Positions 1-64,000 of a stretch of 64,000 nucleotides of DNA are shown here, piece after piece. The DNA is from Burkholderiaceae bacterium (GTDB lineage: Bacteria; Pseudomonadota; Gammaproteobacteria; Burkholderiales; Burkholderiaceae_C). The translations under genes and the position numbers were made by a program. The number at the start of each line of letters is the position of its first letter. Position 1 is the stretch's first letter. A model generated the notes under the pieces. It did no database searches. It worked only from the letters and a program-made list of their open reading frames with translations, and was not told the origin of the DNA. The DNA lies in assembly GCA_018780645.1 (NCBI GenBank), contig JADMJJ010000005.1, positions 124,001 through 188,000 on the forward strand. The letters are read 5' to 3'.

Positions 1-331
1 GGCCTTCGACATCTACAACGCGATCAGCGGCAACCACGAGTGGCGGCTGCGCATCTTCCGTTACATCACGATCACCTTTCTGAGCGACGTGCTGCGCCAG
101 ACGGTGCGCAATCTCTGGCACGACGGCAGCCTGCTGCGCTGGAGCACCTGGCGCAGTGGTGCCCGCTTCCTGTTCGCCAGGGACGGCCTGCTGCGCGGCA
201 ACTATGCCGGCTGGCGCGACTATCTGCGCCCGGACTTCCACCCCAGCCAGCATGACGCCAGCCGCTCCGTGCAATGGCTGCGCGACAACCAGGCGCAGTT
301 CAGCGTGGTCGGGCAGGCCGCCGCGCAATGA
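1..331 (+). CDS. Metal-dependent hydrolase family (COG3687-like), C-terminal fragment
   Basis: The reading frame is open from base 2 to the stop at 329-331, so this is the last 109 codons of a gene cut by the window edge. The fragment begins AFDIYNAISG, has an aromatic- and Arg-rich helical middle, and ends with a DFHPSQHDASRSVQWL-like tail. This matches my recollection of the predicted metal-dependent hydrolase family COG3687 (PF10118), which has a conserved FHPxxHD near the C-terminus. The metal site cannot be judged from the fragment alone. Its stop overlaps the ATG of the next gene (ATGA), so the two are probably translationally coupled. In other proteobacteria such genes often sit in lipid or hydrocarbon metabolism loci, which fits the genes downstream. 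Confidence 0.6.
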   Translation, partial: AFDIYNAISGNHEWRLRIFRYITITFLSDVLRQTVRNLWHDGSLLRWSTWRSGARFLFARDGLLRGNYAGWRDYLRPDFHPSQHDASRSVQWLRDNQAQFSVVGQAAAQ

Positions 332-951
332 CGCCGTCGATTGCCTTCTGCCTGGCCCTGCTGCTGCTCTACATCGCCTTCGTGGTCTGGTACGGCGGTC
401 GCGGCAGGCCGTTGACGGCCACCGAGATCGAGGCCTACATGGCCGAGCTGGAGGCCTTGGCCACCGAGGCCAACAAGCAGGAACTGCTGGCCAGCGTGCG
501 CACCCTGCTGGCGCAGGACGATGGCCGCGAGTTCGTGATGCAGAACCTGGTGCGCTACCGGGCCAAGGCCCTGTACCCTCCCGGGCACGAGCAGCTGGGC
601 GATGACCCGCGCGCCGCCGACCGCCGCTACGGCAAGGCCATCATTCCGCACCTGCTGCGTTACGGCAATGTGCCGGTGTTCATCGCGCGGCGCAGCGGCA
701 GCTTCATCGAGCCGGCCCACGCCGATGCCTGGCACTACGTGGCCATGGTGCGCTACCGCAGTCGGCGCGACTTTCTGCGCTTTGCCCTCAGCATCGAGCG
801 TGCCGCCGACATTGCCGTGCACAAATGGGCGGCGATCGAGAAGACGCACATCTTTCCGCTGCGCCCCATCGTCAGCCTGATCTTCGTGCGCGGCGCCGTG
901 GGCGCGCTGCTGGCGCTGATCGGCGCCATCGCCGTACTGCTGCTGCGCTGA
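328..951 (+). CDS. Small bitopic membrane protein, possible dimeric alpha/beta-barrel domain
   Basis: This 207-residue protein starts at ATG 328, overlapping the previous stop. That start places a hydrophobic segment (residues 2-17) at the N-terminus. A second hydrophobic segment (roughly residues 183-206) ends the protein. Between them is a soluble part rich in charged residues. The stretch with HLLRYGNVPVFIARR and WHYVAMVRYRSRRDFLRF resembles the strand-helix pattern of DUF1330/EthD-type dimeric alpha/beta-barrel proteins, but this is a weak fold-level impression. No catalytic motif is evident. It lies 20 bp before the first sulfatase and is probably cotranscribed with it. Function unknown. 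Confidence 0.7.
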   Translation: MTPSIAFCLALLLLYIAFVVWYGGRGRPLTATEIEAYMAELEALATEANKQELLASVRTLLAQDDGREFVMQNLVRYRAKALYPPGHEQLGDDPRAADRRYGKAIIPHLLRYGNVPVFIARRSGSFIEPAHADAWHYVAMVRYRSRRDFLRFALSIERAADIAVHKWAAIEKTHIFPLRPIVSLIFVRGAVGALLALIGAIAVLLLR

Positions 952-971
952 GCCGCCCTCAAGGACATCCG

Positions 972-2639
972 ATGCGATTGCGCAAGCCCGCCCTCATTGC
1001 GATCGTTGCGATGCTCGCGCTGCTCGCACTGGCCTACACCCAGCGCCTGTACCTGCTGCAGTATTCGCTCGGCTGGTACACCGACATCGTCAACCCGCGC
1101 GACCCCAACCGGCCGGTGCCCTGGGAGGCCGGACCGGCCAGCGCCAGCCTGCCGGCGGCACAGCGCCCACCCAACATCATCGTCATCATGGCCGACGACC
1201 TGGGCATCAACGATGTCACCGCCCACGGCGGCGGGCGCGCGGCCGAGGGCGTGCCGACGCCGCATATCGACAGCATCGCCCGCGATGGCGTGCGCTTCGA
1301 TCAGGGCTATGCCGGCAGCGCCGTTTGCACGGTGTCGCGCGCGGCGCTGATGACCGGTCGCTACCCCTGGCGCTTCGGCGTCGAGTTCACCCCGACACCG
1401 GGGGCGATGGCGCGTGTCGCTGGCGCGCTGTACGCCGACCCGGCACGCATCCATCCCGTCGTCGTCGATCAGGACAAGGCCGGCCAGGCCAAGGACTTCA
1501 ACGAGCTCGGCCTGCCAGGCGTCGAACAGACGGTGGCCGAGCTGCTCAAGCCGCGCGGCTACCACACCGTGCACATCGGCAAATGGCATCTGGGCAGCAC
1601 GCCCGAGATGCGGCCCAACCAGCAGGGCTTCGACGAGAGCCTGTTCATGGAGAGCGGCCTGTACCTGCCCGAGAAGGACGCCCGCGTCGTCAATTCCAAG
1701 CAGGACTTCGATCCCATCGACAAATTCCTCTGGCCAAATATGCGCTTCGGTGTCAGCTACAACGGCGGCAAATGGTTCGAGCCGAGCAAATACCTGACCG
1801 ACTACTTCACCGACGAGGCGGTGACGGCGATACGGCGCAACAAGCACCGGCCGTTCTTCCTGTTCCTCGCCCACTGGGGCGTGCACACGCCGCTGCAGGC
1901 CAGCAAGGCCGACTACGACGCGCTGCCCAACATCCCCGACCACCGCCGCCGCGTCTATGGGGCCATGGTGCGCTCGGTGGACCGCAGCGTCGGCCGCGTG
2001 CTGCAGGCGCTGAAGGACGAGGGCCTGGACGACAACACGCTGGTCATCTTCACCAGCGACAACGGCGCGCCGGGCTATATCGGCATTCCCGACGTCAACA
2101 AGCCCTTTCGCGGCTGGAAGCTGACGATGTTCCAGGGCGGCCTGCGTGTGCCCTATGTCGCCAGGTGGCCGGCGCGGATGCCGGCCGGCCAGCACTATGC
2201 ACAGGCGATCTCGAACATCGACATCCTGCCCACCGTCCTGGCTGCGGCGGGGGGCGCGCTGCCGACCGACCGGCCCATAGACGGCGTGAACTTGCTGCCC
2301 TTTCTGCAGGCCCGGCCGACCGCCACGCAAGCGCCACGGCCGCTGTTCTGGCGCGACGGCCCCTACCGCGCGGTGCAGGACGGCGGCTGGAAGCTGATCA
2401 GCGCCGAGCGGCCGAAAAAGCAATGGCTGTTCGACCTGCGGCGCGACCCGACCGAGCAGGTCAATCTGGCCGCCGATCAGCCGCTGCAATTGGCGCGGTT
2501 GCAGGCGCTGATGACGGCCCACCATGGAAGCATGCCGCCGCCGCTGTGGCCCTCCTTCATCGAGATGCCGATCAGCATCGACAAGACCTTGGACCAGAAG
2601 CTGCTGCCCCAGGATGAATACACCTACTGGTACAACTAG
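972..2639 (+). CDS. Membrane-anchored sulfatase with CTVSR active-site motif
   Basis: Hydrolyses sulfate esters if active; alkaline-phosphatase/sulfatase superfamily, 555 residues. The chosen ATG gives an N-terminal hydrophobic segment (about residues 7-22), so the protein is exported or anchored in the inner membrane facing the periplasm. Metal-binding aspartates appear in IMADDLG (Asp75, Asp76). The nucleophile motif is Cys119-Thr-Val-Ser-Arg followed by AALMTGR. HIGKWHLG and FTSDNGAPG supply the later Lys/His and Asp/Asn ligands. The maturation consensus is C-x-P/A-x-R; here Val occupies the third position. The next gene encodes an FGE that would convert Cys119 to formylglycine. Upstream in-frame codons give an arginine-rich non-signal extension, so ATG 972 is preferred. 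Confidence 0.9.
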   Translation: MRLRKPALIAIVAMLALLALAYTQRLYLLQYSLGWYTDIVNPRDPNRPVPWEAGPASASLPAAQRPPNIIVIMADDLGINDVTAHGGGRAAEGVPTPHIDSIARDGVRFDQGYAGSAVCTVSRAALMTGRYPWRFGVEFTPTPGAMARVAGALYADPARIHPVVVDQDKAGQAKDFNELGLPGVEQTVAELLKPRGYHTVHIGKWHLGSTPEMRPNQQGFDESLFMESGLYLPEKDARVVNSKQDFDPIDKFLWPNMRFGVSYNGGKWFEPSKYLTDYFTDEAVTAIRRNKHRPFFLFLAHWGVHTPLQASKADYDALPNIPDHRRRVYGAMVRSVDRSVGRVLQALKDEGLDDNTLVIFTSDNGAPGYIGIPDVNKPFRGWKLTMFQGGLRVPYVARWPARMPAGQHYAQAISNIDILPTVLAAAGGALPTDRPIDGVNLLPFLQARPTATQAPRPLFWRDGPYRAVQDGGWKLISAERPKKQWLFDLRRDPTEQVNLAADQPLQLARLQALMTAHHGSMPPPLWPSFIEMPISIDKTLDQKLLPQDEYTYWYN

Positions 2640-3591
2640 GCGGCTGTGGTGGGGCGTGAGTGCCCTGATGCTGGTGACGCTGACCACCTGGTTTGCGGCA
2701 CGGCCGGCGCCGGCCGCGCGGAGCGAGCGGCTCCATTGCGCACTGCCGGCCCAAGCCGGCAACGCTACGCATCCGGGCATGGTCTGGGTGCCGGCCGGCA
2801 GTTTCGAGATGGGCGACACCGTCTATGCCGAGGAGCAGCCGCGCCGGGGGGAAAGCGTCGAGGGCTTCTGGATGGACCGCACCGAGGTCAGCAATGCCGA
2901 GTTCGCCCGCTTCGTGGCCGCCACCGGCCATGTCACCACCGCCGAGCGCGAGGTCGATGCCGCCGCCCATCCAGGTCTGCCGCCCGAGCTGCGCCGGCCC
3001 GGCGCCGTGGTCTTCATCAGCCCGGCCAAGGTGCAGGGGCGCGACGACGTCAATCAATGGTGGCGCTACGTGGCCGGCGCCAGCTGGCGCCATCCGGGCG
3101 GTCCGGGCACCGACATCAAGGGCCGCGACAGCTTTCCAGTAGTGGCCATCAGCCATGCCGACGCCCAGGCCTATGCCCTCTGGAAGGGCCGCCAGCTGCC
3201 CACCGAGGCGCAGTGGGAATGGGCCGCCCGCGGCGCCCGCGCCGCGCCGATGCCGGCCCATGAGCAGCCGCGCGAGGCCAATACCTGGCAGGGACCGTTC
3301 CCGGTGCTCAATTCAGGCGAAGACGGCTTCATAGGTCTGGCACCCGTGGGTTGCTACTCCCCCAATGCGCTGGGTCTCTATGACCTGATCGGCAACGTCT
3401 GGGAGCTGACCGCCGATCTCTACAGCCCCGCGGCCGGCCAGGCGCGGCAGCGCGTCATCAAGGGCGGCTCCTTTCTCTGCGCGCCCAACTACTGCATGCG
3501 CTACCGCGCCGGGGCTCGCCAGCCGCAGGACGAAGATCTGGCCGCAAGTCATCTGGGATTTCGCACCGTACTGCTGGCCCCCGGGCCCTGA
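2614..3591 (+). CDS. Formylglycine-generating enzyme (SUMF1/FGE family), exported form
   Basis: Oxidises the active-site cysteine of type I sulfatases to formylglycine using O2 and a copper centre. The 325-residue protein starts at ATG 2614, overlapping the sulfatase by 26 bp. A hydrophobic segment (residues 11-27) ending in AARPAPA looks like a signal peptide or anchor. The FGE core follows: MVWVPAGSFEMG, MDRTEVSNAEFARFV, WRHPGGPGTDI, VVAISHADAQAYALW, LPTEAQWEWAARG, LIGNVWELTADLY and GGSFLCAPNYCMRYRAGAR. The cysteine pair Cys289/Cys294 has the same x4 spacing as the human catalytic pair, and the ending SHLGFRTV is typical. Many FGE-sulfatase-domain proteins lack the two cysteines; this one keeps both, so real FGE activity is likely. 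Confidence 0.9.
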   Translation: MNTPTGTTRRLWWGVSALMLVTLTTWFAARPAPAARSERLHCALPAQAGNATHPGMVWVPAGSFEMGDTVYAEEQPRRGESVEGFWMDRTEVSNAEFARFVAATGHVTTAEREVDAAAHPGLPPELRRPGAVVFISPAKVQGRDDVNQWWRYVAGASWRHPGGPGTDIKGRDSFPVVAISHADAQAYALWKGRQLPTEAQWEWAARGARAAPMPAHEQPREANTWQGPFPVLNSGEDGFIGLAPVGCYSPNALGLYDLIGNVWELTADLYSPAAGQARQRVIKGGSFLCAPNYCMRYRAGARQPQDEDLAASHLGFRTVLLAPGP

Positions 3592-3596
3592 GCCAA

Positions 3597-4970
3597 GTGG
3601 CAACACCTGCCCCCAGGCGTATCAGACATTGGCTGCTAGGCTTGGCCGCGCTGGCCGTTGTGCCTGTGTTTCTGCTCTATCTCAAGGCCGGCGACCTTCG
3701 ACTGGGCGCTGAGGCCTATCTCTACGGCTACCCGCTGGTGATGATGGACCTCACCCGCGCCCATGCGGCGCGCACCCAGGGACCGGAAAATCGGCTGCTG
3801 CGCGTGCGCAGCTTTCCCGGCGCTGACTTTCGTGATGTCGTCCGGCCCAATGTGGACACGCTGTACACCAGCGCTTTCATCGACATGGCGCAGGGGCCCT
3901 GGGTGTTCGAAATGCCGGCGAATGCGCCGCGCTACGAGCTGATGCCCTTCATGGACGCCTGGACGAATGTATTCGCCGCGCCCGGCACACGCCTGAATGG
4001 CGGCCAGGGTGCGAGGCTGTTGCTGGCCGCTGCCGACTGGCAGGGCGAGGTGCCGGCCGGGCTGAGCCTGGTGCGCGCGCCGACCCGCATCGTCTGGCTG
4101 ATCGGCCGCACGCAGACTCGCGGCGCGGCCGACTACCCACTGGTGCACCGGCTCCAGGATGGTCTGACGCTTCGCCACCTGACCGATTGGCAGACCGGGC
4201 GCAGCGCTTCCGTCCCGGCCTGGAAGGCCGAGCCTCCCGCGTCGCCGCCGATTGCGCAGATGCAGGCCATGGCCACGACCGAGTTCTTCGCCAGGCTGGC
4301 GCGGCTGATGGTGGACAACCCGCCGGCCGCCATGGACGCCCCCGTGCTGCAGAAGCTGGAGCAGCTGGGCCTGAGGCCAGGTCAGGCACTCGACTGGACG
4401 CTGATGCAGCGCGGCGAGATGGCTCTGGCTCGCTGGCTGGCCGAGCGCCGCGTGGCCAGCGAACTGGCCAAGCCGCGCGAGCTCGTCAATGGTTGGTCAA
4501 CGCCGCCAGCGCTGCTGGGACGCTACGGCCAGGATTACAACACCCGCGCGGTGGTGGCCATGGTGGGCCTGGGCGCCAATCTGCCGGCCGATGCGATGTA
4601 CCCCAGCGCCCGCGTCGATGGCCAGGGCCGGCCGTTGAACGGCAGCCGGCGCTACCGGCTGCACTTCAAGGCCGGCACCCTGCCCCCGGTGCGGGCCTTC
4701 TGGTCCGTCACCGCCTATAGCGCCGACGACTTCCTGATCGCCAATGCGCTGCAGCGCCATGCGCTGGGCGACCGCGATCCGCTGGTCTTCAACACCGACG
4801 GCTCGCTCGATCTGTGGCTGCAGGCCGAAGCACCGACCCAGGCGCCGACGAGCAACTGGCTGCCGGTGCGCCGGGGCGAGGACTTTCTGCTCAATGCCAG
4901 ACTCTACTGGCCCAGGCACGAGGCGCTGGACGGCCGCTGGACGATGCCGGCCGTCGAGCGCCTGGATTGA
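3597..4970 (+). CDS. DUF1254/DUF1214 domain protein, exported
   Basis: Starts with GTG 3597, five bases after the FGE stop. The N-terminus has basic residues followed by a hydrophobic segment (about residues 13-26), so the 457-residue protein is probably periplasmic or inner-membrane anchored. The N-terminal half carries the DUF1254 signature (EAYLYGYPLVMMDLTR, VVRPNVDTLYTSAFIDM). The C-terminal part matches DUF1214 (PPVRAFWSVTAYSADDFLI, NWLPVRRGEDFLLNARLYWP). The family is widespread in bacteria and uncharacterised biochemically as far as I know. Position suggests the same operon as the sulfatase and FGE. Its stop codon abuts the stop of the minus-strand gene that follows. Confidence 0.88.
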   Translation: MATPAPRRIRHWLLGLAALAVVPVFLLYLKAGDLRLGAEAYLYGYPLVMMDLTRAHAARTQGPENRLLRVRSFPGADFRDVVRPNVDTLYTSAFIDMAQGPWVFEMPANAPRYELMPFMDAWTNVFAAPGTRLNGGQGARLLLAAADWQGEVPAGLSLVRAPTRIVWLIGRTQTRGAADYPLVHRLQDGLTLRHLTDWQTGRSASVPAWKAEPPASPPIAQMQAMATTEFFARLARLMVDNPPAAMDAPVLQKLEQLGLRPGQALDWTLMQRGEMALARWLAERRVASELAKPRELVNGWSTPPALLGRYGQDYNTRAVVAMVGLGANLPADAMYPSARVDGQGRPLNGSRRYRLHFKAGTLPPVRAFWSVTAYSADDFLIANALQRHALGDRDPLVFNTDGSLDLWLQAEAPTQAPTSNWLPVRRGEDFLLNARLYWPRHEALDGRWTMPAVERLD

Positions 4971-5306
4971 TCACTTGCCCGTGGGTTTGACCTGCGGACG
5001 GCCGGCGGCGGTCGGGTAGGCCGACATCACGCGCGAGGGATCGACCGTGTTCAGATAGGCGGCATACTGGCGCTCGGTGCAATCCAGATTGCGGCCGGCC
5101 AACGCCTCACCCTTGTACTCGCCCTTGTAGTAGACGAACACGAACTCATTGGCGGCCTGGGGCTTGGCATTGAGCTTGGCGCTGGTCTTGCTGGCGCACT
5201 CGCTGCGCAGCGCATAGGCCTCGGGGCTGTCTTTCTGCGCGGGGGTCTGGGCCCATGAGGCGACGGCCAGCGGAGTCAGGATCACGGCCAGGAGCATGCT
5301 TTTCAT
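4971..5306 (-). CDS. Small secreted hypothetical protein
   Basis: This 111-residue protein has a clear signal peptide (MKSMLLAVILTPLAVASWAQ, cleavage after Ala-Gln or nearby). The mature part is hydrophilic with two cysteines (in SECASK and LDCTER) that could form a disulfide. I do not recognise a family. It is convergent with the DUF1254 gene: the two stop codons are adjacent (4968-4970 and 4971-4973) with no terminator between them. The 133-bp gap upstream (5307-5439) must hold its promoter; I could not identify one with confidence. Confidence 0.7.
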   Translation of the reverse strand: MKSMLLAVILTPLAVASWAQTPAQKDSPEAYALRSECASKTSAKLNAKPQAANEFVFVYYKGEYKGEALAGRNLDCTERQYAAYLNTVDPSRVMSAYPTAAGRPQVKPTGK

Positions 5307-5439
5307 CGGTAAACCTTTTGCGGTCGGGGTTGATGCCGGCCGGGCCGCTAAGCGTTGACCCAGGCCAGAACGGTGAGCGAAGCTTAAGCCCGAGCGTCGG
5401 CAATTTCCACCCCTGACTGAGGGTAGGTTATGTACCAGT

Positions 5440-6075
5440 TCACTTGATCGAGGGGGGGCCCTGGCGCTGAATCAGATAGTCGGTGATGACGCTGCGGATG
5501 TATTCGGCCACCCGTCCCGAACCCGAGGGTCGGGCCAGCGCCTGAACGCCGCCGGTGACGGCCAGGTAGAACAGCACGGCCAGATCGGTGGCCCTCTTGT
5601 CGTCGCCGGTGAGGCGCTTGAACTTGGACTCGAACAGCTCCATGCGCGCCTCGTCCACCTCGACCAGCATGCGGGCCACCTCGGGGTCGCGGCGGCCCAG
5701 GCCGCGCAGGGCCAGCTCGAAGCGCATGTCCTTCAGGTCGGCGCCGCCACGGGCCAGTGCCACGTCCAGCAGTTGCACCAGATCGGCGCGCGCGTCGTCG
5801 CTGGCCTGGGCCTGCAGCTGCGCGTCTTCCTCGAGCTCGCGTTTGCGCCAGCGCTCCAGCACGGCCCTGATCAGGTCGGCATGCTCGGAGAAGTGCCAGT
5901 AGAAACTGCCGCGGGTAACGCCCAGCTTGTCGGCAATGGCCAGCACCCGGATATTGTCGAAACCGCCCTCGACCACGGCGTCGAAGGCGGCGTCCAGCCA
6001 GTCGTCCCGCGTCAGCCGCGACGACTCGCTGCCTCTGACTCTCTTGGTGGGGGCTTTCATCGGCTTCGCAGGCAT
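5440..6075 (-). CDS. TetR/AcrR family transcriptional regulator
   Basis: A 212-residue one-component repressor-type regulator. The N-terminal helix-turn-helix (roughly residues 24-68) contains VVEGGFDNIRVLAIADKLG and VTRGSFYWHFSEHADLI, the classic TetR fold. The C-terminal region is the variable ligand-binding and dimerisation domain. ATG 6075 is used; an internal ATG at 6060 is possible, and neither has a strong Shine-Dalgarno. It is divergent from the SphA-like gene and separated from it by a region with two palindromic half-conserved sites (6125-6173), so it probably controls itself and the plus-strand operon. Confidence 0.88.
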   Translation of the reverse strand: MPAKPMKAPTKRVRGSESSRLTRDDWLDAAFDAVVEGGFDNIRVLAIADKLGVTRGSFYWHFSEHADLIRAVLERWRKRELEEDAQLQAQASDDARADLVQLLDVALARGGADLKDMRFELALRGLGRRDPEVARMLVEVDEARMELFESKFKRLTGDDKRATDLAVLFYLAVTGGVQALARPSGSGRVAEYIRSVITDYLIQRQGPPSIK

Positions 6076-6124
6076 GGATGGGGCTTGGTGGGGATTTGGC
6101 GCATTGTGGTGAATACCCGAACAA

Positions 6125-6173
6125 ACACAAGTGTATGGTTGAGCTACATTGAACCACAACATACACAGGTGTA
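6125..6173. promoter_or_regulatory. Putative TetR operator pair in divergent promoter region
   Basis: Two short palindromes lie between the divergent TetR and SphA-like genes: ACACAAGTGT at 6125-6134 and TACACAGGTGTA at 6162-6173. Read in opposite orientations both contain ATACACNNGTGT, and their centres are about 38 bp apart. This part of the gap is more AT-rich than its surroundings. Paired inverted sites between a tetR gene and its target are typical operators; the assignment to this TetR is inference. Confidence 0.6.
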
Positions 6174-6244
6174 CTGAACTTTGTGCGGCTTGCCTGCCCG
6201 GCCACCACGCAAGGCCTCAGCCCCACGACAACCGGAGACAAGCC

Positions 6245-7420
6245 GTGCATTCCAACCTCACCCAGAATTCTTCGCGCCCCATGAAACGCCTGCTGCTGAC
6301 CGGCGTGATGCTGGCCGTCTGCGCGATGCAGGCCCAGGCCGGCGAAGGCTACAAGCTGCGCCAGTCGGCGGTGGGTCTGTTCGGCGGTGAGATCGCCGCC
6401 GCGGCCGACAATCCTGGCTTCTTCGGCACCGCCGCGCTGACCACCGTGAGCATCTACAAGGTGGTGGACGATGCCGGCAACAACATCGTCGTGCCGGGCC
6501 GCGCCGTGCCCCTGCCCACCGGCACGCCGACACGCGGTGCGGTGCCCGACGGCACCTACACCCTGAACGTGGCGCCGGGCAGCATCGCCTTCGACCAGGA
6601 CCAGACCCAGCTCAATCTGCTCGGCGGCTATATGACGGAGAGCAACTTTGCCGGCGGCCGCTTCGCCTTCGCCGTCAACGTGCCGCTGATCAAGCAAAGC
6701 CGCAGCTTTGTGCCGGTGCAGGCGCTGGGCACGGTATCGCCCACGCCCAATGCGGCCTTGCCAGCAGCGGTGCGCGGCGCGATCTCGGCCGTGGCGACGG
6801 CCGTCAACAACCAGGTGCAGGCCGGCGTGGCGGCCCAGGCGGCGAGCCAGAACGTCGACGTCTCGGGCGTCGGCGACACCGAGCTGTCGGCGGTCTGGAT
6901 ACGCCATCAGGACCGCCTCAAGGTGGTGGCCGGCATGTCGCTGTACCTGCCCACCGGCAAGTACGACAAGACGCGCGGGCCCAATCCGGGCTTCGGCAAC
7001 TTCTACACGCTGCGCCCCGGCGTGGCCGTCAGCTACTCGCTGAGCCCGGCTCACAAGAACGAGGCCTGGGATGCCGGGGTGACCGTCGCGGGGCGCGTGT
7101 CGGTCGGCTTCAACACGACCAACAAGGACACCGACTACCGCAGCGGCAACTTCGTCTATCTGGAGGGCGGCATCGTCAAGGTAATGGGCAACTGGGCCGT
7201 CGGCGCCAATCTGCTGACCATCCAGCAGATCACCGACGACTCCGGCAGCGCCGCACCGGCCGGCGGCAGCCGCTACCAGAACTCAAGCTTCGGGCCCTTC
7301 CTGTCCTACAAGCTGCCCGGCAAGGATGCCGGTTTCAATCTGCACTACAGCCAGAACTTCGCCAGTCGCAACGCGCTGGTGGCACGCGCGCTGCAGCTGC
7401 GCTTCATCAAGGCCTGGTAG
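6245..7420 (+). CDS. SphA/phenol MetA-like outer membrane protein
   Basis: Probably a beta-barrel outer-membrane protein of the Phenol_MetA_deg/SphA group (PF13557-like), often found with aromatic or hydrophobic-compound catabolic genes and suspected of substrate uptake. A GGAG seven bases upstream supports GTG 6245 (391 residues); ATG 6281 would give the shorter MKRLLLTGVMLAVCAMQAQA signal peptide directly. The body has alternating aromatic/polar strands and family features such as NLLGGYMTES, FAVNVPLI, AGMSLYLPTGKYD, FYTLRPGVAVSY and a C-terminal LQLRFIKAW ending in an aromatic residue. It heads the plus-strand run 6245-14570. Confidence 0.82.
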   Translation: MHSNLTQNSSRPMKRLLLTGVMLAVCAMQAQAGEGYKLRQSAVGLFGGEIAAAADNPGFFGTAALTTVSIYKVVDDAGNNIVVPGRAVPLPTGTPTRGAVPDGTYTLNVAPGSIAFDQDQTQLNLLGGYMTESNFAGGRFAFAVNVPLIKQSRSFVPVQALGTVSPTPNAALPAAVRGAISAVATAVNNQVQAGVAAQAASQNVDVSGVGDTELSAVWIRHQDRLKVVAGMSLYLPTGKYDKTRGPNPGFGNFYTLRPGVAVSYSLSPAHKNEAWDAGVTVAGRVSVGFNTTNKDTDYRSGNFVYLEGGIVKVMGNWAVGANLLTIQQITDDSGSAAPAGGSRYQNSSFGPFLSYKLPGKDAGFNLHYSQNFASRNALVARALQLRFIKAW

Positions 7421-7428
7421 GTCCGGCC

Positions 7429-8718
7429 ATGGGCTTGAAGCAGTGGCTGATGCCTGCGATCAGCGAGCGCCTGCTGTCGCGCGAACGGCTGCTGCAACGG
7501 CGCGCCAGCGCCGAGGCCGCGCGGCGGCGCGCCGGCCAGCCCCATCTGCTGCATTACTTCCATCAGGTCGACGATCCCTACAGCGCGCTGGCCGCGGCCT
7601 GCCTGCCGGAGCTGCTGTCACGCTATGACGTGGCGCTGCAGGCCCATGTGGTCGGCCCGCCGACGGACAGCGCCGCGCCGGAACGCGAGCGGCTGATCGC
7701 CTACAGCCGCCGCGATGCGCAGCTGCTGGCTAGGCGCTGGGGGCTGGACTTCAGCGATCCTGGCCAGCAGCCCGCGCGGCAGCAGGTGGCGCAGACCACC
7801 GCGTTGCTGGTGGGCGCCGAGCAGCAAGGCCGGTTCGCCGCGCTCGCCGGGCCGTTGTCGGCGGCGCTGTGGCGTGGCGCGAGCTTGGAACTGCCGCTGA
7901 CGCCGGCCGCACCCGAGATCGTACAAAGGCATCTGGCCGAGTCTGCCGCCCTTCGCCAGCGCCTGGGCCACTACCTCGGCGCCACCTTCTTCTATGCCGG
8001 CGAGTGGTACTGGGGGCTGGACCGCCTGCACCATCTGGAGCGGCGCCTGCAGGCGCTGGGCGCGAACCGCGGCGAGGTCCGCAGCCCGCTGTTCCAGCCC
8101 GACGCCGATCTGAGCGAAGCCGTCGCACTGGACGCGCCGCCGCCAATAGACTTCTTCTTCTCGCTGCGCAGCCCCTACTCGGCCATCGTCGCGCCGCGCG
8201 TGTTCGAGCTCGGCCGCCTGACCGGCGCGCAAGTGCGCCTGCGCTATCTGCTGCCGATGGTGATGCGCGGCCTGCCGGTGCCAAAGGCCAAGCGCAGCTA
8301 CATCGCCGCCGACGCGGCGCGTGAGGCCTTCGAGCGCGGCATTCCGTTCGGCCGCCTGAACGATCCGGTGGGCAGGCCCACCGAGCGCGGCCTGGCCCTG
8401 ATTCCCCATGCCGAACGCCAGGGTCTGGGCCAGCGCTATGTGCTGGCCTTCATGCACGGCGTCTGGGCCCAGGGGGAGGATGCCGGCAGCGATCGCGGCC
8501 TGCGCCGCATCGTCGAGGCCGCAGGCCTGTCCTGGGACGACGCCCGCGCCGCGCTGCAGGACGAGGCCTGGCGCGACACCGCCGAACGCAACCGCGAGGC
8601 GCTGTTCGCGCTGGGCCTGTGGGGTGTGCCCTCGTTCCAGGTCGGCGCGCTGGCGGTCTGGGGCCAGGACCGGCTGGGCCTGGTGCAGCAGGCGCTGCTT
8701 ACCTCGGGGGTCAGGTGA
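7429..8718 (+). CDS. Two-lobed DsbA-family / 2-hydroxychromene-2-carboxylate isomerase-like protein
   Basis: 429 residues, about twice the length of a single HCCA isomerase (kappa-class GST fold). The C-terminal lobe (about 236-429) begins IDFFFSLRSPYSAIVAPRVFEL, the thioredoxin-fold strand and glutathione-serine region, and ends GLWGVPSFQVGALAVWGQDRL with the expected cis-Pro (GVPSF). The N-terminal lobe (about 40-215) has a parallel start, HYFHQVDDPYSALAAACLPEL, so the protein looks like a tandem duplication with a diverged first lobe. Neither lobe has a CxxC, so disulfide oxidase activity is unlikely; glutathione-dependent isomerisation or conjugation is more plausible. No signal peptide is evident. 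The stop overlaps the next ATG. Confidence 0.8.
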   Translation: MGLKQWLMPAISERLLSRERLLQRRASAEAARRRAGQPHLLHYFHQVDDPYSALAAACLPELLSRYDVALQAHVVGPPTDSAAPERERLIAYSRRDAQLLARRWGLDFSDPGQQPARQQVAQTTALLVGAEQQGRFAALAGPLSAALWRGASLELPLTPAAPEIVQRHLAESAALRQRLGHYLGATFFYAGEWYWGLDRLHHLERRLQALGANRGEVRSPLFQPDADLSEAVALDAPPPIDFFFSLRSPYSAIVAPRVFELGRLTGAQVRLRYLLPMVMRGLPVPKAKRSYIAADAAREAFERGIPFGRLNDPVGRPTERGLALIPHAERQGLGQRYVLAFMHGVWAQGEDAGSDRGLRRIVEAAGLSWDDARAALQDEAWRDTAERNREALFALGLWGVPSFQVGALAVWGQDRLGLVQQALLTSGVR

Positions 8719-10490
8719 TGTCTGGCCACAGTCGGCGCGCCGCTCTGGCACTGCTGCTGGCCTGCGCCGGCACGGCAATGGCCCAGCCGCAGCGGCCGAA
8801 CATCGTGCTGCTGCTGGCCGACGACTGGGGCTTCAGCGATGTGGGCGCCTTCGGCGGCGAGATCGCCACGCCCCATCTCGACGAGCTGGCGCGGCGCGGC
8901 ATGCGCTTCTCGAACTTTCACGTCACCGCCTCCTGCTCGCCGACGCGGGCCATGTTGCTCACGGGGGTGGACAACCACCGCAACGGCGTGGGCAATATGC
9001 GCGAGACGATTCCGCAGTCCCACGTCGGCAAGCCGGGCTATCTGAGCGTGCTGGACCGCAATGTCGTCACCGTCGCCAGCCTGCTGCGCGACGGCGGCTA
9101 CCGCACCTATGTGGCCGGCAAATGGCATGTGGGCAAGGAGCCGCACAACCTGCCGCCGGCACGCGGCTTCGACCGCTCGCTGGTGCAGGGCGACAGCGGC
9201 AGCGACAACTGGGAGACCGGCAAGCGCTACCTGGACCTGACCGACAGGGTCTACTGGTACGAGGACGGCAAGGAGGTGGTCATGCCGACCGACTTCTACT
9301 CCTCGCAGTTCTACGTCGACAAGACCATCGAATACCTCAAGGCCGATGCCGCCCAGGCCAAGCCCTTCTTCGCCTACATAGGTTTCCAGTCCAACCACAT
9401 TCCGCTGCAGGCGCCGGCCGAGTTCATCGCCAAATACCGCGGCTTCTACAACAACGGCTGGGCGGCGCTGCGCCAGGCCCGGCGCGACAAGGCCGTGGCC
9501 CTTGGCCTGGTGCCGGCCAGCACGCAGCTCGCCAGCGTCGCCACCACGACCGACTGGGATGCGCTGAGCGACACCGACAAGGCCTACCAGGCGCGACGCA
9601 TGGAGGTCTACGCGGCCATGGCCGAGGCGATGGACTTCCATGTCGGCCGCCTGGTCGCCCACCTGAAGGCCACGGGCGCCTACGACAACACGGTGTTCCT
9701 GTTCCTGTCGGACAACGGTGCCGAGGGCTCCGACCCCTATGCCATCACCTTGGGCCGCTGGTGGCTGGACCAGAACTACCGGCGCGACATCGACTCGCTG
9801 GGCGCCAAGGGCGCCTACACGGTGATTGGCCCGAGCTGGGGCAGCGCCGCCACCTCGCCGCTGAGCACCTACAAGTTCTACGCCGGCGAGGGCGGCCTGC
9901 GCGTGCCGCTGATCGTGGCCGGCGTGGCGGGCATGCCGACCAACCGCATCCAGCCGGACTTCACCCATGTCAGCGACATCGTGCCGACGCTGCTGGATCT
10001 GGCCGGCGTGGCGCGGCCGGGCAGCAGCTACCAGGGCCGGCCGGTCGAGCCGCTGACCGGCACCAGCCTGCTGCCGGTGCTGACCGGCGCGGCCGGGCCG
10101 GTCCATGGCCCGGACGAGCCGATCGGCTACGAGCTCTCGGGCAACCAGGCGCTGTTCAAGGGCGATCTGAAACTGGTGAAAAACCTGCCGCCGCTGGGCG
10201 ATGGTCAATGGCATCTATACGACATCCGCCAGGATCCCGGCGAAACCCGCGATCTGCAGCAGCAGCGGCCCGAGGCCTTCCGGGCCATGCAGACCGACTA
10301 TGCCGCCTATGCCAGGGCCAATGGCGTGCTGCCCATGCCCGAGGGCTACGAGCCCACGCACCAGGTGCTGATCAATGCGCTGGTCAACGTCTATGTGCCG
10401 CGCCTGGCCCTGCCGGCGCTGGCCCTGCTGGGCGCGATCGCGCTGTTGATCTGGAAGCTGCGGCGGCGCAGGCGTCAGCGCCGGTCATGA
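8718..10490 (+). CDS. Sulfatase (CSPTR type) with signal peptide and C-terminal anchor
   Basis: A second type I sulfatase, 590 residues. ATG 8718 overlaps the previous stop and starts a signal peptide ending near TAMAQ (residue 23). Motifs in order: LLLADDWGFSD (Asp35, Asp36), Cys73-Ser-Pro-Thr-Arg followed by AMLLTG, YVAGKWHVG, FLSDNGAEGSD and GEGGLRVPLIV. Cys73 in a canonical CxPxR context should be matured by the FGE at 2614-3591. The C-terminus has a hydrophobic helix followed by a run of Arg/Lys residues, so the enzyme is probably held at the inner membrane with its catalytic domain in the periplasm. It differs clearly in sequence and length from the first sulfatase. Confidence 0.92.
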   Translation: MSGHSRRAALALLLACAGTAMAQPQRPNIVLLLADDWGFSDVGAFGGEIATPHLDELARRGMRFSNFHVTASCSPTRAMLLTGVDNHRNGVGNMRETIPQSHVGKPGYLSVLDRNVVTVASLLRDGGYRTYVAGKWHVGKEPHNLPPARGFDRSLVQGDSGSDNWETGKRYLDLTDRVYWYEDGKEVVMPTDFYSSQFYVDKTIEYLKADAAQAKPFFAYIGFQSNHIPLQAPAEFIAKYRGFYNNGWAALRQARRDKAVALGLVPASTQLASVATTTDWDALSDTDKAYQARRMEVYAAMAEAMDFHVGRLVAHLKATGAYDNTVFLFLSDNGAEGSDPYAITLGRWWLDQNYRRDIDSLGAKGAYTVIGPSWGSAATSPLSTYKFYAGEGGLRVPLIVAGVAGMPTNRIQPDFTHVSDIVPTLLDLAGVARPGSSYQGRPVEPLTGTSLLPVLTGAAGPVHGPDEPIGYELSGNQALFKGDLKLVKNLPPLGDGQWHLYDIRQDPGETRDLQQQRPEAFRAMQTDYAAYARANGVLPMPEGYEPTHQVLINALVNVYVPRLALPALALLGAIALLIWKLRRRRRQRRS

Positions 10491-11734
10491 GCGGCTATCT
10501 GAGCAGTCCCTGGCCCGCCGAGGACGGCGGCGCGCAGCGGCTGCAGGCGGCATCCGGCAGCGCCGCCTTAAGCCTGCGCCCCGGCGAGACGCTGGGCTGC
10601 GTGACGCGCCACACCCTGCTGTCGACGATGACGGTGCTCGGCGCGCCCGGCGAGGTCTATCTGCTCACGCACTCGGCGCTGCGCGCGCGCCTGGGCCTGG
10701 CAACCACGGCCTGCGTCGAGCGCATAGACCCGCTGACGCTGAAGACGCTCGATCGCTCGCCGCGCCTGCACGGCGGCCCGATGTGGCCGGGTGGCATGGC
10801 GCTGCATCGCAACGGTGATCTGTACGTGGTCTATGGCCGCCACGCCCATAGGCTGGACCGCGCCTGCGCGCCGCGGGCCTCGCTGCAGCTGCCGGTCGAT
10901 CAGCCCTACAACTCCTTCGTGATACTGGACAACGGCCGGCTGGTGACCAAGAACCTGTCGGACCGCACACCGGCTCGCCTCAGCGTCATCGATGCCGACA
11001 CGCTGCGGCCGACAGCCAAGCCGGTGCAGGCGCCCGAGCCCTCGATCGCGCGGCTCAGCGCCATCGGCAACACGGTCTTTCTGGTGGGCACGCGCAGCGT
11101 CATGCGCTACCTGTGGGACGAGGCGGCGCAGACGGTGCGGCTCGATCCCGACTGGCGCTTCGATTACATCGGCGACAGCGCGCAGACCTTTGGCTGGGAC
11201 ATCGTGCTCGACGGCCGCAACGCCTGGTTCATGGACAACGGCCGTCACCGCTACCTCTACAAGATGATTGGCGCCGGCGTCGGCCGCACGGCAAACCGGC
11301 TGCTGCGCGTGTCGATGAGCGACGCCGCCGACCACCAGGCCCTGCCGGTCAGCGGGCTGGACGGCGGCAGCATCACCAACCCGCCGCTGTACGACGCGCA
11401 GCGGCGCATCGTCGTCGGCCACGACGCGGCCAACCGCGTGCTGCGCGCCTGGCGCTTCGATGGGGACGACCGCAAGATGCTGCCGCTGTGGCAGAAGTCG
11501 CCGTTCGGCATGGCCAGTCACGCGCTGCTCTACCCCGACAGCGGCGAGCTGGTCGTCAATGACTACCGGCGCGGCGGCGAGGAGGTGGTGGTGCTGGACA
11601 TCGCCACCGGCCATGAACTCGGCCGCGTGCGCAGCGGCGGTCTGACCCAGGGCGTGGTCTTCCCCAGCCCCGGCTGGGGCCGCGACTGCTACTGGTCATC
11701 GATGGGCCGGCTGGCCCGCATCTTTGTGCAATGA
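10487..11734 (+). CDS. Beta-propeller-like (quinoprotein-type) hypothetical protein
   Basis: 415 residues from ATG 10487, overlapping the sulfatase stop by 4 bp; the frame stays open far upstream, but that part is antiparallel/shadow sequence of the sulfatase. The protein has repeated beta-rich blades (GDLYVVYGRHAHRLD, NSFVILDNGRLVTKN, RLSVIDADTLRPT, NTVFLVGTRSVMRYL, RRIVVGHDAANRVLRAW, GELVVNDYRRGGEEVVVLD), as in YVTN or SMP-30/quinoprotein-like propellers. There is no signal peptide and no cofactor motif that I can name. Tight coupling to the sulfatase and the dehydrogenase suggests a role in the same pathway. Confidence 0.75.
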   Translation: MSGYLSSPWPAEDGGAQRLQAASGSAALSLRPGETLGCVTRHTLLSTMTVLGAPGEVYLLTHSALRARLGLATTACVERIDPLTLKTLDRSPRLHGGPMWPGGMALHRNGDLYVVYGRHAHRLDRACAPRASLQLPVDQPYNSFVILDNGRLVTKNLSDRTPARLSVIDADTLRPTAKPVQAPEPSIARLSAIGNTVFLVGTRSVMRYLWDEAAQTVRLDPDWRFDYIGDSAQTFGWDIVLDGRNAWFMDNGRHRYLYKMIGAGVGRTANRLLRVSMSDAADHQALPVSGLDGGSITNPPLYDAQRRIVVGHDAANRVLRAWRFDGDDRKMLPLWQKSPFGMASHALLYPDSGELVVNDYRRGGEEVVVLDIATGHELGRVRSGGLTQGVVFPSPGWGRDCYWSSMGRLARIFVQ

Positions 11735-12546
11735 ACAACGAATCACGGGCGGACATGGGCAAGACGATTCTGATCACCGGCGCCGGCAGCGGCATAGGCC
11801 GCGACGCCGCCTTCACGCTGGCGGCACGCGGCCATGCGGTCATCGCCACCACCTTCAGCGAGTCCCAGGCCGAGGCGCTGCGGGCCGAATGCCAGACCCG
11901 AGGACAGCCGCTGCAGGTGTTCAAGCTCGACATCACCGACGCTGCAGACCGAGAACGCCTGCGCGGGCTGGAGCTGGACGTGCTGATCAACAACGCCGCC
12001 GTCGGCGAGTCGGGCTCGCTGGCCGAGGTTGATGTGGACCGCATCCGCCGCCTGTTCGAGGTCAATGTGTTCGCCACGCTGGAGCTGACCCAGCACGCAC
12101 TGGCCGGCATGATCGCGCGCCGCCGCGGCACGGTGCTGTTCATCAGTTCGATTGCCGGGCGCGTGCCCATGCCCTTCCTGATGCCCTATTCGATGAGCAA
12201 GTTCGCGCTGTCGGCGGCCGGCGCCGGCCTGCGCGCCGAGCTGGACCAGCTGCGCTGCGGCGTGCAGGTGGCGCTGATCGAACCGGGCGCCATCCACACG
12301 GGCTTCAACCAGGCGATGACGGCCAGCAAGTACGCCTGGATGGGGCCGCAGTCCTACTTCCATGGCCAGGCCGAGCAGCTCAAGGCGCGCGAGGCCCGGG
12401 TGTTCAAGTTGCTGGAGGCGCGCAGCACGGATTCGATCGTGAGGCAGATCGTCAAGGCCTCCGAGGCACGGCGGCCGCGGCTGCGCTATGTGGCGCCCTG
12501 GATACAGGGTCTGTTCGTCCGGCTGGCGCGCGTCTTCGGCGCCTGA
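11731..12546 (+). CDS. Short-chain dehydrogenase/reductase (SDR)
   Basis: NAD(P)-dependent oxidoreductase of the classical SDR family, 271 residues. It shows the cofactor motif TGAGSGIG (about residues 16-23), the structural INNAA motif, FISSIAGR with the catalytic Ser, and YSMSK with the catalytic Tyr and Lys. ATG 11731 overlaps the previous stop (ATGA); an internal ATG at 11755 (MGKTILITG) would also begin at the usual SDR N-terminus and cannot be excluded. The substrate is unknown; an alcohol released by a sulfatase or dehalogenase in this cluster would be a logical one, which is inference. Confidence 0.88.
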   Translation: MNNESRADMGKTILITGAGSGIGRDAAFTLAARGHAVIATTFSESQAEALRAECQTRGQPLQVFKLDITDAADRERLRGLELDVLINNAAVGESGSLAEVDVDRIRRLFEVNVFATLELTQHALAGMIARRRGTVLFISSIAGRVPMPFLMPYSMSKFALSAAGAGLRAELDQLRCGVQVALIEPGAIHTGFNQAMTASKYAWMGPQSYFHGQAEQLKAREARVFKLLEARSTDSIVRQIVKASEARRPRLRYVAPWIQGLFVRLARVFGA

Positions 12547-12562
12547 TATCAAGGAATACAAG

Positions 12563-13645
12563 ATGAGCAAGACTCGAAGCCGACTGATGGGCCTGTTGAT
12601 CATCCTGATGCTGCTGGGCGCCGCGGCCTACGCGCTGCGCGCCCGCCTCGCCATGGCGATGGCCGGGCCACTGGCCGTCGAGCGCCTGAGCACCGACATC
12701 CAGGCCACGCTGCCCGACGGCCTGCATGTGGGCCTGTGCGGCGCCGGTTCGCCCTTCCCCGACGAGCTGCGCTCCGGCCCCTGCACCGTGGTGCTGGCCG
12801 GCCAGCGGCTGTTCGTTTTCGATGCCGGCAATACGAGCGCACGCAATATCGCCAAGCTGGGTTTCAACCCGGGGCGCATCGAGGCGCTGTTCCTGACGCA
12901 CTTCCATTCCGACCATATCGACGGCCTCGGCGAGCTGCTGCTGCAGCGCTGGGTCTCGGCATCGAACCGCGAGCCGCTGCCCGTGCATGGCCCGGACGGC
13001 GTGGCCCCGCTGCTGGCCGGCCTGATGCAGGCCTACGCGCCGGACCGCCAGTACCGCGTGGCCCACCATGGCGACGCCATCATGCCGGCCAGCGGCTTCG
13101 GTGGGCGCGCCATGCCCTTCGCGCTGCAGGGCGAGGCGCCGCAGGTGCTGTTGAAGGACGGCGAACTGGAGATCAGCGCCTTCGCCGTCAATCACGCGCC
13201 GATTCATCCGGCCGTCGGCTACCGCATCCGCTACAAGGGCCGCACCGTCGTGCTCAGCGGCGACACCGTCAAGTCCGCCGCGGTGCAGAGCGCCGCCGAG
13301 GGTGCGGACCTGCTGGTGCACGAGGCGCTGTCGCTGCCGCTGATGGCCCTGTTGCAGCAGGCCGCCGGCCAGGCCGGCCGCGCCAATCTGAAGCAGGTCT
13401 TCAAGGACATAGAGAACTACCACGCCACGCCAGAGCAGGCCGCGGAGACCGCCCGTGACGCCAAGGTCGGCTATCTGCTGCTCAACCACATCGTGCCGAC
13501 CCTGCCACCACTGCCTGGCATGGAAGCTGCGTTCCTGGGCGATGCGCCGAACATCTTCGGCGGCCCGCTGCGCGTCGGCGTGGACGGCGACTTCATCAGC
13601 CTGCCGGCAGGCTCCAAGGCGATCAACGCCAGCCGCCGTTTCTAG
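12563..13645 (+). CDS. Membrane-anchored MBL-fold metallohydrolase
   Basis: 360 residues with an N-terminal transmembrane segment (about residues 10-25), preceded by AAGGA at a good distance from ATG 12563. The metallo-beta-lactamase signature THFHSDHIDG gives the HxHxDH zinc ligands. Later, VNHAPIHPAVGYRI, VVLSGDTVKS (Asp ligand) and LLLNHIVPT (His ligand) complete the binuclear site. The pattern resembles RNase Z/AtsA-type enzymes (Lactamase_B_2). AtsA of Pseudoalteromonas is an MBL-fold arylsulfatase, so a second, FGE-independent kind of sulfate-ester hydrolase is conceivable here; the family is too broad to decide. It lies 16 bp after the SDR. Confidence 0.85.
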   Translation: MSKTRSRLMGLLIILMLLGAAAYALRARLAMAMAGPLAVERLSTDIQATLPDGLHVGLCGAGSPFPDELRSGPCTVVLAGQRLFVFDAGNTSARNIAKLGFNPGRIEALFLTHFHSDHIDGLGELLLQRWVSASNREPLPVHGPDGVAPLLAGLMQAYAPDRQYRVAHHGDAIMPASGFGGRAMPFALQGEAPQVLLKDGELEISAFAVNHAPIHPAVGYRIRYKGRTVVLSGDTVKSAAVQSAAEGADLLVHEALSLPLMALLQQAAGQAGRANLKQVFKDIENYHATPEQAAETARDAKVGYLLLNHIVPTLPPLPGMEAAFLGDAPNIFGGPLRVGVDGDFISLPAGSKAINASRRF

Positions 13646-13655
13646 AGGTCAAGCG

Positions 13656-14570
13656 ATGCGAACCCTGCCCACCGTCAACAAGGTCCTGCGCACCCCGCCC
13701 GAGCGCTTCGCCGGGCTGAGCGACTTTCCCTATGAGCCGCACTACACCGAGGTCGGCGGCCTGCGCATCGCCCATGTCGACGCCGGGCCGCGCAACGCGC
13801 CCATCGTGCTGCTGATGCATGGCGAGCCGACCTGGTCCTATCTCTATCGCAAGATGATTCCGGTGCTGGTCAACGCCGGCTTTCGCGTGATCGCCCCCGA
13901 CCTGGTCGGCTTCGGCCGCTCCGACAAGCCTGCCCGCAAGGCCGACTACAGCTACAACAACCATGTGCAATGGATGTCAGCCTGGATGGAGGCGCTGGAC
14001 CTGCGCGGCATGACGCTGTTCTGCCAGGACTGGGGCTCGCTGATCGGGCTGCGCATGGTGGCCGAGGCCCCGCAGCGCTTCGAGCGCGTGGCGCTGGCCA
14101 ATGGCGGCCTGCCCACCGGCACCGAGCCGGTGCCGCGCGCCTTCCGCCTGTGGCGCGCCTTCGCCCGCTACAGCCCCTGGTTCCCGATCGGCCGTATCGT
14201 CAAGACCGGCTGCGCACTGGGCCTGAGCCCGCAGGCCATGGCCGCCTACGACGCGCCGTTCCCGACGCGGCGCCACCGCATCGCCGCGCGGCTGTTCCCC
14301 GGCTTCGTGCCGACCACGCCCAAGGACCCCGAACGCGCCAACAACGAGCGCGCCTGGGAGGTGCTGAAGCGCTGGGACAAGCCCTTTCTGACCCTGTTCA
14401 GCAACCGGGATCCGGTGACGCGCGGTGGCCACAAGATCTTTCACCGGCTGGTGCCCGGCGCCAAGGGCCAGGCCCATTCGGTGACTCGCGGCGCCGGCCA
14501 CTTCCTGCAGGAGGACAAGGGCGCCGAGGTAGCGCTGGCCCTGGTCGCCTTCATGCGCACGGCACCCTGA
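13656..14570 (+). CDS. Haloalkane dehalogenase (HLD-I-like alpha/beta hydrolase)
   Basis: 304 residues. It would hydrolyse a carbon-halogen bond in haloalkanes to an alcohol plus halide. HGEPTWSYLYRKM (Glu57, Trp60) is the oxyanion/halide region. FCQDWGS supplies nucleophile Asp125 and halide-binding Trp126, almost the same numbering as Asp124/Trp125 of DhlA. Asp252 in SNRDPVTRGG and His282 in GAGHFLQED complete the triad. Residues 165-176 (LWRAFARYSPWF) give the Trp-rich cap region that often holds the second halide-binding Trp. Some alpha/beta hydrolases with this signature act on other substrates, so dehalogenation is likely but not certain. It is last in the run and ends 9 bp before the convergent histidine kinase. 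Confidence 0.85.
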   Translation: MRTLPTVNKVLRTPPERFAGLSDFPYEPHYTEVGGLRIAHVDAGPRNAPIVLLMHGEPTWSYLYRKMIPVLVNAGFRVIAPDLVGFGRSDKPARKADYSYNNHVQWMSAWMEALDLRGMTLFCQDWGSLIGLRMVAEAPQRFERVALANGGLPTGTEPVPRAFRLWRAFARYSPWFPIGRIVKTGCALGLSPQAMAAYDAPFPTRRHRIAARLFPGFVPTTPKDPERANNERAWEVLKRWDKPFLTLFSNRDPVTRGGHKIFHRLVPGAKGQAHSVTRGAGHFLQEDKGAEVALALVAFMRTAP

Positions 14571-14579
14571 GGCGCCGGC

Positions 14580-15740
14580 TCAGGCACGGCGCAGCCTGAG
14601 TTCGGCGCGCAGGCCGCCCCCGGGCCGGTTGCTCAGGCGCAGCTCGCCGCCCTGGCGCAGGGTCAGGTCACGCGCGATGTACAGGCCCAGGCCGCTGCCG
14701 CCGGTGGCGCGGTTGCGCGAGGACTCGACGCGGTAGAAGGGCTGGAACACCGCCTCCAGCTGCGCCTCGGGAATGCCGGGGCCCTGGTCGTCGATGCGCA
14801 GCAGCACGCGGTCGCCCTGCACCGCCACCGTAACCTCGGCACGTTCGCCATAGCGCAGGGCATTGCCCAGCAAGTTGCCCAGCACGCGGCGCAGCGACGT
14901 CGGCTGCGCGCGGGCCAGGGCCGGCTCGCCCTCCACCGTGACGGCATGGCCCTGCTCGGCCAGATCATCGGCCAGCGACTGGGCCAGGGCCAGCACATCC
15001 ATGCTGACCATGGCCTCGCCGGCATGGGCGCCGCGGAACACCTGCAGCACCGATTCGATCAGCGCGTCCATCTCATGGATGTCGGCCACGCAGCGCTGCG
15101 CGGCGGGCTCATGGTCAAGGGTCTCCAGACGCAGCCGCATCCGCGTCAGCGGGGTGCGCAAATCATGCGAGATCGCCGCAACCAGCAGACCCCGCGCCTT
15201 GAACTGCTCTTGCAGCTGGCCGGCCATCTGGTTGAAGACCTGGGCCGCCTCGCGCACCTCCACCGTGCCCCGGCTCTCGTCCAGCCTGGGCGGCGCAGCA
15301 TCGCGCTGCAACGTCTCGCCCAGGCCACGGGCGGCCACAGAGAGGCGGCGCATCGGCCGTGACAGCCAGGCCGCGCCCAGCCAGGCGGCCAGCGCGATGA
15401 TGAGCATGCGCACGCCATAGTCCAGGGCCAGCAACCAGCCGGGCAGGCCCCGCTCGGCACGGCCGCCTTGTGGTGGGAGGGGCGGGCCTACGTGCTCGGG
15501 CGGCCGCGGCGGGCCATCGGCTCGACCGCCCATCGGCGGCAACGAAGGAAATATCAGCAAGCGTGACCAGGCAGATGGCGCCTCACGAGCCGGCCCACCC
15601 TCATGCCCACCATCGGGCCGCCCGACCTGGGACATGACCAGCGAAAAGGCCAGGAAATGGCTGCCCACCAGGGTCACCCACAGCAGGACGAACAGGCGCT
15701 TGAACAGGGTGTCGCGCCAGCAGCCCTTCAGCCAATTCAT
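14580..15740 (-). CDS. Sensor histidine kinase (EnvZ/RstB-like)
   Basis: 386-residue membrane sensor. There is one transmembrane segment near residues 14-37, a short Pro/Gly-rich periplasmic loop of about 75 residues (GGRADGPPRPPEHVGPPLPP), and a second transmembrane segment near 108-124. A HAMP-like linker follows, then the phosphoacceptor motif ISHDLRTPLTRMR, the N-box NLLGNALRYG, G1 DDQGPGIP and G2 GGSGLGLYIA. All kinase motifs are intact. It overlaps the upstream response-regulator gene by 4 bp and is translated after it. The small, proline-rich sensor loop gives no clue to the signal. Confidence 0.92.
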   Translation of the reverse strand: MNWLKGCWRDTLFKRLFVLLWVTLVGSHFLAFSLVMSQVGRPDGGHEGGPAREAPSAWSRLLIFPSLPPMGGRADGPPRPPEHVGPPLPPQGGRAERGLPGWLLALDYGVRMLIIALAAWLGAAWLSRPMRRLSVAARGLGETLQRDAAPPRLDESRGTVEVREAAQVFNQMAGQLQEQFKARGLLVAAISHDLRTPLTRMRLRLETLDHEPAAQRCVADIHEMDALIESVLQVFRGAHAGEAMVSMDVLALAQSLADDLAEQGHAVTVEGEPALARAQPTSLRRVLGNLLGNALRYGERAEVTVAVQGDRVLLRIDDQGPGIPEAQLEAVFQPFYRVESSRNRATGGSGLGLYIARDLTLRQGGELRLSNRPGGGLRAELRLRRA

Positions 15741-16450
15741 GTGCTGACCTTGACATCGAACAGATAGCCCTCGCCGCGCAAGGTGCGTATCAGCCGCGGC
15801 TCGCGCGGCGAGTCACCGAGCTTCTGGCGCAGCCGCGATACGGCCAGATCGACGCTGCGGTCATTCACCTCGACGCCGGGCGCACGCGTCAGCTCGATCA
15901 ACTGGTCGCGGCTGAGCACCCGACCGGGGCGCTCGACAAAGGCGCTGAGCAGGCGGAATTCGGCACTGGACAGTGCCACCACCACCTGCTGCGGCGAGAC
16001 CAGCTGGCGCGACAGCCGATCGAAGGCCCAGCCCTCGAACCGAAGCTGGCGCGAGGGCTGCGGCGCAGCGCCCTGTGGTGCCCCACCCTTGCCGGCGCGG
16101 CGCAGCACGGCATTGATGCGCGCCACCAGCTCGCGCGGCTCGAACGGTTTGCCCAGATAGTCATCGGCGCCCATTTCCAGGCCGACGATGCGGCTGCCGG
16201 GGTCGCCCTGGGCGGTCAGCATGATCACCGGCGTGGCGTGCTGCAGGGCGATCCAGCGGCACAGGTCCAGGCCGCTGGCATCGGGCAGCATGATGTCCAG
16301 CACCACCACATCGAAGGCCGCCGCACCGAGGATCTGGCGCATCTGCCGGCCGTCGGCGGCAACGCTGACCTGCATGCCGAAACGCTCCAGAAAGGCCTGC
16401 AGGCCCTGGCGGATTTCGCTGTCGTCATCGACCACGAGACATCGGATCAT
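15737..16450 (-). CDS. OmpR-family response regulator
   Basis: Receiver plus winged-helix transcription factor, 237 residues from ATG 16450. GAGGTG just upstream decides for this ATG; a GTG two codons earlier (16456) is possible. The receiver has the acidic pair in VVDDDSEIR, phospho-acceptor Asp in VVVLDIMLPDASG, Thr in IMLTAQGD and Lys in YLGKPFEPRELVARI. The C-terminal domain contains LSSAEFRLLSAFVERPGRVLSRDQLI and VDLAVSRLRQKLGD, typical OmpR/PhoB. It pairs with the kinase downstream. Target genes are unknown; the intradiol dioxygenase-like gene upstream in the same orientation may belong to the same transcript. Confidence 0.93.
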   Translation of the reverse strand: MIRCLVVDDDSEIRQGLQAFLERFGMQVSVAADGRQMRQILGAAAFDVVVLDIMLPDASGLDLCRWIALQHATPVIMLTAQGDPGSRIVGLEMGADDYLGKPFEPRELVARINAVLRRAGKGGAPQGAAPQPSRQLRFEGWAFDRLSRQLVSPQQVVVALSSAEFRLLSAFVERPGRVLSRDQLIELTRAPGVEVNDRSVDLAVSRLRQKLGDSPREPRLIRTLRGEGYLFDVKVST

Positions 16451-16469
16451 CGGCACCTCAGGAGTGTCA

Positions 16470-17351
16470 TCAGGCGGATAGGCCCACCGTCAAGGTGGCG
16501 ACATAGCCCTCGGCAACGCTGCCGGTGACGCTGGCCAGTTGCAGCGTCACGCCGTCGCTGAACACATTGTCGCTTTGGAAGCTGATGCGGACGAAGTTGG
16601 CGACGCTGGTGGCATAGCCGCTGGCGCCGTTGTAGACGGTGGTGCAGACATCGCTCGGTAAGGCGATCTGCGAGGTCTTCAGCTTGTTCGAGTAGGCGCT
16701 GGCGCTGTTGGCGCTGCGGAACACCTCGAAGTGCATATGGGGCATGCGACCGTCGTAGCAGCCCGGGAAGATGGTGGTGAAGGTAGCCACGCCGTCGCTG
16801 CCGGTGGGCTGCACGCCGCGCAGATAGTTCTCGGTGGTGACGCCGGCCGAGTACATCGAGTAGCGGCCCTCGCGGTCGCAATGCCATAGATAGATCGCGT
16901 AGCCGGACAGGTCGGCGCAGGCGGCTCCCGTGTTGACCAGCCTGAGCTTGATCGTCAGCGGCACGCCCTGGGCCACGCCGCTGGCGTTGCCAATGCTGGT
17001 GCGGATATCGCTGCGCACGATGCCGCTGAGGGCCAGCGCATTGGCGATGGCGCCATTGGATGAGTTGGAGCCATCGCCGGGATAGGGGCCGGCGGTCTCT
17101 TCGGGGATCACGCTGCAGCTGGCCGTGGTGCTGCCCGAGCCGCCGGTACTGCCCGTGCTGCCGCCGGTGGATGTGGTGGTGGCGGCGCTCGCCTCATCGC
17201 CACCGCCGCCGCAGCCCAGCAGGGTAAGCGCGCTGGCCCCACCCAGCCAAAGCAGGGCGCGGCGGCGCTGCAGGAACTGATGGCCCAGCACCTGCAGGTC
17301 ATGGATCAGGCCCTGGTCATGCGGATCGGAATGGGTGTGATCGGGTGTCAT
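16470..17351 (-). CDS. Exported intradiol ring-cleavage dioxygenase-like protein
   Basis: 293 residues. The N-terminus has a soluble stretch, then RRRALLWLGGASALTLLGCGGGG. That is a twin-arginine-like/lipobox signal (Cys after LLG) followed by a Gly/Ser/Thr-rich linker, so the protein is probably an exported lipoprotein. The catalytic part has YLWHCDREGRYSMYS and GCYDGRMPHMHFEV, giving the Tyr, Tyr, His, His set expected for the non-haem Fe(III) site of intradiol dioxygenases, and PEETAGPYPGDG at its start is typical of this secreted subgroup. Classic catechol or protocatechuate dioxygenases are cytoplasmic; the exported forms are poorly characterised. ATG 17351 has AGGAG upstream. Confidence 0.85.
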   Translation of the reverse strand: MTPDHTHSDPHDQGLIHDLQVLGHQFLQRRRALLWLGGASALTLLGCGGGGDEASAATTTSTGGSTGSTGGSGSTTASCSVIPEETAGPYPGDGSNSSNGAIANALALSGIVRSDIRTSIGNASGVAQGVPLTIKLRLVNTGAACADLSGYAIYLWHCDREGRYSMYSAGVTTENYLRGVQPTGSDGVATFTTIFPGCYDGRMPHMHFEVFRSANSASAYSNKLKTSQIALPSDVCTTVYNGASGYATSVANFVRISFQSDNVFSDGVTLQLASVTGSVAEGYVATLTVGLSA

Positions 17352-17469
17352 TGCAGCGCTCCTGGCAGGGTGCAGGGCCTGAAAGCCGGCCCCGCTGAGC
17401 GCTATTGAGCCTGCTGGCTGTTTCGGTGGTATCGCTGGTTTGTATCCGACCCGACACAAGCCACCAACG

Positions 17470-18492
17470 TCAATTGGATTCCTTAATCAGTCTCCCCTGC
17501 GACGGCTGCACCGGCCGCGCATTCATCGGATACAACCGCGAGAAGATATTGATCTGCTGGTTGGACACCTGCACCGGCTGCTTCAAGACCATCCACAGCA
17601 CGCCCTCGCTGCAGGGGGGCGTCGTCAGCGAACCCATATAGGTGTAGTAGAGCCGGCTCTCAGGCAGCAGCTGGTTCAGGTCCAGCGTGACCTGGGCCTG
17701 CAACAGCTCGTTCTTCTCCAGCGGCAGATTGGCCCAGACGGTCTGTATCAGCGCATGGGTCGAGCCGCGGTCCAGCAGCACGGCGACCACAGCCAGGCGG
17801 CCCTCGCTGTCCTTGTGCACCAGGTGGGCGACCATGTCGAACTGCCGGCCGTTGATGCGCTCCTCGCTGGGGCGGTGGAAGTGGAACTGCAGCAACTCAT
17901 AGCGCCGGCCCATGATCTGGATCGAGTTGCCCTGGGCCACATTGACCTGCACAGTGTGGCCGTTGTCGATGACGGCAAAGTTGCTGGGCTTGTAGTCGAA
18001 GGCAATCGGCTCCAGATCGACGGCAATGCCCTCGCGGATGTCGATCGGGCTCTGGCGGGTGCCGGTGGCGCATTTGTTGAAGTCGGGCCGCAGCTGGCCC
18101 CAGCGCTCGGGGCCGCCCTGCCCCTCATAGGCCCAATGGATCTCGGCGCCATGGCCGGTGGCTGCGGTGGCAGCCTTCGCCCCCCCCTTGCGGCCCGAGG
18201 ACTCGGCGGCGGCCCCGCCCTTGGTCGTCAGCTGCATCTGGCCCGGGGCGCCATCGGGCTTGGTGCCCAGGCGCTCGGCCAGCTTCATGCGCAGGCTGTC
18301 CAGCGATTCATCACCACCGCGCGAGGCACTGGCCGCCGGCTTGGCCTCGGTGCCGGCCTCCTGCCTGGTCTCGGTCTTGACAGCGGCCTTGGCCGGCGCC
18401 TTCTTGACCGGCGCCACTGGCTCATTCGCCATGGCAGAGCCCATCAGCACGCAGCAGGCCAGACTCAACGCAGCGGATCGTATCTCTCGCAT
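17470..18492 (-). CDS. Alpha-type carbonic anhydrase, periplasmic
   Basis: Interconverts CO2 and bicarbonate. 340 residues: signal peptide (MREIRSAALSLACCVLMGSAMA), then an Ala/Lys-rich linker to about residue 115, then the alpha-CA domain. IHWAYEGQGGPERWG, CATGTRQSPIDI, FHFHRPSEERING and MVAHLVHKD supply the three zinc-binding histidines (the HxH pair and the later His). SLTTPPCSEGVLWMVL is the conserved C-terminal hairpin and, with the earlier Cys, the usual disulfide. The domain is complete; the roughly 85-residue linker is longer than usual. ATG 18492 is preceded by AGGAG. The gene is transcribed toward the intradiol dioxygenase gene 118 bp away. Confidence 0.92.
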   Translation of the reverse strand: MREIRSAALSLACCVLMGSAMANEPVAPVKKAPAKAAVKTETRQEAGTEAKPAASASRGGDESLDSLRMKLAERLGTKPDGAPGQMQLTTKGGAAAESSGRKGGAKAATAATGHGAEIHWAYEGQGGPERWGQLRPDFNKCATGTRQSPIDIREGIAVDLEPIAFDYKPSNFAVIDNGHTVQVNVAQGNSIQIMGRRYELLQFHFHRPSEERINGRQFDMVAHLVHKDSEGRLAVVAVLLDRGSTHALIQTVWANLPLEKNELLQAQVTLDLNQLLPESRLYYTYMGSLTTPPCSEGVLWMVLKQPVQVSNQQINIFSRLYPMNARPVQPSQGRLIKESN

Positions 18493-18600
18493 CACCTGAA
18501 CTCCTGGCCCCGCAGCGCCTGTTGGCGCCTCAAGAAACGGGGCTCGTCGGGAGGTTTTCGGCAGCACCGGCCTCCAGCTTGAATCGTGCCGAACGGCAGG

Positions 18601-19812
18601 TCAATCCCGCGGCAGCTGGGGCTTGACCCAGATCCAGGCGACCAGGCCTATGCACATCATGCCCATCGAGGTCAGCGCCAGCTGGATGGCCGAGTGCATC
18701 ACCAGCGGTGCGATCAGGCCGGCCACCAGGCCGTTGGCCGCGCTGCCTATGCAGGCCTGCAGCGACGAGGCCATGCCGCGCCGGTCGGGCGCCAGGTCCA
18801 GCACCATCAGGGTCACGACAGGCACCATCAGCGCCCAGCCGAAGGCGAACACGCCAATGGGCAACAGGGCCCAGGCCGCGTGCGGGGTGAACAGCAGGTT
18901 CAGCACCACATTGACGGCCGAGACGAGGATCATGATGACAAAGCCATGGCGGATCTGGTGCCGGGCCTTGACCCGGCCGGCCAGGCGCCCGCTCAGGAAG
19001 GCGCCGGCCATGATGCCGCCGATGGTGATGCAGAAGAACCACCAGAACTGCGTCGGCCCCATATGCAGCAGCTCGCCCAGGAACACCGGCGCCGACAGCA
19101 CGTAGAGAAACATGCCATTGAACGGTATGCCGCTGGCCATGGCCAGCAGCAGAAAGCGGGGGCTGGAGCACAGTTCCCAGTAGCCGCGCATCAGGTGGCG
19201 CACCTCGAAGGGCTGTTTCTGATCGGCATGCAGGGTCTCGGGCAGCAGCCGCCAGTTGGCGACCAGCAGCAGCGCGCCGACCCCGGTCAGGAACCAGAAG
19301 ATCGAATGCCAGTCGGCATGGACGAACAGAAAGCCGCCGACGATGGGCGCGATGGCCGGCGCCACACCGAAGAAAATCGTCACCTGGGACATCACCCGCT
19401 GCGCATCGGCCGGCGGGAACATGTCACGGATGATGGCCCGGGACACCACGATGCCGGCCCCCGCCGACATGCCCTGCAGCGCGCGGAAGAACACCAGCTG
19501 GCCGATGCTGCTGCTTAAGGCACAGCCCACTGAGGCCAGCGTGAAGATCGCCAGGCCCACCAGCACCACGGGCCGGCGGCCCAGGCTGTCGGACAGCGCA
19601 CCGTGGAACAGATTCATCACGGCAAAACCGAACAGATAGGCCGACAGCGTCTGCTGCATCTCCAGCGGCGTCGCGTTCAGCGCGCTAGCGATGCCGGAGA
19701 AGGCCGGCAGATAGGTGTCGATCGAGAACGGGCCGATCATGGCCAGGCAGGCCAGCAGCACGGACAGGGCCCAGCGGGGGGCACGCCACAGCGTGTTCGC
19801 GTTCGGATTCAT
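18601..19812 (-). CDS. Bcr/CflA family multidrug efflux MFS transporter
   Basis: Proton-driven drug exporter of the major facilitator superfamily, 403 residues, about 12 transmembrane helices. Family markers: GPFSIDTYLPAF in TM1, GALSDSLGRRPVVLVG (motif A), FFRALQGMSAGAGIVVSRAIIRDMF (motif B/C region) and the TM11-12 segment with ASSLQACIGSAANG. The ATG at 19812 starts directly before TM1; the reading frame runs upstream but only as shadow sequence of the divergent gene. It shares a 111-bp divergent promoter region with the Gfo/Idh/MocA gene, which contains a 9-bp inverted repeat (19830-19860). Confidence 0.92.
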   Translation of the reverse strand: MNPNANTLWRAPRWALSVLLACLAMIGPFSIDTYLPAFSGIASALNATPLEMQQTLSAYLFGFAVMNLFHGALSDSLGRRPVVLVGLAIFTLASVGCALSSSIGQLVFFRALQGMSAGAGIVVSRAIIRDMFPPADAQRVMSQVTIFFGVAPAIAPIVGGFLFVHADWHSIFWFLTGVGALLLVANWRLLPETLHADQKQPFEVRHLMRGYWELCSSPRFLLLAMASGIPFNGMFLYVLSAPVFLGELLHMGPTQFWWFFCITIGGIMAGAFLSGRLAGRVKARHQIRHGFVIMILVSAVNVVLNLLFTPHAAWALLPIGVFAFGWALMVPVVTLMVLDLAPDRRGMASSLQACIGSAANGLVAGLIAPLVMHSAIQLALTSMGMMCIGLVAWIWVKPQLPRD

Positions 19813-19829
19813 CTGGCCGCAGTGTAACG

Positions 19830-19860
19830 GCCGCCCCCAGTGCCTCGAGCGGGGGGCGGC
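19830..19860. repeat. GC-rich inverted repeat in divergent promoter region
   Basis: GCCGCCCCC at 19830-19838 and its exact complement at 19852-19860, separated by 13 bases. It lies between the divergent Bcr/CflA and oxidoreductase genes. It could be an operator or simply an RNA hairpin in the leader of one of them; nothing in the sequence decides. Confidence 0.4.
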
Positions 19861-19923
19861 GTGCGAACACATCGCAGCGCGCACGCCCCTACACTGACCG
19901 AATTTACCTGCTGGGATGAGCAC

Positions 19924-20928
19924 ATGACGGAGATTCTGAACATCGGCGTGATCGGGCTGGGCGTGATGGGCCAGCGCATGCTGGATCGTCTGAAAAGCCA
20001 CGACCGCCTGCGCCCTACCCTGGTGTGGGACGCCAATGCGCTCGCGCTGCAGCAGACGCTGCAGGCCTATCCGCAGCTGCGCGCCGCCGCCAGCGCCGAG
20101 GCCTTGCTGGCCACGCCCGGCCTGCACACCGCCTACATCGCCACACCGCCGGCCGCCCACCTGGCACTGGCCAATGCCGCCTTTGACGCCGGCCTGGCGG
20201 TGTTGTGCGAAAAACCGCTGACCACCGATTTCGACGGCGCCCGGCGCACCATCGCACGCATAGCGGCCGAGGACAGGCGCGACGCAGTGAATTTCTCGCT
20301 TGCCTCGTCGCCGGGTCTGCAGGCGCTGAAATCGGCCTGGGCGGAAGGCTCGCTGGGGGAGTGGGAGAGCATCACGATCGAGCTGTCCTTCGCCGCCTGG
20401 CCGCGCCCCTGGCAGAGCGGCGCGGGCGCCTGGCTCAGCGGGCGGGTCGAGGGCGGCTTTTCGCGCGAGGTGCTGTCGCACTTCATCTTCGTGCTGCAGC
20501 ATGTGCTGGGGCCGGCGGAGGTGGTGGCTACTCACGCCGCCTACCCGGCCGATGGCCGTCGGGCCGAGACCGCGCTAAGGGCCGAGCTGCGCCTGCGCGG
20601 TGTGCCGGTGCATATTGACGCCGCCGTGCGCGGCGATGTGGCCGACGTGAATCGTGTCACGGTCACCGGCAGCCAGGGCGCGCTGCGCCTGCAGGAATGG
20701 TTCGGCCTAAGCCAGCGCCGGGGCAGCGATGGCGCATGGGCCGCAGTGTCTGCCGCCAGCAGCGACCAGCTACGCCAGCAGAGCCAGCGCTCGCAGCTGG
20801 ATCACTGGGCCGCGATGGTGGACGGCCAGCCCCATGGCCTGCCGCGCTTTGCCGAGGCGCTGGCCGTGCAGGAGACCATAGAGGCACTGCTTGACCCGGA
20901 TTGCATCCGGGCTACGGTGACGAAGTAG
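19924..20928 (+). CDS. Gfo/Idh/MocA family oxidoreductase
   Basis: NAD(P)-dependent dehydrogenase of the glucose-fructose oxidoreductase family, 334 residues. The Rossmann motif is IGVIGLGVMGQRML at the N-terminus. VLCEKPLTTDF carries the conserved EKP lysine, and the C-terminal alpha/beta substrate domain follows (about 125-334). ATG 19924 begins right before the Rossmann strand. The last 11 codons and the stop lie inside a perfect 21-bp inverted repeat (20895-20945), so the native C-terminus may have been altered by insertion of that element. Substrate unknown. Confidence 0.88.
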   Translation: MTEILNIGVIGLGVMGQRMLDRLKSHDRLRPTLVWDANALALQQTLQAYPQLRAAASAEALLATPGLHTAYIATPPAAHLALANAAFDAGLAVLCEKPLTTDFDGARRTIARIAAEDRRDAVNFSLASSPGLQALKSAWAEGSLGEWESITIELSFAAWPRPWQSGAGAWLSGRVEGGFSREVLSHFIFVLQHVLGPAEVVATHAAYPADGRRAETALRAELRLRGVPVHIDAAVRGDVADVNRVTVTGSQGALRLQEWFGLSQRRGSDGAWAAVSAASSDQLRQQSQRSQLDHWAAMVDGQPHGLPRFAEALAVQETIEALLDPDCIRATVTK

Positions 20929-20945
20929 CCCGGATGCAATCCGGG
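20895..20945. repeat. Perfect 21-bp inverted repeat (REP-like) spanning the oxidoreductase stop codon
   Basis: Arms at 20895-20915 and 20925-20945 are exact reverse complements with a 9-base loop. Each arm itself contains the near-symmetric core CCCGGATTGCATCCGGG, so nested hairpins are possible on both strands. The TAG stop of the oxidoreductase (20926-20928) is inside the right arm. The element lies about 20 bp beyond the 3' end of rnpB, which comes from the opposite side, and could act as a terminator for both. The core resembles GTAGCCCGGAT-type REP sequences I recall from several proteobacteria. Confidence 0.8.
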
Positions 20946-20962
20946 GCCACGACAACGAATTA

Positions 20963-21292
20963 AGTGTGAAGCAAGCCGATAGGCCGGATTCTGTGCACGC
21001 CCGGCCTCTTTCGAAGCCGGGTGCGTGACCGTCATTCCTCTTGGCCGGACATCACTGCCCGGCTCGGTGCCACCTACCCGCCAGCTCTGCGAGCCGCATC
21101 AACGCTGGCCTACTTGGTGTTGCTGCGCGTAGAGATTGCCCGTTTCATCCGGACTTAACCGGCTCGTCTCTGTTGCTCTAATCCTCACCTCGCGGTGGGC
21201 AGCCGTTAGCTGCTACGCTGCTCTATGCAGTCCGGACCTTCCTCCAGTGCCATGTTTCCATGCTTGCACCAGCGACGGTCTGGCTTGCTTCA
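20963..21292 (-). ncRNA. rnpB: RNase P RNA (class A)
   Basis: The catalytic RNA of RNase P, which matures tRNA 5' ends. On the minus strand the 5' end reads GAAGCAAGCCAGACCGTCGC, close to the start of the E. coli M1 RNA. The 3' end contains ACAGAATCCGGCCTATCGGC, the universal terminal pairing with the GGCUUG-type 5' strand. Internal blocks include GGAGGAAGGTCCGGACT (the P4/J region GAGGAAAGUCC equivalent) and AGGGTGAAA-like stretches modified to the betaproteobacterial form. Length about 330 nt; the exact ends are estimates. A plausible -10 (TAAAAT, 21300-21305 on the complement) precedes it. Confidence 0.93.
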
Positions 21293-21307
21293 CCAGGCCA
21301 TTTTACA

Positions 21308-21355
21308 GTCAGTCGGGGACAGCGCTTGCTGAAGACCAGCAAGGTCTATCCCACG
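21308..21355. repeat. Dispersed hairpin repeat, copy 1
   Basis: GTCGGGGACAGCGCTTGCT, seven bases, then AGCAAGGTCTATCCCAC. The outer arms GGGACAG/CTATCCC pair with one mismatch and the inner arms CTTGCT/AGCAAG pair perfectly. It sits between the rnpB promoter and the cysK start. It shares the GGGGACAG...GGTCTGTCCC layout with copies at 37759 and 40242. Confidence 0.6.
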
Positions 21356-21374
21356 AGTACATAGGAATCCCGCC

Positions 21375-22292
21375 ATGAAAGCCGACAACGTCCTTGCCAC
21401 CATCGGAAACACGCCCCACATCCGCATCAACCGGCTGTTCGGCGCCACGCATCAGGTCTGGGTGAAGTCCGAGCGCAGCAACCCGGGCGGCTCGATCAAG
21501 GATCGCATCGCGCTGTCCATGGTCGAGGAGGCCGAGGCCAGCGGCAAGCTGCAGCCCGGCGGCACCATCATCGAGCCGACCTCGGGCAATACCGGCATAG
21601 GCCTGGCAATGGTGGCCGCGGTCAAGGGCTACAGAATAGTGCTGGTGATGCCCGACAGCATGTCGATCGAGCGCCGCCGGCTGATGCTGGCCTATGGCGC
21701 GAGCTTCGATCTGACGCCCCGCGCGCTGGGCATGAAGGGCTCGATCGCCCGCGCCCAGGAATTGGTCGCCCAGACGCCCGGCGCCTGGATGCCGCAGCAA
21801 TTCGAGAACCCGGCCAATATCGCCATCCATGTGAAGACCACGGCACAGGAGATCCTGCGTGACTTCCCCGATGGCCTGGACGCGTTGATCACCGGCGTCG
21901 GCACCGGCGGCCACATCACCGGCTGCGCCCAGGTGCTGAAGGCGGCCTGGCCGAAGCTGAAGGTGTTTGCCGTCGAACCCAGCGCCAGCCCCGTCATCAG
22001 CGGCGGCCAGCCCAGCCCGCACCCGATTCAAGGCATAGGCGCGGGCTTCATTCCGACCAATCTGCACACCGCCCTGCTGGACGGCGTGATCCAGGTCGAG
22101 GCCGAGGCGGCCAAGGACTACGCACGCCGCTGCGCAACCGAGGAGGGCCTGCTGGTCGGCATCTCCAGCGGCGCCACCTTGGCCGCGATCGCGCAGAAGC
22201 TGCCCGACCTGCCGGCCGGCGCCACCGTGCTGGGCTTCAACTACGACACCGGCGAGCGCTATCTGTCGATCGAGGGCTTCTTGCCGGCCTGA
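21375..22292 (+). CDS. cysK: Cysteine synthase A (O-acetylserine sulfhydrylase)
   Basis: PLP enzyme making L-cysteine from O-acetylserine and sulfide, 305 residues. [15 protein letters not shown] contains the Schiff-base Lys. [19 protein letters not shown] is the substrate (asparagine) loop, [12 protein letters not shown] is the phosphate-binding loop, and [10 protein letters not shown] completes the PLP site. The N-terminal [17 protein letters not shown] is typical. The ending ([14 protein letters not shown]) resembles the C-terminal motif of CysK that docks into CysE, although the final residues differ. The 3' end overlaps the convergent membrane-protein gene by 34 bp. Confidence 0.95.
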
Positions 22293-22663
22293 ACCAGCCA
22301 CAGCGCATAGAGCAGCACACAGACCGAGTCGAACACCGCCGCGCCGTGCAGCCCGGCCAGGGCCGGGTCTTGCCAGGCCAGTATCAACATCACCACCAGG
22401 GCCAGCTTCTCGGCCGCGGCGGCGGCCACCACCGGCACGCGCAGCGCCGGGCGGCTGGCGGCGGCAACGATCAGCGCGCCCAGGCACAGCACCAGGGCGC
22501 CCCAGTGGCGGGCATAGAACAGGCCGGTGCTGTCACCGACCTTCATGCCCAGGGTGCCCAGGAACTCGGCCGGGCCCAGGAACTGAAGGCCTGCCAGCAT
22601 GGTGACGATGCCGCTGATGCGCAGAATCAGCGGGAAGCGGCGGTCCAGGGTAGCGCTGAACAT
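22259..22663 (-). CDS. Small four-helix membrane protein, hypothetical
   Basis: 134 residues from ATG 22663, which has GAGG at good spacing. About four hydrophobic segments are visible: around residues 10-30 (with [18 protein letters not shown]), 45-65 ([20 protein letters not shown]), 70-95 and 100-125. The layout resembles small DoxX/DUF4345-like inner-membrane proteins, but I cannot assign a family. It is convergent with cysK and overlaps it by 34 bp (22259-22292). A separate gap of 63 bp upstream divides it from the DUF3025 gene. Confidence 0.75.
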
Positions 22664-22726
22664 GTTGTGGTGCTCCTCGGCGCCCGGGTCTCGGGCTGCC
22701 GGGATTCTGCGCCCCACCCGTGCGGG

Positions 22727-23413
22727 CTACAAGACCCGTGGCGGGCGGAACACCGCCGCGTCCGCATAGAAGCCCAGCGCCTCGTTGCCGGCCCACCAGC
22801 CGGGCACACCGAGCACCGGCAGCGGCGCGTAGGGCTTGGCGTCGGGCCGCGCGCCGCCGTCTATCCAGACATGGGCGGTGATGGGTTTGCGCGGCCGCAC
22901 GAGCTTCTCCAGCAACGCATGGCCGAACAGTTGCAGCCTGGCCTGCGCCCATAGCGGGCGCAGCTGGATGAACAGGCGCTGCCAGTCCCGTTGCCTCAAT
23001 GCATCGAGCAAGGGCTCGGGCGCTTGCAGCAGCGCGGCGTTCTCGTCGAACAGGGTCAGCGCATCACGCGCTGCTCCGCGCTGGCTGCCCAAGCCCTGGG
23101 CGGCGATCTCGGCCGACTGCAGGGCATTCAGCCGGCGCTTCAATGCCGGGTGATGCAGCCAGATCAGGCCGTTGAAGAAGTCGTGCAGGTTGTCGCGCGT
23201 GGGCACGCGGCCGGTGTCGAAGATGAAGGCCTCGTAGGCACTGCCCTCCGGCAGCTCGGATTGCGGCACGAACAGGGGCAGATCGAGGCCAGGGGCCTGT
23301 GCGTTCAAGGCCTCGCAGACCGAGCTGCCACGCAACACCTGGGCCGCCACCCGCAGTCCCCGCTCGCGATACGGCGCGAGCCAGGGCCGCTCCCAGGCTA
23401 TGCCCTCCAGCAT
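22727..23413 (-). CDS. DUF3025 family protein
   Basis: 228 residues. The central part FIFDTGRVPTRDNLHDFFNGLIWLHHPALKRRLNALQ is characteristic of DUF3025 (PF11227), a proteobacterial family of unknown function. A C-terminal segment with DARPYAPLPVLGVPGWW-like composition completes it. There is no signal peptide or membrane segment. ATG 23413 overlaps the stop of the NYN-domain gene (ATGA), so it is the third gene of the pyrC-NYN-DUF3025 unit. The frame is open upstream of 23413 only as shadow sequence. Confidence 0.82.
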   Translation of the reverse strand: MLEGIAWERPWLAPYRERGLRVAAQVLRGSSVCEALNAQAPGLDLPLFVPQSELPEGSAYEAFIFDTGRVPTRDNLHDFFNGLIWLHHPALKRRLNALQSAEIAAQGLGSQRGAARDALTLFDENAALLQAPEPLLDALRQRDWQRLFIQLRPLWAQARLQLFGHALLEKLVRPRKPITAHVWIDGGARPDAKPYAPLPVLGVPGWWAGNEALGFYADAAVFRPPRVL

Positions 23414-24312
23414 CACCTCCGGCCGCTGCGCGCCTGCTGGGGTTTCTCGCGCAGCACGAACTGGCTGCCGCGGCGGTCCAGCTCGAACAGCTGGGTCGCT
23501 TCGATCAGATCGATCAGCTTGCGGTAACCGTAGTTGCGCGGGTCGAACGAGGCCTGGTTGCCGATCTGCTGACCGACCGAACCGAGCGCCGACCAACCGT
23601 CCTCGCCAGCCGCCGATTCGACCGCATTGCGCAGCAGGCTGACCAGGCGCGCGTCGCGCTTCAGCGCGGTGGCGTCCAGGCGCAGCGGCGGGGCCGGTTC
23701 TTGCGCGCTGCTGGCGATGATGTCGGCCATCACCTCGGCCACCGGGTCCACCACCGCAGCCGCCTTGGCCTTCGATGCCGGCGTCTTGCGGGCGGCCGTC
23801 TTCTTGGCAGGTGCAGCAGCGACGGGCTTGTCGGCCGGCGCCGCCTCGCGCGGCGCCGCACTCACCTGCCCCAGGTTCTCCAGATAGAGAAAGCGCGAAC
23901 AGGCGTTGACGAAGGGCTCGGGCGTCTTCTTGGCGCCAAAGCCGTAGACGGTGGCACCCTTGGCGCGCAGGTGCATGACCAGGGGCGTGAAGTCGGCGTC
24001 GGACGAGACGATGCCGAAGGCGTCCGGCCGGTCGGTGTAGAGCAGGTCCAGCGCGTCGATGACCATCACCATATCGGTGGCGTTCTTGCCCTTGCTGTAG
24101 TCGAACTGCTGGATCGGGCGTATCGCGTATTCGTGCAGCGCCGCCTCCCAGCCCTTCAGCTCGCTCTTCTTCCAGTTGCCATAGGCGCGACGCACATTGG
24201 TCACGCCGCTCTTGGCCAGCTCGGCCAGGATCACGGCGATCTTGCTGCTGGGAGCATTGTCTGCGTCGATCAGCAGGGCGATGCGGTGTTCACGGCCGGG
24301 GATTTGATTCAT
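23413..24312 (-). CDS. NYN/PIN-like nuclease domain protein with OST-HTH domain
   Basis: 299 residues. The N-terminal NYN (LabA/DUF88) domain covers about residues 8-150: [14 protein letters not shown] with the first acidic residues, [17 protein letters not shown], and [13 protein letters not shown] with the SDxDF acidic cluster. These aspartates are the expected metal ligands of a PIN-like RNase. A low-complexity Ala/Lys/Pro linker (about 152-190) follows. The C-terminal region (about 205-285) with [21 protein letters not shown] matches an OST-HTH/LOTUS RNA-binding module. It overlaps pyrC upstream and the DUF3025 gene downstream by 4 bp each. A role in RNA processing or decay is likely but untested. 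Confidence 0.9.
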
Positions 24313-25370
24313 GGGGTCTCGATTCGGATCTGGCGCCAGGCCAGGGATTCACCGCCGCACAGCGGCTTGAGCTGGGCATCGCCAAAGGCCACGGCCTCGG
24401 GCAGGGTCCAGCTCTCCTTGCGCAGCGTCACGGTGCCGGTGTTACGCGGCAGGCCGTAGAAGGCCGGGCCGTTGAAGCTGGCAAAGGCTTCGAGCTTGTC
24501 GAGCGCGCCGGCCTCCTCGAAGGCCTGGGCATACAGCTCCAGCGCCGACAGCGCCGTGAAGCAGCCCGCGCCGCAGACCGATTGCTCCTTCAGCTGGGCC
24601 GCATGCGGCGCGCTGTCGGTGCCGAGGAAGAACTTCTCGCTGCCCGAGGTCGCAGCGACCAGCAGGGCCAGGCGGTGCTCCTCGCGCTTGAGCACTGGCA
24701 GGCAGTAGTAGTGCGGGCGCAGGCCACCGGTGAAGATGGCATTGCGGTTGAACAGCAGATGCTGGGGCGTCAAGGTGGCAGCGGTGAAAGCATCGGCACC
24801 GGCCACGTACTGGGCCGCCTCCTTGGTCGTGATGTGCTCGAACACCACCTTCAGCTCGGGGAAGTCGGCGCGCAGCGGGCGCATCACCTGATCGATGAAC
24901 ACGGCCTCGCGGTCGAACACATCGATGTCGCCGGCGGTGACTTCGCCGTGGACCAGCAGCAAGAGGCCGGCGCGCTGCATCGCCTCCAGCGTCTTGTAGG
25001 TCTTGCGCACGTCGGTCACGCCGGCATCGCTATTGGTCGTCGCGCCGGCCGGGTAGAGCTTCAGCGCAACCACGCCCGCTTCCTTGGCCCGGGCGATCTC
25101 GTCCGGCGGCGTGTTGTCCGTCAGGTACAGCGTCATCTGCGGCTCGAAGGCCAGGCCCTCCGGCACCGCCGCGACGATGCGCTCGCGGTAGGCCAGCGCC
25201 TGCACGGCCGTGGTGATGGGCGGGCGCAGATTGGGCATGATGATGGCGCGACCGAACTGGCGCGCCGTGTAGGGCACGACGCTTTGCATGGCGGCGCCGT
25301 CGCGCACATGCAGATGCCAGTCGTCGGGTCGGGTGAGGTTCAGCTCTTGCGGAGTAGTGGTAGAGGCCAT
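24309..25370 (-). CDS. pyrC: Dihydroorotase (PyrC type)
   Basis: Third step of de novo pyrimidine synthesis, converting carbamoyl aspartate to dihydroorotate. 353 residues, the usual length of the short E. coli-type Pyr[10 protein letters not shown] gives the HxH zinc pair and RxG substrate contact; [17 protein letters not shown] contains the carboxylated Lys; [13 protein letters not shown] and LGTDSAPH contribute the further His and Asp ligands. ATG 25370 ([10 protein letters not shown]) was chosen because the upstream extension is not conserved-looking. It is first in an overlapping three-gene unit. Confidence 0.94.
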
Positions 25371-25480
25371 GCCGCATTGTCCCAAACTCTGGAGGGGGAA
25401 TAGCCCCTCATTGCATCCCTTTTTGGGCAACATGCGTACCAGCCATCGCGCACCATTGCGCATCAACACTCGGAGCCGCC

Positions 25481-26362
25481 ATGCCCCATCGCCGCCTTGC
25501 CCTGTCCACCTGCTCGCTGGCCACCCTCACCCTGCTGGCCGCCTGCGCCACGCCCGAAACCATGGGCCCGCCGGCCAAGGAGATGATCTATGCCGTGACC
25601 AGCTCCAACAAGCTGATCCAGTTCAATGCCGGCCAGCCGCAGAAGCTGCTCAGCAGCAAGGCGCTGACCGGCCTGGCGGCCCAGGAGCGCCTGCTGGGCA
25701 TAGATTACCGGGTGGCCAAGGGCCAGCTGTTCGCGCTGGGCGCCAGCGGCCAGCTCTACCGCATCAACACGGCCGACGGCAGCGTCAGCCTGATCGGCAC
25801 GCCTTCGGCCCTGCCCAGGGACGGTGCCACCGAATGGGGTTTCGACTTCAACCCGACGGTGGACCGCATTCGCGTCGTCAACGATGCCGGCTTCAATCTG
25901 CGCCTGCACCCCGACACCGGCGCCATCGTCGATGGGAATGCCGATCAGCCCGGCGTGCAGTTCGACGGCAAGCTGGCCTATGACGCGGCCGACACCAACG
26001 CCGGCAAGACGCCTACCGTGGTGGCGGCCGGCTACACCTACAACAAGACCAACGACAAGATCACCACCAACTACGCGCTGGACGGCAAGCAGGGCCTGCT
26101 GGTGCACCAGGGCACGCGCGAGGGCGTGATGCCTGCTGTGTCACCGAACACCGGCCGGCTCTACACCGTGGGTTCGCTGGGCCTGGGCAGTTTCGAACGC
26201 GCCACCCTGGACATCTCGGACCTGTCGAACGCGGCCTACACGGCGGTCAGCAGCGGCGCCAAGTCGGCCTGGTACCGCATCGACCTGGCGACCGGCAAGG
26301 CGACACTGGTCGGCACGGTGGCCGGCGGCGAGGCCTTGGTGGGAGCAGCGATCGAGCCTTAG
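25481..26362 (+). CDS. DUF4394 domain lipoprotein
   Basis: 293 residues. The signal peptide ends in a lipobox (TLLAAC, Cys about residue 22), so it is probably a lipoprotein. The rest matches DUF4394: [79 protein letters not shown] and GATLVG-type ends. The family is beta-rich, propeller-like and of unknown function. Divergent from pyrC (111-bp shared upstream region) and convergent with gltL, overlapping its stop by 4 bp. Confidence 0.88.
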
Positions 26363-27093
26363 TGTTGCAGGATCTTTGACAGGAAGTCCTTGGCCCGCGG
26401 CGAGCGGGCGTCAGGGTTGCCGAAGAACTCGTCCTTCTTGCAGTCCTCGACTATTCGGCCGGCGTCCATGAAGATGACCCGGTGGCTGACCTTGCGCGCA
26501 AAGCCCATCTCGTGGGTCACGCACATCATCGTCATGCCCTCCTGGGCCAGGGCCACCATCACGTCCAGCACCTCGCCGACCATCTCGGGGTCCAACGCCG
26601 AGGTCGGTTCGTCAAACAGCATCACGATGGGGTCCATCGACAGCGCACGGGCAATCGCCACGCGCTGCTGCTGACCACCGGACAGCTGGCCGGGGAATTT
26701 GTCCTTCTGCGCCATCAGTCCGACGCGGTCCAGCATCTTCAGGCCGCGCGCCTTGGCGTCGTCCAGATTGCGGCCCAGCACCTTGATCTGGGCCAGTGTC
26801 AGGTTCTCGGTCACCGACAGGTGCGGGAACAGCTCGAAGTTCTGGAACACCATGCCCACGCGCGAGCGCAGCTTGGGCAGGTCGGTGCCTGGTGCGGCGA
26901 TCGAGATGCCGTCCACCACGATGTCGCCCTTCTGGATAGGCTCCAGCGCGTTGACCGTCTTGATCAGCGTGGATTTGCCCGAGCCCGAGGGCCCGCAGAC
27001 CACGACCACCTCACCGGCCTTGATGCTGGTCGTGCAGTCGGTCAGCACCTGGAAGCTGCCGTACCACTTGGAGACGTTTTTGATGTCGATCAT
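26359..27093 (-). CDS. gltL: Glutamate/aspartate ABC transporter ATPase
   Basis: 244-residue ATP-binding subunit of a polar amino-acid importer. Walker [11 protein letters not shown]-loop [10 protein letters not shown], signature LSGGQQQR, Walker [14 protein letters not shown] and switch His in VTHEMGFA are all intact. GGAGGA lies five bases before the ATG. It is last in the gltIJKL order and separated from gltK by an 87-bp gap that contains a GC-rich repeat (27106-27172). Its stop overlaps the DUF4394 gene stop region. Confidence 0.93.
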
Positions 27094-27105
27094 GTTGTCC
27101 TCCGA

Positions 27106-27172
27106 CGAGCCGCCCCTAGGAGGACAGGCGCCCCCTCGGGGGGCAGCGAACGATAGTGAGCGTGGGGGTTCA
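27106..27172. repeat. GC-rich intergenic repeat of Burkholderiales type
   Basis: Between gltK and gltL: an AGCCGCCCCTAGG start, then GCGCCCCCTCGGGGGGCAGC forming a CCCCC/GGGGG hairpin, then a GCGAACGATAGTGAGCGTGGGGG tail. I recall near-identical intergenic elements in many Comamonadaceae and relatives. Because it splits an operon, it is transcribed and may affect gltL expression or message stability. Confidence 0.65.
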
Positions 27173-27180
27173 TATCAAGC

Positions 27181-27852
27181 CTAGCGAATGATTTGGATCT
27201 TCTTCTGCAGACGCCGTACAAGCATCGACAGGCTGAAGCAGATCACGAAGTAAACGACGGCGGCAACGAGATAGGTTTCCACCGGCCGGTTGAAGTTCTT
27301 GCCGGCGACCTCGAAGCCCTTGAGCAGGTCATAGGCGCCGATGGCATAGACCAGGGAGGTGTCCTGGAACAGGATGATGGTCTGGGTCAGGAGCACCGGC
27401 AGCATATTGCGGAAGGCCTGGGGCAGCACGATGAAGCGCATGCTCTGGCCATAGGTCATGCCCACCGCCTGGGCCGCCTGCACCTGGCCGCGCGACACCG
27501 ACTGTATGCCGGCACGCATGATCTCCGAGTAGTAGGCCGCCTCGAACACCGTGAAGGTGATGATGGCCGACAGCTCGGCGCCCATGGGCTTGCCGATCAG
27601 CAGCGGTATCAGCAGGAAGAACCACAGAATCACCATCACCAGCGGGATCGAGCGCAGCGTGTTCACATAGAACGCCGCCGGCATCACCAGCCATTTGATG
27701 CCGGACAGCCGCATCATCGCCAGTATCGTGCCCAGCACGATGCCGCCTATCATGGCCACCAGGGTCAGCTGGACGGAGAAGATCAGGCCCTTGGCGATGA
27801 AGCCGGAGATGACGTTCCAGTTCAGGAAAGCAAAGTCGAGGTTTAACATCAC
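27181..27852 (-). CDS. gltK: Glutamate/aspartate ABC transporter permease GltK
   Basis: 223-residue inner-membrane permease of the HisM/GltK type with about five transmembrane helices. The N-terminal amphipathic FLNWNVISGFIAKGLIFSVQLT, the PLVMVILWFF segment and the EAA loop EIMRAGIQSVSRGQVQAAQAVGMTYGQSM are clear. The EAA motif contacts the GltL ATPase. It overlaps gltJ by 4 bp, ensuring coupled translation of the two permease subunits. Confidence 0.93.
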   Translation of the reverse strand: MMLNLDFAFLNWNVISGFIAKGLIFSVQLTLVAMIGGIVLGTILAMMRLSGIKWLVMPAAFYVNTLRSIPLVMVILWFFLLIPLLIGKPMGAELSAIITFTVFEAAYYSEIMRAGIQSVSRGQVQAAQAVGMTYGQSMRFIVLPQAFRNMLPVLLTQTIILFQDTSLVYAIGAYDLLKGFEVAGKNFNRPVETYLVAAVVYFVICFSLSMLVRRLQKKIQIIR

Positions 27853-28559
27853 TTGCCCCCCCCTGCTGCACCGGGTACGCGAACCCGTTCTTCAATGAAC
27901 AGCATGATGCGGTTGATGGCAAAGGCCGAGACGAAGTACAGGCCGGTCACGGCCAGATAGACCTCGATGCCGCGCGAGGTTTCTTCCTGCGCCTGCATGG
28001 CGAACATCGTCAGCTCGGCGATGCTGACGGCAAAGGCCACCGACGAGTTCTTGATGATGTTCATCGCCTCGCTGGTCAGTGGCGGGATGACGACGCGAAA
28101 GGCCATCGGCATCAGCACATAGCGGTAGGTCTGCGGCAGGGTCAGGCCCATGGCCAGGCCGGCGTAGCGCTGGCCGGTGGGCAGCGAGCGTATGCCGGCC
28201 TTGATCTGCTCGGAGATACGCGCCGAGGTGAAGAAGCCCAGCGCGAAGACGACCAGCACAAAGCTCGGAATCTCGCGCAGCGACAGAAAAATCGATGGCA
28301 GCACGTGGTACCAGAGGAACAGTTGCACCAGCAGCGGGATGTTGCGGAACAGCTCGGTCCAGCATTCGCCCAGCATTGCCAGGCCCTTGTTGGGCACGGT
28401 GCGCAGAATGCCCATCAGGGTGCCCACAAGCAGGGCCACGACGAGCGCGCTCAAGCCCACGGACAGGGTCCAACCCCAGGCCGACATCAGCCATTCCAGG
28501 TAGGTTCGCCCCCCACCGGTGTCGAGCAGGAATACCTGCCAGTCCCAAGTTTTGCCCAC
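27849..28559 (-). CDS. gltJ: Glutamate/aspartate ABC transporter permease GltJ
   Basis: 236-residue permease subunit. W-rich N-terminus (KTWDWQVFL), FRNIPLLVQLFLWYHVLPS and the EAA loop ISEQIKAGIRSLPTGQRYAGLAMGLTLPQTY match GltJ/HisQ-type permeases. It follows gltI after a 93-bp gap with an attenuator-like hairpin and overlaps gltK by 4 bp. With GltK it forms the transmembrane channel for acidic amino acids. Confidence 0.93.
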   Translation of the reverse strand: MGKTWDWQVFLLDTGGGRTYLEWLMSAWGWTLSVGLSALVVALLVGTLMGILRTVPNKGLAMLGECWTELFRNIPLLVQLFLWYHVLPSIFLSLREIPSFVLVVFALGFFTSARISEQIKAGIRSLPTGQRYAGLAMGLTLPQTYRYVLMPMAFRVVIPPLTSEAMNIIKNSSVAFAVSIAELTMFAMQAQEETSRGIEVYLAVTGLYFVSAFAINRIMLFIEERVRVPGAAGGGK

Positions 28560-28582
28560 GGGGCTTCCTCCTCAAGGCGATG

Positions 28583-28632
28583 TCTCAAAAATGCAATCGC
28601 GGCAGGCCTTCATTGTGAAGTGACCTGCCGCG
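28583..28632 (-). terminator. Attenuator-like hairpin between gltI and gltJ
   Basis: On the minus strand, CGCGGCAGG and CCTGCCGCG (28632-28624 and 28606-28598) form a 9-bp stem with an inner CTTCA/TGAAG stem; a TTTTT run follows within a few bases (complement of 28586-28590). The layout is that of a weak Rho-independent terminator. In such operons partial termination or RNA stabilisation after the binding-protein gene gives more binding protein than permease. Confidence 0.65.
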
Positions 28633-28652
28633 CGTCGCTCAAGAACGGCGAT

Positions 28653-29549
28653 TTACTTCTTGGCGTAGTCTTCCATCGGCTTTTCGTTCGGGTTCGCCCA
28701 GGCCGCCTTGGTGTTGTCGTTCAGCGGCAGGCCGACCTTGACGTTGGCGGGCGGGATCGGTTGCAGGAACCACTTGTCCCACAGCTTGGCCAGGTCACCG
28801 GACTTGATCATCGCCTTGATGCTGTCGTCCACGGCCTTCTTGAACGCCGGGTCGTCCTTGCGCATCATGATGGCGATGGGCTCGACCGACAGCACCTCGC
28901 CGGCGATCTTGAAGTCGGCCGGGTTCTTGGCCTTGGCGATATTGGCGGCCAGGATGGAGCCGTCCATCACGAAGGCGTCGGCACGGCCCGATTCCAGCAG
29001 CAGGAAGCTGTCGGCGTGGTCCTTGCCGAACACTTCCTTGAAGTCAACGCCGGTGGCGCGCTCATGCTTGCGCAGGGTCTGCACCGAGGTGGTGCCGGTG
29101 GTGGTGGCCACCGTCTTGCCATTGAGCTGGTTGATCGAGTTGATGCCCGAATTGGCCTTCACGACCATGCGCACTTCCTCGACATAGGTGGTGATGGCAA
29201 AGGCCACGTCCTTCTGGCGGGTGGCATTGTTGGTGGTGGAGCCGCACTCCAGGTCCACGGTGCCGTTCTGCACCAGCGGGATGCGGTTCTGCGAGGTCAC
29301 CGGCTGGTACTTGATGTCCAGCTTGGCCAGGCCCAGCTGCTTTTGAATGTCGGCCAGCGCCTTTTGGCAGACTTCCACATGGAAGCCGGTATAGACGCCA
29401 TTGCCCAGCGTGAACGACAGGCCGGAGGACTCGCGCACACCCATGGTGACGGACGCGCTGTCCTTGATCTTCTTCAGTGTGTCTTCGGCGTGGACCAGGC
29501 CGGTGGCGCAGGACATGGCGGCGGCCAAAACAAGCAGTGACTTCTTCAT
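28653..29549 (-). CDS. gltI: Glutamate/aspartate periplasmic binding protein
   Basis: 298-residue periplasmic solute-binding protein. Signal peptide MKKSLLVLAAAMSCATGLVHA. The mature part has SASVTMGVRESSGLSFTLGNGVYTGFHVEVCQ, LVQNGTVDLECGSTTNN and VATTTGTTSVQTLRKHERA, the markers of the GltI/DEBP family for glutamate and aspartate. ATG 29549 has AGAGGAGA three bases upstream. It heads gltIJKL, and its LysR neighbour lies 145 bp upstream in the same orientation. Confidence 0.94.
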   Translation of the reverse strand: MKKSLLVLAAAMSCATGLVHAEDTLKKIKDSASVTMGVRESSGLSFTLGNGVYTGFHVEVCQKALADIQKQLGLAKLDIKYQPVTSQNRIPLVQNGTVDLECGSTTNNATRQKDVAFAITTYVEEVRMVVKANSGINSINQLNGKTVATTTGTTSVQTLRKHERATGVDFKEVFGKDHADSFLLLESGRADAFVMDGSILAANIAKAKNPADFKIAGEVLSVEPIAIMMRKDDPAFKKAVDDSIKAMIKSGDLAKLWDKWFLQPIPPANVKVGLPLNDNTKAAWANPNEKPMEDYAKK

Positions 29550-29694
29550 GGGGTCTCCTCTGGAGTTCAACAACAAGGTTCGATCTGAAAGGGCGCAGCA
29601 GACCACGCCGGAACGGGTTTGCATCTACGGAGTTTTACTCATTTGCAGGTTTCGTGCCTGAATGCTGGCTCGGCAGTGAGGCTATGTTTGACCA

Positions 29695-30609
29695 TCAGTG
29701 CGCCGTCAGGTAGGCCCACAGCGCCTTGGCCACCGGTTTGGCCCGCCGGGCCAGCTCGGGCCGCTCGCGGTAGATGCGCAACTCCATCGTCAACTCGTAC
29801 TGACCCTCGGCGCTGGCACGCACCAGACGTCCGGCCTGCAGATCCTGCTTGACCGAGCTTGCCGGCAGAAAGGCCAGGCCGTGGCCTTCGAGCGCCATCG
29901 CCTTCAGGCCCTCGGCCATATCGGTTTCGTAGATCACGTCGAACTTCAGCGGCACCGGCGACGCCTTGGCGATCAGCTCGACCATGCGGCCCAGATAGGC
30001 GCCGGAGGCATAGCTGAGGAAGGGCACGCTGTGGCCGGGCGCGCCGGGCAGCTGGAACAGCGGCCTGCCATCCTTGCCGGCCTTGGCATAGGCGGCCACC
30101 GTTTCATGGCCCAGCGACAGCATCTCGTAGCGTTCCGGGTCCAGCTGCAGCGGCTGGCTCGGGTGGTGGTAGGCGATCAGAAGGTCGCAATTACCCTCGG
30201 TCAGCTGCATCACCGCATCGTGCACGTTCAGTGCATTGAGACGGCAGTTCAACTCGCCGAAGCTGCGCCGCAGATCCATCAGCCAGTGCGGGAAGAAGCT
30301 GAAGGCCAGCGAATGCGGCAGCGCGAACTCGATCATGTCCTGGCCCGCAACCTGGTGGCTGCGCATCATATTGCGGGTGGACTGCAGACTACCAAGGATC
30401 TCGATCGCCTGGGCCAGAAAGGTACTGCCGGCCGGGGTCAGGCGGGTCGGGTAGAACGAACGATCCACCAGATCAATGCCCGCCCAGGCCTCCAGCGCCT
30501 GGATGCGGCGCGAGAACGCGGGTTGGGTCACATGCCTGAGCTGGGCGGAGCGCGAGAAACTGCGCGTCTCCGCAAGGCTGACGAAATCTTCTAACCATTT
30601 GGTGTCCAC
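29695..30609 (-). CDS. LysR-family transcriptional regulator
   Basis: 304 residues. N-terminal winged helix MDTKWLEDFVSLAETRSFSRSAQLRHVTQPAFSRRIQALEAW is followed by the periplasmic-binding-protein-like effector domain (about 90-300). It is encoded directly upstream of gltI in the same direction, a frequent arrangement for regulators of acidic amino-acid import in Burkholderiales; regulation of gltIJKL is inference. It is unusual for LysR genes in not being divergent from its presumed target. Confidence 0.92.
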   Translation of the reverse strand: MDTKWLEDFVSLAETRSFSRSAQLRHVTQPAFSRRIQALEAWAGIDLVDRSFYPTRLTPAGSTFLAQAIEILGSLQSTRNMMRSHQVAGQDMIEFALPHSLAFSFFPHWLMDLRRSFGELNCRLNALNVHDAVMQLTEGNCDLLIAYHHPSQPLQLDPERYEMLSLGHETVAAYAKAGKDGRPLFQLPGAPGHSVPFLSYASGAYLGRMVELIAKASPVPLKFDVIYETDMAEGLKAMALEGHGLAFLPASSVKQDLQAGRLVRASAEGQYELTMELRIYRERPELARRAKPVAKALWAYLTAH

Positions 30610-30630
30610 GGCGGCAGTGTAGCGGGGCGC

Positions 30631-32448
30631 TCAGGCCGGGACTGCCTCACTGCCCGCCTGTTGCATGCGCCACATGGCCGCATAGCGCCCACCCATCTCC
30701 ATCAGTCGCTGGTGGTTGCCCCGCTCGATGATGTGGCCCCGCTCCATGACCAGGATCTCGTGGGCGTCCACCACGGTGGAAAGGCGGTGGGCGATCACCA
30801 GCACCGTCTTGTTCTGCGCGGCGGCCTCCAGCTCGGCCTGTATGGCCCGCTCATTGCTGGAGTCCAGCGCCGAGGTGGCCTCGTCGAAGATCAGGATGGG
30901 CGGATTCTTCAGCAGCGTGCGGGCGATGGCCACCCGCTGCTTCTCGCCACCGCTGAGCTTGAGGCCACGCTCGCCGACCATGGTCTCGTACCCCTTGGGC
31001 GTGGAGGCGATGAAGTCGTGGATATGGGCAGCGCTCGCCGCCGCCTCGATCTGCTCGCGCGAGGCTCCGGGCTGACCGTAGGCGATGTTGTAGGCCACCG
31101 TGTCATTGAACAGCACCGTATCCTGGGGCACGATGCCGATGGCGCGGCGCAGGCTGCCCTGGGTGACCTGGCGCACATCCTGGCCGTCTATGGTGATGCG
31201 GCCGTTGTCCACATCGTAAAAGCGATACAGCAGCCGCGCCAGGGTGGATTTGCCTGAACCGCTGGGTCCGACCACGGCCACCTTCTTGCCAGCCGGAATC
31301 TCGAAACTGATCTCGTGCAGGATCTCGCGGGCCGGATCGTAGGCAAAGCGCACCTTCTCGAAGCGGACGGTCGCTCCCTGCACGGCCAGCGGCTTGGCGC
31401 CTGGCGCATCGGCCACCTCGCGCTCGCGCTCCAGCAGACTGAACATCTTGTCCAGATCGGTCAGACCCTGCTTGATCTCGCGGTAGATCACACCCAGGAA
31501 GTTCAAGGGGATGTAGAGCTGGATCATGAAGGCATTGATCATCACCAGATCGCCCAGGGTCATGCGGCCATCGACCACGCCCTGCGTCGCGCGCCACAGC
31601 ATCGCCACCAGGGCTACGGCGATGATCATCTGCTGACCGGTGTTCAGCAGCGACAAGGTGGACTGTGACTTCAGCTGGGCGCGCCGCAACTTCTCCAGAC
31701 TCTCGTCGTAGCGCTTGGCCTCGAAGTCCTCGTTGTTGAAGTACTTGACCGTCTCGTAGTTCAGCAGCGCGTCTATGGCCTTGGTATGAGCCACCGAGTC
31801 GAGCTCGTTGAGCAGCTTGCGGAACTTGGTGCGCCACTCGGTCACCAGGATGGTGAACGTCACGTAGAACACCAGCGCAATGATGGTGATGCCGGCGAAC
31901 CAGATGTCGAACTTCACTGCCAGCAAGCTCAGCACCAGAGTCACCTCCAGCAGGGTGGGCAGGATGCTGTAGAGCGAGTACGAGATCAGCGAATGCACGG
32001 CGCGGGTGCCGCGCTCAATATCGCGCGTCATGCCGCCGGTCTGGCGCTCCAGATGGAAGCGCAGGCTCAGATCATGCAGATGGCGGAACACCTGCAGCGA
32101 GATGCTGCGCGCCGTGCCCTCGGTGGCCTTGGCAAAGATCAGTTCGCGCAACTCGGTGAACAGCGAGGTCGCCAGCCTCAAGCCCCCATAGGCCAGCAGC
32201 AGCCCCAGCGGCAGCACCAGCAGCGCCTGCGGGTCACCGGGCTTGATGGCCAGCGTGTCGATCAGCTGCTTGAGCAGCAGGGGCACGCCCACATTGGCCA
32301 GCTTGGCCGCGACCAGAAAGCCGAGGGCGATGCTCACCCGCCAGCGATAGCGCCACAGATAGGGGAACAGTTTCTGCAGCGTGCCCCAGTCGGAACGGGC
32401 GGCGGCTGGCGCAGTGCTGGCGGGGGCGGCGGCGGTATGAGGGGGCAT
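30631..32448 (-). CDS. ATM1/HMT1-like ABC exporter (fused permease-ATPase)
   Basis: 605 residues: an exporter-type transmembrane domain (about 25-330, six helices) fused to an ATPase (about 350-595). The segment FHLERQTGGMTRDIERGTRAV is diagnostic of the ATM1/ABCB7-HMT1 group, linked to glutathione-complexed iron-sulfur or heavy-metal export. Walker [10 protein letters not shown], signature LKLSGGEKQR, Walker B ILIFDEATSALD and switch His in IAHRLSTV are intact. The downstream of the two candidate ATGs (32448, MPPHTAAAP) is chosen because the longer version would run over the repeat half-copy and the start region of the divergent gene. Confidence 0.92.
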   Translation of the reverse strand: MPPHTAAAPASTAPAAARSDWGTLQKLFPYLWRYRWRVSIALGFLVAAKLANVGVPLLLKQLIDTLAIKPGDPQALLVLPLGLLLAYGGLRLATSLFTELRELIFAKATEGTARSISLQVFRHLHDLSLRFHLERQTGGMTRDIERGTRAVHSLISYSLYSILPTLLEVTLVLSLLAVKFDIWFAGITIIALVFYVTFTILVTEWRTKFRKLLNELDSVAHTKAIDALLNYETVKYFNNEDFEAKRYDESLEKLRRAQLKSQSTLSLLNTGQQMIIAVALVAMLWRATQGVVDGRMTLGDLVMINAFMIQLYIPLNFLGVIYREIKQGLTDLDKMFSLLEREREVADAPGAKPLAVQGATVRFEKVRFAYDPAREILHEISFEIPAGKKVAVVGPSGSGKSTLARLLYRFYDVDNGRITIDGQDVRQVTQGSLRRAIGIVPQDTVLFNDTVAYNIAYGQPGASREQIEAAASAAHIHDFIASTPKGYETMVGERGLKLSGGEKQRVAIARTLLKNPPILIFDEATSALDSSNERAIQAELEAAAQNKTVLVIAHRLSTVVDAHEILVMERGHIIERGNHQRLMEMGGRYAAMWRMQQAGSEAVPA

Positions 32449-32515
32449 GTGGGGCGCAGATCTTGCTTGGAACTCGGTCGTGAAAGAATAGGGAGAACTC
32501 GATTGAGCACAGAAC

Positions 32516-32541
32516 ACTTCGTGGTCTGTCCCACAAGTCAT
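32516..32541. repeat. Dispersed hairpin repeat, right half-copy
   Basis: CTTCGTGGTCTGTCCCACAAGTCAT matches the right arm of the copies at 37801 and 40289 (GGTCTGTCCCGCAAGGTCAT). No convincing left arm is present in the gap before it. It lies between the divergent ABC exporter and thioesterase genes, 16 bp before the thioesterase start. Confidence 0.45.
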
Positions 32542-32556
32542 AAGCAGGCCTACATC

Positions 32557-32979
32557 ATGACCGATACCCCGATTTCAAGCAGCTCGCCCGATGCGATACC
32601 GCAATTCCCCCGCGAACTGGCGTTGCGCGTGATGCCGATGCCGGCCGACGCCAACCACAACGGCGACGTGTTCGGCGGCTGGATCATGGCCCAGGTGGAC
32701 ATTGCCGGCTCGGTGCTGCCGGCCCGCCTGTCGCGCGGCCGCGTCGCCACCGTGGCGGTGAAGGAGTTCCTGTTCAAGCAGCCGGTGTCTATCGGCGATC
32801 TGCTGTCGTTCTACGTGCAGGTGACCCGGGTCGGTCGCACCTCGGTGACCGTCAAGGTCGAGGTAATTGCCGAGCGCAATCCCGTTGACCCCCATGTGGT
32901 CAAGGTCACCGAGGCGCAGCTGACCTATGTGGCCATTGACGAACAAGGCCAGCCCAGGCCGTTCAAGCTGGCCGCCTGA
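32557..32979 (+). CDS. Acyl-CoA thioesterase, YciA family
   Basis: 140-residue hot-dog-fold enzyme that hydrolyses acyl-CoA to fatty acid and CoA. ADANHNGDVFGGWIMAQVDIAG contains the conserved NGD...GG...D pattern of YciA/cytosolic acyl-CoA hydrolases, with the helix Asp as catalytic residue. RVATVAVKEFLFKQPVSIGDLLSFYVQV and VEVIAERN complete the signature. The stop codon TGA shares bases with the ATG of the next gene. Confidence 0.92.
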   Translation: MTDTPISSSSPDAIPQFPRELALRVMPMPADANHNGDVFGGWIMAQVDIAGSVLPARLSRGRVATVAVKEFLFKQPVSIGDLLSFYVQVTRVGRTSVTVKVEVIAERNPVDPHVVKVTEAQLTYVAIDEQGQPRPFKLAA

Positions 32980-34124
32980 TGTCCAGGGTGGTGATTCTGG
33001 GCGGCGGCGCCATAGGCAGCGCCATCGCCGCGTTTCTGAGCGCCGACCCGCAGTGGCAGGGCGAGATCCTGGTGATCGAACGCGACGCCACCTACGCGCG
33101 GGCCTCGTCCGCCCTGTCGGCGGCGTCAATACGCCAGCAGTTCTCGACGCCGCTCAATATCGATCTGTCGTTGTACGGCCTGCAGTATCTGCGCGGGCTG
33201 AACGAAGGCCTGGGCTTCACCGAGCAAGGCTACCTCTACCTGGCCACGCGCGAGGGCGAGGCCACCTTGCGCGCCAATCATGCGATGCAAAACGCGCAGG
33301 GCGCAGACATTGTGCTGATGAATCCGAACGAGCTGCAGGCACGCTGGCCCTGGCTGGCGGTGCAAGACCTGGCCCTGGGTGCCTGGGGCCGCAGCGGCGA
33401 GGGCTGGTTCGATGGCTGGGCGCTGCTGCAGCACTTCCGCAAGATGGCCGTCGCCCAGGGTGTGCGCTATCTGCAGGCCGAGGTTCAATCGCTCAACCGC
33501 GCCGCGGATGGCTCGCTGCAGGGCGTCCGCCTGGCCGGTTCGGACGAGGTGATCGAATCCGATGCCTTTGTGCTGGCCTGCGGCGCCTGGTCCGGTGCGC
33601 TGGCCCGCACGGGCGGGCTGGAGGTGCCGGTGCGGGCCAAGCGGCGCAGCGTCTATGCCTTTCGCTCACCCGAGCCGGCGGCGCTGGCGCCGCTGCTGAT
33701 CGATCCCAGCGGCCTGTGGTTCAGGCCCGAGGGCGAGGGCCTGTTCCTTTGTGGCGGCGCACCGCTTGATGACAGCGACGACCTGCCGCTGGACCCGGAG
33801 GCGAGCCTGTTCGAGGATTCGCTGTGGCCGGCGCTGGCGACCCGTGTACCGGGCTTCGAGTCGCTGCGGCTGCAGCGCGCCTGGGCCGGCTATTACGAGA
33901 TGAATGACTTCGACCACAACGGCCTGGTCGGGGCGATGGCCGAGTGCGGCAATCTGCTGCTGGCCTGTGGCTTCTCCGGCCATGGCCTGCAGCACGCGCC
34001 GGGCGTCGGCCGCGGCGTGGCCGAGCTGATTGCCACCGGCAGCTATCAAAGCCTGGACTTGAGTCTGCTGTCGCCGGGGCGCATCACGGCCGGGCGGCCC
34101 ATCGTCGAGGTCAATGTGATTTGA
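32979..34124 (+). CDS. FAD-dependent oxidoreductase (DAO family)
   Basis: 381 residues. VVILGGGAIGSAIAAFLS is the FAD dinucleotide-binding motif at the extreme N-terminus, followed by VIERD at the end of the second strand. LSAASIRQQFSTPLNI is typical of sarcosine/glycine oxidase-like DAO proteins. ACGFSGHGLQHAPGVGRGVAELI near the C-terminus binds FAD and substrate. It oxidises an amine or amino acid of unknown identity. Translation is probably coupled to the thioesterase. It ends in a 14-bp convergent overlap with the SGNH gene. Confidence 0.9.
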   Translation: MSRVVILGGGAIGSAIAAFLSADPQWQGEILVIERDATYARASSALSAASIRQQFSTPLNIDLSLYGLQYLRGLNEGLGFTEQGYLYLATREGEATLRANHAMQNAQGADIVLMNPNELQARWPWLAVQDLALGAWGRSGEGWFDGWALLQHFRKMAVAQGVRYLQAEVQSLNRAADGSLQGVRLAGSDEVIESDAFVLACGAWSGALARTGGLEVPVRAKRRSVYAFRSPEPAALAPLLIDPSGLWFRPEGEGLFLCGGAPLDDSDDLPLDPEASLFEDSLWPALATRVPGFESLRLQRAWAGYYEMNDFDHNGLVGAMAECGNLLLACGFSGHGLQHAPGVGRGVAELIATGSYQSLDLSLLSPGRITAGRPIVEVNVI

Positions 34125-34848
34125 GCTTGACCCAGTCGCGGGCAATGCGCTCGGCCAAGCTCTCGCCCCAGACCTTGTAGCCGGCGGGCCCCGGATGGAA
34201 ACCATCGGGCGCCATCAGCTCGGCAGCGGCGCTGCCGTGCAGATGCGGCGGCAAGGCCTGCATGCCGCGCTGGGCCTGGCCCAGCAGGCTGCGGCCCAGC
34301 ATACGGTTCATGCGCATCGCGTGCGCCCCCATCAGCCAGCGCAAGGGCTGCGGTAGCAGCGGAAACGCGTGCATCGGTGGCACGGCGCTGTGCAGGCTGT
34401 AGCGCACACCGGCGCGCTGCACGGCCAGCTCGTGCAGCTGCTGCAGCTGCATAGACCAGCGGCGCGGCGAGACCTGGGCCACCGTGTCGTTGACGCCCAG
34501 CGCCGTGACCAGCACATCGGCCGGCTCCAACTCGACTTCAGCGAGATGAGCGATCGCATCGGCGGTTGTGTGGCCCGTCCTGGCGATCAGCTGCCAATGC
34601 ACGCTGCCCTGGAGATGCAGGGCCAGCGCCTGGGCCAGACGGCCCGCGAGTGCTTCGTCCTGCGTCGCAGCACCGACGCCAGCACCACCCGAATCGCCGA
34701 CGATCAGCAGGCGCAAAGCCAAGGCACCGCTGCCCGCCATACCGCTGCGCGGGCCGGCGGCCTCAGGCAGGCGCAGGGCCTGCCTGCGCACCTGCCGCCC
34801 CTGCCAAAGCAGCAGTGGCGCCAGCGCCAGCTTGGCGACCTGCAGCAT
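34111..34848 (-). CDS. SGNH/GDSL-type hydrolase
   Basis: 245 residues. A possible N-terminal anchor (LQVAKLALAPLLLW) precedes the SGNH core. Block I LLIVGDSGGAGVGA holds the nucleophile Ser; block III LVTALGVNDTVAQV gives Asn; block V APDGFHPGPAGYKVWG gives the Asp-x-x-His pair. Esterase or lipase activity is expected. ATG 34848 overlaps the stop of the enoyl-CoA hydratase-like gene by 4 bp, so it is the last gene of the beta-oxidation unit. Confidence 0.88.
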   Translation of the reverse strand: MLQVAKLALAPLLLWQGRQVRRQALRLPEAAGPRSGMAGSGALALRLLIVGDSGGAGVGAATQDEALAGRLAQALALHLQGSVHWQLIARTGHTTADAIAHLAEVELEPADVLVTALGVNDTVAQVSPRRWSMQLQQLHELAVQRAGVRYSLHSAVPPMHAFPLLPQPLRWLMGAHAMRMNRMLGRSLLGQAQRGMQALPPHLHGSAAAELMAPDGFHPGPAGYKVWGESLAERIARDWVKLKSH

Positions 34849-35612
34849 CAAGAAAATTGGGTGAAGTCGGGTGTGCGTTTCTGGAAAAAGGCCTGGAAGG
34901 CCTCCATCGCCTCGGGCGAACGCAGTCGCGCACCGAATATCTCGGCCTCGTTGCGATAGGTCTCGCGCAGCGCGGCGCGCTGCGGCTCCCGCATCAGCCG
35001 CTTGCTCTCGCGCACGGCGCTGGGCGCCAACGTGTTGAAACGCTCGGCGATGCGGCGTGCATGGTTCAGCACCTCGCCGGCCGGCAGCACGGCGTTCGCG
35101 ATGCCGCACTCCACCGCTTGCTCGCCGGTGAACGGGTCGCCCAGCAGCAGCTTCTCGGCCGCGCGGCGGTTGCCCATCAGCTGGGGTACCAGCAGGCTGG
35201 AGGCGAACTCGGGCACCAGGCCCAGGCTGACGAAGGGCATGGCCAGGCGGGCATCGTCGGCAACATAGACAAAATCGCAGTGCAGCAGCATCGTCGTGCC
35301 GATGCCTATGGCCCCGCCGGTGACCGCGGCGATGACCGGCTTGTCGCAGCCTATCAAGGCCTCCATGAACTGGAACACCGGCGCCTCGCCGTCATGGGGC
35401 GGGCGGGCCATGAAGTCTTCGATGTCGTTGCCCGAGGTAAAGATGCCCGGCTGGCCGGTGATCAGCAGCGCGCGCACGCTGGGCTCGGCGGCGGCGGCAT
35501 TGATGGCGTCGGCCATCGCCTGGTACATCGCCGAGGTGATGGCGTTCTTCTTCTCGGGGCGGGCGATCTCTATCGTGGCCACGCCGTTGATGGTGGCGGT
35601 CTTGATGCTCAT
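34848..35612 (-). CDS. Enoyl-CoA hydratase/isomerase family protein, probably isomerase-like
   Basis: 254-residue crotonase-fold enzyme. The oxyanion-hole segments are FTSGNDIEDF and AVTGGAIGIGTTMLLHCD. In true hydratases two glutamates act; here the segment MPFVSLGLVPEFASSLLVP keeps only the second, in VPEFASS. That context resembles the catalytic Glu of delta3,delta2-enoyl-CoA isomerases (PEGxSS), and the position of the first glutamate is occupied by a non-acidic residue. An isomerase acting on unsaturated fatty acids is therefore the better guess. GGAG precedes ATG 35612. Confidence 0.85.
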   Translation of the reverse strand: MSIKTATINGVATIEIARPEKKNAITSAMYQAMADAINAAAAEPSVRALLITGQPGIFTSGNDIEDFMARPPHDGEAPVFQFMEALIGCDKPVIAAVTGGAIGIGTTMLLHCDFVYVADDARLAMPFVSLGLVPEFASSLLVPQLMGNRRAAEKLLLGDPFTGEQAVECGIANAVLPAGEVLNHARRIAERFNTLAPSAVRESKRLMREPQRAALRETYRNEAEIFGARLRSPEAMEAFQAFFQKRTPDFTQFS

Positions 35613-35642
35613 GGGTCTGTCTCCTTCAATCTGCACTATTAA

Positions 35643-36500
35643 TCATGCCAAAAACCGCGCCACCTGCGGCCACAGCGTGGCCTGGAAGTGCTTGCGGAAA
35701 AAGCCGAAATGGCCGATGCGGCGTTCGCCGATGTCTTTCGGCGCGATGCGCCGGATCTCGGGTTGCGCGCCGGCATAGAAACTGTGCAGCGACTCGGTGT
35801 TGCGCCGCGACATGAACTCGTCATCGGTGAACGACAGCGACAGCATCGGCAGCTTCATGGCCGCATACTGCGCACGCAGACCGGCACCGCCCTCGCCCAT
35901 CATGTAGTCGCGGTCCAGGCACCAGCGCCGCCACTGGGCCATCACGCCGCGCGGCAGGTCGCCGACCTTGCGCAGCTTGCGGCCCGGGAAGTAGCCGCAC
36001 AGCGGCAGCGCCAGCGGCACGATCACATACCAGAGCCACCAGACATAGCGGCGCAGGCTGATCGCGTTCTCGCGCCAGTAGCCGCTGCCGCAACCCACGG
36101 TGATGGCCCGGCTGACCCGCGCGCGGTTGGGCAGCATGCCCAGGATCTGGCCGCCGAGGCTGTGGCCCAGCCAGTGAATGGGCTTGGCGTCCCCGCCAAG
36201 GCGCCGCGACAACTCGTCAAGCGCCGCGGCCGCATCCAGCTCGGCCCAGGTGTGGATGTCGGCCTCGAGCCCGCGCAACGAATGCTTCAGCGCTACGGGG
36301 CGCGAGGCGCCCATGCCGCGGTAGTCGAAGCTGAAGACCAGATAGCCCTGCGCCGCCATCCAGCGCGCGAACTCGGCGTAGTAGCGCTGCTCGACGCCCA
36401 TCGCTGGGGCGATCAGCAGGCCGGCGCGGGCGGTGGCGGCTTCGCCATAGCAATGCCCGTGGAGTTCGAACCCGTCTGCCGCTTTGAAGCTGAGGCTCAT
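35643..36500 (-). CDS. Alpha/beta hydrolase (AbhD-like)
   Basis: 285 residues. FSFDYRGMGAS, LGHSLGGQILG with the nucleophile Ser, SFTDDEFMS with a candidate acid, and GHFGFFRKHF with the candidate His make up an alpha/beta-hydrolase triad. The alcohol-esterase-like segment around residues 150-200 includes a hydrophobic WWLWYVIVPLALPLCGYFPG that may be a membrane-associated lid. It sits between the thiolase and the crotonase-family gene in a tightly spaced unit, so a lipid or acyl-ester substrate is likely. Confidence 0.87.
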   Translation of the reverse strand: MSLSFKAADGFELHGHCYGEAATARAGLLIAPAMGVEQRYYAEFARWMAAQGYLVFSFDYRGMGASRPVALKHSLRGLEADIHTWAELDAAAALDELSRRLGGDAKPIHWLGHSLGGQILGMLPNRARVSRAITVGCGSGYWRENAISLRRYVWWLWYVIVPLALPLCGYFPGRKLRKVGDLPRGVMAQWRRWCLDRDYMMGEGGAGLRAQYAAMKLPMLSLSFTDDEFMSRRNTESLHSFYAGAQPEIRRIAPKDIGERRIGHFGFFRKHFQATLWPQVARFLA

Positions 36501-36509
36501 GGCGCCGTA

Positions 36510-37724
36510 TCAGAGGCGCTCGAGAATGCCCGCCGCGCCCTGGCCGGCGCCGACGCACATCGTCACCATGCCGTACTTCGCGCCGGTGCGGCGCATGCCG
36601 TGAATCACAGAAGCGGCACGGATAGCACCGGTGGCGCCGAGCGGATGGCCCAGCGCAATCGCGCCGCCATTCGGGTTGACCTTGCTGCGGTCCAGCACGA
36701 TGCCCTTGCTGTCCAGATCATTCAGCACGGCCAGCGATTGCGCGGCAAAGGCCTCATTCAGCTCGATCCAGCCCAGGTCCTCGGCACGGATGCCGGCCAG
36801 GCGCAGTGCAGCGGGAATCGCCTCGATCGGGCCAATGCCCATGATCTCGGGCGGCACACCGCGCACGGCGAAGGACACGAAACGGGCCAGCGGCGTAAGG
36901 CCGAAGCGCTTGACCGCAGCCTCGGAGGCAACGATCAGCGCGCCGGCGCCGTCCGAGGTCTGCGAGCTGTTGCCGGCGGTGACGCTGCCCTTGGCGGCGA
37001 AGACCGGGCGCAGCTTGGCCAGGCCTTCGATCGAGGTGTCGCGGCGCGGGCCCTCGTCGGTGTCGACGGTGCGGCGATTGATGCTGATCGAACCATCGGC
37101 CAGATTGGGCGAGCGCTCGAGGATCTCGAACGGCGTCATCTCGGCCTTGAAGTGGCCGGCCTCGATGGCCGCCAGCGCGCGGCGGTGCGACTCCAGCGCG
37201 AACTCGTCCTGCGCCTCGCGGCTGATCTTCCACTGCGCGGCCACCTTCTCGGCCGTCAGGCCCATGCCATAGGCCAGGCCGATGTTCTCGTCGCGCTCGA
37301 AGATCGCCGGCGGCAGCGAGGGCTTGTTGCCGCCCATGGGCACCATGGACATCGACTCGACGCCACCGGCAATCATCACCTCGGCCTCGCCGATGCGGAT
37401 GCGGTCGGCCGCCATCTGCAGCGCGGTGATGCCCGAAGCGCAGTAGCGGTTGACGGTCACGCCGCCCACCGAGTTCGGCAGGCCCGACAGCACGGCCGAG
37501 ACGCGGGCGATATTCATGCCCTGCTCGCCCTCGGGGAAGGAGCAGCCGATGATGGCGTCCTCGATCGCGGCGGGATCAAGACCCGGCACCTGGGCCAGCG
37601 CGGCCTGGATGGCGCGGGCCAGCATTTCGTCCGGGCGGGTGTTGCGGTAGTAGCCCCGGCCCGACTTGCCGATGGGCAGACGGGTGGCGGCGCAGATATA
37701 GGCTTCTTGCACTTGCTTGCTCAT
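36510..37724 (-). CDS. Acetyl-CoA C-acyltransferase (thiolase)
   Basis: 404-residue thiolase, last step of beta-oxidation: 3-ketoacyl-CoA plus CoA gives acetyl-CoA and a shortened acyl-CoA. NRYCASGITALQMA contains the acyl-accepting Cys, NPNGGAIALGHPLGATGA the catalytic His, and MCVGAGQGAA the second Cys. The sequence resembles FadA/FadI-type degradative thiolases encoded next to FadN-order multifunctional enzymes. It follows the hydroxyacyl-CoA dehydrogenase gene after a 97-bp gap that carries a hairpin repeat. Confidence 0.94.
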   Translation of the reverse strand: MSKQVQEAYICAATRLPIGKSGRGYYRNTRPDEMLARAIQAALAQVPGLDPAAIEDAIIGCSFPEGEQGMNIARVSAVLSGLPNSVGGVTVNRYCASGITALQMAADRIRIGEAEVMIAGGVESMSMVPMGGNKPSLPPAIFERDENIGLAYGMGLTAEKVAAQWKISREAQDEFALESHRRALAAIEAGHFKAEMTPFEILERSPNLADGSISINRRTVDTDEGPRRDTSIEGLAKLRPVFAAKGSVTAGNSSQTSDGAGALIVASEAAVKRFGLTPLARFVSFAVRGVPPEIMGIGPIEAIPAALRLAGIRAEDLGWIELNEAFAAQSLAVLNDLDSKGIVLDRSKVNPNGGAIALGHPLGATGAIRAASVIHGMRRTGAKYGMVTMCVGAGQGAAGILERL

Positions 37725-37758
37725 CTCAATCTCCTGGTGAGCGTAAATCTCATCTAGT

Positions 37759-37822
37759 CAGTTGGGGACAGAGCTTTCGGCCGCGCGAAGCGCGGGTCTC
37801 AAGGTCTGTCCCGCAAGGTCAT
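37759..37822. repeat. Dispersed hairpin repeat, copy 2 (most regular)
   Basis: CAGTTGGGGACAGAGCTT on the left and CAAGGTCTGTCCCGCAAG on the right; GGGACAGA/TCTGTCCC pair perfectly over 8 bp, CTT/AAG extends the stem, and an inner CCGCGC-GAA-GCGCGG hairpin fills the loop. Located between the thiolase and the bifunctional beta-oxidation gene, reaching the latter's stop codon. Confidence 0.75.
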
Positions 37823-40218
37823 TAGTTGCGCACCGGCTTACCGGTCGACAACATGCCCATGATTCGCTCCTGCGACTTCGGATGCTCCAGCAGCCCGCAG
37901 AAATGCTTGCGCTCCAGCGCCATCAAATACTCCTCGGTAACCAGCGAGCCGGCCTCGACGTCGCCGCCGCAGACCACATCGGCGATCAGGGCCGAGATAT
38001 GGAAGTCGTGGGCGCTGATGAAGCCGCCGTCACGCATATTCGCCAGCTGGCCCTTGATCGTGGCAATGGCAGAACGGCCGGCCGCCGGGAACACCGCCTT
38101 GTGCGGCGGGCGGTAGCCGCTGTCGGCCATCGCCTTGGCCTGGGCCGTGGCGACGAACAGCAGCTCGTCCTTGTTGGCGACGATGATGTCGCTGTCCAGC
38201 AGATAGCCGATCTTGCGGGCCTCGACGGCCGAGGTCGCGACCCGGGCCGTGGCGGCGCTGGTGAAGCCGTCCTTCACAAACGCGAAGATGTCGGCTCCTG
38301 AATTGCCGGCCGCCGCCATCTCGGCCGCACGGCGGGCGATATAGGTCAGGCCACCGCCGCCGGGGATCAGGCCCACGCCGACTTCGACCAGACCGACATA
38401 GGACTCCATATGCGCGACGCGTCGTGCCGAATAGACGGCCAGCTCGCAACCACCGCCCAGCGCCAGGCCGCGCATCGCGCTAACGACCGGCACCGTCGCG
38501 TAACGGATGCGCAGCATCGCGTCCTGCAGCTTCTTCTCCTCGGGCGCAATGCCCTTGGCGCCCATCTTCATGAACACCGGCATCAGCGATTCGAGATTGG
38601 CGCCGGCCGAGAACACATCGTCCGGCGACCAGATCACCAGGCCCTTGTACTTGGCTTCGGCGATCTCGACCGCCTTCAGCAGGCCCTCGGTCACGGCCGG
38701 GCTGATCAGGTGCAACTTGGCGGTGATGCTGGCGATCAGCACCTCGCCGTCCAGGCTCCAGACGCGGATCTCCTCGTTCTTGAACTCTTCGGTACCCGCG
38801 GTCAGCGGATCGACACCACCGGCGCCGAACAGGCTCTCGGGGAAGTGCTGGCGCTGATAGACCGGCAGCGTGCTCTTGCCGACGAATTCGTTGCGCGATG
38901 CGCTCCACGAGCCCTGTGCGCTGTGCACGCCGCCGTTGTCGGCGACCGGGCCTTCGAACACCCAGGCCGGCAGCGGCGCCTTGCTCAGCGCCTTGCCTTC
39001 GTCGATATCGGCCTTGACCCACTCGGCCACCTGCTTCCAGCCGGCCTGCTGCCACAGCTCGAACGGGCCCTGCTTGGTGCCGAAGCCCCAGCGCATCGCC
39101 AGGTCGATCTCGCGGGCGCTCTCGGCCACATCGGCCAGATGCACGGCGGCGTAGTGGAAGCTGTCGCGCAGGATGGCCCACAGGAACTGGGCCTGCGGGT
39201 TGGTCGACTCACGCAGCAGCTTCAGGCGCTCGGCCGGCGCCTTCTTCAGCATGCGGTCGACGATGGCCTCGGCCTTGCCGCCGGCCGGCACGTAGTCGCC
39301 CTTGGCCGGGTCGAGGCGCAGGATGTCCTTGCCGACCTTTTTGTAGAAGCCGGCGCCGGCCTTCTGGCCCAGCGCACCGGCTTCCATCAGCTTGGCAACG
39401 ACCGCGGGAGTCGCGTAGCTGGGGTAGAAGGGGTCGTCCTTGAGATTGTCCTGCAGCGTCTTGATGACGTGGGCCATCGTGTCCAGACCCACCACGTCGG
39501 CGGTACGGAAGGTGCCGCTGGACGCGCGGCCCAGCTTCTTGCCGGTCAGGTCATCGACAACGTCATAGCTCAGGCCGTACTTGTCGGCCTCAATCATCGT
39601 CGCCAGCATGCCGGCGATGCCGATGCGGTTGGCCACGAAGTTGGGCGTGTCATGCGCGCGCACCACGCCCTTGCCCAGGCTGCTGGTGACGAAGCTTTCC
39701 AGCTGATCCAGCACCTGCGGCTGCGTGGTCGGCGTGTTGATCAGCTCGACCAGATACATATAGCGCGGCGGGTTGAAGAAATGAATGCCACAGAAGCGCG
39801 GCTTGATTTCTTCGGGCAGCACTTCGGCCAGCTTGGTGATCGACAGGCCCGAGGTGTTGGACGCGACGATGGCGTGCGGCGCCACGAACGGCGCGATCTT
39901 CTTGTACAGATCGAGCTTCCAGTCCATCCGTTCGGCAATCGCCTCGATGATCAGGTCGCAGTCGCGCAGCTGTTCCAGATGCTCTTCATAGTTCGCCTGG
40001 CCGATCAGCGCGGCGTCCTCGGCAATGCCCAGCGGCGAGGGCTTGAGTTTCTTCAGCCCATCGACCGCCTTGGCCACGATGCCGTTCTTCGGCCCCTCCT
40101 TGGCGGGCAGATCGAACAACACGACCTGCACCTTGACATTGACCAGATGGGCGGCGATCTGCGCGCCCATCACGCCAGCGCCGAGCACGGCGACTTTGCG
40201 AACTTGGAATCGACTCAC
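37822..40218 (-). CDS. 3-hydroxyacyl-CoA dehydrogenase/enoyl-CoA hydratase, FadN-type order
   Basis: 798-residue bifunctional beta-oxidation enzyme. The NAD-binding motif VAVLGAGVMGAQIAAHLVN is at the N-terminus, with the dehydrogenase catalytic region FFNPPRYMYLVELI and the second 3HCDH domain to about residue 410. The crotonase domain is C-terminal (about 500-690), with SAMRGLALGGGCELAVYS and GVGLIPGGGG. This order is the reverse of E. coli FadB (hydratase first) and matches the FadN-like single-chain enzymes of Bacillus and many betaproteobacteria. It works with the thiolase and acyl-CoA dehydrogenase on either side. Confidence 0.94.
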   Translation of the reverse strand: MSRFQVRKVAVLGAGVMGAQIAAHLVNVKVQVVLFDLPAKEGPKNGIVAKAVDGLKKLKPSPLGIAEDAALIGQANYEEHLEQLRDCDLIIEAIAERMDWKLDLYKKIAPFVAPHAIVASNTSGLSITKLAEVLPEEIKPRFCGIHFFNPPRYMYLVELINTPTTQPQVLDQLESFVTSSLGKGVVRAHDTPNFVANRIGIAGMLATMIEADKYGLSYDVVDDLTGKKLGRASSGTFRTADVVGLDTMAHVIKTLQDNLKDDPFYPSYATPAVVAKLMEAGALGQKAGAGFYKKVGKDILRLDPAKGDYVPAGGKAEAIVDRMLKKAPAERLKLLRESTNPQAQFLWAILRDSFHYAAVHLADVAESAREIDLAMRWGFGTKQGPFELWQQAGWKQVAEWVKADIDEGKALSKAPLPAWVFEGPVADNGGVHSAQGSWSASRNEFVGKSTLPVYQRQHFPESLFGAGGVDPLTAGTEEFKNEEIRVWSLDGEVLIASITAKLHLISPAVTEGLLKAVEIAEAKYKGLVIWSPDDVFSAGANLESLMPVFMKMGAKGIAPEEKKLQDAMLRIRYATVPVVSAMRGLALGGGCELAVYSARRVAHMESYVGLVEVGVGLIPGGGGLTYIARRAAEMAAAGNSGADIFAFVKDGFTSAATARVATSAVEARKIGYLLDSDIIVANKDELLFVATAQAKAMADSGYRPPHKAVFPAAGRSAIATIKGQLANMRDGGFISAHDFHISALIADVVCGGDVEAGSLVTEEYLMALERKHFCGLLEHPKSQERIMGMLSTGKPVRN

Positions 40219-40241
40219 GTACTTCTCCTTGACTACTCTGA

Positions 40242-40306
40242 TCAGTTGGGGACCGAGCTCTCGGCCATGCTGCGCACGGGCCTCAAGGTCTGTCCCGCAA
40301 AGTTAT
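40242..40306. repeat. Dispersed hairpin repeat, copy 3
   Basis: TCAGTTGGGGACCGAGCTCTCGGCC on the left, CCTCAAGGTCTGTCCCGCAA on the right. Almost the same sequence and spacing as copy 2 at 37759, with one arm mismatch. It separates the bifunctional enzyme from the DUF2147 gene and touches the latter's stop codon at 40303. Confidence 0.75.
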
Positions 40307-40737
40307 TCAACTCGCTGCCACACCTGGGTGCGGCTGATGAACAAAACGGACCCGCGCATTTCCATCTTCTTGCCGCCCTCGATGGGCTTCAGCCGCGACT
40401 TGTAGGTCTTGCCCGTGTTCGGGTCGAGGATCTCGCCGCCGCCCCACAGCGACTTGTCGTCGGGGTCCTGCTTGATATTTCGGATGATGGTCATGCCGAC
40501 GATCAGCTTGTCCTTGCGGTCATCGCTGCACTTGTCGCACTTGGCATCCTGCTTGCTCGGGTCGAACACCTTCTCTATCGTGCCGCTCAGCACGCCGGCG
40601 TTCTCGCTGATGCGCACCAGCGACTTCTCGGTCTTGCCATCGTCGTCAATCGTCTTCCACAGGCCCACGGGCGTGGTCTGTGCTGCGGCCATACCAGCGC
40701 TCAAGGTCAAAACAGCTGCGGCAATCCATGACTTCAT
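40303..40737 (-). CDS. DUF2147 family periplasmic protein
   Basis: 144 residues. The signal peptide MKSWIAAAVLTLSAGMAAAQ leads to a DUF2147 domain: GLWKTIDDDGKTEKSLVRI, a CDKCSDDRK motif, LIVGMTIIRNIK, WGGGEILDPNTGKTYKSRL and GSVLFISRTQVWQR. DUF2147 proteins are small beta-rich secreted proteins of unknown function, often next to beta-oxidation genes. Here it lies between the acyl-CoA dehydrogenase and the bifunctional enzyme, so a link to acyl-chain metabolism at the envelope is possible. Confidence 0.9.
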   Translation of the reverse strand: MKSWIAAAVLTLSAGMAAAQTTPVGLWKTIDDDGKTEKSLVRISENAGVLSGTIEKVFDPSKQDAKCDKCSDDRKDKLIVGMTIIRNIKQDPDDKSLWGGGEILDPNTGKTYKSRLKPIEGGKKMEMRGSVLFISRTQVWQRVE

Positions 40738-40777
40738 GCTTGTCTCCTTTTGTGGGCAAAACCGTACGGGTTAGGAA

Positions 40778-42568
40778 TTAGAAAAACGCTTCTTCCATCT
40801 CCATCAGCGGTGCCAGACCGGCGCGGGCGCTGCGGATCAGGCCTGCAGTCTCGGGCAAAAGCTTGGCAAAGTAAAAGCGTGCGGTGGCCAGCTTGGCCTT
40901 GTAGAACGGATCGCCGCTACCCTGCTTCTCCAGCGCCACCTTGGCCATGCGGGCCCAGAAGTAGGCAAACACCAGATGGCCGGCAATGCGCAGATAGTCA
41001 ACCGCTGCCGCACCGACCTCGTCGGCATTGCCGAAGGCCTTCATGCCCAGCTCGGTGGTCAGCTTGGTCAGCTTGTCGCCGATGTCGGCCAGCGGGTTGA
41101 TGAACTCCTGCATCGCCTCGTTCGTGCCTTCGGCCTCGACGAACTCCTGCACCAGCTTGCCGAACTTCTTCAGCTTGGCACCGTTGTCGCCGAGGATCTT
41201 GCGGCCCAAGAGGTCCAGCGACTGGATGGTGTTGGTACCCTCGTAGATCATATTGATGCGCGAGTCGCGCACGAACTGCTCCATGCCCCATTCGCGGATG
41301 AAGCCGTGGCCGCCGAAGACCTGCATGCAGTGCGACGTGGCAATCCAGGCGTTGTCGGTCAGGAAGGCCTTGATGATGGGCGTGATCAGCGCAACATGGT
41401 CGGCGCATTCCTTGCGCTCTTCCTCGTCGTCGGATGACAGCTCCTTGTCGATCTGCAGCGCGGTCCAGATGGCCATCGCGCGGCCGGCCTCGGCATAGGC
41501 GCGTGCGGTCAAGAGCATCTTGCGCACATCGGGGTGGACGATGATGGGGTCGGCGGGCTTGTCCGGTGCCTTGGGGCCGGACAGCGCACGCATCTGCAGG
41601 CGGTCCTTGGCATAGGCGACGGCGTTCTGGTAGGCCACCTCGGTCAGGCCCAGCGACTGGTTGCCCACGCCCAGGCGGGCGGCATTCATCATCACGAACA
41701 TCGCGTTCAGGCCCTTGTTGGGCTGACCGACCAGGGTGCCGACGGCGCCGTCCAGCATGATCTGGGCCGTGGCGTTGCCGTGAATGCCCATCTTGTGTTC
41801 GAGCGCGCTGCAGAAAATGGTGTTGCGCTCGCCGATCGAGCCATCGGCCTTGGGCAGGAACTTGGGCACGATGAACAGCGAGATCCCCTTGGAGCCGGCC
41901 GGGGCGTCCGGCAGACGCGCCAGCACCAGATGCACGATATTGGCGGCCAGGTCATGCTCGCCGGCCGAGATGAAGATCTTCTGGCCGGTGATCTTGTAGG
42001 TGCCGTCGGCCTGCGGTTCGGCCTTGGAGCGCAGCATGCCCAGGTCGGTGCCGCAATGGGGCTCGGTCAGGCACATCGTGCCGGTCCATTCGCCGCTGGT
42101 CAGCTTGGGCAGGTAGGTGGACTTCTGCTCCGGCGTGCCGTGTGCGTGCAGCGCCTCGTAGGCGCCATGGCTCAGGCCCGGGTACATGGTCCAGGCCTGG
42201 TTGGCCGAGTTCATCATCTCGTACAGGCACTGGTTCAGCGTGATCGGCAGGCCCTGGCCGCCGTACTCGGGGTCGCAGCTCAGCGCGGCCCAGCCGCCCT
42301 CGACGTACTTCGCGTAGGCCTCCTTGAAGCCGGCCGGTGCCTTGACCTCGTGGGTGGCCTTGTCCAGGGTGCAACCTTCGATATCACCGGACAGGTTCAG
42401 CGGCGCGATCACCTGCGAAGCGAACTTGCCGGCCTCTTCCAGCACCGCGTTGATGGTGTCGGCGTCCACATCCTTGTGGGCCGGCAACATCTTGAACTCT
42501 TCGCTGATGTTCAGAAGCTCGTGCAGCACGAACTGCATATCGCGCAACGGCGGGGTGTAGCTAGGCAT
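40778..42568 (-). CDS. Acyl-CoA dehydrogenase, long FadE-like
   Basis: 596-residue FAD enzyme for the first step of beta-oxidation. TGTMCLTEPHCGTDLGMLR and ITGQKIFISAGEHDL are the flavin-contact regions; INMIYEGTNTIQSLDLLGRK contains the catalytic Glu in YEGT. A C-terminal extension (about 470-596) is typical of the 600-residue acyl-CoA dehydrogenases found in betaproteobacteria. It is separated from the upstream TetR gene by only 32 bp and is probably cotranscribed. Confidence 0.93.
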   Translation of the reverse strand: MPSYTPPLRDMQFVLHELLNISEEFKMLPAHKDVDADTINAVLEEAGKFASQVIAPLNLSGDIEGCTLDKATHEVKAPAGFKEAYAKYVEGGWAALSCDPEYGGQGLPITLNQCLYEMMNSANQAWTMYPGLSHGAYEALHAHGTPEQKSTYLPKLTSGEWTGTMCLTEPHCGTDLGMLRSKAEPQADGTYKITGQKIFISAGEHDLAANIVHLVLARLPDAPAGSKGISLFIVPKFLPKADGSIGERNTIFCSALEHKMGIHGNATAQIMLDGAVGTLVGQPNKGLNAMFVMMNAARLGVGNQSLGLTEVAYQNAVAYAKDRLQMRALSGPKAPDKPADPIIVHPDVRKMLLTARAYAEAGRAMAIWTALQIDKELSSDDEEERKECADHVALITPIIKAFLTDNAWIATSHCMQVFGGHGFIREWGMEQFVRDSRINMIYEGTNTIQSLDLLGRKILGDNGAKLKKFGKLVQEFVEAEGTNEAMQEFINPLADIGDKLTKLTTELGMKAFGNADEVGAAAVDYLRIAGHLVFAYFWARMAKVALEKQGSGDPFYKAKLATARFYFAKLLPETAGLIRSARAGLAPLMEMEEAFF

Positions 42569-42600
42569 GAAAAACTCCTTGAGGCAATGGATGACCGGGC

Positions 42601-43338
42601 TCAGCGCAGCGCGCCGGCCGAGGTAGATGGAAAGAGATTGGGGCTGCTGGCCAGGCCCGCGGGCGTGGCGAAGTGCTGGACCAGGCGCTCGAAACCCTTG
42701 CGGGCGCGGTCGAGGGCGCCGGGATTGCGCATGAAGCGGGCATCGTGGTGCAGCGCGAGGATGAAGCCGTGGACCTCGAACAGCATCTGCATCGGGTCGG
42801 CGTCGGGTGCCAGATGACCTTCGTCAATGGCCAGACGGATCGCGCGCTCCAGCGCGCTGTGCCAGGTCTGCACCATGCTGGCCAGGGCGTCGCGCACCGG
42901 GCCGGGCCGGTCGTCGAACTCGACCGCACCGCTGATGTAGATGCAGCCGGAATCGACCTCGACCGAGACCCGCTTGACCCAGCGCTCGAACAGCTCGCGC
43001 AGGCGCGGCAGGCCGCGTTCCTCGGTCAGGGCCGGGTAGAAGACTTCCTCCTCGAAGCGGGCGTGGTACTCGCGGATGACCGAGATCTGCAGCTCTTCAC
43101 GCGAGCCGAAGTGGGCAAAGACGCCCGACTTGCTCATGCCGGTGACGTCGGCCAGCGCGCCTATCGACAGCCCCTCCAACCCCATGTGCGAGGCCAGGCC
43201 CAGGGCGGCCTCGAGTATCACCGCCCGGGTCTGCTGACCTTTTTGTTGGCCGCGGCTCGTCTCCCTGGACGGGGCACGCGGCTGCTCGGCCTGGGGGGCC
43301 TGGGCTGACTTGCTGTTGATAGCTCCGGAAGCCGACAC
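42601..43338 (-). CDS. TetR-family regulator of the beta-oxidation cluster
   Basis: 245 residues. A basic, Gln/Ser-rich N-terminal arm precedes the helix-turn-helix (about 38-85: TRAVILEAALGLASHMGLEGLSIGALADVTGMSKSGVFAHFGSREEL). The C-terminal ligand domain is of the TetR_C type often seen with acyl-CoA sensing. A palindrome GAACGATCGTTC lies 20 bp upstream. First gene of a unit running to the SGNH hydrolase. Betaproteobacterial fatty-acid regulators of the TetR family (FadP, as I recall it) occupy comparable loci; identity is inference. Confidence 0.88.
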   Translation of the reverse strand: MSASGAINSKSAQAPQAEQPRAPSRETSRGQQKGQQTRAVILEAALGLASHMGLEGLSIGALADVTGMSKSGVFAHFGSREELQISVIREYHARFEEEVFYPALTEERGLPRLRELFERWVKRVSVEVDSGCIYISGAVEFDDRPGPVRDALASMVQTWHSALERAIRLAIDEGHLAPDADPMQMLFEVHGFILALHHDARFMRNPGALDRARKGFERLVQHFATPAGLASSPNLFPSTSAGALR

Positions 43339-43347
43339 TGCAATCCC

Positions 43348-43375
43348 AAAATAAAACGAACGATCGTTCTATTTT
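43348..43375. promoter_or_regulatory. Palindromic operator upstream of TetR/beta-oxidation unit
   Basis: Perfect 12-bp palindrome GAACGATCGTTC (43358-43369) inside an AT-rich block with AAAAT on the left and ATTTT on the right, 20 bp before the TetR start. The GC-rich surroundings make it stand out. It resembles TetR-type operators of fatty-acid degradation regulons; binding by the adjacent TetR is inferred. Confidence 0.75.
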
Positions 43376-43439
43376 GCAGACTTTCCTGCCGGCGCAACAG
43401 GGGGAAGTTGCTTATTTTTAGGGGCCGTCGTCTAGGAAG

Positions 43440-44450
43440 TCAGCTTTCCTCTTCCGGCACGGCGGCACTGCTGAACCCGGAAACCGGCTCCTTGGCCTTG
43501 CGCTCCAAGGCTGGCTGCAGGCGCTTGGCATCATCCAGAAACTGGTCCACGCTGGCGCTGGGCGAGACGTGCAGCGCTGGCGGGAACAGGATGCTTAGAT
43601 ACAGCTCGGGGTTTAGGCGCTCGAAGCGGTACCAGTTCAGCCCCAGGCTGCTGGCCAGCATCAGCGCGCACATGCCGCCGGCAAACCAGCGCAGGGTCTT
43701 GCCCCGGCGCGGTTGCACCACCAGCAGGTGGCCATAGATCAGTGCCGACAGCACCAGGCTGGACAGCACGCCGCCCAGCCGGCCCAGCCCCTCGATCGAG
43801 GTGGCATAGGCCAGCAGCGCCAGCACAAAGCTGAGCACGCTGAGCGCCAGGCCCGCCAGCGTGGCCAGCCAGACATGGCGCCAGAACTCCAGCCGATGCT
43901 GGAACAGCTTGGTCACCAGCGCCCAGAGGGCCGCCCAGACGGCCAGGCCGACCAGCACGGTGAAGCCGTCCTTCACGTAGCTGGACCAGAAGCCGTCGGG
44001 CTCGGAGCCCACATAGGACTCGCCGGCCACCCACAGCAGCGCCGCCACCAGGACCACCGCCAGCAGCCAGGCCGGCGTGCTGGCCGAGGCCTGCAGGGGC
44101 TGCTCGGCGGCCAGTTCGGCGCCCACCAGGCGAAGCCGCAGCCTCGAACGGCCTAGTTGCCATTCATCGCCGGACTTCAGCAGCAGGGCATCGCCGGTAT
44201 TCAGCCGCCGGCCCTGGGCCTGCACGCCATTGATGGTCTGGCCGACGGTCAGCTCGATCCGGTCCGGGCCATCACCCACTTCGGCGTGCAGCAGCGAAAT
44301 CTGCGCATGCTCAGGCGCGACGTGCACGTCATCCAGCACCAGATCGGATTGCAGATCGCGGCCGATGCGCAGGGGCCAGCGCTTGATGTCCACATACTGG
44401 CGCACGCTGCCGTCGCGGTCCAGCAGCTCCAGAACGCCTAGTTTTTCCAT
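43440..44450 (-). CDS. FHA domain protein with multiple transmembrane helices
   Basis: 336 residues. The N-terminal forkhead-associated domain (about 5-105) shows WPLRIGRDLQSDLVLDDVHVAPEHAQISLL, with the conserved Gly-Arg, Ser and a His/Asn-type phosphothreonine pocket. A linker with LQASAST follows, then about five hydrophobic segments (roughly 125-300), and a short C-terminal soluble tail. It is likely to bind a phosphothreonine partner at the inner membrane; no kinase gene is visible nearby. It overlaps the preceding protease gene by 13 bp. Confidence 0.88.
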   Translation of the reverse strand: MEKLGVLELLDRDGSVRQYVDIKRWPLRIGRDLQSDLVLDDVHVAPEHAQISLLHAEVGDGPDRIELTVGQTINGVQAQGRRLNTGDALLLKSGDEWQLGRSRLRLRLVGAELAAEQPLQASASTPAWLLAVVLVAALLWVAGESYVGSEPDGFWSSYVKDGFTVLVGLAVWAALWALVTKLFQHRLEFWRHVWLATLAGLALSVLSFVLALLAYATSIEGLGRLGGVLSSLVLSALIYGHLLVVQPRRGKTLRWFAGGMCALMLASSLGLNWYRFERLNPELYLSILFPPALHVSPSASVDQFLDDAKRLQPALERKAKEPVSGFSSAAVPEEES

Positions 44451-45820
44451 GCGAAACCTTCGAGATAGTGGCGCGACAGGCGCATGGCATTGGCAAAGCT
44501 CAGGCCGCGAGCGTCGAGCCTGCCCTGGGCACCTGCGCGGGCCTGGTCCTGGGTGGCGACCAGCACGCTGACATCGAACAGGCCCGGCAGCTTGCGATAG
44601 GCCGCCATGCAGAGCACGACGCGAAGCGGCAGACCGCCCTGGGTGACGAAGTGTTCCTTGCATTGCGGCGGAGTGAAGTCGCGCAGCGAGCCGCTGCCGA
44701 AGCGCTCGTTGCGGAAGCTGTCGCCGAACAGCTTGGTGAAGCGCACCAGGCCCAGCTTGGCGCCCTCGTAGGTCTCGTGCCTCACCGTCAATCCGCCGGT
44801 GAACAGCGAGCCGCTGATGAACAGCGTCTGCTCCAGCTGGCAGTCCGAGCGCTCGTAGTCCAGGCCCTTGGTCTCGGAGGCCGAGGTGCTGCCCCAGCAG
44901 CGCATGAAGTCCTCACCGGGCACAGGTATCTGGTAGTGCGGGTGGCCGGCCGAGCGCCAGGGCAAGGCGATGAAACGGTCCACCAGCACCTGCTGGTGTG
45001 CAAGCAGCTGACGGGTGATTTCGGGGTAGAGCGCGGTCTTGATAGGGGCTGCCTTCTGGCCCCGCGCCAGCAGGGCCTCGGCATACATCGACGGCACCAG
45101 AAAGCTGATCTGCTCGCCATCGCGCCTGGTGGCGACGTTGACGCCCATCACCCGGCCCTCCTCGTCCAACGTCGGGCCGCCGCTCATGCCCGGGTTCAAG
45201 GAGCCACCGAAAAAGATGCTGGGGTAGAAGCTGCGCTCCACCAGGCCGTTGAAATTGCCCTCGGTCAGCGCAAATCCGACATCCAGCGGATTGCCCAAGG
45301 AGTAGATGCGCTCGCCCTTGTTCAGCGGCTGGCTTTGCGGACGGAAGTTCAGATGCCCCCGCGTCGCCAGCTCCTCCGGCTTGGCCCGCACCAGGGCCAG
45401 GTCGTGCACCACATCGATGGCCAGCAGCTCCAGCGCCCCCTCCTTGCCATCGGCCGTCGTGTAGACCAGGCGGTAGCGCTCGGGCTGCAGGGCCACCTGG
45501 CTGATGACGTGGTAATTGGTCATCAAGAGGCCGTCGTCGCTGACCAGAAAGCCCGAGCCGACGCTGGCTTGGCTGGACTGGCTCTTCAGCAAGGTGCGTA
45601 TCTGCACCAGCTTGGCCCGCGAGCGCTCATACAGGCGCTGGGCCGACAGCGACACAGGCGCCGCCGGCTCGGCCGCCGAGGCGGAAGCTGCGACAGGCAG
45701 GGGCGGCTTGGGCTGCGCAATGGCGGCACCTGTCACCAGCCACAGCGCGGCGAGAAGCGGCACCACGGCAACGAATCGGGCCTTCAAGCCCCTTGCAAAC
45801 GGAATACGCATGCGACCCAT
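44438..45820 (-). CDS. Trypsin-like serine protease (S1C-like), exported
   Basis: 460 residues with an N-terminal signal/anchor (about 14-35). The catalytic triad is visible: His104 in LMTNYHVIS, Asp140 in VVHDLALVRA, Ser213 in NPGMSGGPTL. It looks like the protease core of DegP/HtrA, but the C-terminal 200 residues are not PDZ domains and contain several cysteines. Two in-frame ATGs (45820, 45811) are candidates and neither has a good ribosome-binding site. It overlaps the FHA gene, so the two probably form a functional pair. I do not recognise the C-terminal domain. Confidence 0.88.
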   Translation of the reverse strand: MGRMRIPFARGLKARFVAVVPLLAALWLVTGAAIAQPKPPLPVAASASAAEPAAPVSLSAQRLYERSRAKLVQIRTLLKSQSSQASVGSGFLVSDDGLLMTNYHVISQVALQPERYRLVYTTADGKEGALELLAIDVVHDLALVRAKPEELATRGHLNFRPQSQPLNKGERIYSLGNPLDVGFALTEGNFNGLVERSFYPSIFFGGSLNPGMSGGPTLDEEGRVMGVNVATRRDGEQISFLVPSMYAEALLARGQKAAPIKTALYPEITRQLLAHQQVLVDRFIALPWRSAGHPHYQIPVPGEDFMRCWGSTSASETKGLDYERSDCQLEQTLFISGSLFTGGLTVRHETYEGAKLGLVRFTKLFGDSFRNERFGSGSLRDFTPPQCKEHFVTQGGLPLRVVLCMAAYRKLPGLFDVSVLVATQDQARAGAQGRLDARGLSFANAMRLSRHYLEGFAWKN

Positions 45821-45968
45821 TCTAGGAGGCTGTCAAGAAGTGGCCACGCAATCGGCGTATAAGACCTATTGAGCAACAGATGGCAATTGATTACGCTAGC
45901 GTTTGACGCGGCAGTCATGCTTGCTCAGCGTCTTGCGACCCCGGTTTGACGACAATGGAGGCCTGGCC

Positions 45969-46526
45969 TTGGATGTCCTGCAACTCGATGTGTCTGGCCG
46001 CCCACAGGCCTGGATCACCACCAAGGAAGCGGCGGTGATCTACGCCAGTGACGGTGTCGCCTGGACGCTGGGCGACCCGTGCCAGGTCTTGCGCGGCGGG
46101 CTGCAGCGTCGCACCGGCCAGCAGTCGCGGATCGAGGTCCACCCGATTGTCGCCGTCAAGGGCAGCGTGCCCAGCCGGGCCTGGCGCTCGGCGCCGGCCC
46201 TGTCCAACCCCAAGCTGTTCGTGCGCGACCGCTTGGTCTGCGCCTACTGCGGCCACTGCTTCGATATGGACGAGCTGACCCGCGAACACATCGTACCAAC
46301 CTCGCGCGGCGGCGCCGACAGCTGGATGAACTGCATCACCGCCTGCCGCGGCTGCAACGGTCGCAAGGGCAGCCGCCTGCCCGAAGAGGCGCATATGAGC
46401 CTGATGTACCTGCCCTATGTGCCCAGCCTGCACGAGGACATGATTCTGCGCGGCCGCCGCATCCTCAGCGACCAGATGGACTTTCTGCTCGCCAGCGTGC
46501 CGCGCTCCAGCCGTTTGCATGGCTGA
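45969..46526 (+). CDS. HNH endonuclease family protein
   Basis: 185 residues if translated from TTG 45969, which is preceded by GGAGG at seven bases; the frame also has an upstream TTG at 45903 without a Shine-Dalgarno. The C-terminal half contains the HNH/zinc-finger motif: CAYCGHCFDMDELTREHIVPTSRGG, then NCITACRGCNGRKGS, with two CxxC pairs and the His-Asn-His residues. The N-terminal VLQLDVSGRPQAWITTKEAAVIYASDGVAW is shared, as I recall, by many chromosomal HNH genes of Burkholderiales. No restriction methylase is nearby, so a housekeeping or DNA-repair function is more likely than defence. Confidence 0.82.
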   Translation: MDVLQLDVSGRPQAWITTKEAAVIYASDGVAWTLGDPCQVLRGGLQRRTGQQSRIEVHPIVAVKGSVPSRAWRSAPALSNPKLFVRDRLVCAYCGHCFDMDELTREHIVPTSRGGADSWMNCITACRGCNGRKGSRLPEEAHMSLMYLPYVPSLHEDMILRGRRILSDQMDFLLASVPRSSRLHG

Positions 46527-46617
46527 AACTGAAAAGTACTGGAAGCTGAGCCATATCAAGCCGTGCTGATGACCTTTGGGCCCACCGTCACCTTGACGGC
46601 GCAAACCGGCGTCTAAT

Positions 46618-46638
46618 AAACCTCCCTTTTGGAGGTTT
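46618..46638 (+). promoter_or_regulatory. Hairpin enclosing the Shine-Dalgarno of the glycine-zipper gene
   Basis: AAACCTCC (46618-46625) and GGAGGTTT (46631-46638) are exact complements around a 5-base CTTTT loop. GGAGG is the ribosome-binding site for ATG 46644, so the stem would hide it. The T-run after the stem also allows reading as a weak terminator for the HNH gene upstream. Both readings come from the sequence; which one acts is unknown. Confidence 0.55.
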
Positions 46639-46643
46639 TGACC

Positions 46644-47195
46644 ATGAGAAAGCTGTTTGTTGCCGCCAGCGTGGCAACGCTGGCCACCCTGAGCGCCTGC
46701 TCGACCACCAGCCCGGACGTGGTGCAGCGCGGTGACGCGCAGCGCCTGTCCCAGGTGCAGGACGCCACCGTGCTGTCCGTCCGTGCGGTCACCGTCGAAG
46801 GCCAGCAAAGCGGCGTCGGCGCGGCGGCCGGTGGCGTGGTCGGTGCCGTGGCCGGCTCCAGCGTCGGCGGGCGTCGCGACGGCCAGGTGGCCGGAGTGCT
46901 CGGCGCCGTGGCCGGCGCGATGATAGGCAATGCGATCGAGCGCCAGGGCACCCGCGAGGATGCGGTGGAACTGATGCTTCAGCTGCGCAACGGCGAACGC
47001 CGCGCCATCGTCCAGGCCCGCGGCAACGAGTCGCTGCAGCCGGGCGACGCGGTGGTCATCATCACCACCGGCGGCAAGACGCGGGTGACGCGGGCACCGA
47101 ATGCCCAGAACGCCCAGCCCGTCGCAGCCGAGCCGGCGATGCCGCTGGCACCCCCGGTGGCCCAGCAGGCCCCGGCGCCCGCGATCAAGAACTGA
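46644..47195 (+). CDS. Glycine-zipper outer membrane lipoprotein
   Basis: 183 residues. The signal peptide ends at a lipobox (TLSAC, Cys about residue 19), so it is a lipoprotein. The middle (about 55-95) is a double glycine zipper: GVGAAAGGVVGAVAGSSVGG and GQVAGVLGAVAGAMIGNAIE, as in SlyB/Pcp-type proteins. The C-terminal half is a small beta domain and a Pro/Ala-rich tail. ATG 46644 follows GGAGG by eight bases inside a hairpin. It is convergent with an alpha/beta hydrolase gene, overlapping 11 bp. Confidence 0.88.
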   Translation: MRKLFVAASVATLATLSACSTTSPDVVQRGDAQRLSQVQDATVLSVRAVTVEGQQSGVGAAAGGVVGAVAGSSVGGRRDGQVAGVLGAVAGAMIGNAIERQGTREDAVELMLQLRNGERRAIVQARGNESLQPGDAVVIITTGGKTRVTRAPNAQNAQPVAAEPAMPLAPPVAQQAPAPAIKN

Positions 47196-47904
47196 GGCGG
47201 CCCAGCCAGGCCCGCAGCGCGGTGTTCACCGCGGCGGGCCTTTCCATCGTCAGCATATGGCCGCAGCGCGGGATCAGCTCCAGCGCGGCTCCGGCGATGT
47301 TCGCAGCGAGTTCCTGTCCATGCTCGGGCGGAGTGACCTGATCGTCTTCGCCGCACAGCACCAGCGTCGGGCAGCGCACATTGGCCAGCGTGGCGCGATG
47401 GTCGCGACGCGTCATTGACATCCGGTTCTGGCGTATCAGCCCGGCCGGGCCGGTCTCGCGCAGCATGGCCATGAAGCGCGCGACCAGGGGTTTGTCGTCC
47501 AGCGCATCGCCATGCATCGAGAACGGCAGATTGGCCTGCAGCAGCGCGGCGAAACCGGCCGGCTTGCCTTCCAGCGCCTGCTGCATCAACCGCATGCCCT
47601 CCACGCGCATGGCCGTGCGTTCCGGCGTGTCGGGCCGCGCCGATGTTCCCAGCAGCGCCAGACCGCGCACACGCTGCGGCGCCTGGGCGTAGAGCTCCAG
47701 CGCCAGCATGCCGCCCAGCGAGGCGCCGCACAGTATCAAGTCGCCCGACTGATCGTCCAGCAGCGCCTGCGCCATCTCGGGCACGCTGTCGTGGCGGGTG
47801 TGCAGGTCCGACATCCAGACGCTATGGCCGACGAACACCGGCAGTTGCGCATCCCAGATACGGGCATCACAGCCCAGGCCGGGCAATAGAACAAGCGTGG
47901 TCAT
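47185..47904 (-). CDS. Alpha/beta hydrolase
   Basis: 239 residues. MTTLVLLPGLGCDARIWD is the oxyanion strand, LCGASLGGMLALEL the nucleophile elbow (Ser in GASLGG), LVLCGEDDQVTPPE the acid, and IPRCGHMLTMERP the His. It is the last gene of the M20-binding protein-RpiR unit and overlaps the RpiR gene by 4 bp, so a product from the same substrate is likely. It lacks a signal peptide. Confidence 0.88.
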   Translation of the reverse strand: MTTLVLLPGLGCDARIWDAQLPVFVGHSVWMSDLHTRHDSVPEMAQALLDDQSGDLILCGASLGGMLALELYAQAPQRVRGLALLGTSARPDTPERTAMRVEGMRLMQQALEGKPAGFAALLQANLPFSMHGDALDDKPLVARFMAMLRETGPAGLIRQNRMSMTRRDHRATLANVRCPTLVLCGEDDQVTPPEHGQELAANIAGAALELIPRCGHMLTMERPAAVNTALRAWLGRLSS

Positions 47905-48779
47905 GAGGTCACATCGACATAGTGGGCCGCCATCGTATGCGAGAGCTGGGGCAACTCTTTAGCCAGGCGCGGGCTGCGCGCGCCGACGGCGCTGCACAGG
48001 CCCTCGAGCAGGGCCAGCATGGACAGCGACGAAGCCGGCAGCAGGCTGTCGCCGGCCGGCGCATAGAGCACATGGCGCGCCAGCTTCACCACCGGCGCGG
48101 CCGGCCGGTCGGTGATGGCGGCCACCGGAATGCCGCGCGCAGCGGCGAACTCGCTCAGCTCCAAGGTCAGCTTCGAGTAGCGCGGCAGCGACAGCACCAG
48201 CAGCAGATCCTGTTCGTCATAGGCCAGCAGCCGGCGATACGGCTCGGTGGCGCCGCCCATGCCGGCCAGGCCCTCGACATCGCCACGGAACAGGCTCAGG
48301 TAGTTGACGAAGTAGCCGGCCATATAGGCGCTGACCTCGGCGCCGAACACCGCCACCCGCTGCGCCCGCAGCAGCGCATCGAGCAGGCCCTGGGCCTGCT
48401 CATCGTCGAGATCGGCATGGGCGCGCTGCAGGCTTTGCTGGCCCTGGCGCAACGCGCCGCGCAGCAACGGGCCGGCGCCGTCATCGGCCTGCGACTGGGC
48501 CCGCAGCCTGGCCAGCGCGCCGGGCGCCTCGCCGGCCATCAGCTCATGCTGCCAATGCTCGCGAAAACTGGCGTAGGAGGCATAACCCAGCGCCCGCACA
48601 AAGCGGTTGGCACTGGCCACCGAAACCTCGCAGCGACGCGCCAGCGCATCGATGGCCAGGGTGGCGGCCTCGAAGCGATGGGCCAGCACATGGTCGGCGA
48701 TCTGGCGCTGGCGCGGCGTCAGCGCCGCGTAGGCGCGGGTCAGCCGGTGGACGGCGGTGGGCTCGGCGCCATCATCCAT
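47901..48779 (-). CDS. MurR/RpiR-family transcriptional regulator
   Basis: 292 residues. The N-terminal HTH_6 domain (about 10-75) has LTPRQRQIADHVLAHRFEAATLAIDALARRCEVSVASANRFVRALGYASYASFREH. The C-terminal SIS (sugar isomerase) domain begins at about 130 with RVAVFGAEVSAYMAGYFVNYL and has a YDEQDLLLVLSLPRYSK phosphosugar-like loop. Regulators of this type answer to phosphosugars or peptidoglycan and amino-acid derivatives. It is inside an amidohydrolase/binding-protein operon whose promoter region carries two palindromes (51627 and 51752). Confidence 0.9.
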   Translation of the reverse strand: MDDGAEPTAVHRLTRAYAALTPRQRQIADHVLAHRFEAATLAIDALARRCEVSVASANRFVRALGYASYASFREHWQHELMAGEAPGALARLRAQSQADDGAGPLLRGALRQGQQSLQRAHADLDDEQAQGLLDALLRAQRVAVFGAEVSAYMAGYFVNYLSLFRGDVEGLAGMGGATEPYRRLLAYDEQDLLLVLSLPRYSKLTLELSEFAAARGIPVAAITDRPAAPVVKLARHVLYAPAGDSLLPASSLSMLALLEGLCSAVGARSPRLAKELPQLSHTMAAHYVDVTS

Positions 48780-48789
48780 CGGCGACCGC

Positions 48790-50364
48790 TCAGTTGACCG
48801 TCACGAAGCGCAGCGGGTTCGAGTTGTCCGGCTGCTGCACCAGCTGCACATTGCGCTTCACGCCCCAGGACAGCTGCTGGTTGTGCAGCGGCAGCACCGC
48901 CACATCGTCGACCACCAGCTTCCAGGCGTCATGCATCAGCGCGGCACGCTTGGGCGGGTCCAGCTCGACGGCGATCTGCTGCGTCAGATCGTCCACCTTG
49001 GGATTGCTGTAGCGACCCAGGTTGAACTGGCCCTGGCCACCCGGCTGAGGCGTGTTGAACAGCGCCCACAAGGCGTTGTGGCCGTCATTGCCGGCCGGCT
49101 GCCAGCCCAGCATATAGGCGGTGACCTCGCGCTTCAGCGCCTTCGGGAAGTACAGCGTCTTGGTCTCGGCCGTCAAGGTGGTCTTGATGCCTATCTTGGC
49201 CCACATCGCCGCCACCGCCTGGCAGATCTCGGCGTCGTTGACATAGCGGTCATTGGGGCACTGCAGGCCGAGCTCGAAGCCCTCCGGGTAACCGGCCTGG
49301 GCCAGCAGTTGGCGGCCGGCCTCGGGGCTGTAGGGCAGGCGCCTGTCCAGCCCGCCCTCGTAGCCGCGTATGCCCGGGGCCAGCAGCATGCCCGAGGGCT
49401 GCGCCGCGCCGCGCATGATCTTGGCACGTATGGTCTCGATGTCGATGGCCTGGTACAGCGCCTGGCGCACACGCTTGTCCTTCAGCGGATTCTTGCCCTT
49501 GACGCTGCTGTGCAGCAGCTCGTCGCGGAACTGGTCCAGGCCGATATAGACGGTGCGCAGCTCACTGGCCTGCAGCACGCGCAGGGCCGGATTGGCCTTC
49601 AGGCGCTCGGCATCCTGCAGCGGCACCGGCTCCATCATGTCCACCTCGCCCGAGACCAGGGCCGACATGCGCGTGGCGTCATTGCCTATCGGCGTGAACA
49701 CCACCTCGGACAGGTTGTGCTCGGGCTTGCCCCACCAGGCGGGGTTGTTGACCAGAATCGTCTTCACCCCCGGTTGGCGAGACTTGACGCTGAACGGCCC
49801 GGTGCCGTTGGCATTCAGGGTGGCGAAGTTCTCGCGGCCCTTGCGCACATCGGTGGGCTGGGCCGCGCCGTTCTTCTCGCTCCAGCTCTTGCTCATGATC
49901 AGCCAGCCGGTCAGCAGGTCCGGCAGGATGGGGAACGGGGTGTTGGTGACGATGTCTATGGTGTGGCTGTCAACCTTGCGTATCTCCTTGATCTGGGCCA
50001 CATAGAGCTTGGTGTCGCTGGACTCCGAGCGCGTGCGCTCCAGGCTGAAGATCACATCGTCGGCCGTGAACGGCGAGCCGTCATGGAATTTGACGCCGCG
50101 GCGCAGCTCGAAACGCCAGGTCGTCGGATTGATGCTGCGCCAGGCGGTGGCCAGGGCCGGTTCGAGCTCGAACCTGCGGTTGCGCGTGGTCAGCGGCTCA
50201 TAGATATTGCCCAGAAAACTCAGTTGGAAGGACTCCTGCAGCGAGTGCGGATCCATCGAGGTGGCATCACCCTGATTGGCCATGCGGAAGGTGGCGGCCT
50301 GGGCCAGCCCACTGGCCGCGAAAACGAGCGCCATCGCGCTCAGTCGGAACAAGCGATTCATCAT
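48790..50364 (-). CDS. Periplasmic peptide-binding protein of an ABC importer (orphan)
   Basis: 524 residues, the length of dipeptide/oligopeptide-binding proteins (SBP_bac_5). Signal peptide (MMNRLFRLSAMALVFAASGLAQA), then QGDATSMDPHSLQES, RGVKFHDGSPFTADDVIFSLER, NPAWWG and KDKRVRQALYQAIDI. ATG 50364 has GGGAGA upstream. No permease or ATPase genes accompany it in this window, so it must use a transporter encoded elsewhere. Together with the M20 gene upstream, it suggests use of peptides or N-acyl amino acids. Confidence 0.92.
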   Translation of the reverse strand: MMNRLFRLSAMALVFAASGLAQAATFRMANQGDATSMDPHSLQESFQLSFLGNIYEPLTTRNRRFELEPALATAWRSINPTTWRFELRRGVKFHDGSPFTADDVIFSLERTRSESSDTKLYVAQIKEIRKVDSHTIDIVTNTPFPILPDLLTGWLIMSKSWSEKNGAAQPTDVRKGRENFATLNANGTGPFSVKSRQPGVKTILVNNPAWWGKPEHNLSEVVFTPIGNDATRMSALVSGEVDMMEPVPLQDAERLKANPALRVLQASELRTVYIGLDQFRDELLHSSVKGKNPLKDKRVRQALYQAIDIETIRAKIMRGAAQPSGMLLAPGIRGYEGGLDRRLPYSPEAGRQLLAQAGYPEGFELGLQCPNDRYVNDAEICQAVAAMWAKIGIKTTLTAETKTLYFPKALKREVTAYMLGWQPAGNDGHNALWALFNTPQPGGQGQFNLGRYSNPKVDDLTQQIAVELDPPKRAALMHDAWKLVVDDVAVLPLHNQQLSWGVKRNVQLVQQPDNSNPLRFVTVN

Positions 50365-50386
50365 TTTCTTATCTCCCTGAAAAGGC

Positions 50387-51607
50387 TCAGACCGGCATCG
50401 CATCCAGCGCAAGGCCGGCCAGCAGGCTGGCGCCCAGCGGCAGGATCTGGTCATTGAAGTCGTAGTGCGGGTTGTGCAGCATGCGGCCGGCCTCGGCCCC
50501 GCCCTGGCCGACGCGCAGATAGGCGCCGGGCTTGCGCAGCAGCATGAAGGAGAAGTCCTCCGAGCCTGTGGACGGCATGGGCTTGGTGATGACGCGCTCG
50601 GGCCCGACCAGGCGCGTCGCCACCTGGGCCGCAAAGGCCGCCTCGCGCTCGGTGCTGACGGTGGGCGGAAACAGGCGCTCGTAGTCCATGCTGACGCTGG
50701 CGCCATGGGCTTGCGCCACGGCGGTGGCCACCTCCAGCAGGCGGCGTTCCATCAGGTCCTGCACCGCCGCCGAGAAAGTGCGCACAGTGCCGCCGATCTC
50801 GACATAGTCCGGTATCACATTGCGCGCATTGAAGTCGCCGCCGCGAATCGAGCAGACGCTCAGCACCGCCGTCTCCAGCGGCGGCACGCTGCGCGCGACG
50901 ATGCTTTGCAGCGCCGTCACCACGTGCGCGGCGGCGACCACCGGGTCGGCGGCCAGATGCGGATGGGCGCCATGGCCGCCGCGACCGCTGATGCGCATCG
51001 TGAACATATCGGCCGATGACATGCAGGCGCCTGGCGCCACCGAGATCGTGCCCACCGGCAGGGTCGGCGCGTTGTGCAGCGCATAGATCTGCTGGGCCGG
51101 AAAGCGCTCGAACAGGCCGTCGTCCAGCATCGCCTGAGCGCCGCCGCGGCCCTCCTCGGCCGGCTGGAAGATCAGATAGACGGTGCCATTGAAGGCCCCG
51201 CGGTGGCGCGACAGATAGCGCGCCGCGCCCATCAGCATCGCGGTGTGGCCGTCATGGCCGCAGGCATGCATCACGCCGGGGTTGCGCGACACATGGTCGA
51301 AGCTGTTGATCTCGGTCAGCGCCAGCGCGTCCATATCGGCGCGCAGGCCCACGGACTTGCCGCTGTCTGTCCGCTCGCCATGGATTACGCCGACGATGCC
51401 GGTCTTGCCGATGTTGCGGTGGTGCTCGATACCCAGCAGCGCCAGCTCGGCGCTGACGCGGTCCGAGGTGCGGCTCTCCTCGAAGCCCAGCTCGGGCCAG
51501 CTGTGAATCTCGCGGCGCAGCGCGCTGAGCACACCCTGCTCGCCATGCATGAAGCGATAGACCGGGTGACCCTGCTCGGGGGCTTGAAGAACCGCGCTGC
51601 TGTCCAT
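50387..51607 (-). CDS. M20 family amidohydrolase/peptidase
   Basis: 406 residues. This is the aminoacylase/IAA-amino-acid hydrolase branch of M20: HACGHDGHTAMLMGAA contains two metal ligands, FQPAEEGRGGAQAML gives the catalytic and bridging Glu, YALHNAPTLPVG a further His, and RISGRGGHGAHPH the dimerisation-domain start. It cleaves N-acyl amino acids or small peptides. ATG 51607 is preferred over GTG 51616 because AGGG lies at the right distance from the ATG. It heads the unit with the binding protein, RpiR regulator and hydrolase. Confidence 0.93.
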   Translation of the reverse strand: MDSSAVLQAPEQGHPVYRFMHGEQGVLSALRREIHSWPELGFEESRTSDRVSAELALLGIEHHRNIGKTGIVGVIHGERTDSGKSVGLRADMDALALTEINSFDHVSRNPGVMHACGHDGHTAMLMGAARYLSRHRGAFNGTVYLIFQPAEEGRGGAQAMLDDGLFERFPAQQIYALHNAPTLPVGTISVAPGACMSSADMFTMRISGRGGHGAHPHLAADPVVAAAHVVTALQSIVARSVPPLETAVLSVCSIRGGDFNARNVIPDYVEIGGTVRTFSAAVQDLMERRLLEVATAVAQAHGASVSMDYERLFPPTVSTEREAAFAAQVATRLVGPERVITKPMPSTGSEDFSFMLLRKPGAYLRVGQGGAEAGRMLHNPHYDFNDQILPLGASLLAGLALDAMPV

Positions 51608-51626
51608 GGTGGTCACCCTGGTAATT

Positions 51627-51646
51627 AGTTTTCAATCTTGAAAACT
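51627..51646. promoter_or_regulatory. Perfect 9-bp palindrome upstream of the M20 operon
   Basis: AGTTTTCAA-TC-TTGAAAACT is a perfect inverted repeat with a 2-base centre, ending 20 bp before the M20 start codon (on the minus strand). TTTTC...GAAAA arms of this kind are typical of MurR/RpiR-type operators; binding by the regulator encoded in the operon is inferred. A related palindrome lies 105 bp further upstream. Confidence 0.7.
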
Positions 51647-51751
51647 GATGCTAGCAGCGGCGCTTTTCATTGGTTTAAGGGAAGACCCGCAAGGCGAGCC
51701 TTCTGATACGGTCTGCGCACAGCTCAGTTACGCCGCGCGTCACCCACCATA

Positions 51752-51765
51752 GAAAACTAATTTTC
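51752..51765. promoter_or_regulatory. Second GAAAA/TTTTC palindrome upstream of the M20 operon
   Basis: GAAAA-CTAA-TTTTC, with the same GAAAACT core as the palindrome at 51627. It overlaps the 3' end of the diguanylate cyclase gene (stop at 51764-51766). A pair of sites about 120 bp apart would permit looping; this is inference. Confidence 0.5.
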
Positions 51766-53377
51766 AGCCAGCGCTGTAAAGCATTGCCCGGCTGCGGCCC
51801 CCAGCCTTGGCGCGATACAGGGCCTTGTCGGCCTGCTCGATCAGCTGCGAGGGGGTGTGGTCGGCATTGGGCAGCAGGCTGACCACGCCTATGCTCAGGC
51901 TCACCACCGCCAGATCGGGCGCATTGGCATGGGGAATCTGCGCCGCCAGGACCTCCTGCACGCAGGCCTCGGCCACGCGCAGTGCCGAGGCGGCGTCCAA
52001 TGCCGGCAGCAATAGCGCAAATTCCTCGCCGCCATAGCGTGCCGCCAGATCACCGGAGCGGCGCGCGTAGCGGCCCAGCACCTTGGCCACCTGCTGCAGG
52101 CAGGCGTCTCCGGCGACATGGCCGTAGTGGTCGTTGTAACGCTTGAAGTGGTCCACATCGGCCACCAGCAGGGCCAGCGGCGTGCGCTGGCGTGCGCCGC
52201 GCATCCACTCGGCCTGCAGCTGCGCCTCGAATTTGCGGCGGTTGGCCAGGCCGGTCAGTGCATCGGTGCTGGACAGGTGTTCCAGCCTGTCGTTGGCATC
52301 GCGCAGAGCCTGCTGCTGGGCCACCTGTTGAGAGATGTCGCGCATCATCGCCACGAACTGGCGCTGCTCGCCGGCACGGGCCTCGGTCACGCCCAGATTG
52401 ACGGTCAGGATATGGCCGTCGCGGTGGCGCAGCTTGACGTCACGTGACTGGCCCAGCATCGCAGGCAGGCGATCGGCCATGAATTCGGCCAGCTCCAGCT
52501 CGTTGCGCACGCCGCCCGGGGCATCGGTGAACATCAAGACGCTCTGGCCGATGATGGCCGGCACCGGGAAACCGAACAGGCGCTCGGTGCTGGCATTGGC
52601 CGAGAGGATGCGGCCCTGCTCGTCGAATACCACCACGGCCACCACCGCGCTCTCGAAGATGGACTGGATGCGTGCCTCGCTTTCGGCCAGCCGGGCATTG
52701 ACTGCCACCAGCTCCTGCTCGCGCCGCATCAGGTCGGTGACATAGGTGTGGAAGGAGGTCACGGCGCCCTCGGCCGTGCGCCGCTCGTTGATGCGCACCC
52801 AGCGTGCGCCCGGCAGTTTGACGACAAAGGGCGTGCCGTCGGCACGGCGGTGGCGTTCCATGCGCTCGGCCATCCAGGCATCGGCCCGGCCCTCAGCCTC
52901 GGGGAACTGGGCGCGGCCAACGCCGAAGCGCAGCGTCTGCTCGAAGCTCACGCCGGTCAGCAACTGCATCGCCATCTCCGGATAGAGCTCGCGGTAGCGC
53001 TGGTTGCAGACCACCAGCCTGTCGTCGCGGTCGTAGTAGGCAAAGCCCTCGGGCAGCGCATTGATCGCATCTTCCAGGCGCTGATTGGCCTGCTGGGTTT
53101 CGGTCAGCAGATCGGAGTGCACGCTGTCCCGCGCCACGGTGACCGCGCTTCGCTGGGCCAGCATCGCACGCAGGCCCAGGCCGAGGATGGCCAGCGCGCC
53201 CAGACCGGCGAGCCCTGACTGCACCAGGATGGACAGGGTCTGACCGGCCAGCGCCAAGACGCCCAGGACCAGCAGCGCCAGTGAGGCGAGCAGCAAATCG
53301 GCACCCAGCGACAACGCGCCGCCCGACCGGTGCGGGCTGGCACGAGACTTGGGCTTGGCGACGGTTGTTCTACTCAT
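51764..53377 (-). CDS. PAS-GGDEF diguanylate cyclase
   Basis: 537-residue membrane-associated enzyme making cyclic di-GMP. Two hydrophobic segments lie near residues 24-70. Two PAS-like domains follow (about 100-215 with LPEGFAYYDRDDRLVVCNQRY, and about 235-350 with IFESAVVAVVVFDEQGRILSANASTERLFG). The C-terminal GGDEF domain (about 365-535) has STDALTGLANRR, VADVDHFKRYNDHYGH and active-site GGEEF. An RSGD motif five residues before GGEEF is an intact inhibitory I-site, so product feedback is expected. The second hallmark Asp set is complete. Confidence 0.92.
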   Translation of the reverse strand: MSRTTVAKPKSRASPHRSGGALSLGADLLLASLALLVLGVLALAGQTLSILVQSGLAGLGALAILGLGLRAMLAQRSAVTVARDSVHSDLLTETQQANQRLEDAINALPEGFAYYDRDDRLVVCNQRYRELYPEMAMQLLTGVSFEQTLRFGVGRAQFPEAEGRADAWMAERMERHRRADGTPFVVKLPGARWVRINERRTAEGAVTSFHTYVTDLMRREQELVAVNARLAESEARIQSIFESAVVAVVVFDEQGRILSANASTERLFGFPVPAIIGQSVLMFTDAPGGVRNELELAEFMADRLPAMLGQSRDVKLRHRDGHILTVNLGVTEARAGEQRQFVAMMRDISQQVAQQQALRDANDRLEHLSSTDALTGLANRRKFEAQLQAEWMRGARQRTPLALLVADVDHFKRYNDHYGHVAGDACLQQVAKVLGRYARRSGDLAARYGGEEFALLLPALDAASALRVAEACVQEVLAAQIPHANAPDLAVVSLSIGVVSLLPNADHTPSQLIEQADKALYRAKAGGRSRAMLYSAG

Positions 53378-53582
53378 GTTCAGCCATGGCCCCTTGCGTG
53401 AAAGCTTGCATTGCGTCGAGTCTGAGCGATGCGGCGGCAGGCCGCATACGCCGACGCGACCCGCTACTTCACATTTGTAACTTTATCGCGACAACTTCGA
53501 GCGCGAGCCCGGACAAACACCCTCTTGGTATTCGCGCTCGCTTGCCTCAAGATCAACCTTCGCCGCTGCACAGCCCCAACCG

Positions 53583-54776
53583 ATGCGCCCTGTCCGCCCG
53601 CCGCTGCCCGCCACGATCTGGGCGCTTGGTTTTGTCAGCCTGCTGATGGATGTGTCATCCGAGCTGATACACAGCCTGCTGCCGGTGTTCATGGTCAGCG
53701 CCCTGGGCGTGAGCGCATTGACGCTGGGCCTGATCGAGGGAGCGGCCGAGGCCACGGCGCTGGTCGTCAAGGTGTTCTCCGGCGCCTTGAGCGACTATTT
53801 CGGCAAACGCAAGCCGCTGGCGGTGCTGGGTTACGGCCTCGGCGCCCTGTCCAAGCCATTGTTCGCCCTGGCCGACAGCGCCGGCATGGTGCTGGGCGCC
53901 CGGCTGATCGACCGCGTGGGCAAGGGCCTGCGCGGCGCGCCGCGCGATGCCCTGGTGGCCGACCTGGCACCACCGGGCATGCGCGGCGCCGCCTTCGGTC
54001 TGCGCCAGTCGCTGGACACGGTGGGTGCCTTTGTCGGCCCGCTGCTGGCTTTTGTGCTGATGCTGCTCTGGGCCAACGACTTCCGCGCGGTGTTCTGGGT
54101 GGCGGTGATTCCGGGCCTGCTGTCCGTGGCCCTGCTGTTCTTTGGTGTGAAGGAGCCCGCGCGGCCGCCACAGGCCAGGCGCATCAACCCGATCAGCCGC
54201 GCCCATCTGCGGCGTCTGCCGGCCGAGTTCTGGTGGGTGGTGGCGCTGGGCGGCCTGTTCACGCTGGCGCGCTTCTCAGAAGCCTTTCTGGTGCTGCGCG
54301 TCGCCCAGGGCGGCCTGCCGCTGGCCTACACGCCGCTGGTGCTGGTGGGCATGAATGTGGTCTATGCGCTGGCCGCCTATCCCTGCGGCCAACTGGCCGA
54401 CCGCTGGCCCGTCAGCTATTTGCTGGTGCCCGGCGTGGCCCTGCTGCTGGTGGCCGATCTGGTGCTGGCCAGCAGCGTCGACCCGATGAGCCTGGCCCTG
54501 GGCCTGGCCCTGTGGGGCCTGCATATGGCGATGACCCAGGGCCTGCTCGCCGCCCTGGTGGCCAAGACCGCGCCCGAGGATTTGCGCGGCACGGCCTACG
54601 GCATGTTCTATCTGTGCAGCGGCCTGGCCCTGCTGCTGGCCAGCGGCCTGGCCGGCTGGCTGTGGGACGGGCTGGGCGCGCCCAGCACCTTCCTGGCCGG
54701 CGCCGGCTTTTGCCTGCTCAGCCTGCTGGTGATGCTTCATCCCGGCCTGCGGCGCCTGACCGCTCAGCCGGCATAG
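53583..54776 (+). CDS. MFS transporter (YfkF/fosmidomycin-type-like)
   Basis: 397-residue major facilitator with about 12 transmembrane segments. Features: WALGFVSLLMDVSSELIHSLLPVF in TM1, GLIEGAAEATALVVKVFSGALSDYFGKRKPLAVLGYGL (motif A), LIDRVGKGLRGAPRDALVAD in the loop after TM4, and TPLVLVGMNVVYALAAYPCGQLADRW. The GKGLRxAPRDAL motif marks a subgroup annotated as MFS efflux proteins of unknown substrate. The 205-bp region upstream (53378-53582) separates it from the divergent diguanylate cyclase; apart from an AT-richer patch near 53470-53500, I see nothing definite in it. It overlaps the convergent AidB-like gene by 13 bp. Confidence 0.88.
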   Translation: MRPVRPPLPATIWALGFVSLLMDVSSELIHSLLPVFMVSALGVSALTLGLIEGAAEATALVVKVFSGALSDYFGKRKPLAVLGYGLGALSKPLFALADSAGMVLGARLIDRVGKGLRGAPRDALVADLAPPGMRGAAFGLRQSLDTVGAFVGPLLAFVLMLLWANDFRAVFWVAVIPGLLSVALLFFGVKEPARPPQARRINPISRAHLRRLPAEFWWVVALGGLFTLARFSEAFLVLRVAQGGLPLAYTPLVLVGMNVVYALAAYPCGQLADRWPVSYLLVPGVALLLVADLVLASSVDPMSLALGLALWGLHMAMTQGLLAALVAKTAPEDLRGTAYGMFYLCSGLALLLASGLAGWLWDGLGAPSTFLAGAGFCLLSLLVMLHPGLRRLTAQPA

Positions 54777-56413
54777 GCACGCCGCAAGACCGCGTCCAGC
54801 TCGGCTTGCCCCATCAGCGCCGTGCCATACACCCGCCCGGCACCCAGATCGAAGCGCGAGGCAATGAAGGCATCGGCAACCGACGGCGGAGCATGCTGGC
54901 GCAGCAGCATGCCTTGCGCCAGCAGCGCCAGATCCTGGGCAAAACGCCGTCCGCGCACCTCCAGCTGGTCGGGAGGCAGGGCCAGGTCTTGCCGCAAGGC
55001 CTGCACTGCGGCGAGCAGGCGCAGCTCGCCATGGGCCTGCTGCTGCCAATCGTCGAACAGGGCCAGCAGGGCTTCGGGCTCGCGCGCGGCGGCGCGCAGC
55101 ACGTCCAGGCACATCACATTGCCCGAGCCCTCCCAGATCGAGTTGACCGGAGCCTCGCGGTACAGCCGCGCCAAGGTGCCCTCCTCGACATAGCCATTGC
55201 CGCCCAGCACCTCCATCGCCTCGCCGGTCAGCTCGACGGCGCGCTTGCAGACCCAGAACTTGGCGGCCGGGGTCAGGATGCGCTTCCAGGCCCGCTCCAC
55301 CGGGCTGTCATCGCGCTCGAAGGCCTGGGCCAGGCGCAGCATCAGCGCCGTGGCGGCCTCGCTCTCCAGCGCCAGATCGGCCAGCACTGCCCGCATCAGC
55401 GGCTGCTCGAGCAGCGGTTTGCCGAACACCACGCGCAGCCGCGCCCAGTGCAGCGCCTGCACCAGGGCCTGGCGCATGATGGCCGCGCTGCCGATGACGC
55501 AGTTCAGACGCGTGTAGCCGGCCATCTCGATGATGGTCGGTATGCCGCGGCCCTCCTCGCCCATCATCAGGCCCCAGGCATCGAGGAACTCGACCTCGCT
55601 GCTGGAGTTGGACTTGTTGCCCAGCTTGCTCTTCAGGCGCTGGATCTGCACCGGGTTCTTGGCTCCGTCGGGCCGCCAGCGCGGCACGTAGAAGCAGCTG
55701 TGGCCCGAGGCACTGCGCGCCACCACCAGATGGGCGTCGCACATCGGCGCACTGAAAAACCATTTGTGGCCGCGCAGCAGGTACTCGCCGCCGCGCCCGC
55801 CGGCGCCAACCGGCGTGGCCGTGGTGGTGTTGGAGCGCACGTCCGAGCCGCCCTGTTTCTCGGTCATGCCCATGCCAAGCCAGATCGAATGCTTTTGCGC
55901 AATCGGCCGGTCGCGGGCGTCATAGCGGCTGGAGTGCAGCTTGTCGCGCAGGGTGGCATACAGCGCCGGCTCCTTCTGCAGCACCGGGATGCTGGCCTGC
56001 GTCATCGTCGCCGGGCACATCGTGCCGGCCTCGATCTGGCCATGCAGATACATGCCGGCGGCGAAGGCCGTCCAGCGGCCGGTCCGCGCGGCCTCCTCGA
56101 AGCTCAGCGAGACCAGGCCCTGGCCGCGGTACAGCGCCAGCAACTCATGCCAGGCCGGGTGGAAGTCCACCTGGTCGATGCGGCGGCCGCGGGCGTCGAA
56201 GGTTCTCAGCTCGGGCGTGTAGCGATTCGCCTGCTCGGCCAGTTGGTAGGTTTCGGCCTTGCCCAGCACGCGGCCGTAGGCGGACAGCGCATCGGCATGC
56301 CAGTCGGCACCGGCGCGCTGCACGCCTTCGACCAGGGCCGCATCGGTGTCGAACGGCGCGTAGTCGCGCAACTCATCGACCTGGTTGCTCAAGGTATGGG
56401 TCTGCCAGTTCAT
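54764..56413 (-). CDS. AidB-like acyl-CoA dehydrogenase
   Basis: 549 residues. LGMGMTEKQGGSDVRSNTT is diagnostic of the AidB subgroup; GHKWFFSAPMCDAHLVVA covers the flavin contact and PVNSIWEGSGNVMCLDVLRA holds the catalytic Glu. E. coli AidB is induced by alkylation stress and binds DNA; in betaproteobacteria such proteins more often accompany branched-chain or isovaleryl-CoA metabolism. Divergent from the biotinyl-carboxyltransferase gene (54-bp gap), suggesting a shared pathway. ATG 56413 is preferred; the long upstream frame is shadow sequence of the divergent gene. Confidence 0.88.
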   Translation of the reverse strand: MNWQTHTLSNQVDELRDYAPFDTDAALVEGVQRAGADWHADALSAYGRVLGKAETYQLAEQANRYTPELRTFDARGRRIDQVDFHPAWHELLALYRGQGLVSLSFEEAARTGRWTAFAAGMYLHGQIEAGTMCPATMTQASIPVLQKEPALYATLRDKLHSSRYDARDRPIAQKHSIWLGMGMTEKQGGSDVRSNTTTATPVGAGGRGGEYLLRGHKWFFSAPMCDAHLVVARSASGHSCFYVPRWRPDGAKNPVQIQRLKSKLGNKSNSSSEVEFLDAWGLMMGEEGRGIPTIIEMAGYTRLNCVIGSAAIMRQALVQALHWARLRVVFGKPLLEQPLMRAVLADLALESEAATALMLRLAQAFERDDSPVERAWKRILTPAAKFWVCKRAVELTGEAMEVLGGNGYVEEGTLARLYREAPVNSIWEGSGNVMCLDVLRAAAREPEALLALFDDWQQQAHGELRLLAAVQALRQDLALPPDQLEVRGRRFAQDLALLAQGMLLRQHAPPSVADAFIASRFDLGAGRVYGTALMGQAELDAVLRRAYAG

Positions 56414-56467
56414 TGCGGTCTCCGTCGATTGCGTCCAGTTTAGGCCGGTGGCGCTACAGTGGCTCGC

Positions 56468-58261
56468 ATGCAAACCATACACATCCATGCGCCCATGGCC
56501 TGCACCCTGCTGGCGGTGGCGACACAGAGCGGCGAGACGGTGCGCGCGGGCCAACTGCTGCTGGTCCTCGAAGCAATGAAGATGGAGCATGAGATCCATG
56601 CGCCGCAGGACGGCCGAATCACCGAGGTGCTTGCAAGCGCCGGCGAGCTGGTGCAGGAGGGTGATCTGCTGTTGAGCCTGGTGCCGCAGACCATGGCGTC
56701 CGCGCCTGCCGAGAGCCCCGCCACCGCGACGGCGGTCAACCGCCATGACTTGCAGGCGCTTCGTGCCCGCCTGGCGCTCACCGAAGACGCCAGCCGCCCC
56801 CAGGCCGTCGCCAAGCGCCATGCCCTGGGCCTGCGCAGCGCGCGCGAGAATATTGCCGACCTGTGCGATGCCGGCAGCTTCAGCGAATACGGCGCCCTTG
56901 CCGTCGCCGCCCAGGCCAGCCGCCGCAGCGTCGATGACCTGCAACGCAATACCCCGGCCGACGGCCTGGTCTGCGGCACGGCCGCGATCAACGGCCAGGC
57001 CTGCGCGGTGCTGGCCTATGACGCCACCGTGCTGGCCGGCACGCAGGGCATGCGCAACCACCAGAAGACCGATCGCCTGCTGGGCGTGGCCCTGCAGCAT
57101 CGGCTGCCGCTGGTGCTGTTCGCCGAGGGCGGCGGCGGCCGGCCTGGCGATACCGACATGCCCATCGTCGCCGGCCTCCACGTGACGACCTTCGCCAGCC
57201 ACGCGCGGCTCAGCGGCCAGGTGCCCATGGTCGGCATTGCCGCCGGACGCTGCTTTGCCGGCAATGCGGCGTTGCTGGGCTGCTGCGATGCGATCATCGC
57301 GACCGAGGCCAGCAACATCGGCATGGGCGGCCCGGCGATGGTCGAGGGCGGCGGCCTGGGCGTGTTCGCGCCGGAGCAGATCGGCCCCAGCGAGGTGCAG
57401 GCGCGCAATGGCGTGATTGATGTGCTGGTGCGCGATGAGGCCCAGGCCGTGGCCGCGGCCAAGCAGTACCTGGGCTATTTCCAGGGCTCGGTGCTCGACT
57501 GGACCTGCGGCCCGCCCGAGGCGCTGCGCCAGGCCCTACCCGACAGCCGCACCCGCAGCTACGACATGCGCGCGTTGATGCAGCAGTTGGCCGACACCGG
57601 CTCGCTGCTGGAGCTTCGCCCCGGCTTCGGCCCCTCGGTGCTGACGGCACTGGCCCGCATCGAGGGCCGGCCGGTCGGTCTGCTGGCCAGCAACCCAGCC
57701 CACCTGGGCGGGGCGATCGACGCCGATGCGGCCGACAAGACCGCCCGCTTCATGCGCCTGTGCAACACGCACGGCCTGCCGCTGGTGTCCTTGATCGACA
57801 CGCCGGGCTTCATGGTCGGCCCCGAGACCGAGGCCACGGCCCAGGTGCGCCATGTCAGCCGTATCTTCGTGGCCGCCGCGCATCTGCGGGTGCCGCTGCT
57901 GGCCCTGGTCATACGCAAGGGCTATGGCCTGGGCGCGATGGCGCTGGCCGGCGGCGGCTTCCACGCGCCGCTGGCCACGGCCGCCTGGCCCAGCGCCGAG
58001 TTCGGTGCAATGGGGCTGGAAGGTGCGGTTCGGCTCGGCTATCGCAAGGAGCTGGAAGCGCAAGCAGAGGGACCAGCGCGCGAGGCGCTGTTCCAGCGCC
58101 TGCTGCAGCAGCAGATCGCCAACGGCAGCGCGCTGAACATGGCAACGACCTTGGAAATCGACGCGGTGGTCGACCCCGCCGACTCGCGCCGCTGGCTCAG
58201 CCAGGGCCTGGCCGCCGGCAAGATCGGCCAGCTGCTGCCCGGCGGCATCGACACATGGTGA
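56468..58261 (+). CDS. Fused biotinyl domain-carboxyltransferase protein
   Basis: 597 residues. The biotinyl domain is at the N-terminus (about 1-75) with EAMKMEHEIHAPQDG, where Lys carries biotin. The rest is an acyl-CoA carboxyltransferase (about 100-595): FAEGGGGRPGDTD, GGPAMVEGGGLGVFAPE in the N-lobe, LASNPAHLGGAIDADAADKTARFMRLC and VIRKGYGLGAMALAGGG in the C-lobe. The biotin carboxylase partner is not in the window. Usual acyl-CoA carboxylases carry the biotinyl domain on the carboxylase subunit or separately, so this BCCP-CT fusion is unusual. ATG 56468 is used; GTG 56459 is possible. Divergent from an AidB-like dehydrogenase, it may belong to a leucine- or geranyl-type catabolic pathway. 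Confidence 0.9.
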   Translation: MQTIHIHAPMACTLLAVATQSGETVRAGQLLLVLEAMKMEHEIHAPQDGRITEVLASAGELVQEGDLLLSLVPQTMASAPAESPATATAVNRHDLQALRARLALTEDASRPQAVAKRHALGLRSARENIADLCDAGSFSEYGALAVAAQASRRSVDDLQRNTPADGLVCGTAAINGQACAVLAYDATVLAGTQGMRNHQKTDRLLGVALQHRLPLVLFAEGGGGRPGDTDMPIVAGLHVTTFASHARLSGQVPMVGIAAGRCFAGNAALLGCCDAIIATEASNIGMGGPAMVEGGGLGVFAPEQIGPSEVQARNGVIDVLVRDEAQAVAAAKQYLGYFQGSVLDWTCGPPEALRQALPDSRTRSYDMRALMQQLADTGSLLELRPGFGPSVLTALARIEGRPVGLLASNPAHLGGAIDADAADKTARFMRLCNTHGLPLVSLIDTPGFMVGPETEATAQVRHVSRIFVAAAHLRVPLLALVIRKGYGLGAMALAGGGFHAPLATAAWPSAEFGAMGLEGAVRLGYRKELEAQAEGPAREALFQRLLQQQIANGSALNMATTLEIDAVVDPADSRRWLSQGLAAGKIGQLLPGGIDTW

Positions 58262-58270
58262 GCGCCTGCT

Positions 58271-58915
58271 TCAGGCCAGAGCGAGGCTGGCCTTGACGTG
58301 GCCGGTCACGCAGCGGGCCAGCGCCAGCTTGTTGGCCCTCTGCAGCGCCATCAGCAAACGGTGATCGACCCCACAGCCACCGAGCTCCGCACCGAACTGA
58401 TCGCGCACGTCCTGCTGCATGCGCAGCAGCAGATGCGCCGTGACCTCGGCATCGGCCAACGCACGGTGGGCGCGCCCGGCCGAGGGCAAGGCGTGGAAGC
58501 GGGCCAGGCTGCCCAGCTTGTGGTCAGGCGCCTGCGGATAGAGGCGCCGCGCCAGCAGCAGCGTGCAGGCGAACTGGTGGGCCGCGTCGGGCTCGCAGTC
58601 GGCGCGGGCGATCTCGGCCTGCCAGAAGGCCCGGTCAAAGGCCGCGTTGTGCGCCACCAGCGGGCAGCCGCGGGTGAAGCGGGCGACATCGCGCATCACC
58701 GATTCGGCGCTGGGCGCGGTGCGCAGCATCGCGTTGCTGATGCCGGTCAGCTGCTCGATGAAGGGCGGCACCCAGGCACCGCTGTTCATCAGGCTCTGGA
58801 AGCGATCTACGATGCGGCCGTCCTGCACCAGCACGGCGGCAATCTCGGTGGCGCGAGCGCCCTGGCCGGGCGACATGCCGGTAGTTTCAAAGTCGATCAC
58901 GGCTACGGTCTGCAT
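58271..58915 (-). CDS. DnaQ-like 3'-5' exonuclease
   Basis: 214 residues of the DEDDh exonuclease family. Exo I VAVIDFETTGMSPG (Asp, Glu), Exo II LVAHNAAFDRAFW (Asp) and Exo III RAHRALADAEVTAHLL (His, Asp) are all present. It resembles the DNA polymerase III epsilon proofreading fold, but it is short and lacks the epsilon C-terminal clamp/polymerase-binding tail. It is therefore a stand-alone exonuclease (RNase T/ExoX-like) rather than the replicative DnaQ. It is divergent from grxD. Confidence 0.87.
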   Translation of the reverse strand: MQTVAVIDFETTGMSPGQGARATEIAAVLVQDGRIVDRFQSLMNSGAWVPPFIEQLTGISNAMLRTAPSAESVMRDVARFTRGCPLVAHNAAFDRAFWQAEIARADCEPDAAHQFACTLLLARRLYPQAPDHKLGSLARFHALPSAGRAHRALADAEVTAHLLLRMQQDVRDQFGAELGGCGVDHRLLMALQRANKLALARCVTGHVKASLALA

Positions 58916-59044
58916 GGAGGGCTTGTCGCTTCTTTCTGTTCGGCAGCGCGGGATAATAGGGCCTTGAACGGGAACAGCGCGGCCTTTGGCGCTTTGCCGT
59001 ATAAACCCGGAATCTCTGAAACAGCTTGCAGGCAGGTAATCCCC

Positions 59045-59359
59045 ATGAACGAAGTTCAGCAACGCATCGACGCCCTGGTCAAGGGCAACCACGTCGTGCT
59101 TTTCATGAAGGGCACGGCCCAGTTCCCGATGTGCGGCTTCTCCGGCCGAGCGATCCAGATCCTCAAGGCCTGTGGCGTGAACGAAATCAAGACCGTCAAT
59201 GTGCTGGAGGACGAGGGCATACGCCAGGGCATCAAGGAATACGCCAACTGGCCGACCATTCCCCAGCTCTATGTGGCCGGCGAATTCGTCGGTGGCTCGG
59301 ACATCATGATGGAGATGTACGAGGCCGGTGAGTTGCAGCAAGTGCTGAGTCCGGCCTGA
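59045..59359 (+). CDS. grxD: Monothiol glutaredoxin GrxD
   Basis: 104-residue monothiol glutaredoxin that carries and delivers iron-sulfur clusters. VVLFMKGTAQFPMCGFSGRAIQIL contains the CGFS motif; NVLEDEGIRQGIKEYANWPTIPQLYV and EFVGGSDIMMEMYEAGEL provide the WP-TIP and GGSD glutathione-binding loops. It precedes ubiX, a common betaproteobacterial order. Confidence 0.95.
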   Translation: MNEVQQRIDALVKGNHVVLFMKGTAQFPMCGFSGRAIQILKACGVNEIKTVNVLEDEGIRQGIKEYANWPTIPQLYVAGEFVGGSDIMMEMYEAGELQQVLSPA

Positions 59360-59367
59360 TTTCAGCC

Positions 59368-59946
59368 ATGACTCCCAGGCTAGTGCTGGGGATTACCGGC
59401 GCCACGGGTGCCGTTTATGGCTTGCGGCTCCTGCAGCGCGCCCGTGCCCTGGGCGTGCAGACCCATCTGATCGTCACCCCAGCGGGCGTACTCAATGTGC
59501 ACCACGAACTGGGCCTGAGCCGCACCGAGCTGGAAGCCGAGGCCGACCAGGCCTATGCACCGGCCGACGTCGGCGCCTGCATCGCCAGCGGCAGCTTTGC
59601 CACCGCGGCAATGATCGTCGCGCCCTGCTCGATGAAGACGCTGGCCTCGGTGGCCCATGGCTTTGGCGACAACCTCCTGACCCGTGCTGCAGACGTGACG
59701 CTCAAGGAGCGCCGCCGGCTGATCCTGATGGTGCGCGAGACGCCGTTCAATCTGGCCCATCTGCGCAATATGACAGCCGTGACCGAGATGGGCGGCATCG
59801 TCTTTCCGCCGCTGCCGGCCTTCTATCACCACCCGAAGTCGATAGACGAGATGGTGAGTGACACGGTGGAGCGGGTGCTGGAGCTGGCCGGCATCGCCGC
59901 CGCCCAGCCTCAGGCCTGGGCCGGACTTAGGAACTCAGCGTCCTGA
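59368..59946 (+). CDS. ubiX: Flavin prenyltransferase UbiX
   Basis: 192 residues. Makes prenylated FMN, the cofactor of the UbiD decarboxylase in ubiquinone synthesis. GITGATGAVYGLRLLQ binds FMN phosphate; GSFATAAMIVAPCSMKTLASVAHGF is the conserved PCS-M-K active-site region; LMVRETPFNLAHLRNM and PAFYHHPKSIDEMV are hallmark segments. Only 8 bp after grxD, so probably cotranscribed. Its 3' end overlaps the transglycosylase gene by 12 bp. Confidence 0.95.
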   Translation: MTPRLVLGITGATGAVYGLRLLQRARALGVQTHLIVTPAGVLNVHHELGLSRTELEAEADQAYAPADVGACIASGSFATAAMIVAPCSMKTLASVAHGFGDNLLTRAADVTLKERRRLILMVRETPFNLAHLRNMTAVTEMGGIVFPPLPAFYHHPKSIDEMVSDTVERVLELAGIAAAQPQAWAGLRNSAS

Positions 59947-60573
59947 CGATTGCTCGCCGGGCAGTTGCCAGAGCTTTCGGTTGGCAAACACCGCATTCGG
60001 ATACTCCGGTCGACCGCGGCTGCCGTTGTAGCGGCCCAGTGTCAGGAACAGATCGCCCTTCTCGACATCCAGGTAGTGGCGCAGGATCACGCAGCCGAAG
60101 CGCAGATTGGTCTGCATATGGAACAGCTGGGCCGGGTCGCCATCACCGATCAGCCGCGCCCAGAACGGCATCACCTGCATATAGCCGCGGGCGCCGGCCG
60201 AGCTGATCGCGTACTTGCGAAAGCCGCTCTCGACCTGCACCAGGCCCAGCACCAGGGCCGGCTCCAGGCCCGCGCGCTTGGACTCGTACCAGACCGTCTC
60301 GAGGAACTCGACGCGGGTGACGTGCTCGCTCTTGCGCTTCTTCAGCCGCTCGCTCATCTCGCCCAGCCAGCGCAGATAGCCCATGCGCTGGTCGATATTG
60401 TCGAAGCTGGGCTTGGGCGGCGCGCTATTGGCCACAGCCGCCGACAGGGCCGAGCGCACCGAGTTGGCCAAGGGCTCCTCGACCTGGCTGCCGGCGCGGG
60501 CCAGGCCCGGCAGCGAGGCCAGCGGCCACGCCAACGCCGCGCCCAGCAGGCCGCGCCTGTGCATCACCGCCAT
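59935..60573 (-). CDS. Lytic transglycosylase (SLT domain), exported
   Basis: 212 residues. Signal peptide (HRRGLLGAALAWPLASLPGLARA) and an SLT domain: VLGLVQVESGFRKYAISSAGARGYMQVMPFWA contains the catalytic Glu and GYMQVMP motif, and ILRHYLDVEKGDLFLTLGRYNGSRG the typical Asn-Gly end. It cleaves peptidoglycan glycan strands with 1,6-anhydro product. The N-terminus also reads from TTG 60582; ATG 60573 was chosen. It follows proS closely (5-bp gap). Confidence 0.9.
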   Translation of the reverse strand: MAVMHRRGLLGAALAWPLASLPGLARAGSQVEEPLANSVRSALSAAVANSAPPKPSFDNIDQRMGYLRWLGEMSERLKKRKSEHVTRVEFLETVWYESKRAGLEPALVLGLVQVESGFRKYAISSAGARGYMQVMPFWARLIGDGDPAQLFHMQTNLRFGCVILRHYLDVEKGDLFLTLGRYNGSRGRPEYPNAVFANRKLWQLPGEQSSGR

Positions 60574-60578
60574 CCGGC

Positions 60579-62324
60579 TCAAGCCGCGAGCTGGGCTCGC
60601 AGATGCGCGGCCACCTCGGCCAGGGCCATCTTGCTGGCCTCGGTGTCGCGGCGGCCCTGGTACTCGACATGGCCTTCCTTCAGGCCACGGTCGCCCAGCA
60701 CCACGCGATGCGGCACGCCCACCAGCTCCCAGTCGGCCAGCATCGCGCCGGGGCGCTCGCCGCGATCGTCCAGCAGCACGTCAACGCCGGCGGCCATCAG
60801 CTCGCCATAGAGACTGTCGGCCGCTGCCTTGACGTCGGCGCTGCGGTCGTAGCCTATCGGGCAGATCACCACCGTGAACGGGGCGATGCCGTTGGGCCAG
60901 ATGATGCCGCGCTCGTCATGGTTCTGCTCGATGGCCGCGCCGAGGATGCGCGTCACGCCGATGCCGTAGCAGCCCATCACCATAGGCTGGGGCTTGCCGT
61001 TCTCGTCCAGGAAGTTGGCCTTCATCGGCTCGCTGTATTTGGTGCCGAGCAGGAACACATGGCCGACCTCGATGCCGCGCTGGATGGCCAGCACGCCCTT
61101 GCCGTCGGGCGAAGGGTCACCGGCGACGATGTTGCGGATGTCGGCCACAGCAAAGGGCTCGGGCAGATCACGGCCCCAGTTGACGCCGGTGAGGTGGAAG
61201 TCGGCCTCGTTGGCGCCGCAGACAAAGTCGCTCATGTTCGCAACGGTGCGGTCGGCGACGATCTTCACCGGCTTCTTCAGACCGATTGGCCCCAGATAGC
61301 CCGGCTTGGTGCCGAAATGGTCCTCGATCTCGCCGACGGTGGCAAAGCGGAAGCCATTCTTCAGCCCCTCGACCTTGCTGGTCTTGACCTCGTTCAGGTC
61401 GTGATCGCCGCGCAGCAGGAGCAGCCAGACCACGCTCTTGACGATCTCGCCCTTGTCGTTCAGCTCATCGGTGGCGAGCACCAGCGACTTGACGGTCTGC
61501 GTCAGCGGCAGGTTCAGCAGCTGGGCCACATCGGCGCAGGTGCTCTTGCCCGGCGTCGGCGTCTTGGTCAGGGCCTGCGTGGAGGCAGCGCGCTGGGCGA
61601 TCAGGCCCACCGCCTCGGCCTTCTCGATATTGGCGGCGAAGTCGCTGGTCGGGCAATAGACGATGGCGTCCTCGCCGGTCTCCGCTATGACCTGAAACTC
61701 CTGCGACACATCGCCGCCGATCGCGCCCGAGTCGGCCGCCACGGCGCGGTACTTCAGGCCCATGCGGTCGAAGATGCGGCAGTAGGCGTCATACATGGCC
61801 TGGTAGCTGCGCGTGCCGGACTCGACGTCACGGTCGAAGGAGTAGGCGTCCTTCATCGTGAACTCGCGGCCCCGCATCAGGCCGAAACGGGGCCGGCGCT
61901 CGTCGCGGAACTTGGTCTGGATGTGATAGAAATTCTTCGGCAGCTGCTTGTAGCTGCGCAGCTCCTGGCGGGCGATGTCGGTGATCACCTCCTCCGAGGT
62001 GGGCTGTATCACGAAGTCGCGGCCATGGCGATCTTTCACGCGCATCAGCTCCGGGCCCATCGCCTCGAAGCGGCCCGTCTCCTGCCACAGCTCGGCCGGC
62101 TGCACCACCGGCATCAGCAGCTCGACGGCCCCAGCGCGGTTCATCTCCTCGCGGATGATGGCCTCGACCTTGCGAATCACCCGCAGGCCCATGGGCATGT
62201 AGTTGTAGATGCCGGCGCCCAGGCGCTTGATCATGCCGGCCCGCATCATCAGCTTGTGGCTGGCGACTTCGGCGTCTGTGGGCGCTTCTTTGAGCGTGGA
62301 AATGAAGAACTGGGAGGCTTTCAT
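60579..62324 (-). CDS. proS: Prolyl-tRNA synthetase
   Basis: 581 residues, bacterial-type ProRS. Class II motif 1 region [34 protein letters not shown], motif 2 [18 protein letters not shown], and motif 3 [13 protein letters not shown] are present. Between motifs 2 and 3 is the editing (INS/YbaK-like) insertion (about 230-400) with the segments [11 protein letters not shown] and [14 protein letters not shown] 62324 ([10 protein letters not shown]) was chosen; the longer reading contains no conserved start. Divergent from rppH with a 110-bp gap. Confidence 0.95.
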
Positions 62325-62434
62325 AGGGTCTGTGGCTGTCCGGGCAATGGGTGGCCGGATGAGGGAAAGCGATGAGGGCCCCAAGATGGGTACCCAATGC
62401 AATAATCAATCCAACTAAAGATTCGAGGTTGATT

Positions 62435-63037
62435 ATGCTCGACCGTGAGGGGTTTCGACCCAACGTCGGCATCATCCTGCTCAACCACAGGAACCTGGTG
62501 TTCTGGGGCAAACGCATCCGGACCCACTCCTGGCAGTTCCCGCAAGGGGGCATCAAGCACGGCGAGACGCCCGAGCAGGCGATGTACCGTGAGCTCCACG
62601 AAGAGGTGGGACTCAAGATTGAACATGTCCGTATCCTGGCGCGCACCCGCGACTGGCTGCGCTATGAGGTGCCCGAGCACTTCATACGCCGCGACGCGCG
62701 CGGGCACTATCGGGGGCAGAAGCAGATCTGGTTTCTGCTGCAGCTGACCGGCCGGGACTGTGACCTGAACCTGCGCGCCACCAACCATCCGGAGTTCGAC
62801 GCCTGGCGTTGGAACGACTACTGGGTGCCGCTGGAGTCGGTGATCGAGTTCAAGCGCGGGGTCTACGAGATGGCGCTGACCGAGCTGGCTCGCTACCTGC
62901 CGCGCAACAACTATCACAACCGCTATCTGCGCTCGGGCATGCGACCGCACCGCGATGACGGCCATCCGGATGATGGCCAGCACAGCGGGCATGGCGAGCT
63001 GGAGCAGGAGCAGCCGCCTCCGACCGAGCCCATTTGA
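62435..63037 (+). CDS. rppH: RNA pyrophosphohydrolase
   Basis: 200 residues. Removes 5'-pyrophosphate from mRNAs to start decay. [17 protein letters not shown] is the standard start; the Nudix box [23 protein letters not shown] contains the RELHEE metal ligands. QIWFLLQL and DAWRWNDYW follow. A Pro/Glu/His-rich C-terminal tail (about 165-200) is typical of betaproteobacterial RppH. GAGG lies six bases before ATG 62435. Confidence 0.95.
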
Positions 63038-63042
63038 GGACG

Positions 63043-63063
63043 GGTGCTTGCTACGCAAGCACC
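63043..63063. terminator. Hairpin between convergent rppH and proB
   Basis: GGTGCTTGC-TAC-GCAAGCACC: a perfect 9-bp stem with a 3-base loop that also contains the end of proB (stop 63051-63053). No T-run follows on either strand, so it may be a Rho-aided or bidirectional terminator, or simply mRNA 3'-end protection. Confidence 0.5.
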
Positions 63064-64000
63064 ATATTGTCCCGGTGTATCAGCTCGGGCTCGGCCGCAT
63101 AGCCCAGCAGGCGCTCGAACTCGCTCGAGGCCTTGCGGGCGATCAGGCGTGCTTCGTAACTGGAGTAGTTGGTCAGGCCCCGCGCCAGCTCCTGGCCGAC
63201 CTCGTCGCGCACGGCGATCACGTCGCCACGGTGAAATTCACCCTGCACATCGATCACGCCGACGGACAACAGGCTCTTGCCTTCGAGCTTGACCTTGGCG
63301 GCGGCACCGGCGTCCACGCGCACCGCGCCGCGCATCTGCAGATGGTCGGCCATCCACTGCTTGCGGGCGGCCATTTTCTGCGTCGAGGCGGTCAGCGCCG
63401 TGCCCAGCGCCTCGCCAGCGGCCAGACGCAACAGCACATCGGGCTCGCGGCCCCAGACAATGACCGTGCTGGCACCGCTGCCGGCCGCACGCTTGGCGGC
63501 CAGTATCTTGGTGATCATGCCGCCGCGACCCAGGCTTGAGCCCGCACCGCCGGCCATCTGCTCCAGCTCCGGCGTGCCGGCCACGGCCTCGTGGATGAAG
63601 CGTGCGTTCGGGTCCTTGCGCGGATCGGCCGAATAGAGGCCGCGCTGGTCGGTGAGTATCACCAGCGCATCGGCTTCGACCAGGTTGGCGACCAGGGCGC
63701 CGAGCGTGTCGTTGTCTCCGAACTTGATCTCGTCGTTGACGACGGTGTCGTTCTCGTTGATGACCGGAATCACCTTGTGCGCCAGGAGGGTCAGCAGGGT
63801 CGAGCGGGCATTCAGGTAGCGTTCGCGGTCGGCCAGGTCGGCATGCGTCAGCAGCACCTGGGCACTGCCCATGCCCTGCTCGCGCAGCTTGGTCTCGTAC
63901 ATCTGCACCAAGCCCATCTGACCAACGGCCGCGGCGGCCTGCAGCTCGTGCACTTCCTTCGGCCGGGTGGTCCAGCCCAGGCGCTTCATGCCCTCGGCGA
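63051..64000 (-). CDS. proB: Glutamate 5-kinase, 5' end cut by window
   Basis: First enzyme of proline synthesis. The visible part (316 codons) begins in the kinase domain at AEGMKRLGW and includes [42 protein letters not shown] (substrate-binding acidic cluster), [14 protein letters not shown] and [14 protein letters not shown]. The C-terminal PUA domain is residues 230-310 with [17 protein letters not shown]. The ATG 63989 inside the window is not the true start, because the family has about 60 more N-terminal residues. Confidence 0.93.

Follow-up and report, generated by a model that had tools for sequence, protein, structure and literature searches.

A formylglycine-generating enzyme with its own export segment and the probable periplasmic maturation of its partner sulfatase in a Burkholderiaceae bacterium

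Where in the bacterial cell can a sulfatase acquire its formylglycine? Formylglycine-generating enzymes (FGEs) act on unfolded chains. In the account given in PMC4505483, the prokaryotic enzyme is described as cytosolic and the eukaryotic one as resident in the endoplasmic reticulum (ER). The question is raised here by an FGE gene with a predicted export segment, found next to the gene of an anchored sulfatase in a window of 64,000 nucleotides from a Burkholderiaceae bacterium (assembly GCA_018780645.1, contig JADMJJ010000005.1, positions 124,001 to 188,000). The features concerned, in window positions, are:

972..2639, + strand: sulfatase 1 (555 aa), which partners the FGE and has an N-terminal hydrophobic anchor and the signature CTVSR (Pfam Sulfatase, 3.5e-55)
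990..1037, + strand: about residues 7-22 of sulfatase 1, its hydrophobic anchor, with YSLGWYTD after it (from the sequence)
1326..1340, + strand: CTVSR motif, in which C119 is the cysteine expected to become formylglycine and Val stands for the consensus Pro/Ala (from the motif)
2614..3591, + strand: FGE with export segment, 325 aa (ORF, Pfam, homology)
2644..2700, + strand: residues 11-29 of the FGE, a hydrophobic export/anchor segment (hydropathy, AlphaFold helix, charges)
2737..2739, + strand: Cys42, conserved without exception in 55 aligned FGEs and proposed to form a disulfide with Cys247
3352..3354, + strand: Cys247, marker of the exported clade (alignment)
3478..3480, + strand: Cys289, catalytic/copper-binding by homology (alignment)
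3493..3495, + strand: Cys294, catalytic/copper-binding by homology (alignment)
3597..4970, + strand: DUF1254/DUF1214 protein, the next gene after the FGE, with a relative at 25/80 related loci (E <= 1e-25)
8718..10490, + strand: sulfatase 2, with CSPTR, an N-terminal signal sequence and a hydrophobic C-terminal tail (domain, motif)

The initial annotation had assigned 2614-3591 to an FGE with both catalytic cysteines, 289 and 294, and the Pfam match and the alignment with human FGE agree with it. Pfam FGE-sulfatase (PF03781) covers the protein over domain positions 2-254/255, which is near full length, with E 9.7e-67. Among solved structures human FGE comes nearest (E 5.9e-57), and in the alignment GGSFLCAPNYC of the window FGE lies opposite GGSYMCHRSYC and the catalytic C-x4-C pair is matched; the AlphaFold model superposes on the human enzyme with Z 29.7 over 248 residues (rmsd 2.7). 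The cysteine pair is present in 170/171 FGE matches of the related set, the phylum sample and the window, the single miss being a fragment, and in 47/49 matches of a second sample. By homology, the ORF is a true FGE, for which copper-dependent catalysis is predicted.

Export segments were called by a hydropathy rule with a cut of 1.6, set after the values had been viewed (nearest values on either side 1.44 and 1.60). The 80 best-matching related loci contain 83 FGE ORFs, and the segment was found in 78 of them; L027, at 1.56, was counted by hand, and the rule alone gives 77. Of the remaining five, two are genes that are truncated or interrupted in the database record, and three are distinct FGEs without a signal. 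Segments were also called in 37/86 FGEs of the Pseudomonadota-wide (phylum) sample and in 24/47 of the second sample, whose 23 cytoplasmic FGEs include three doubtful calls (L225, L226 and L249, the last with an in-frame hydrophobic segment cut off by the script) as well as L257, called at 1.13, which may carry a weak signal. The phylum and second samples have no fetched locus in common; L214 and L216, in the second sample, contain genes already present in the related set as L062 and L090. A second piece of L085 and two second-sample rows without a matched cysteine pair (L235, L240) were dropped. By these calls, the segment is no chance feature, and an exported FGE is no oddity and is widespread.

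In the window FGE, a hydrophobic stretch at residues 11-27 followed by A-x-A had been described at the outset; both were confirmed, the A-x-A being A32-P-A34, and the AlphaFold model has an N-terminal helix at 7-29. The in-frame starts 5' of the FGE core are ATG 2614, one more upstream and three inside the segment (residues 15, 19 and 21). These three internal starts, together with the lack, by eye, of a strong ribosome-binding site before ATG 2614, would favor a misannotated start and an ordinary cytoplasmic enzyme, but we regard this as very improbable. The initial annotation had named a start mapped downstream of the segment as evidence against export; there is no start codon from the end of the segment to the domain core of the window FGE, although such a start-free gap holds for only 28/78, 13/37 and 11/24 exported FGEs of the related, phylum and second sets and is no general argument. 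The next start is the core methionine at residue 56, the use of which would also drop C42, while a start at residue 15, 19 or 21 would shorten the segment and leave part of it in place. The corresponding gene of Roseateles toxinivorans, 93% identical, differs at 33 of the 150 nt that follow the stop codon of the sulfatase gene, and 20 of these differences fall at third positions of the FGE frame (p 0.001); because of this bias the N-terminus is read as protein. Both C42 and the segment are conserved, and in FGEs of the related loci the segment is retained while the remaining N-terminus diverges.

The charges flanking the segment bear on its orientation. The N side is more positive in 124/139 exported FGEs, the window's excluded (69/78 related, 34/37 phylum sample, 21/24 second sample), with 14 equal and one reversed, while the window FGE itself has a small difference of +3 vs +2. 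These charges favor a catalytic domain outside the cytoplasm for the window FGE. Lipobox-like matches, some of them doubtful, occur in 3/78, 18/37 and 8/24 exported FGEs of the related, phylum and second sets, and by eye the segment in many relatives resembles an anchor more than a signal peptide that is cleaved. Tat export of the window FGE was considered and is unlikely because its twin arginines, R9-R10, are not conserved: R. toxinivorans has R-L there.

A cysteine further separates the two kinds of FGE. When all 86 FGEs of the phylum sample were aligned, C247 was present in 27/37 exported and 0/49 cytoplasmic proteins, leaving 10/37 exported ones without it. In the second sample (all 47 aligned) it was present in 20/24 and 2/23, respectively, and in the two cytoplasmic cases, L225 and L226, another frame just upstream encodes an export signal. 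In 36 exported FGEs, a pre-core cysteine and C247 occur together in 22, are both absent in nine and occur singly in five; the pre-core cysteine alone is unspecific, being present in 13/47 cytoplasmic FGEs (these columns omit L085, L089, L195, L198 and L208). Judged from this conservation, C247 is probably bonded to C42 as a disulfide. In the FGE tree, for which only 15 relatives were chosen together with L081, L083 and L086 and from which L085, L089, L198 and L208 were left out, location changes only twice, and the window FGE falls within an exported clade that has support and is distinguished by C247.

Exported and cytoplasmic FGEs also differ in the sulfatases beside them. In the phylum sample, the nearest sulfatase within 3 kb (<=3 kb) of an exported FGE was Sec-exported or membrane-anchored (Sec/TM) in 27 cases, Tat-exported in one and unexported in none, vs 5, 12 and 18 for cytoplasmic FGEs. 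These counts follow a revision: a looser twin-arginine pattern had given 23 Sec/TM, 4 Tat and 10 without neighbor for exported FGEs and 6 Sec/TM, 12 Tat, 18 with no export signal and 13 without neighbor for cytoplasmic ones, and the pattern was tightened after neighbors of the exported FGEs L124, L128 and L160 came out as Tat, the choice of domain hit being changed as well. The second sample was scored with the tightened script unchanged and gave 13/0/0 for exported and 8/6/4 for cytoplasmic FGEs (Sec/TM, Tat, unexported); L225, L226 and L249, all with a Sec/TM neighbor, were kept as cytoplasmic there, which counts against the periplasmic reading. At the related loci, the neighbors of exported FGEs were 48/1/1. 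With both samples pooled, a Sec-exported or membrane-anchored sulfatase adjoins 40/41 exported FGEs with a neighbor, and a Tat-exported or unexported one adjoins 40/53 cytoplasmic FGEs.

Fisher values for this association ignore relatedness, and on the FGE tree it has no independent power because location changes only twice. On the sulfatase tree, built with a simpler model without mixture, 11 independent contrasts gave on average 5.5 in the same direction, 0 opposite and 5.5 ties (median p 0.031). The script found no signal in the DRRSLLIG sulfatases of L081, L083 and L086, and these were treated by eye as not Sec in the trees. Both FGE types are present at three Caulobacteraceae loci, where the signal-less enzyme adjoins a sulfatase with twin arginines (DRRSLLIG) and a lipoprotein-type FGE lies close by.

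The best reading of these patterns is that cytoplasmic FGEs serve sulfatases that fold in the cytoplasm, whereas exported FGEs work like the ER enzyme. Cytoplasmic maturation before Sec export seems possible as well, given that 5/35 and 8/18 cytoplasmic FGEs of the two samples lie beside Sec/TM sulfatases. These 13 of 53 signal-less FGEs, and a preference for unfolded chains, would also suit an FGE that carries an export segment yet acts before either protein is exported, in the cytoplasm itself or where the translocon opens on the cytoplasmic side. We consider this unlikely: such an FGE is expected to stay unfolded until it is translocated, the C42/C247 pair and the lipoprotein-like variants suggest a protein working outside, and in none of the 41 exported FGEs of the two samples is the nearest sulfatase unexported.

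A different role for an exported FGE-fold protein must also be weighed. PvdO, a periplasmic protein of pyoverdine maturation, shares the fold with the window FGE (Z 21.4) and is likewise exported, but it is not linked to a sulfatase. PorK/GldK, of which PorK is by name a lipoprotein, has the fold as well; to our knowledge, PvdO and PorK lack the catalytic cysteine pair. OCTIN of Terriglobus, as reported in PMC5915273, has an FGE fold, is periplasmic in E. coli and lacks the catalytic cysteines; like PorK/GldK, it is a structural protein, unlike the window FGE. Exported FGE-fold proteins without sulfatase function do exist, then, but there is little chance that the window FGE is one of them, as it has the catalytic cysteines and its gene overlaps a sulfatase gene: ATG 2614 lies inside the 3' end of the sulfatase 1 gene (26 bp overlap), and the FGE frame runs past the sulfatase stop.

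We therefore return to maturation in the periplasm, which the initial annotation had proposed for sulfatases that also have signal sequences. Sulfatase 1 has its anchor and sulfatase 2 its signal sequence, and periplasmic maturation is the best-fitting reading because of the conserved export segment, the charges, the lipobox-like variants, the export-specific C247 and the near-exclusive pairing with Sec-exported or anchored sulfatases. It is probable that a membrane-tethered FGE with a periplasmic catalytic domain matures the Sec-exported, unfolded sulfatase 1. The enzyme would be of the active type, with a periplasmic catalytic domain, and its N-terminal helix would fix it in the inner membrane unless it is released at A-P-A. 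Sec would deliver the anchored sulfatase 1 unfolded to the periplasmic side, and the copper-loaded FGE would use oxygen to convert C119 of CTVSR to formylglycine before sulfatase 1 folds. Exported sulfatase 2 is a possible second client of the same FGE. The sequence itself shows the ORF, the catalytic cysteines, the export segment, the overlap of the genes, the conservation, the marker cysteine and the association with neighbors; we infer the orientation, the disulfide, the copper loading, the periplasmic reaction and the acceptance of Val at +2.

Human FGE (SUMF1) shares the fold and the catalytic cysteine pair, and its extra-cytoplasmic site, as given in PMC4505483, is the kind of location proposed for the window FGE. 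It differs in having a cleaved ER signal, an extended N-terminus and two other disulfides, as described in PMC7279497, where the window FGE has a membrane helix and the C42 and C247 pair; Ala occupies the C247 position in the human enzyme. The FGEs of Streptomyces coelicolor and Thermomonospora curvata, which are copper enzymes according to PMC4505483 and PMC7279497, have the same fold (Z about 28-29). The window FGE is unlike this type, described as cytosolic in PMC4505483, in its export segment and C42/C247 pair: a cytoplasmic FGE would have no export segment, and here one is present at residues 11-29.

There is perhaps an even chance that bacteria have two sulfatase-maturation systems sorted by folding compartment, with signal-less FGEs for unexported or Tat-exported sulfatases and, as the counterpart of ER maturation, tethered or lipoprotein FGEs with their own disulfide for Sec-exported ones, the motif of the exported branch being widened to CxVxR/CxIxR. 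If many Pseudomonadota FGEs act in the periplasm, the cytosol-only rule for the prokaryotic enzyme, as worded in PMC4505483, fails. A single compartment would then couple the folding of sulfatases with copper supply and oxidative folding, and forecasts of sulfatase activity per genome would change. Aldehyde-tag engineering in the periplasm of E. coli may gain FGEs with a disulfide and CTVSR as a new tag.

No FGE-fold protein of the window's genome other than the window FGE has the cysteine pair; a second, cytoplasmic FGE was sought, and the five other FGE-fold ORFs all lack the C-x4-C pair. No radical-SAM maturase was found in this genome at E <= 0.001, and TIGR03942 (radical-SAM anaerobic sulfatase maturase) is absent among the seven NCBIfam families matched by the window FGE at the same threshold. 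Export signals are present on 3/4 Cys-type sulfatases of the genome. It also encodes a signal-less CGPSR enzyme (L005), which would be out of reach for an exported-only FGE. L005 may not depend on an FGE, because C-x-[PA]-S-R is retained in two of its relatives, whose genomes (G284, G325) yielded neither a Cys-pair FGE nor a radical-SAM maturase.

For sulfatase 1, the best solved relative is a kappa-carrageenan S1 sulfatase (E 9.6e-79). The YSLGWYTD stretch is kept in 24/24 CxVxR/CxIxR relatives, and this conservation suggests that the anchor is uncleaved. The published sulfatase signature is (C/S)-X-(P/A)-X-R, from which CTVSR departs. CTVSR often takes the place of CxPxR in partner sulfatases here, and it was seen only beside exported FGEs.

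The formylglycine-generating enzyme (FGE) of the window and the sulfatases near it are encoded by the following features:

972-2639: sulfatase 1, whose closest solved structures are S1 carrageenan sulfatases
1326-1340: CTVSR of sulfatase 1, at the CxPxR place
2614-3591 (+): FGE, 325 residues
8718-10490: sulfatase 2, exported, with a hydrophobic stretch and then an arginine run at its C-terminal end, which suggests a membrane anchor

The initial annotation had described an exported-looking FGE with both catalytic cysteines, which proved right and even understated. Residues 11-27 are hydrophobic (LWWGVSALMLVTLTTWF), with Arg9-Arg10 just before them and AARPAPAAR just after; residues 53-319 form the FGE-sulfatase domain (E 9.7e-67), and Cys289 and Cys294, within GGSFLCAPNYC, align at the human FGE catalytic pair. 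In an AlphaFold model built from a 55-sequence alignment (mean pLDDT 85), residues 7-29 are helical and the remainder resembles human FGE (Z 29.7, rmsd 2.7 across 248 residues). A wrongly assigned start is very improbable. The FGE's ATG precedes the stop of the sulfatase 1 gene (2637-2639), an overlap of 26 bp. Downstream of the hydrophobic segment, where by the annotation's criterion a mapped start would speak against export, no in-frame ATG, GTG or TTG occurs before the core. Three possible starts within the segment (residues 15, 19 and 21) would shorten it, and because of them we rate this alternative slightly higher than before. Compared with the closest named relative, a Roseateles toxinivorans gene with 93% identity, 20 of the 33 differences in the 150 nt past the sulfatase stop affect the third base of codons in the FGE frame. 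A Tat signal on the FGE is unlikely, since its twin arginines read R-L in R. toxinivorans.

Export segments, assigned by a hydropathy rule that predicts location, are common among relatives. The related set (the best 80 loci of 562 confirmed relatives from one scan of species genomes) includes 83 FGE ORFs that carry the cysteine pair, and 78 of them have such a segment; the other five are three signal-less FGEs of Caulobacteraceae (L081, L083, L086) and two truncated or disrupted genes (L085, L089). In a draw of 397 Pseudomonadota genomes, 71 genomes, the window's included, matched at E <= 1e-30, and the 86 other matches were fetched; this phylum sample, skewed towards relatives of the window's FGE, comprised 86 FGEs with the pair, of which 37 have the segment and 49 lack it. 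The N side of the segment is more positively charged in 69/78, 34/37 and 21/24 exported FGEs of the related set, the phylum sample and a second sample, respectively, the opposite asymmetry occurring once, in the related set; lipobox-like matches, a few of them doubtful (e.g. L140), occur in 18 of the 37 in the phylum sample. These features argue that the catalytic domain most likely lies outside, tethered by a helix or lipid or released by cleavage, and the window's own FGE is very probably located outside the cytoplasm.

The type of the nearest sulfatase within 3 kb tends to go with FGE location. Beside exported FGEs of the phylum sample it is of Sec/TM type in 27 cases, Tat in one (L170, on the opposite strand and 2.7 kb off) and unexported in none, with nine lacking a sulfatase, whereas the corresponding numbers for cytoplasmic FGEs are 5, 12, 18 and 14 (Fisher p 1e-11, relatedness ignored). 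Counting all sulfatases within 3 kb gave 33/1/1 and 7/12/19, and exported FGEs of the related loci gave 48/1/1 with 27 lacking a sulfatase. The second sample covered two classes (48/389 and 17/377 genomes with a match, already sampled ones set aside); with an unchanged neighbor script, its 49 loci yielded 47 FGEs, at 13/0/0 (11 without) for exported and 8/6/4 (5 without) for cytoplasmic ones (p 0.0013). On a 111-row sulfatase tree, 11 independent contrasts split on average into 5.5 in the same direction, 0 opposite and 5.5 ties (median p 0.031, range 0.031-0.125); an earlier 80-row tree gave 8 contrasts with median p 0.0625. The trend thus runs one way and recurs, but after correction for relatedness its strength is only modest. 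Most is told by the three Caulobacteraceae loci that hold both types (L081, L083, L086), where the signal-less FGE adjoins a sulfatase with N-terminal DRRSLLIG (twin-arginine) and a lipoprotein-type FGE lies a few kb away.

Available text of PMC4505483 places FGE in the cytosol of prokaryotes and the ER of eukaryotes and describes it as copper-dependent; the periplasm would suit copper loading well. Among the matches listed, as excerpted, from open-licence PMC literature (subscription papers lie outside it), none was seen to describe a catalytic FGE that is exported or sulfatases being matured in the periplasm. Judged from sequence, the window's FGE probably matures sulfatases outside the cytoplasm; a general two-compartment maturation system has about an even chance.

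The main awkward fact for a solely exported FGE is L005, a signal-less enzyme of the sulfatase family (CGPSR) in the window's genome. PF00884 has seven matches there, four with the signature cysteine, and the other three of these (sulfatase 1, sulfatase 2 and L004) carry export signals. PF03781 has eight matches in six ORFs, and the cysteine pair occurs only in the window's FGE, which has the export segment; a search of this genome for a radical-SAM maturase found none. A search of 20 other genomes found relatives of L005 in two (G284 and G325), all 20 having been picked for lacking an FGE match in the phylum draw, with motifs CVPSR and CGASR and a third copy (L212) unmatched by the motif pattern. 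The best FGE-fold match of each of the two genomes, and one further match, lack the pair (other, shorter partial matches were left unread), and the search for a radical-SAM maturase was again negative. Maturation of L005 by the window's FGE may not be required, although it could be, because E. coli forms formylglycine via unidentified machinery and choline sulfatase without the modification still turns over (both from excerpts of PMC6189696).

PorK lipoprotein and PvdO, whose role is periplasmic, are exported FGE-fold proteins with solved structures. OCTIN, periplasmic in E. coli, has the fold without catalytic cysteines (PMC5915273, in part), whereas the window's FGE has both. The bufferins, which as a family have Sec-dependent signal peptides, include a Buf1/cytochrome/FGE fusion (PMC12452194, in part). 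Exported-looking FGE-fold proteins without catalytic cysteines were also seen in the window's genome (L008, C5:119290-120171, GGSWHTWAFYARSSYR) and in two others from its family (L262, L263, L264). Another own-genome locus (L009, C113:105196-105843) is a 761-residue open frame with a C-terminal FGE-fold domain lacking the C-x4-C pair and a long N-terminal part of a different kind.

Sulfatase 1 has an N-terminal hydrophobic segment with YSLGWYTD after it, as do 24/24 CxVxR/CxIxR relatives. Its ADD, GKWH and SDNG stretches, which we take to be known sulfatase motifs, are intact, which makes a dead enzyme unlikely. PMC6189696 (excerpt) gives the sulfatase signature as (C/S)-X-(P/A)-X-R. The nearest sulfatases of exported FGEs have Val or Ile at +2 in 24/51, 5/28 and 0/13 cases (related, phylum and second samples), and those of cytoplasmic ones in 0/3, 0/35 and 0/18 (0/56 in total). 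CTVSR/CTISR and CAITR/CAVTR stand at the CxPxR place in sulfatases beside exported FGEs, in the window, at loci within L013-L092 and at L133, L139, L140, L144 and L160. Downstream genes encode a DUF1254/DUF1214 protein, a TetR regulator (opposite strand), a Phenol_MetA_deg family protein, a DsbA-domain protein and sulfatase 2, and may serve uptake and use of some sulfated compound.

Cys42 and Cys247 are invariant across 55 aligned exported FGEs. In the phylum sample C247 occurs in 27/37 exported and 0/49 cytoplasmic FGEs, against 20/24 and 2/23 in the second sample; just upstream of the latter two (L225 and L226) lies an export signal in another frame, by which the marker appears to have picked up exported FGE genes overlooked by the N-terminal rule. 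A pre-core cysteine and C247 tend to occur together among 36 exported FGEs of the phylum sample: 22 have both, nine neither, and one and four a single one; 13/47 cytoplasmic FGEs have a pre-core cysteine without C247. The simplest reading would be a C42-C247 disulfide in an oxidising compartment. A 106-row FGE tree places 48 exported FGEs, the window's among them, in one well-supported group (SH-aLRT 98) and seven more in a second (96), with only two location changes.

CC or C-x-C near the N-terminus was seen in signal-less FGEs (L194, L196, L197, L199-L203, L205-L207, L243, L244, L247, L256, L258, L260, L261). It recalls the pair in the N-terminal extension of human FGE (PMC7279497, in part) and is possibly a metal site; those included in the FGE tree cluster together.
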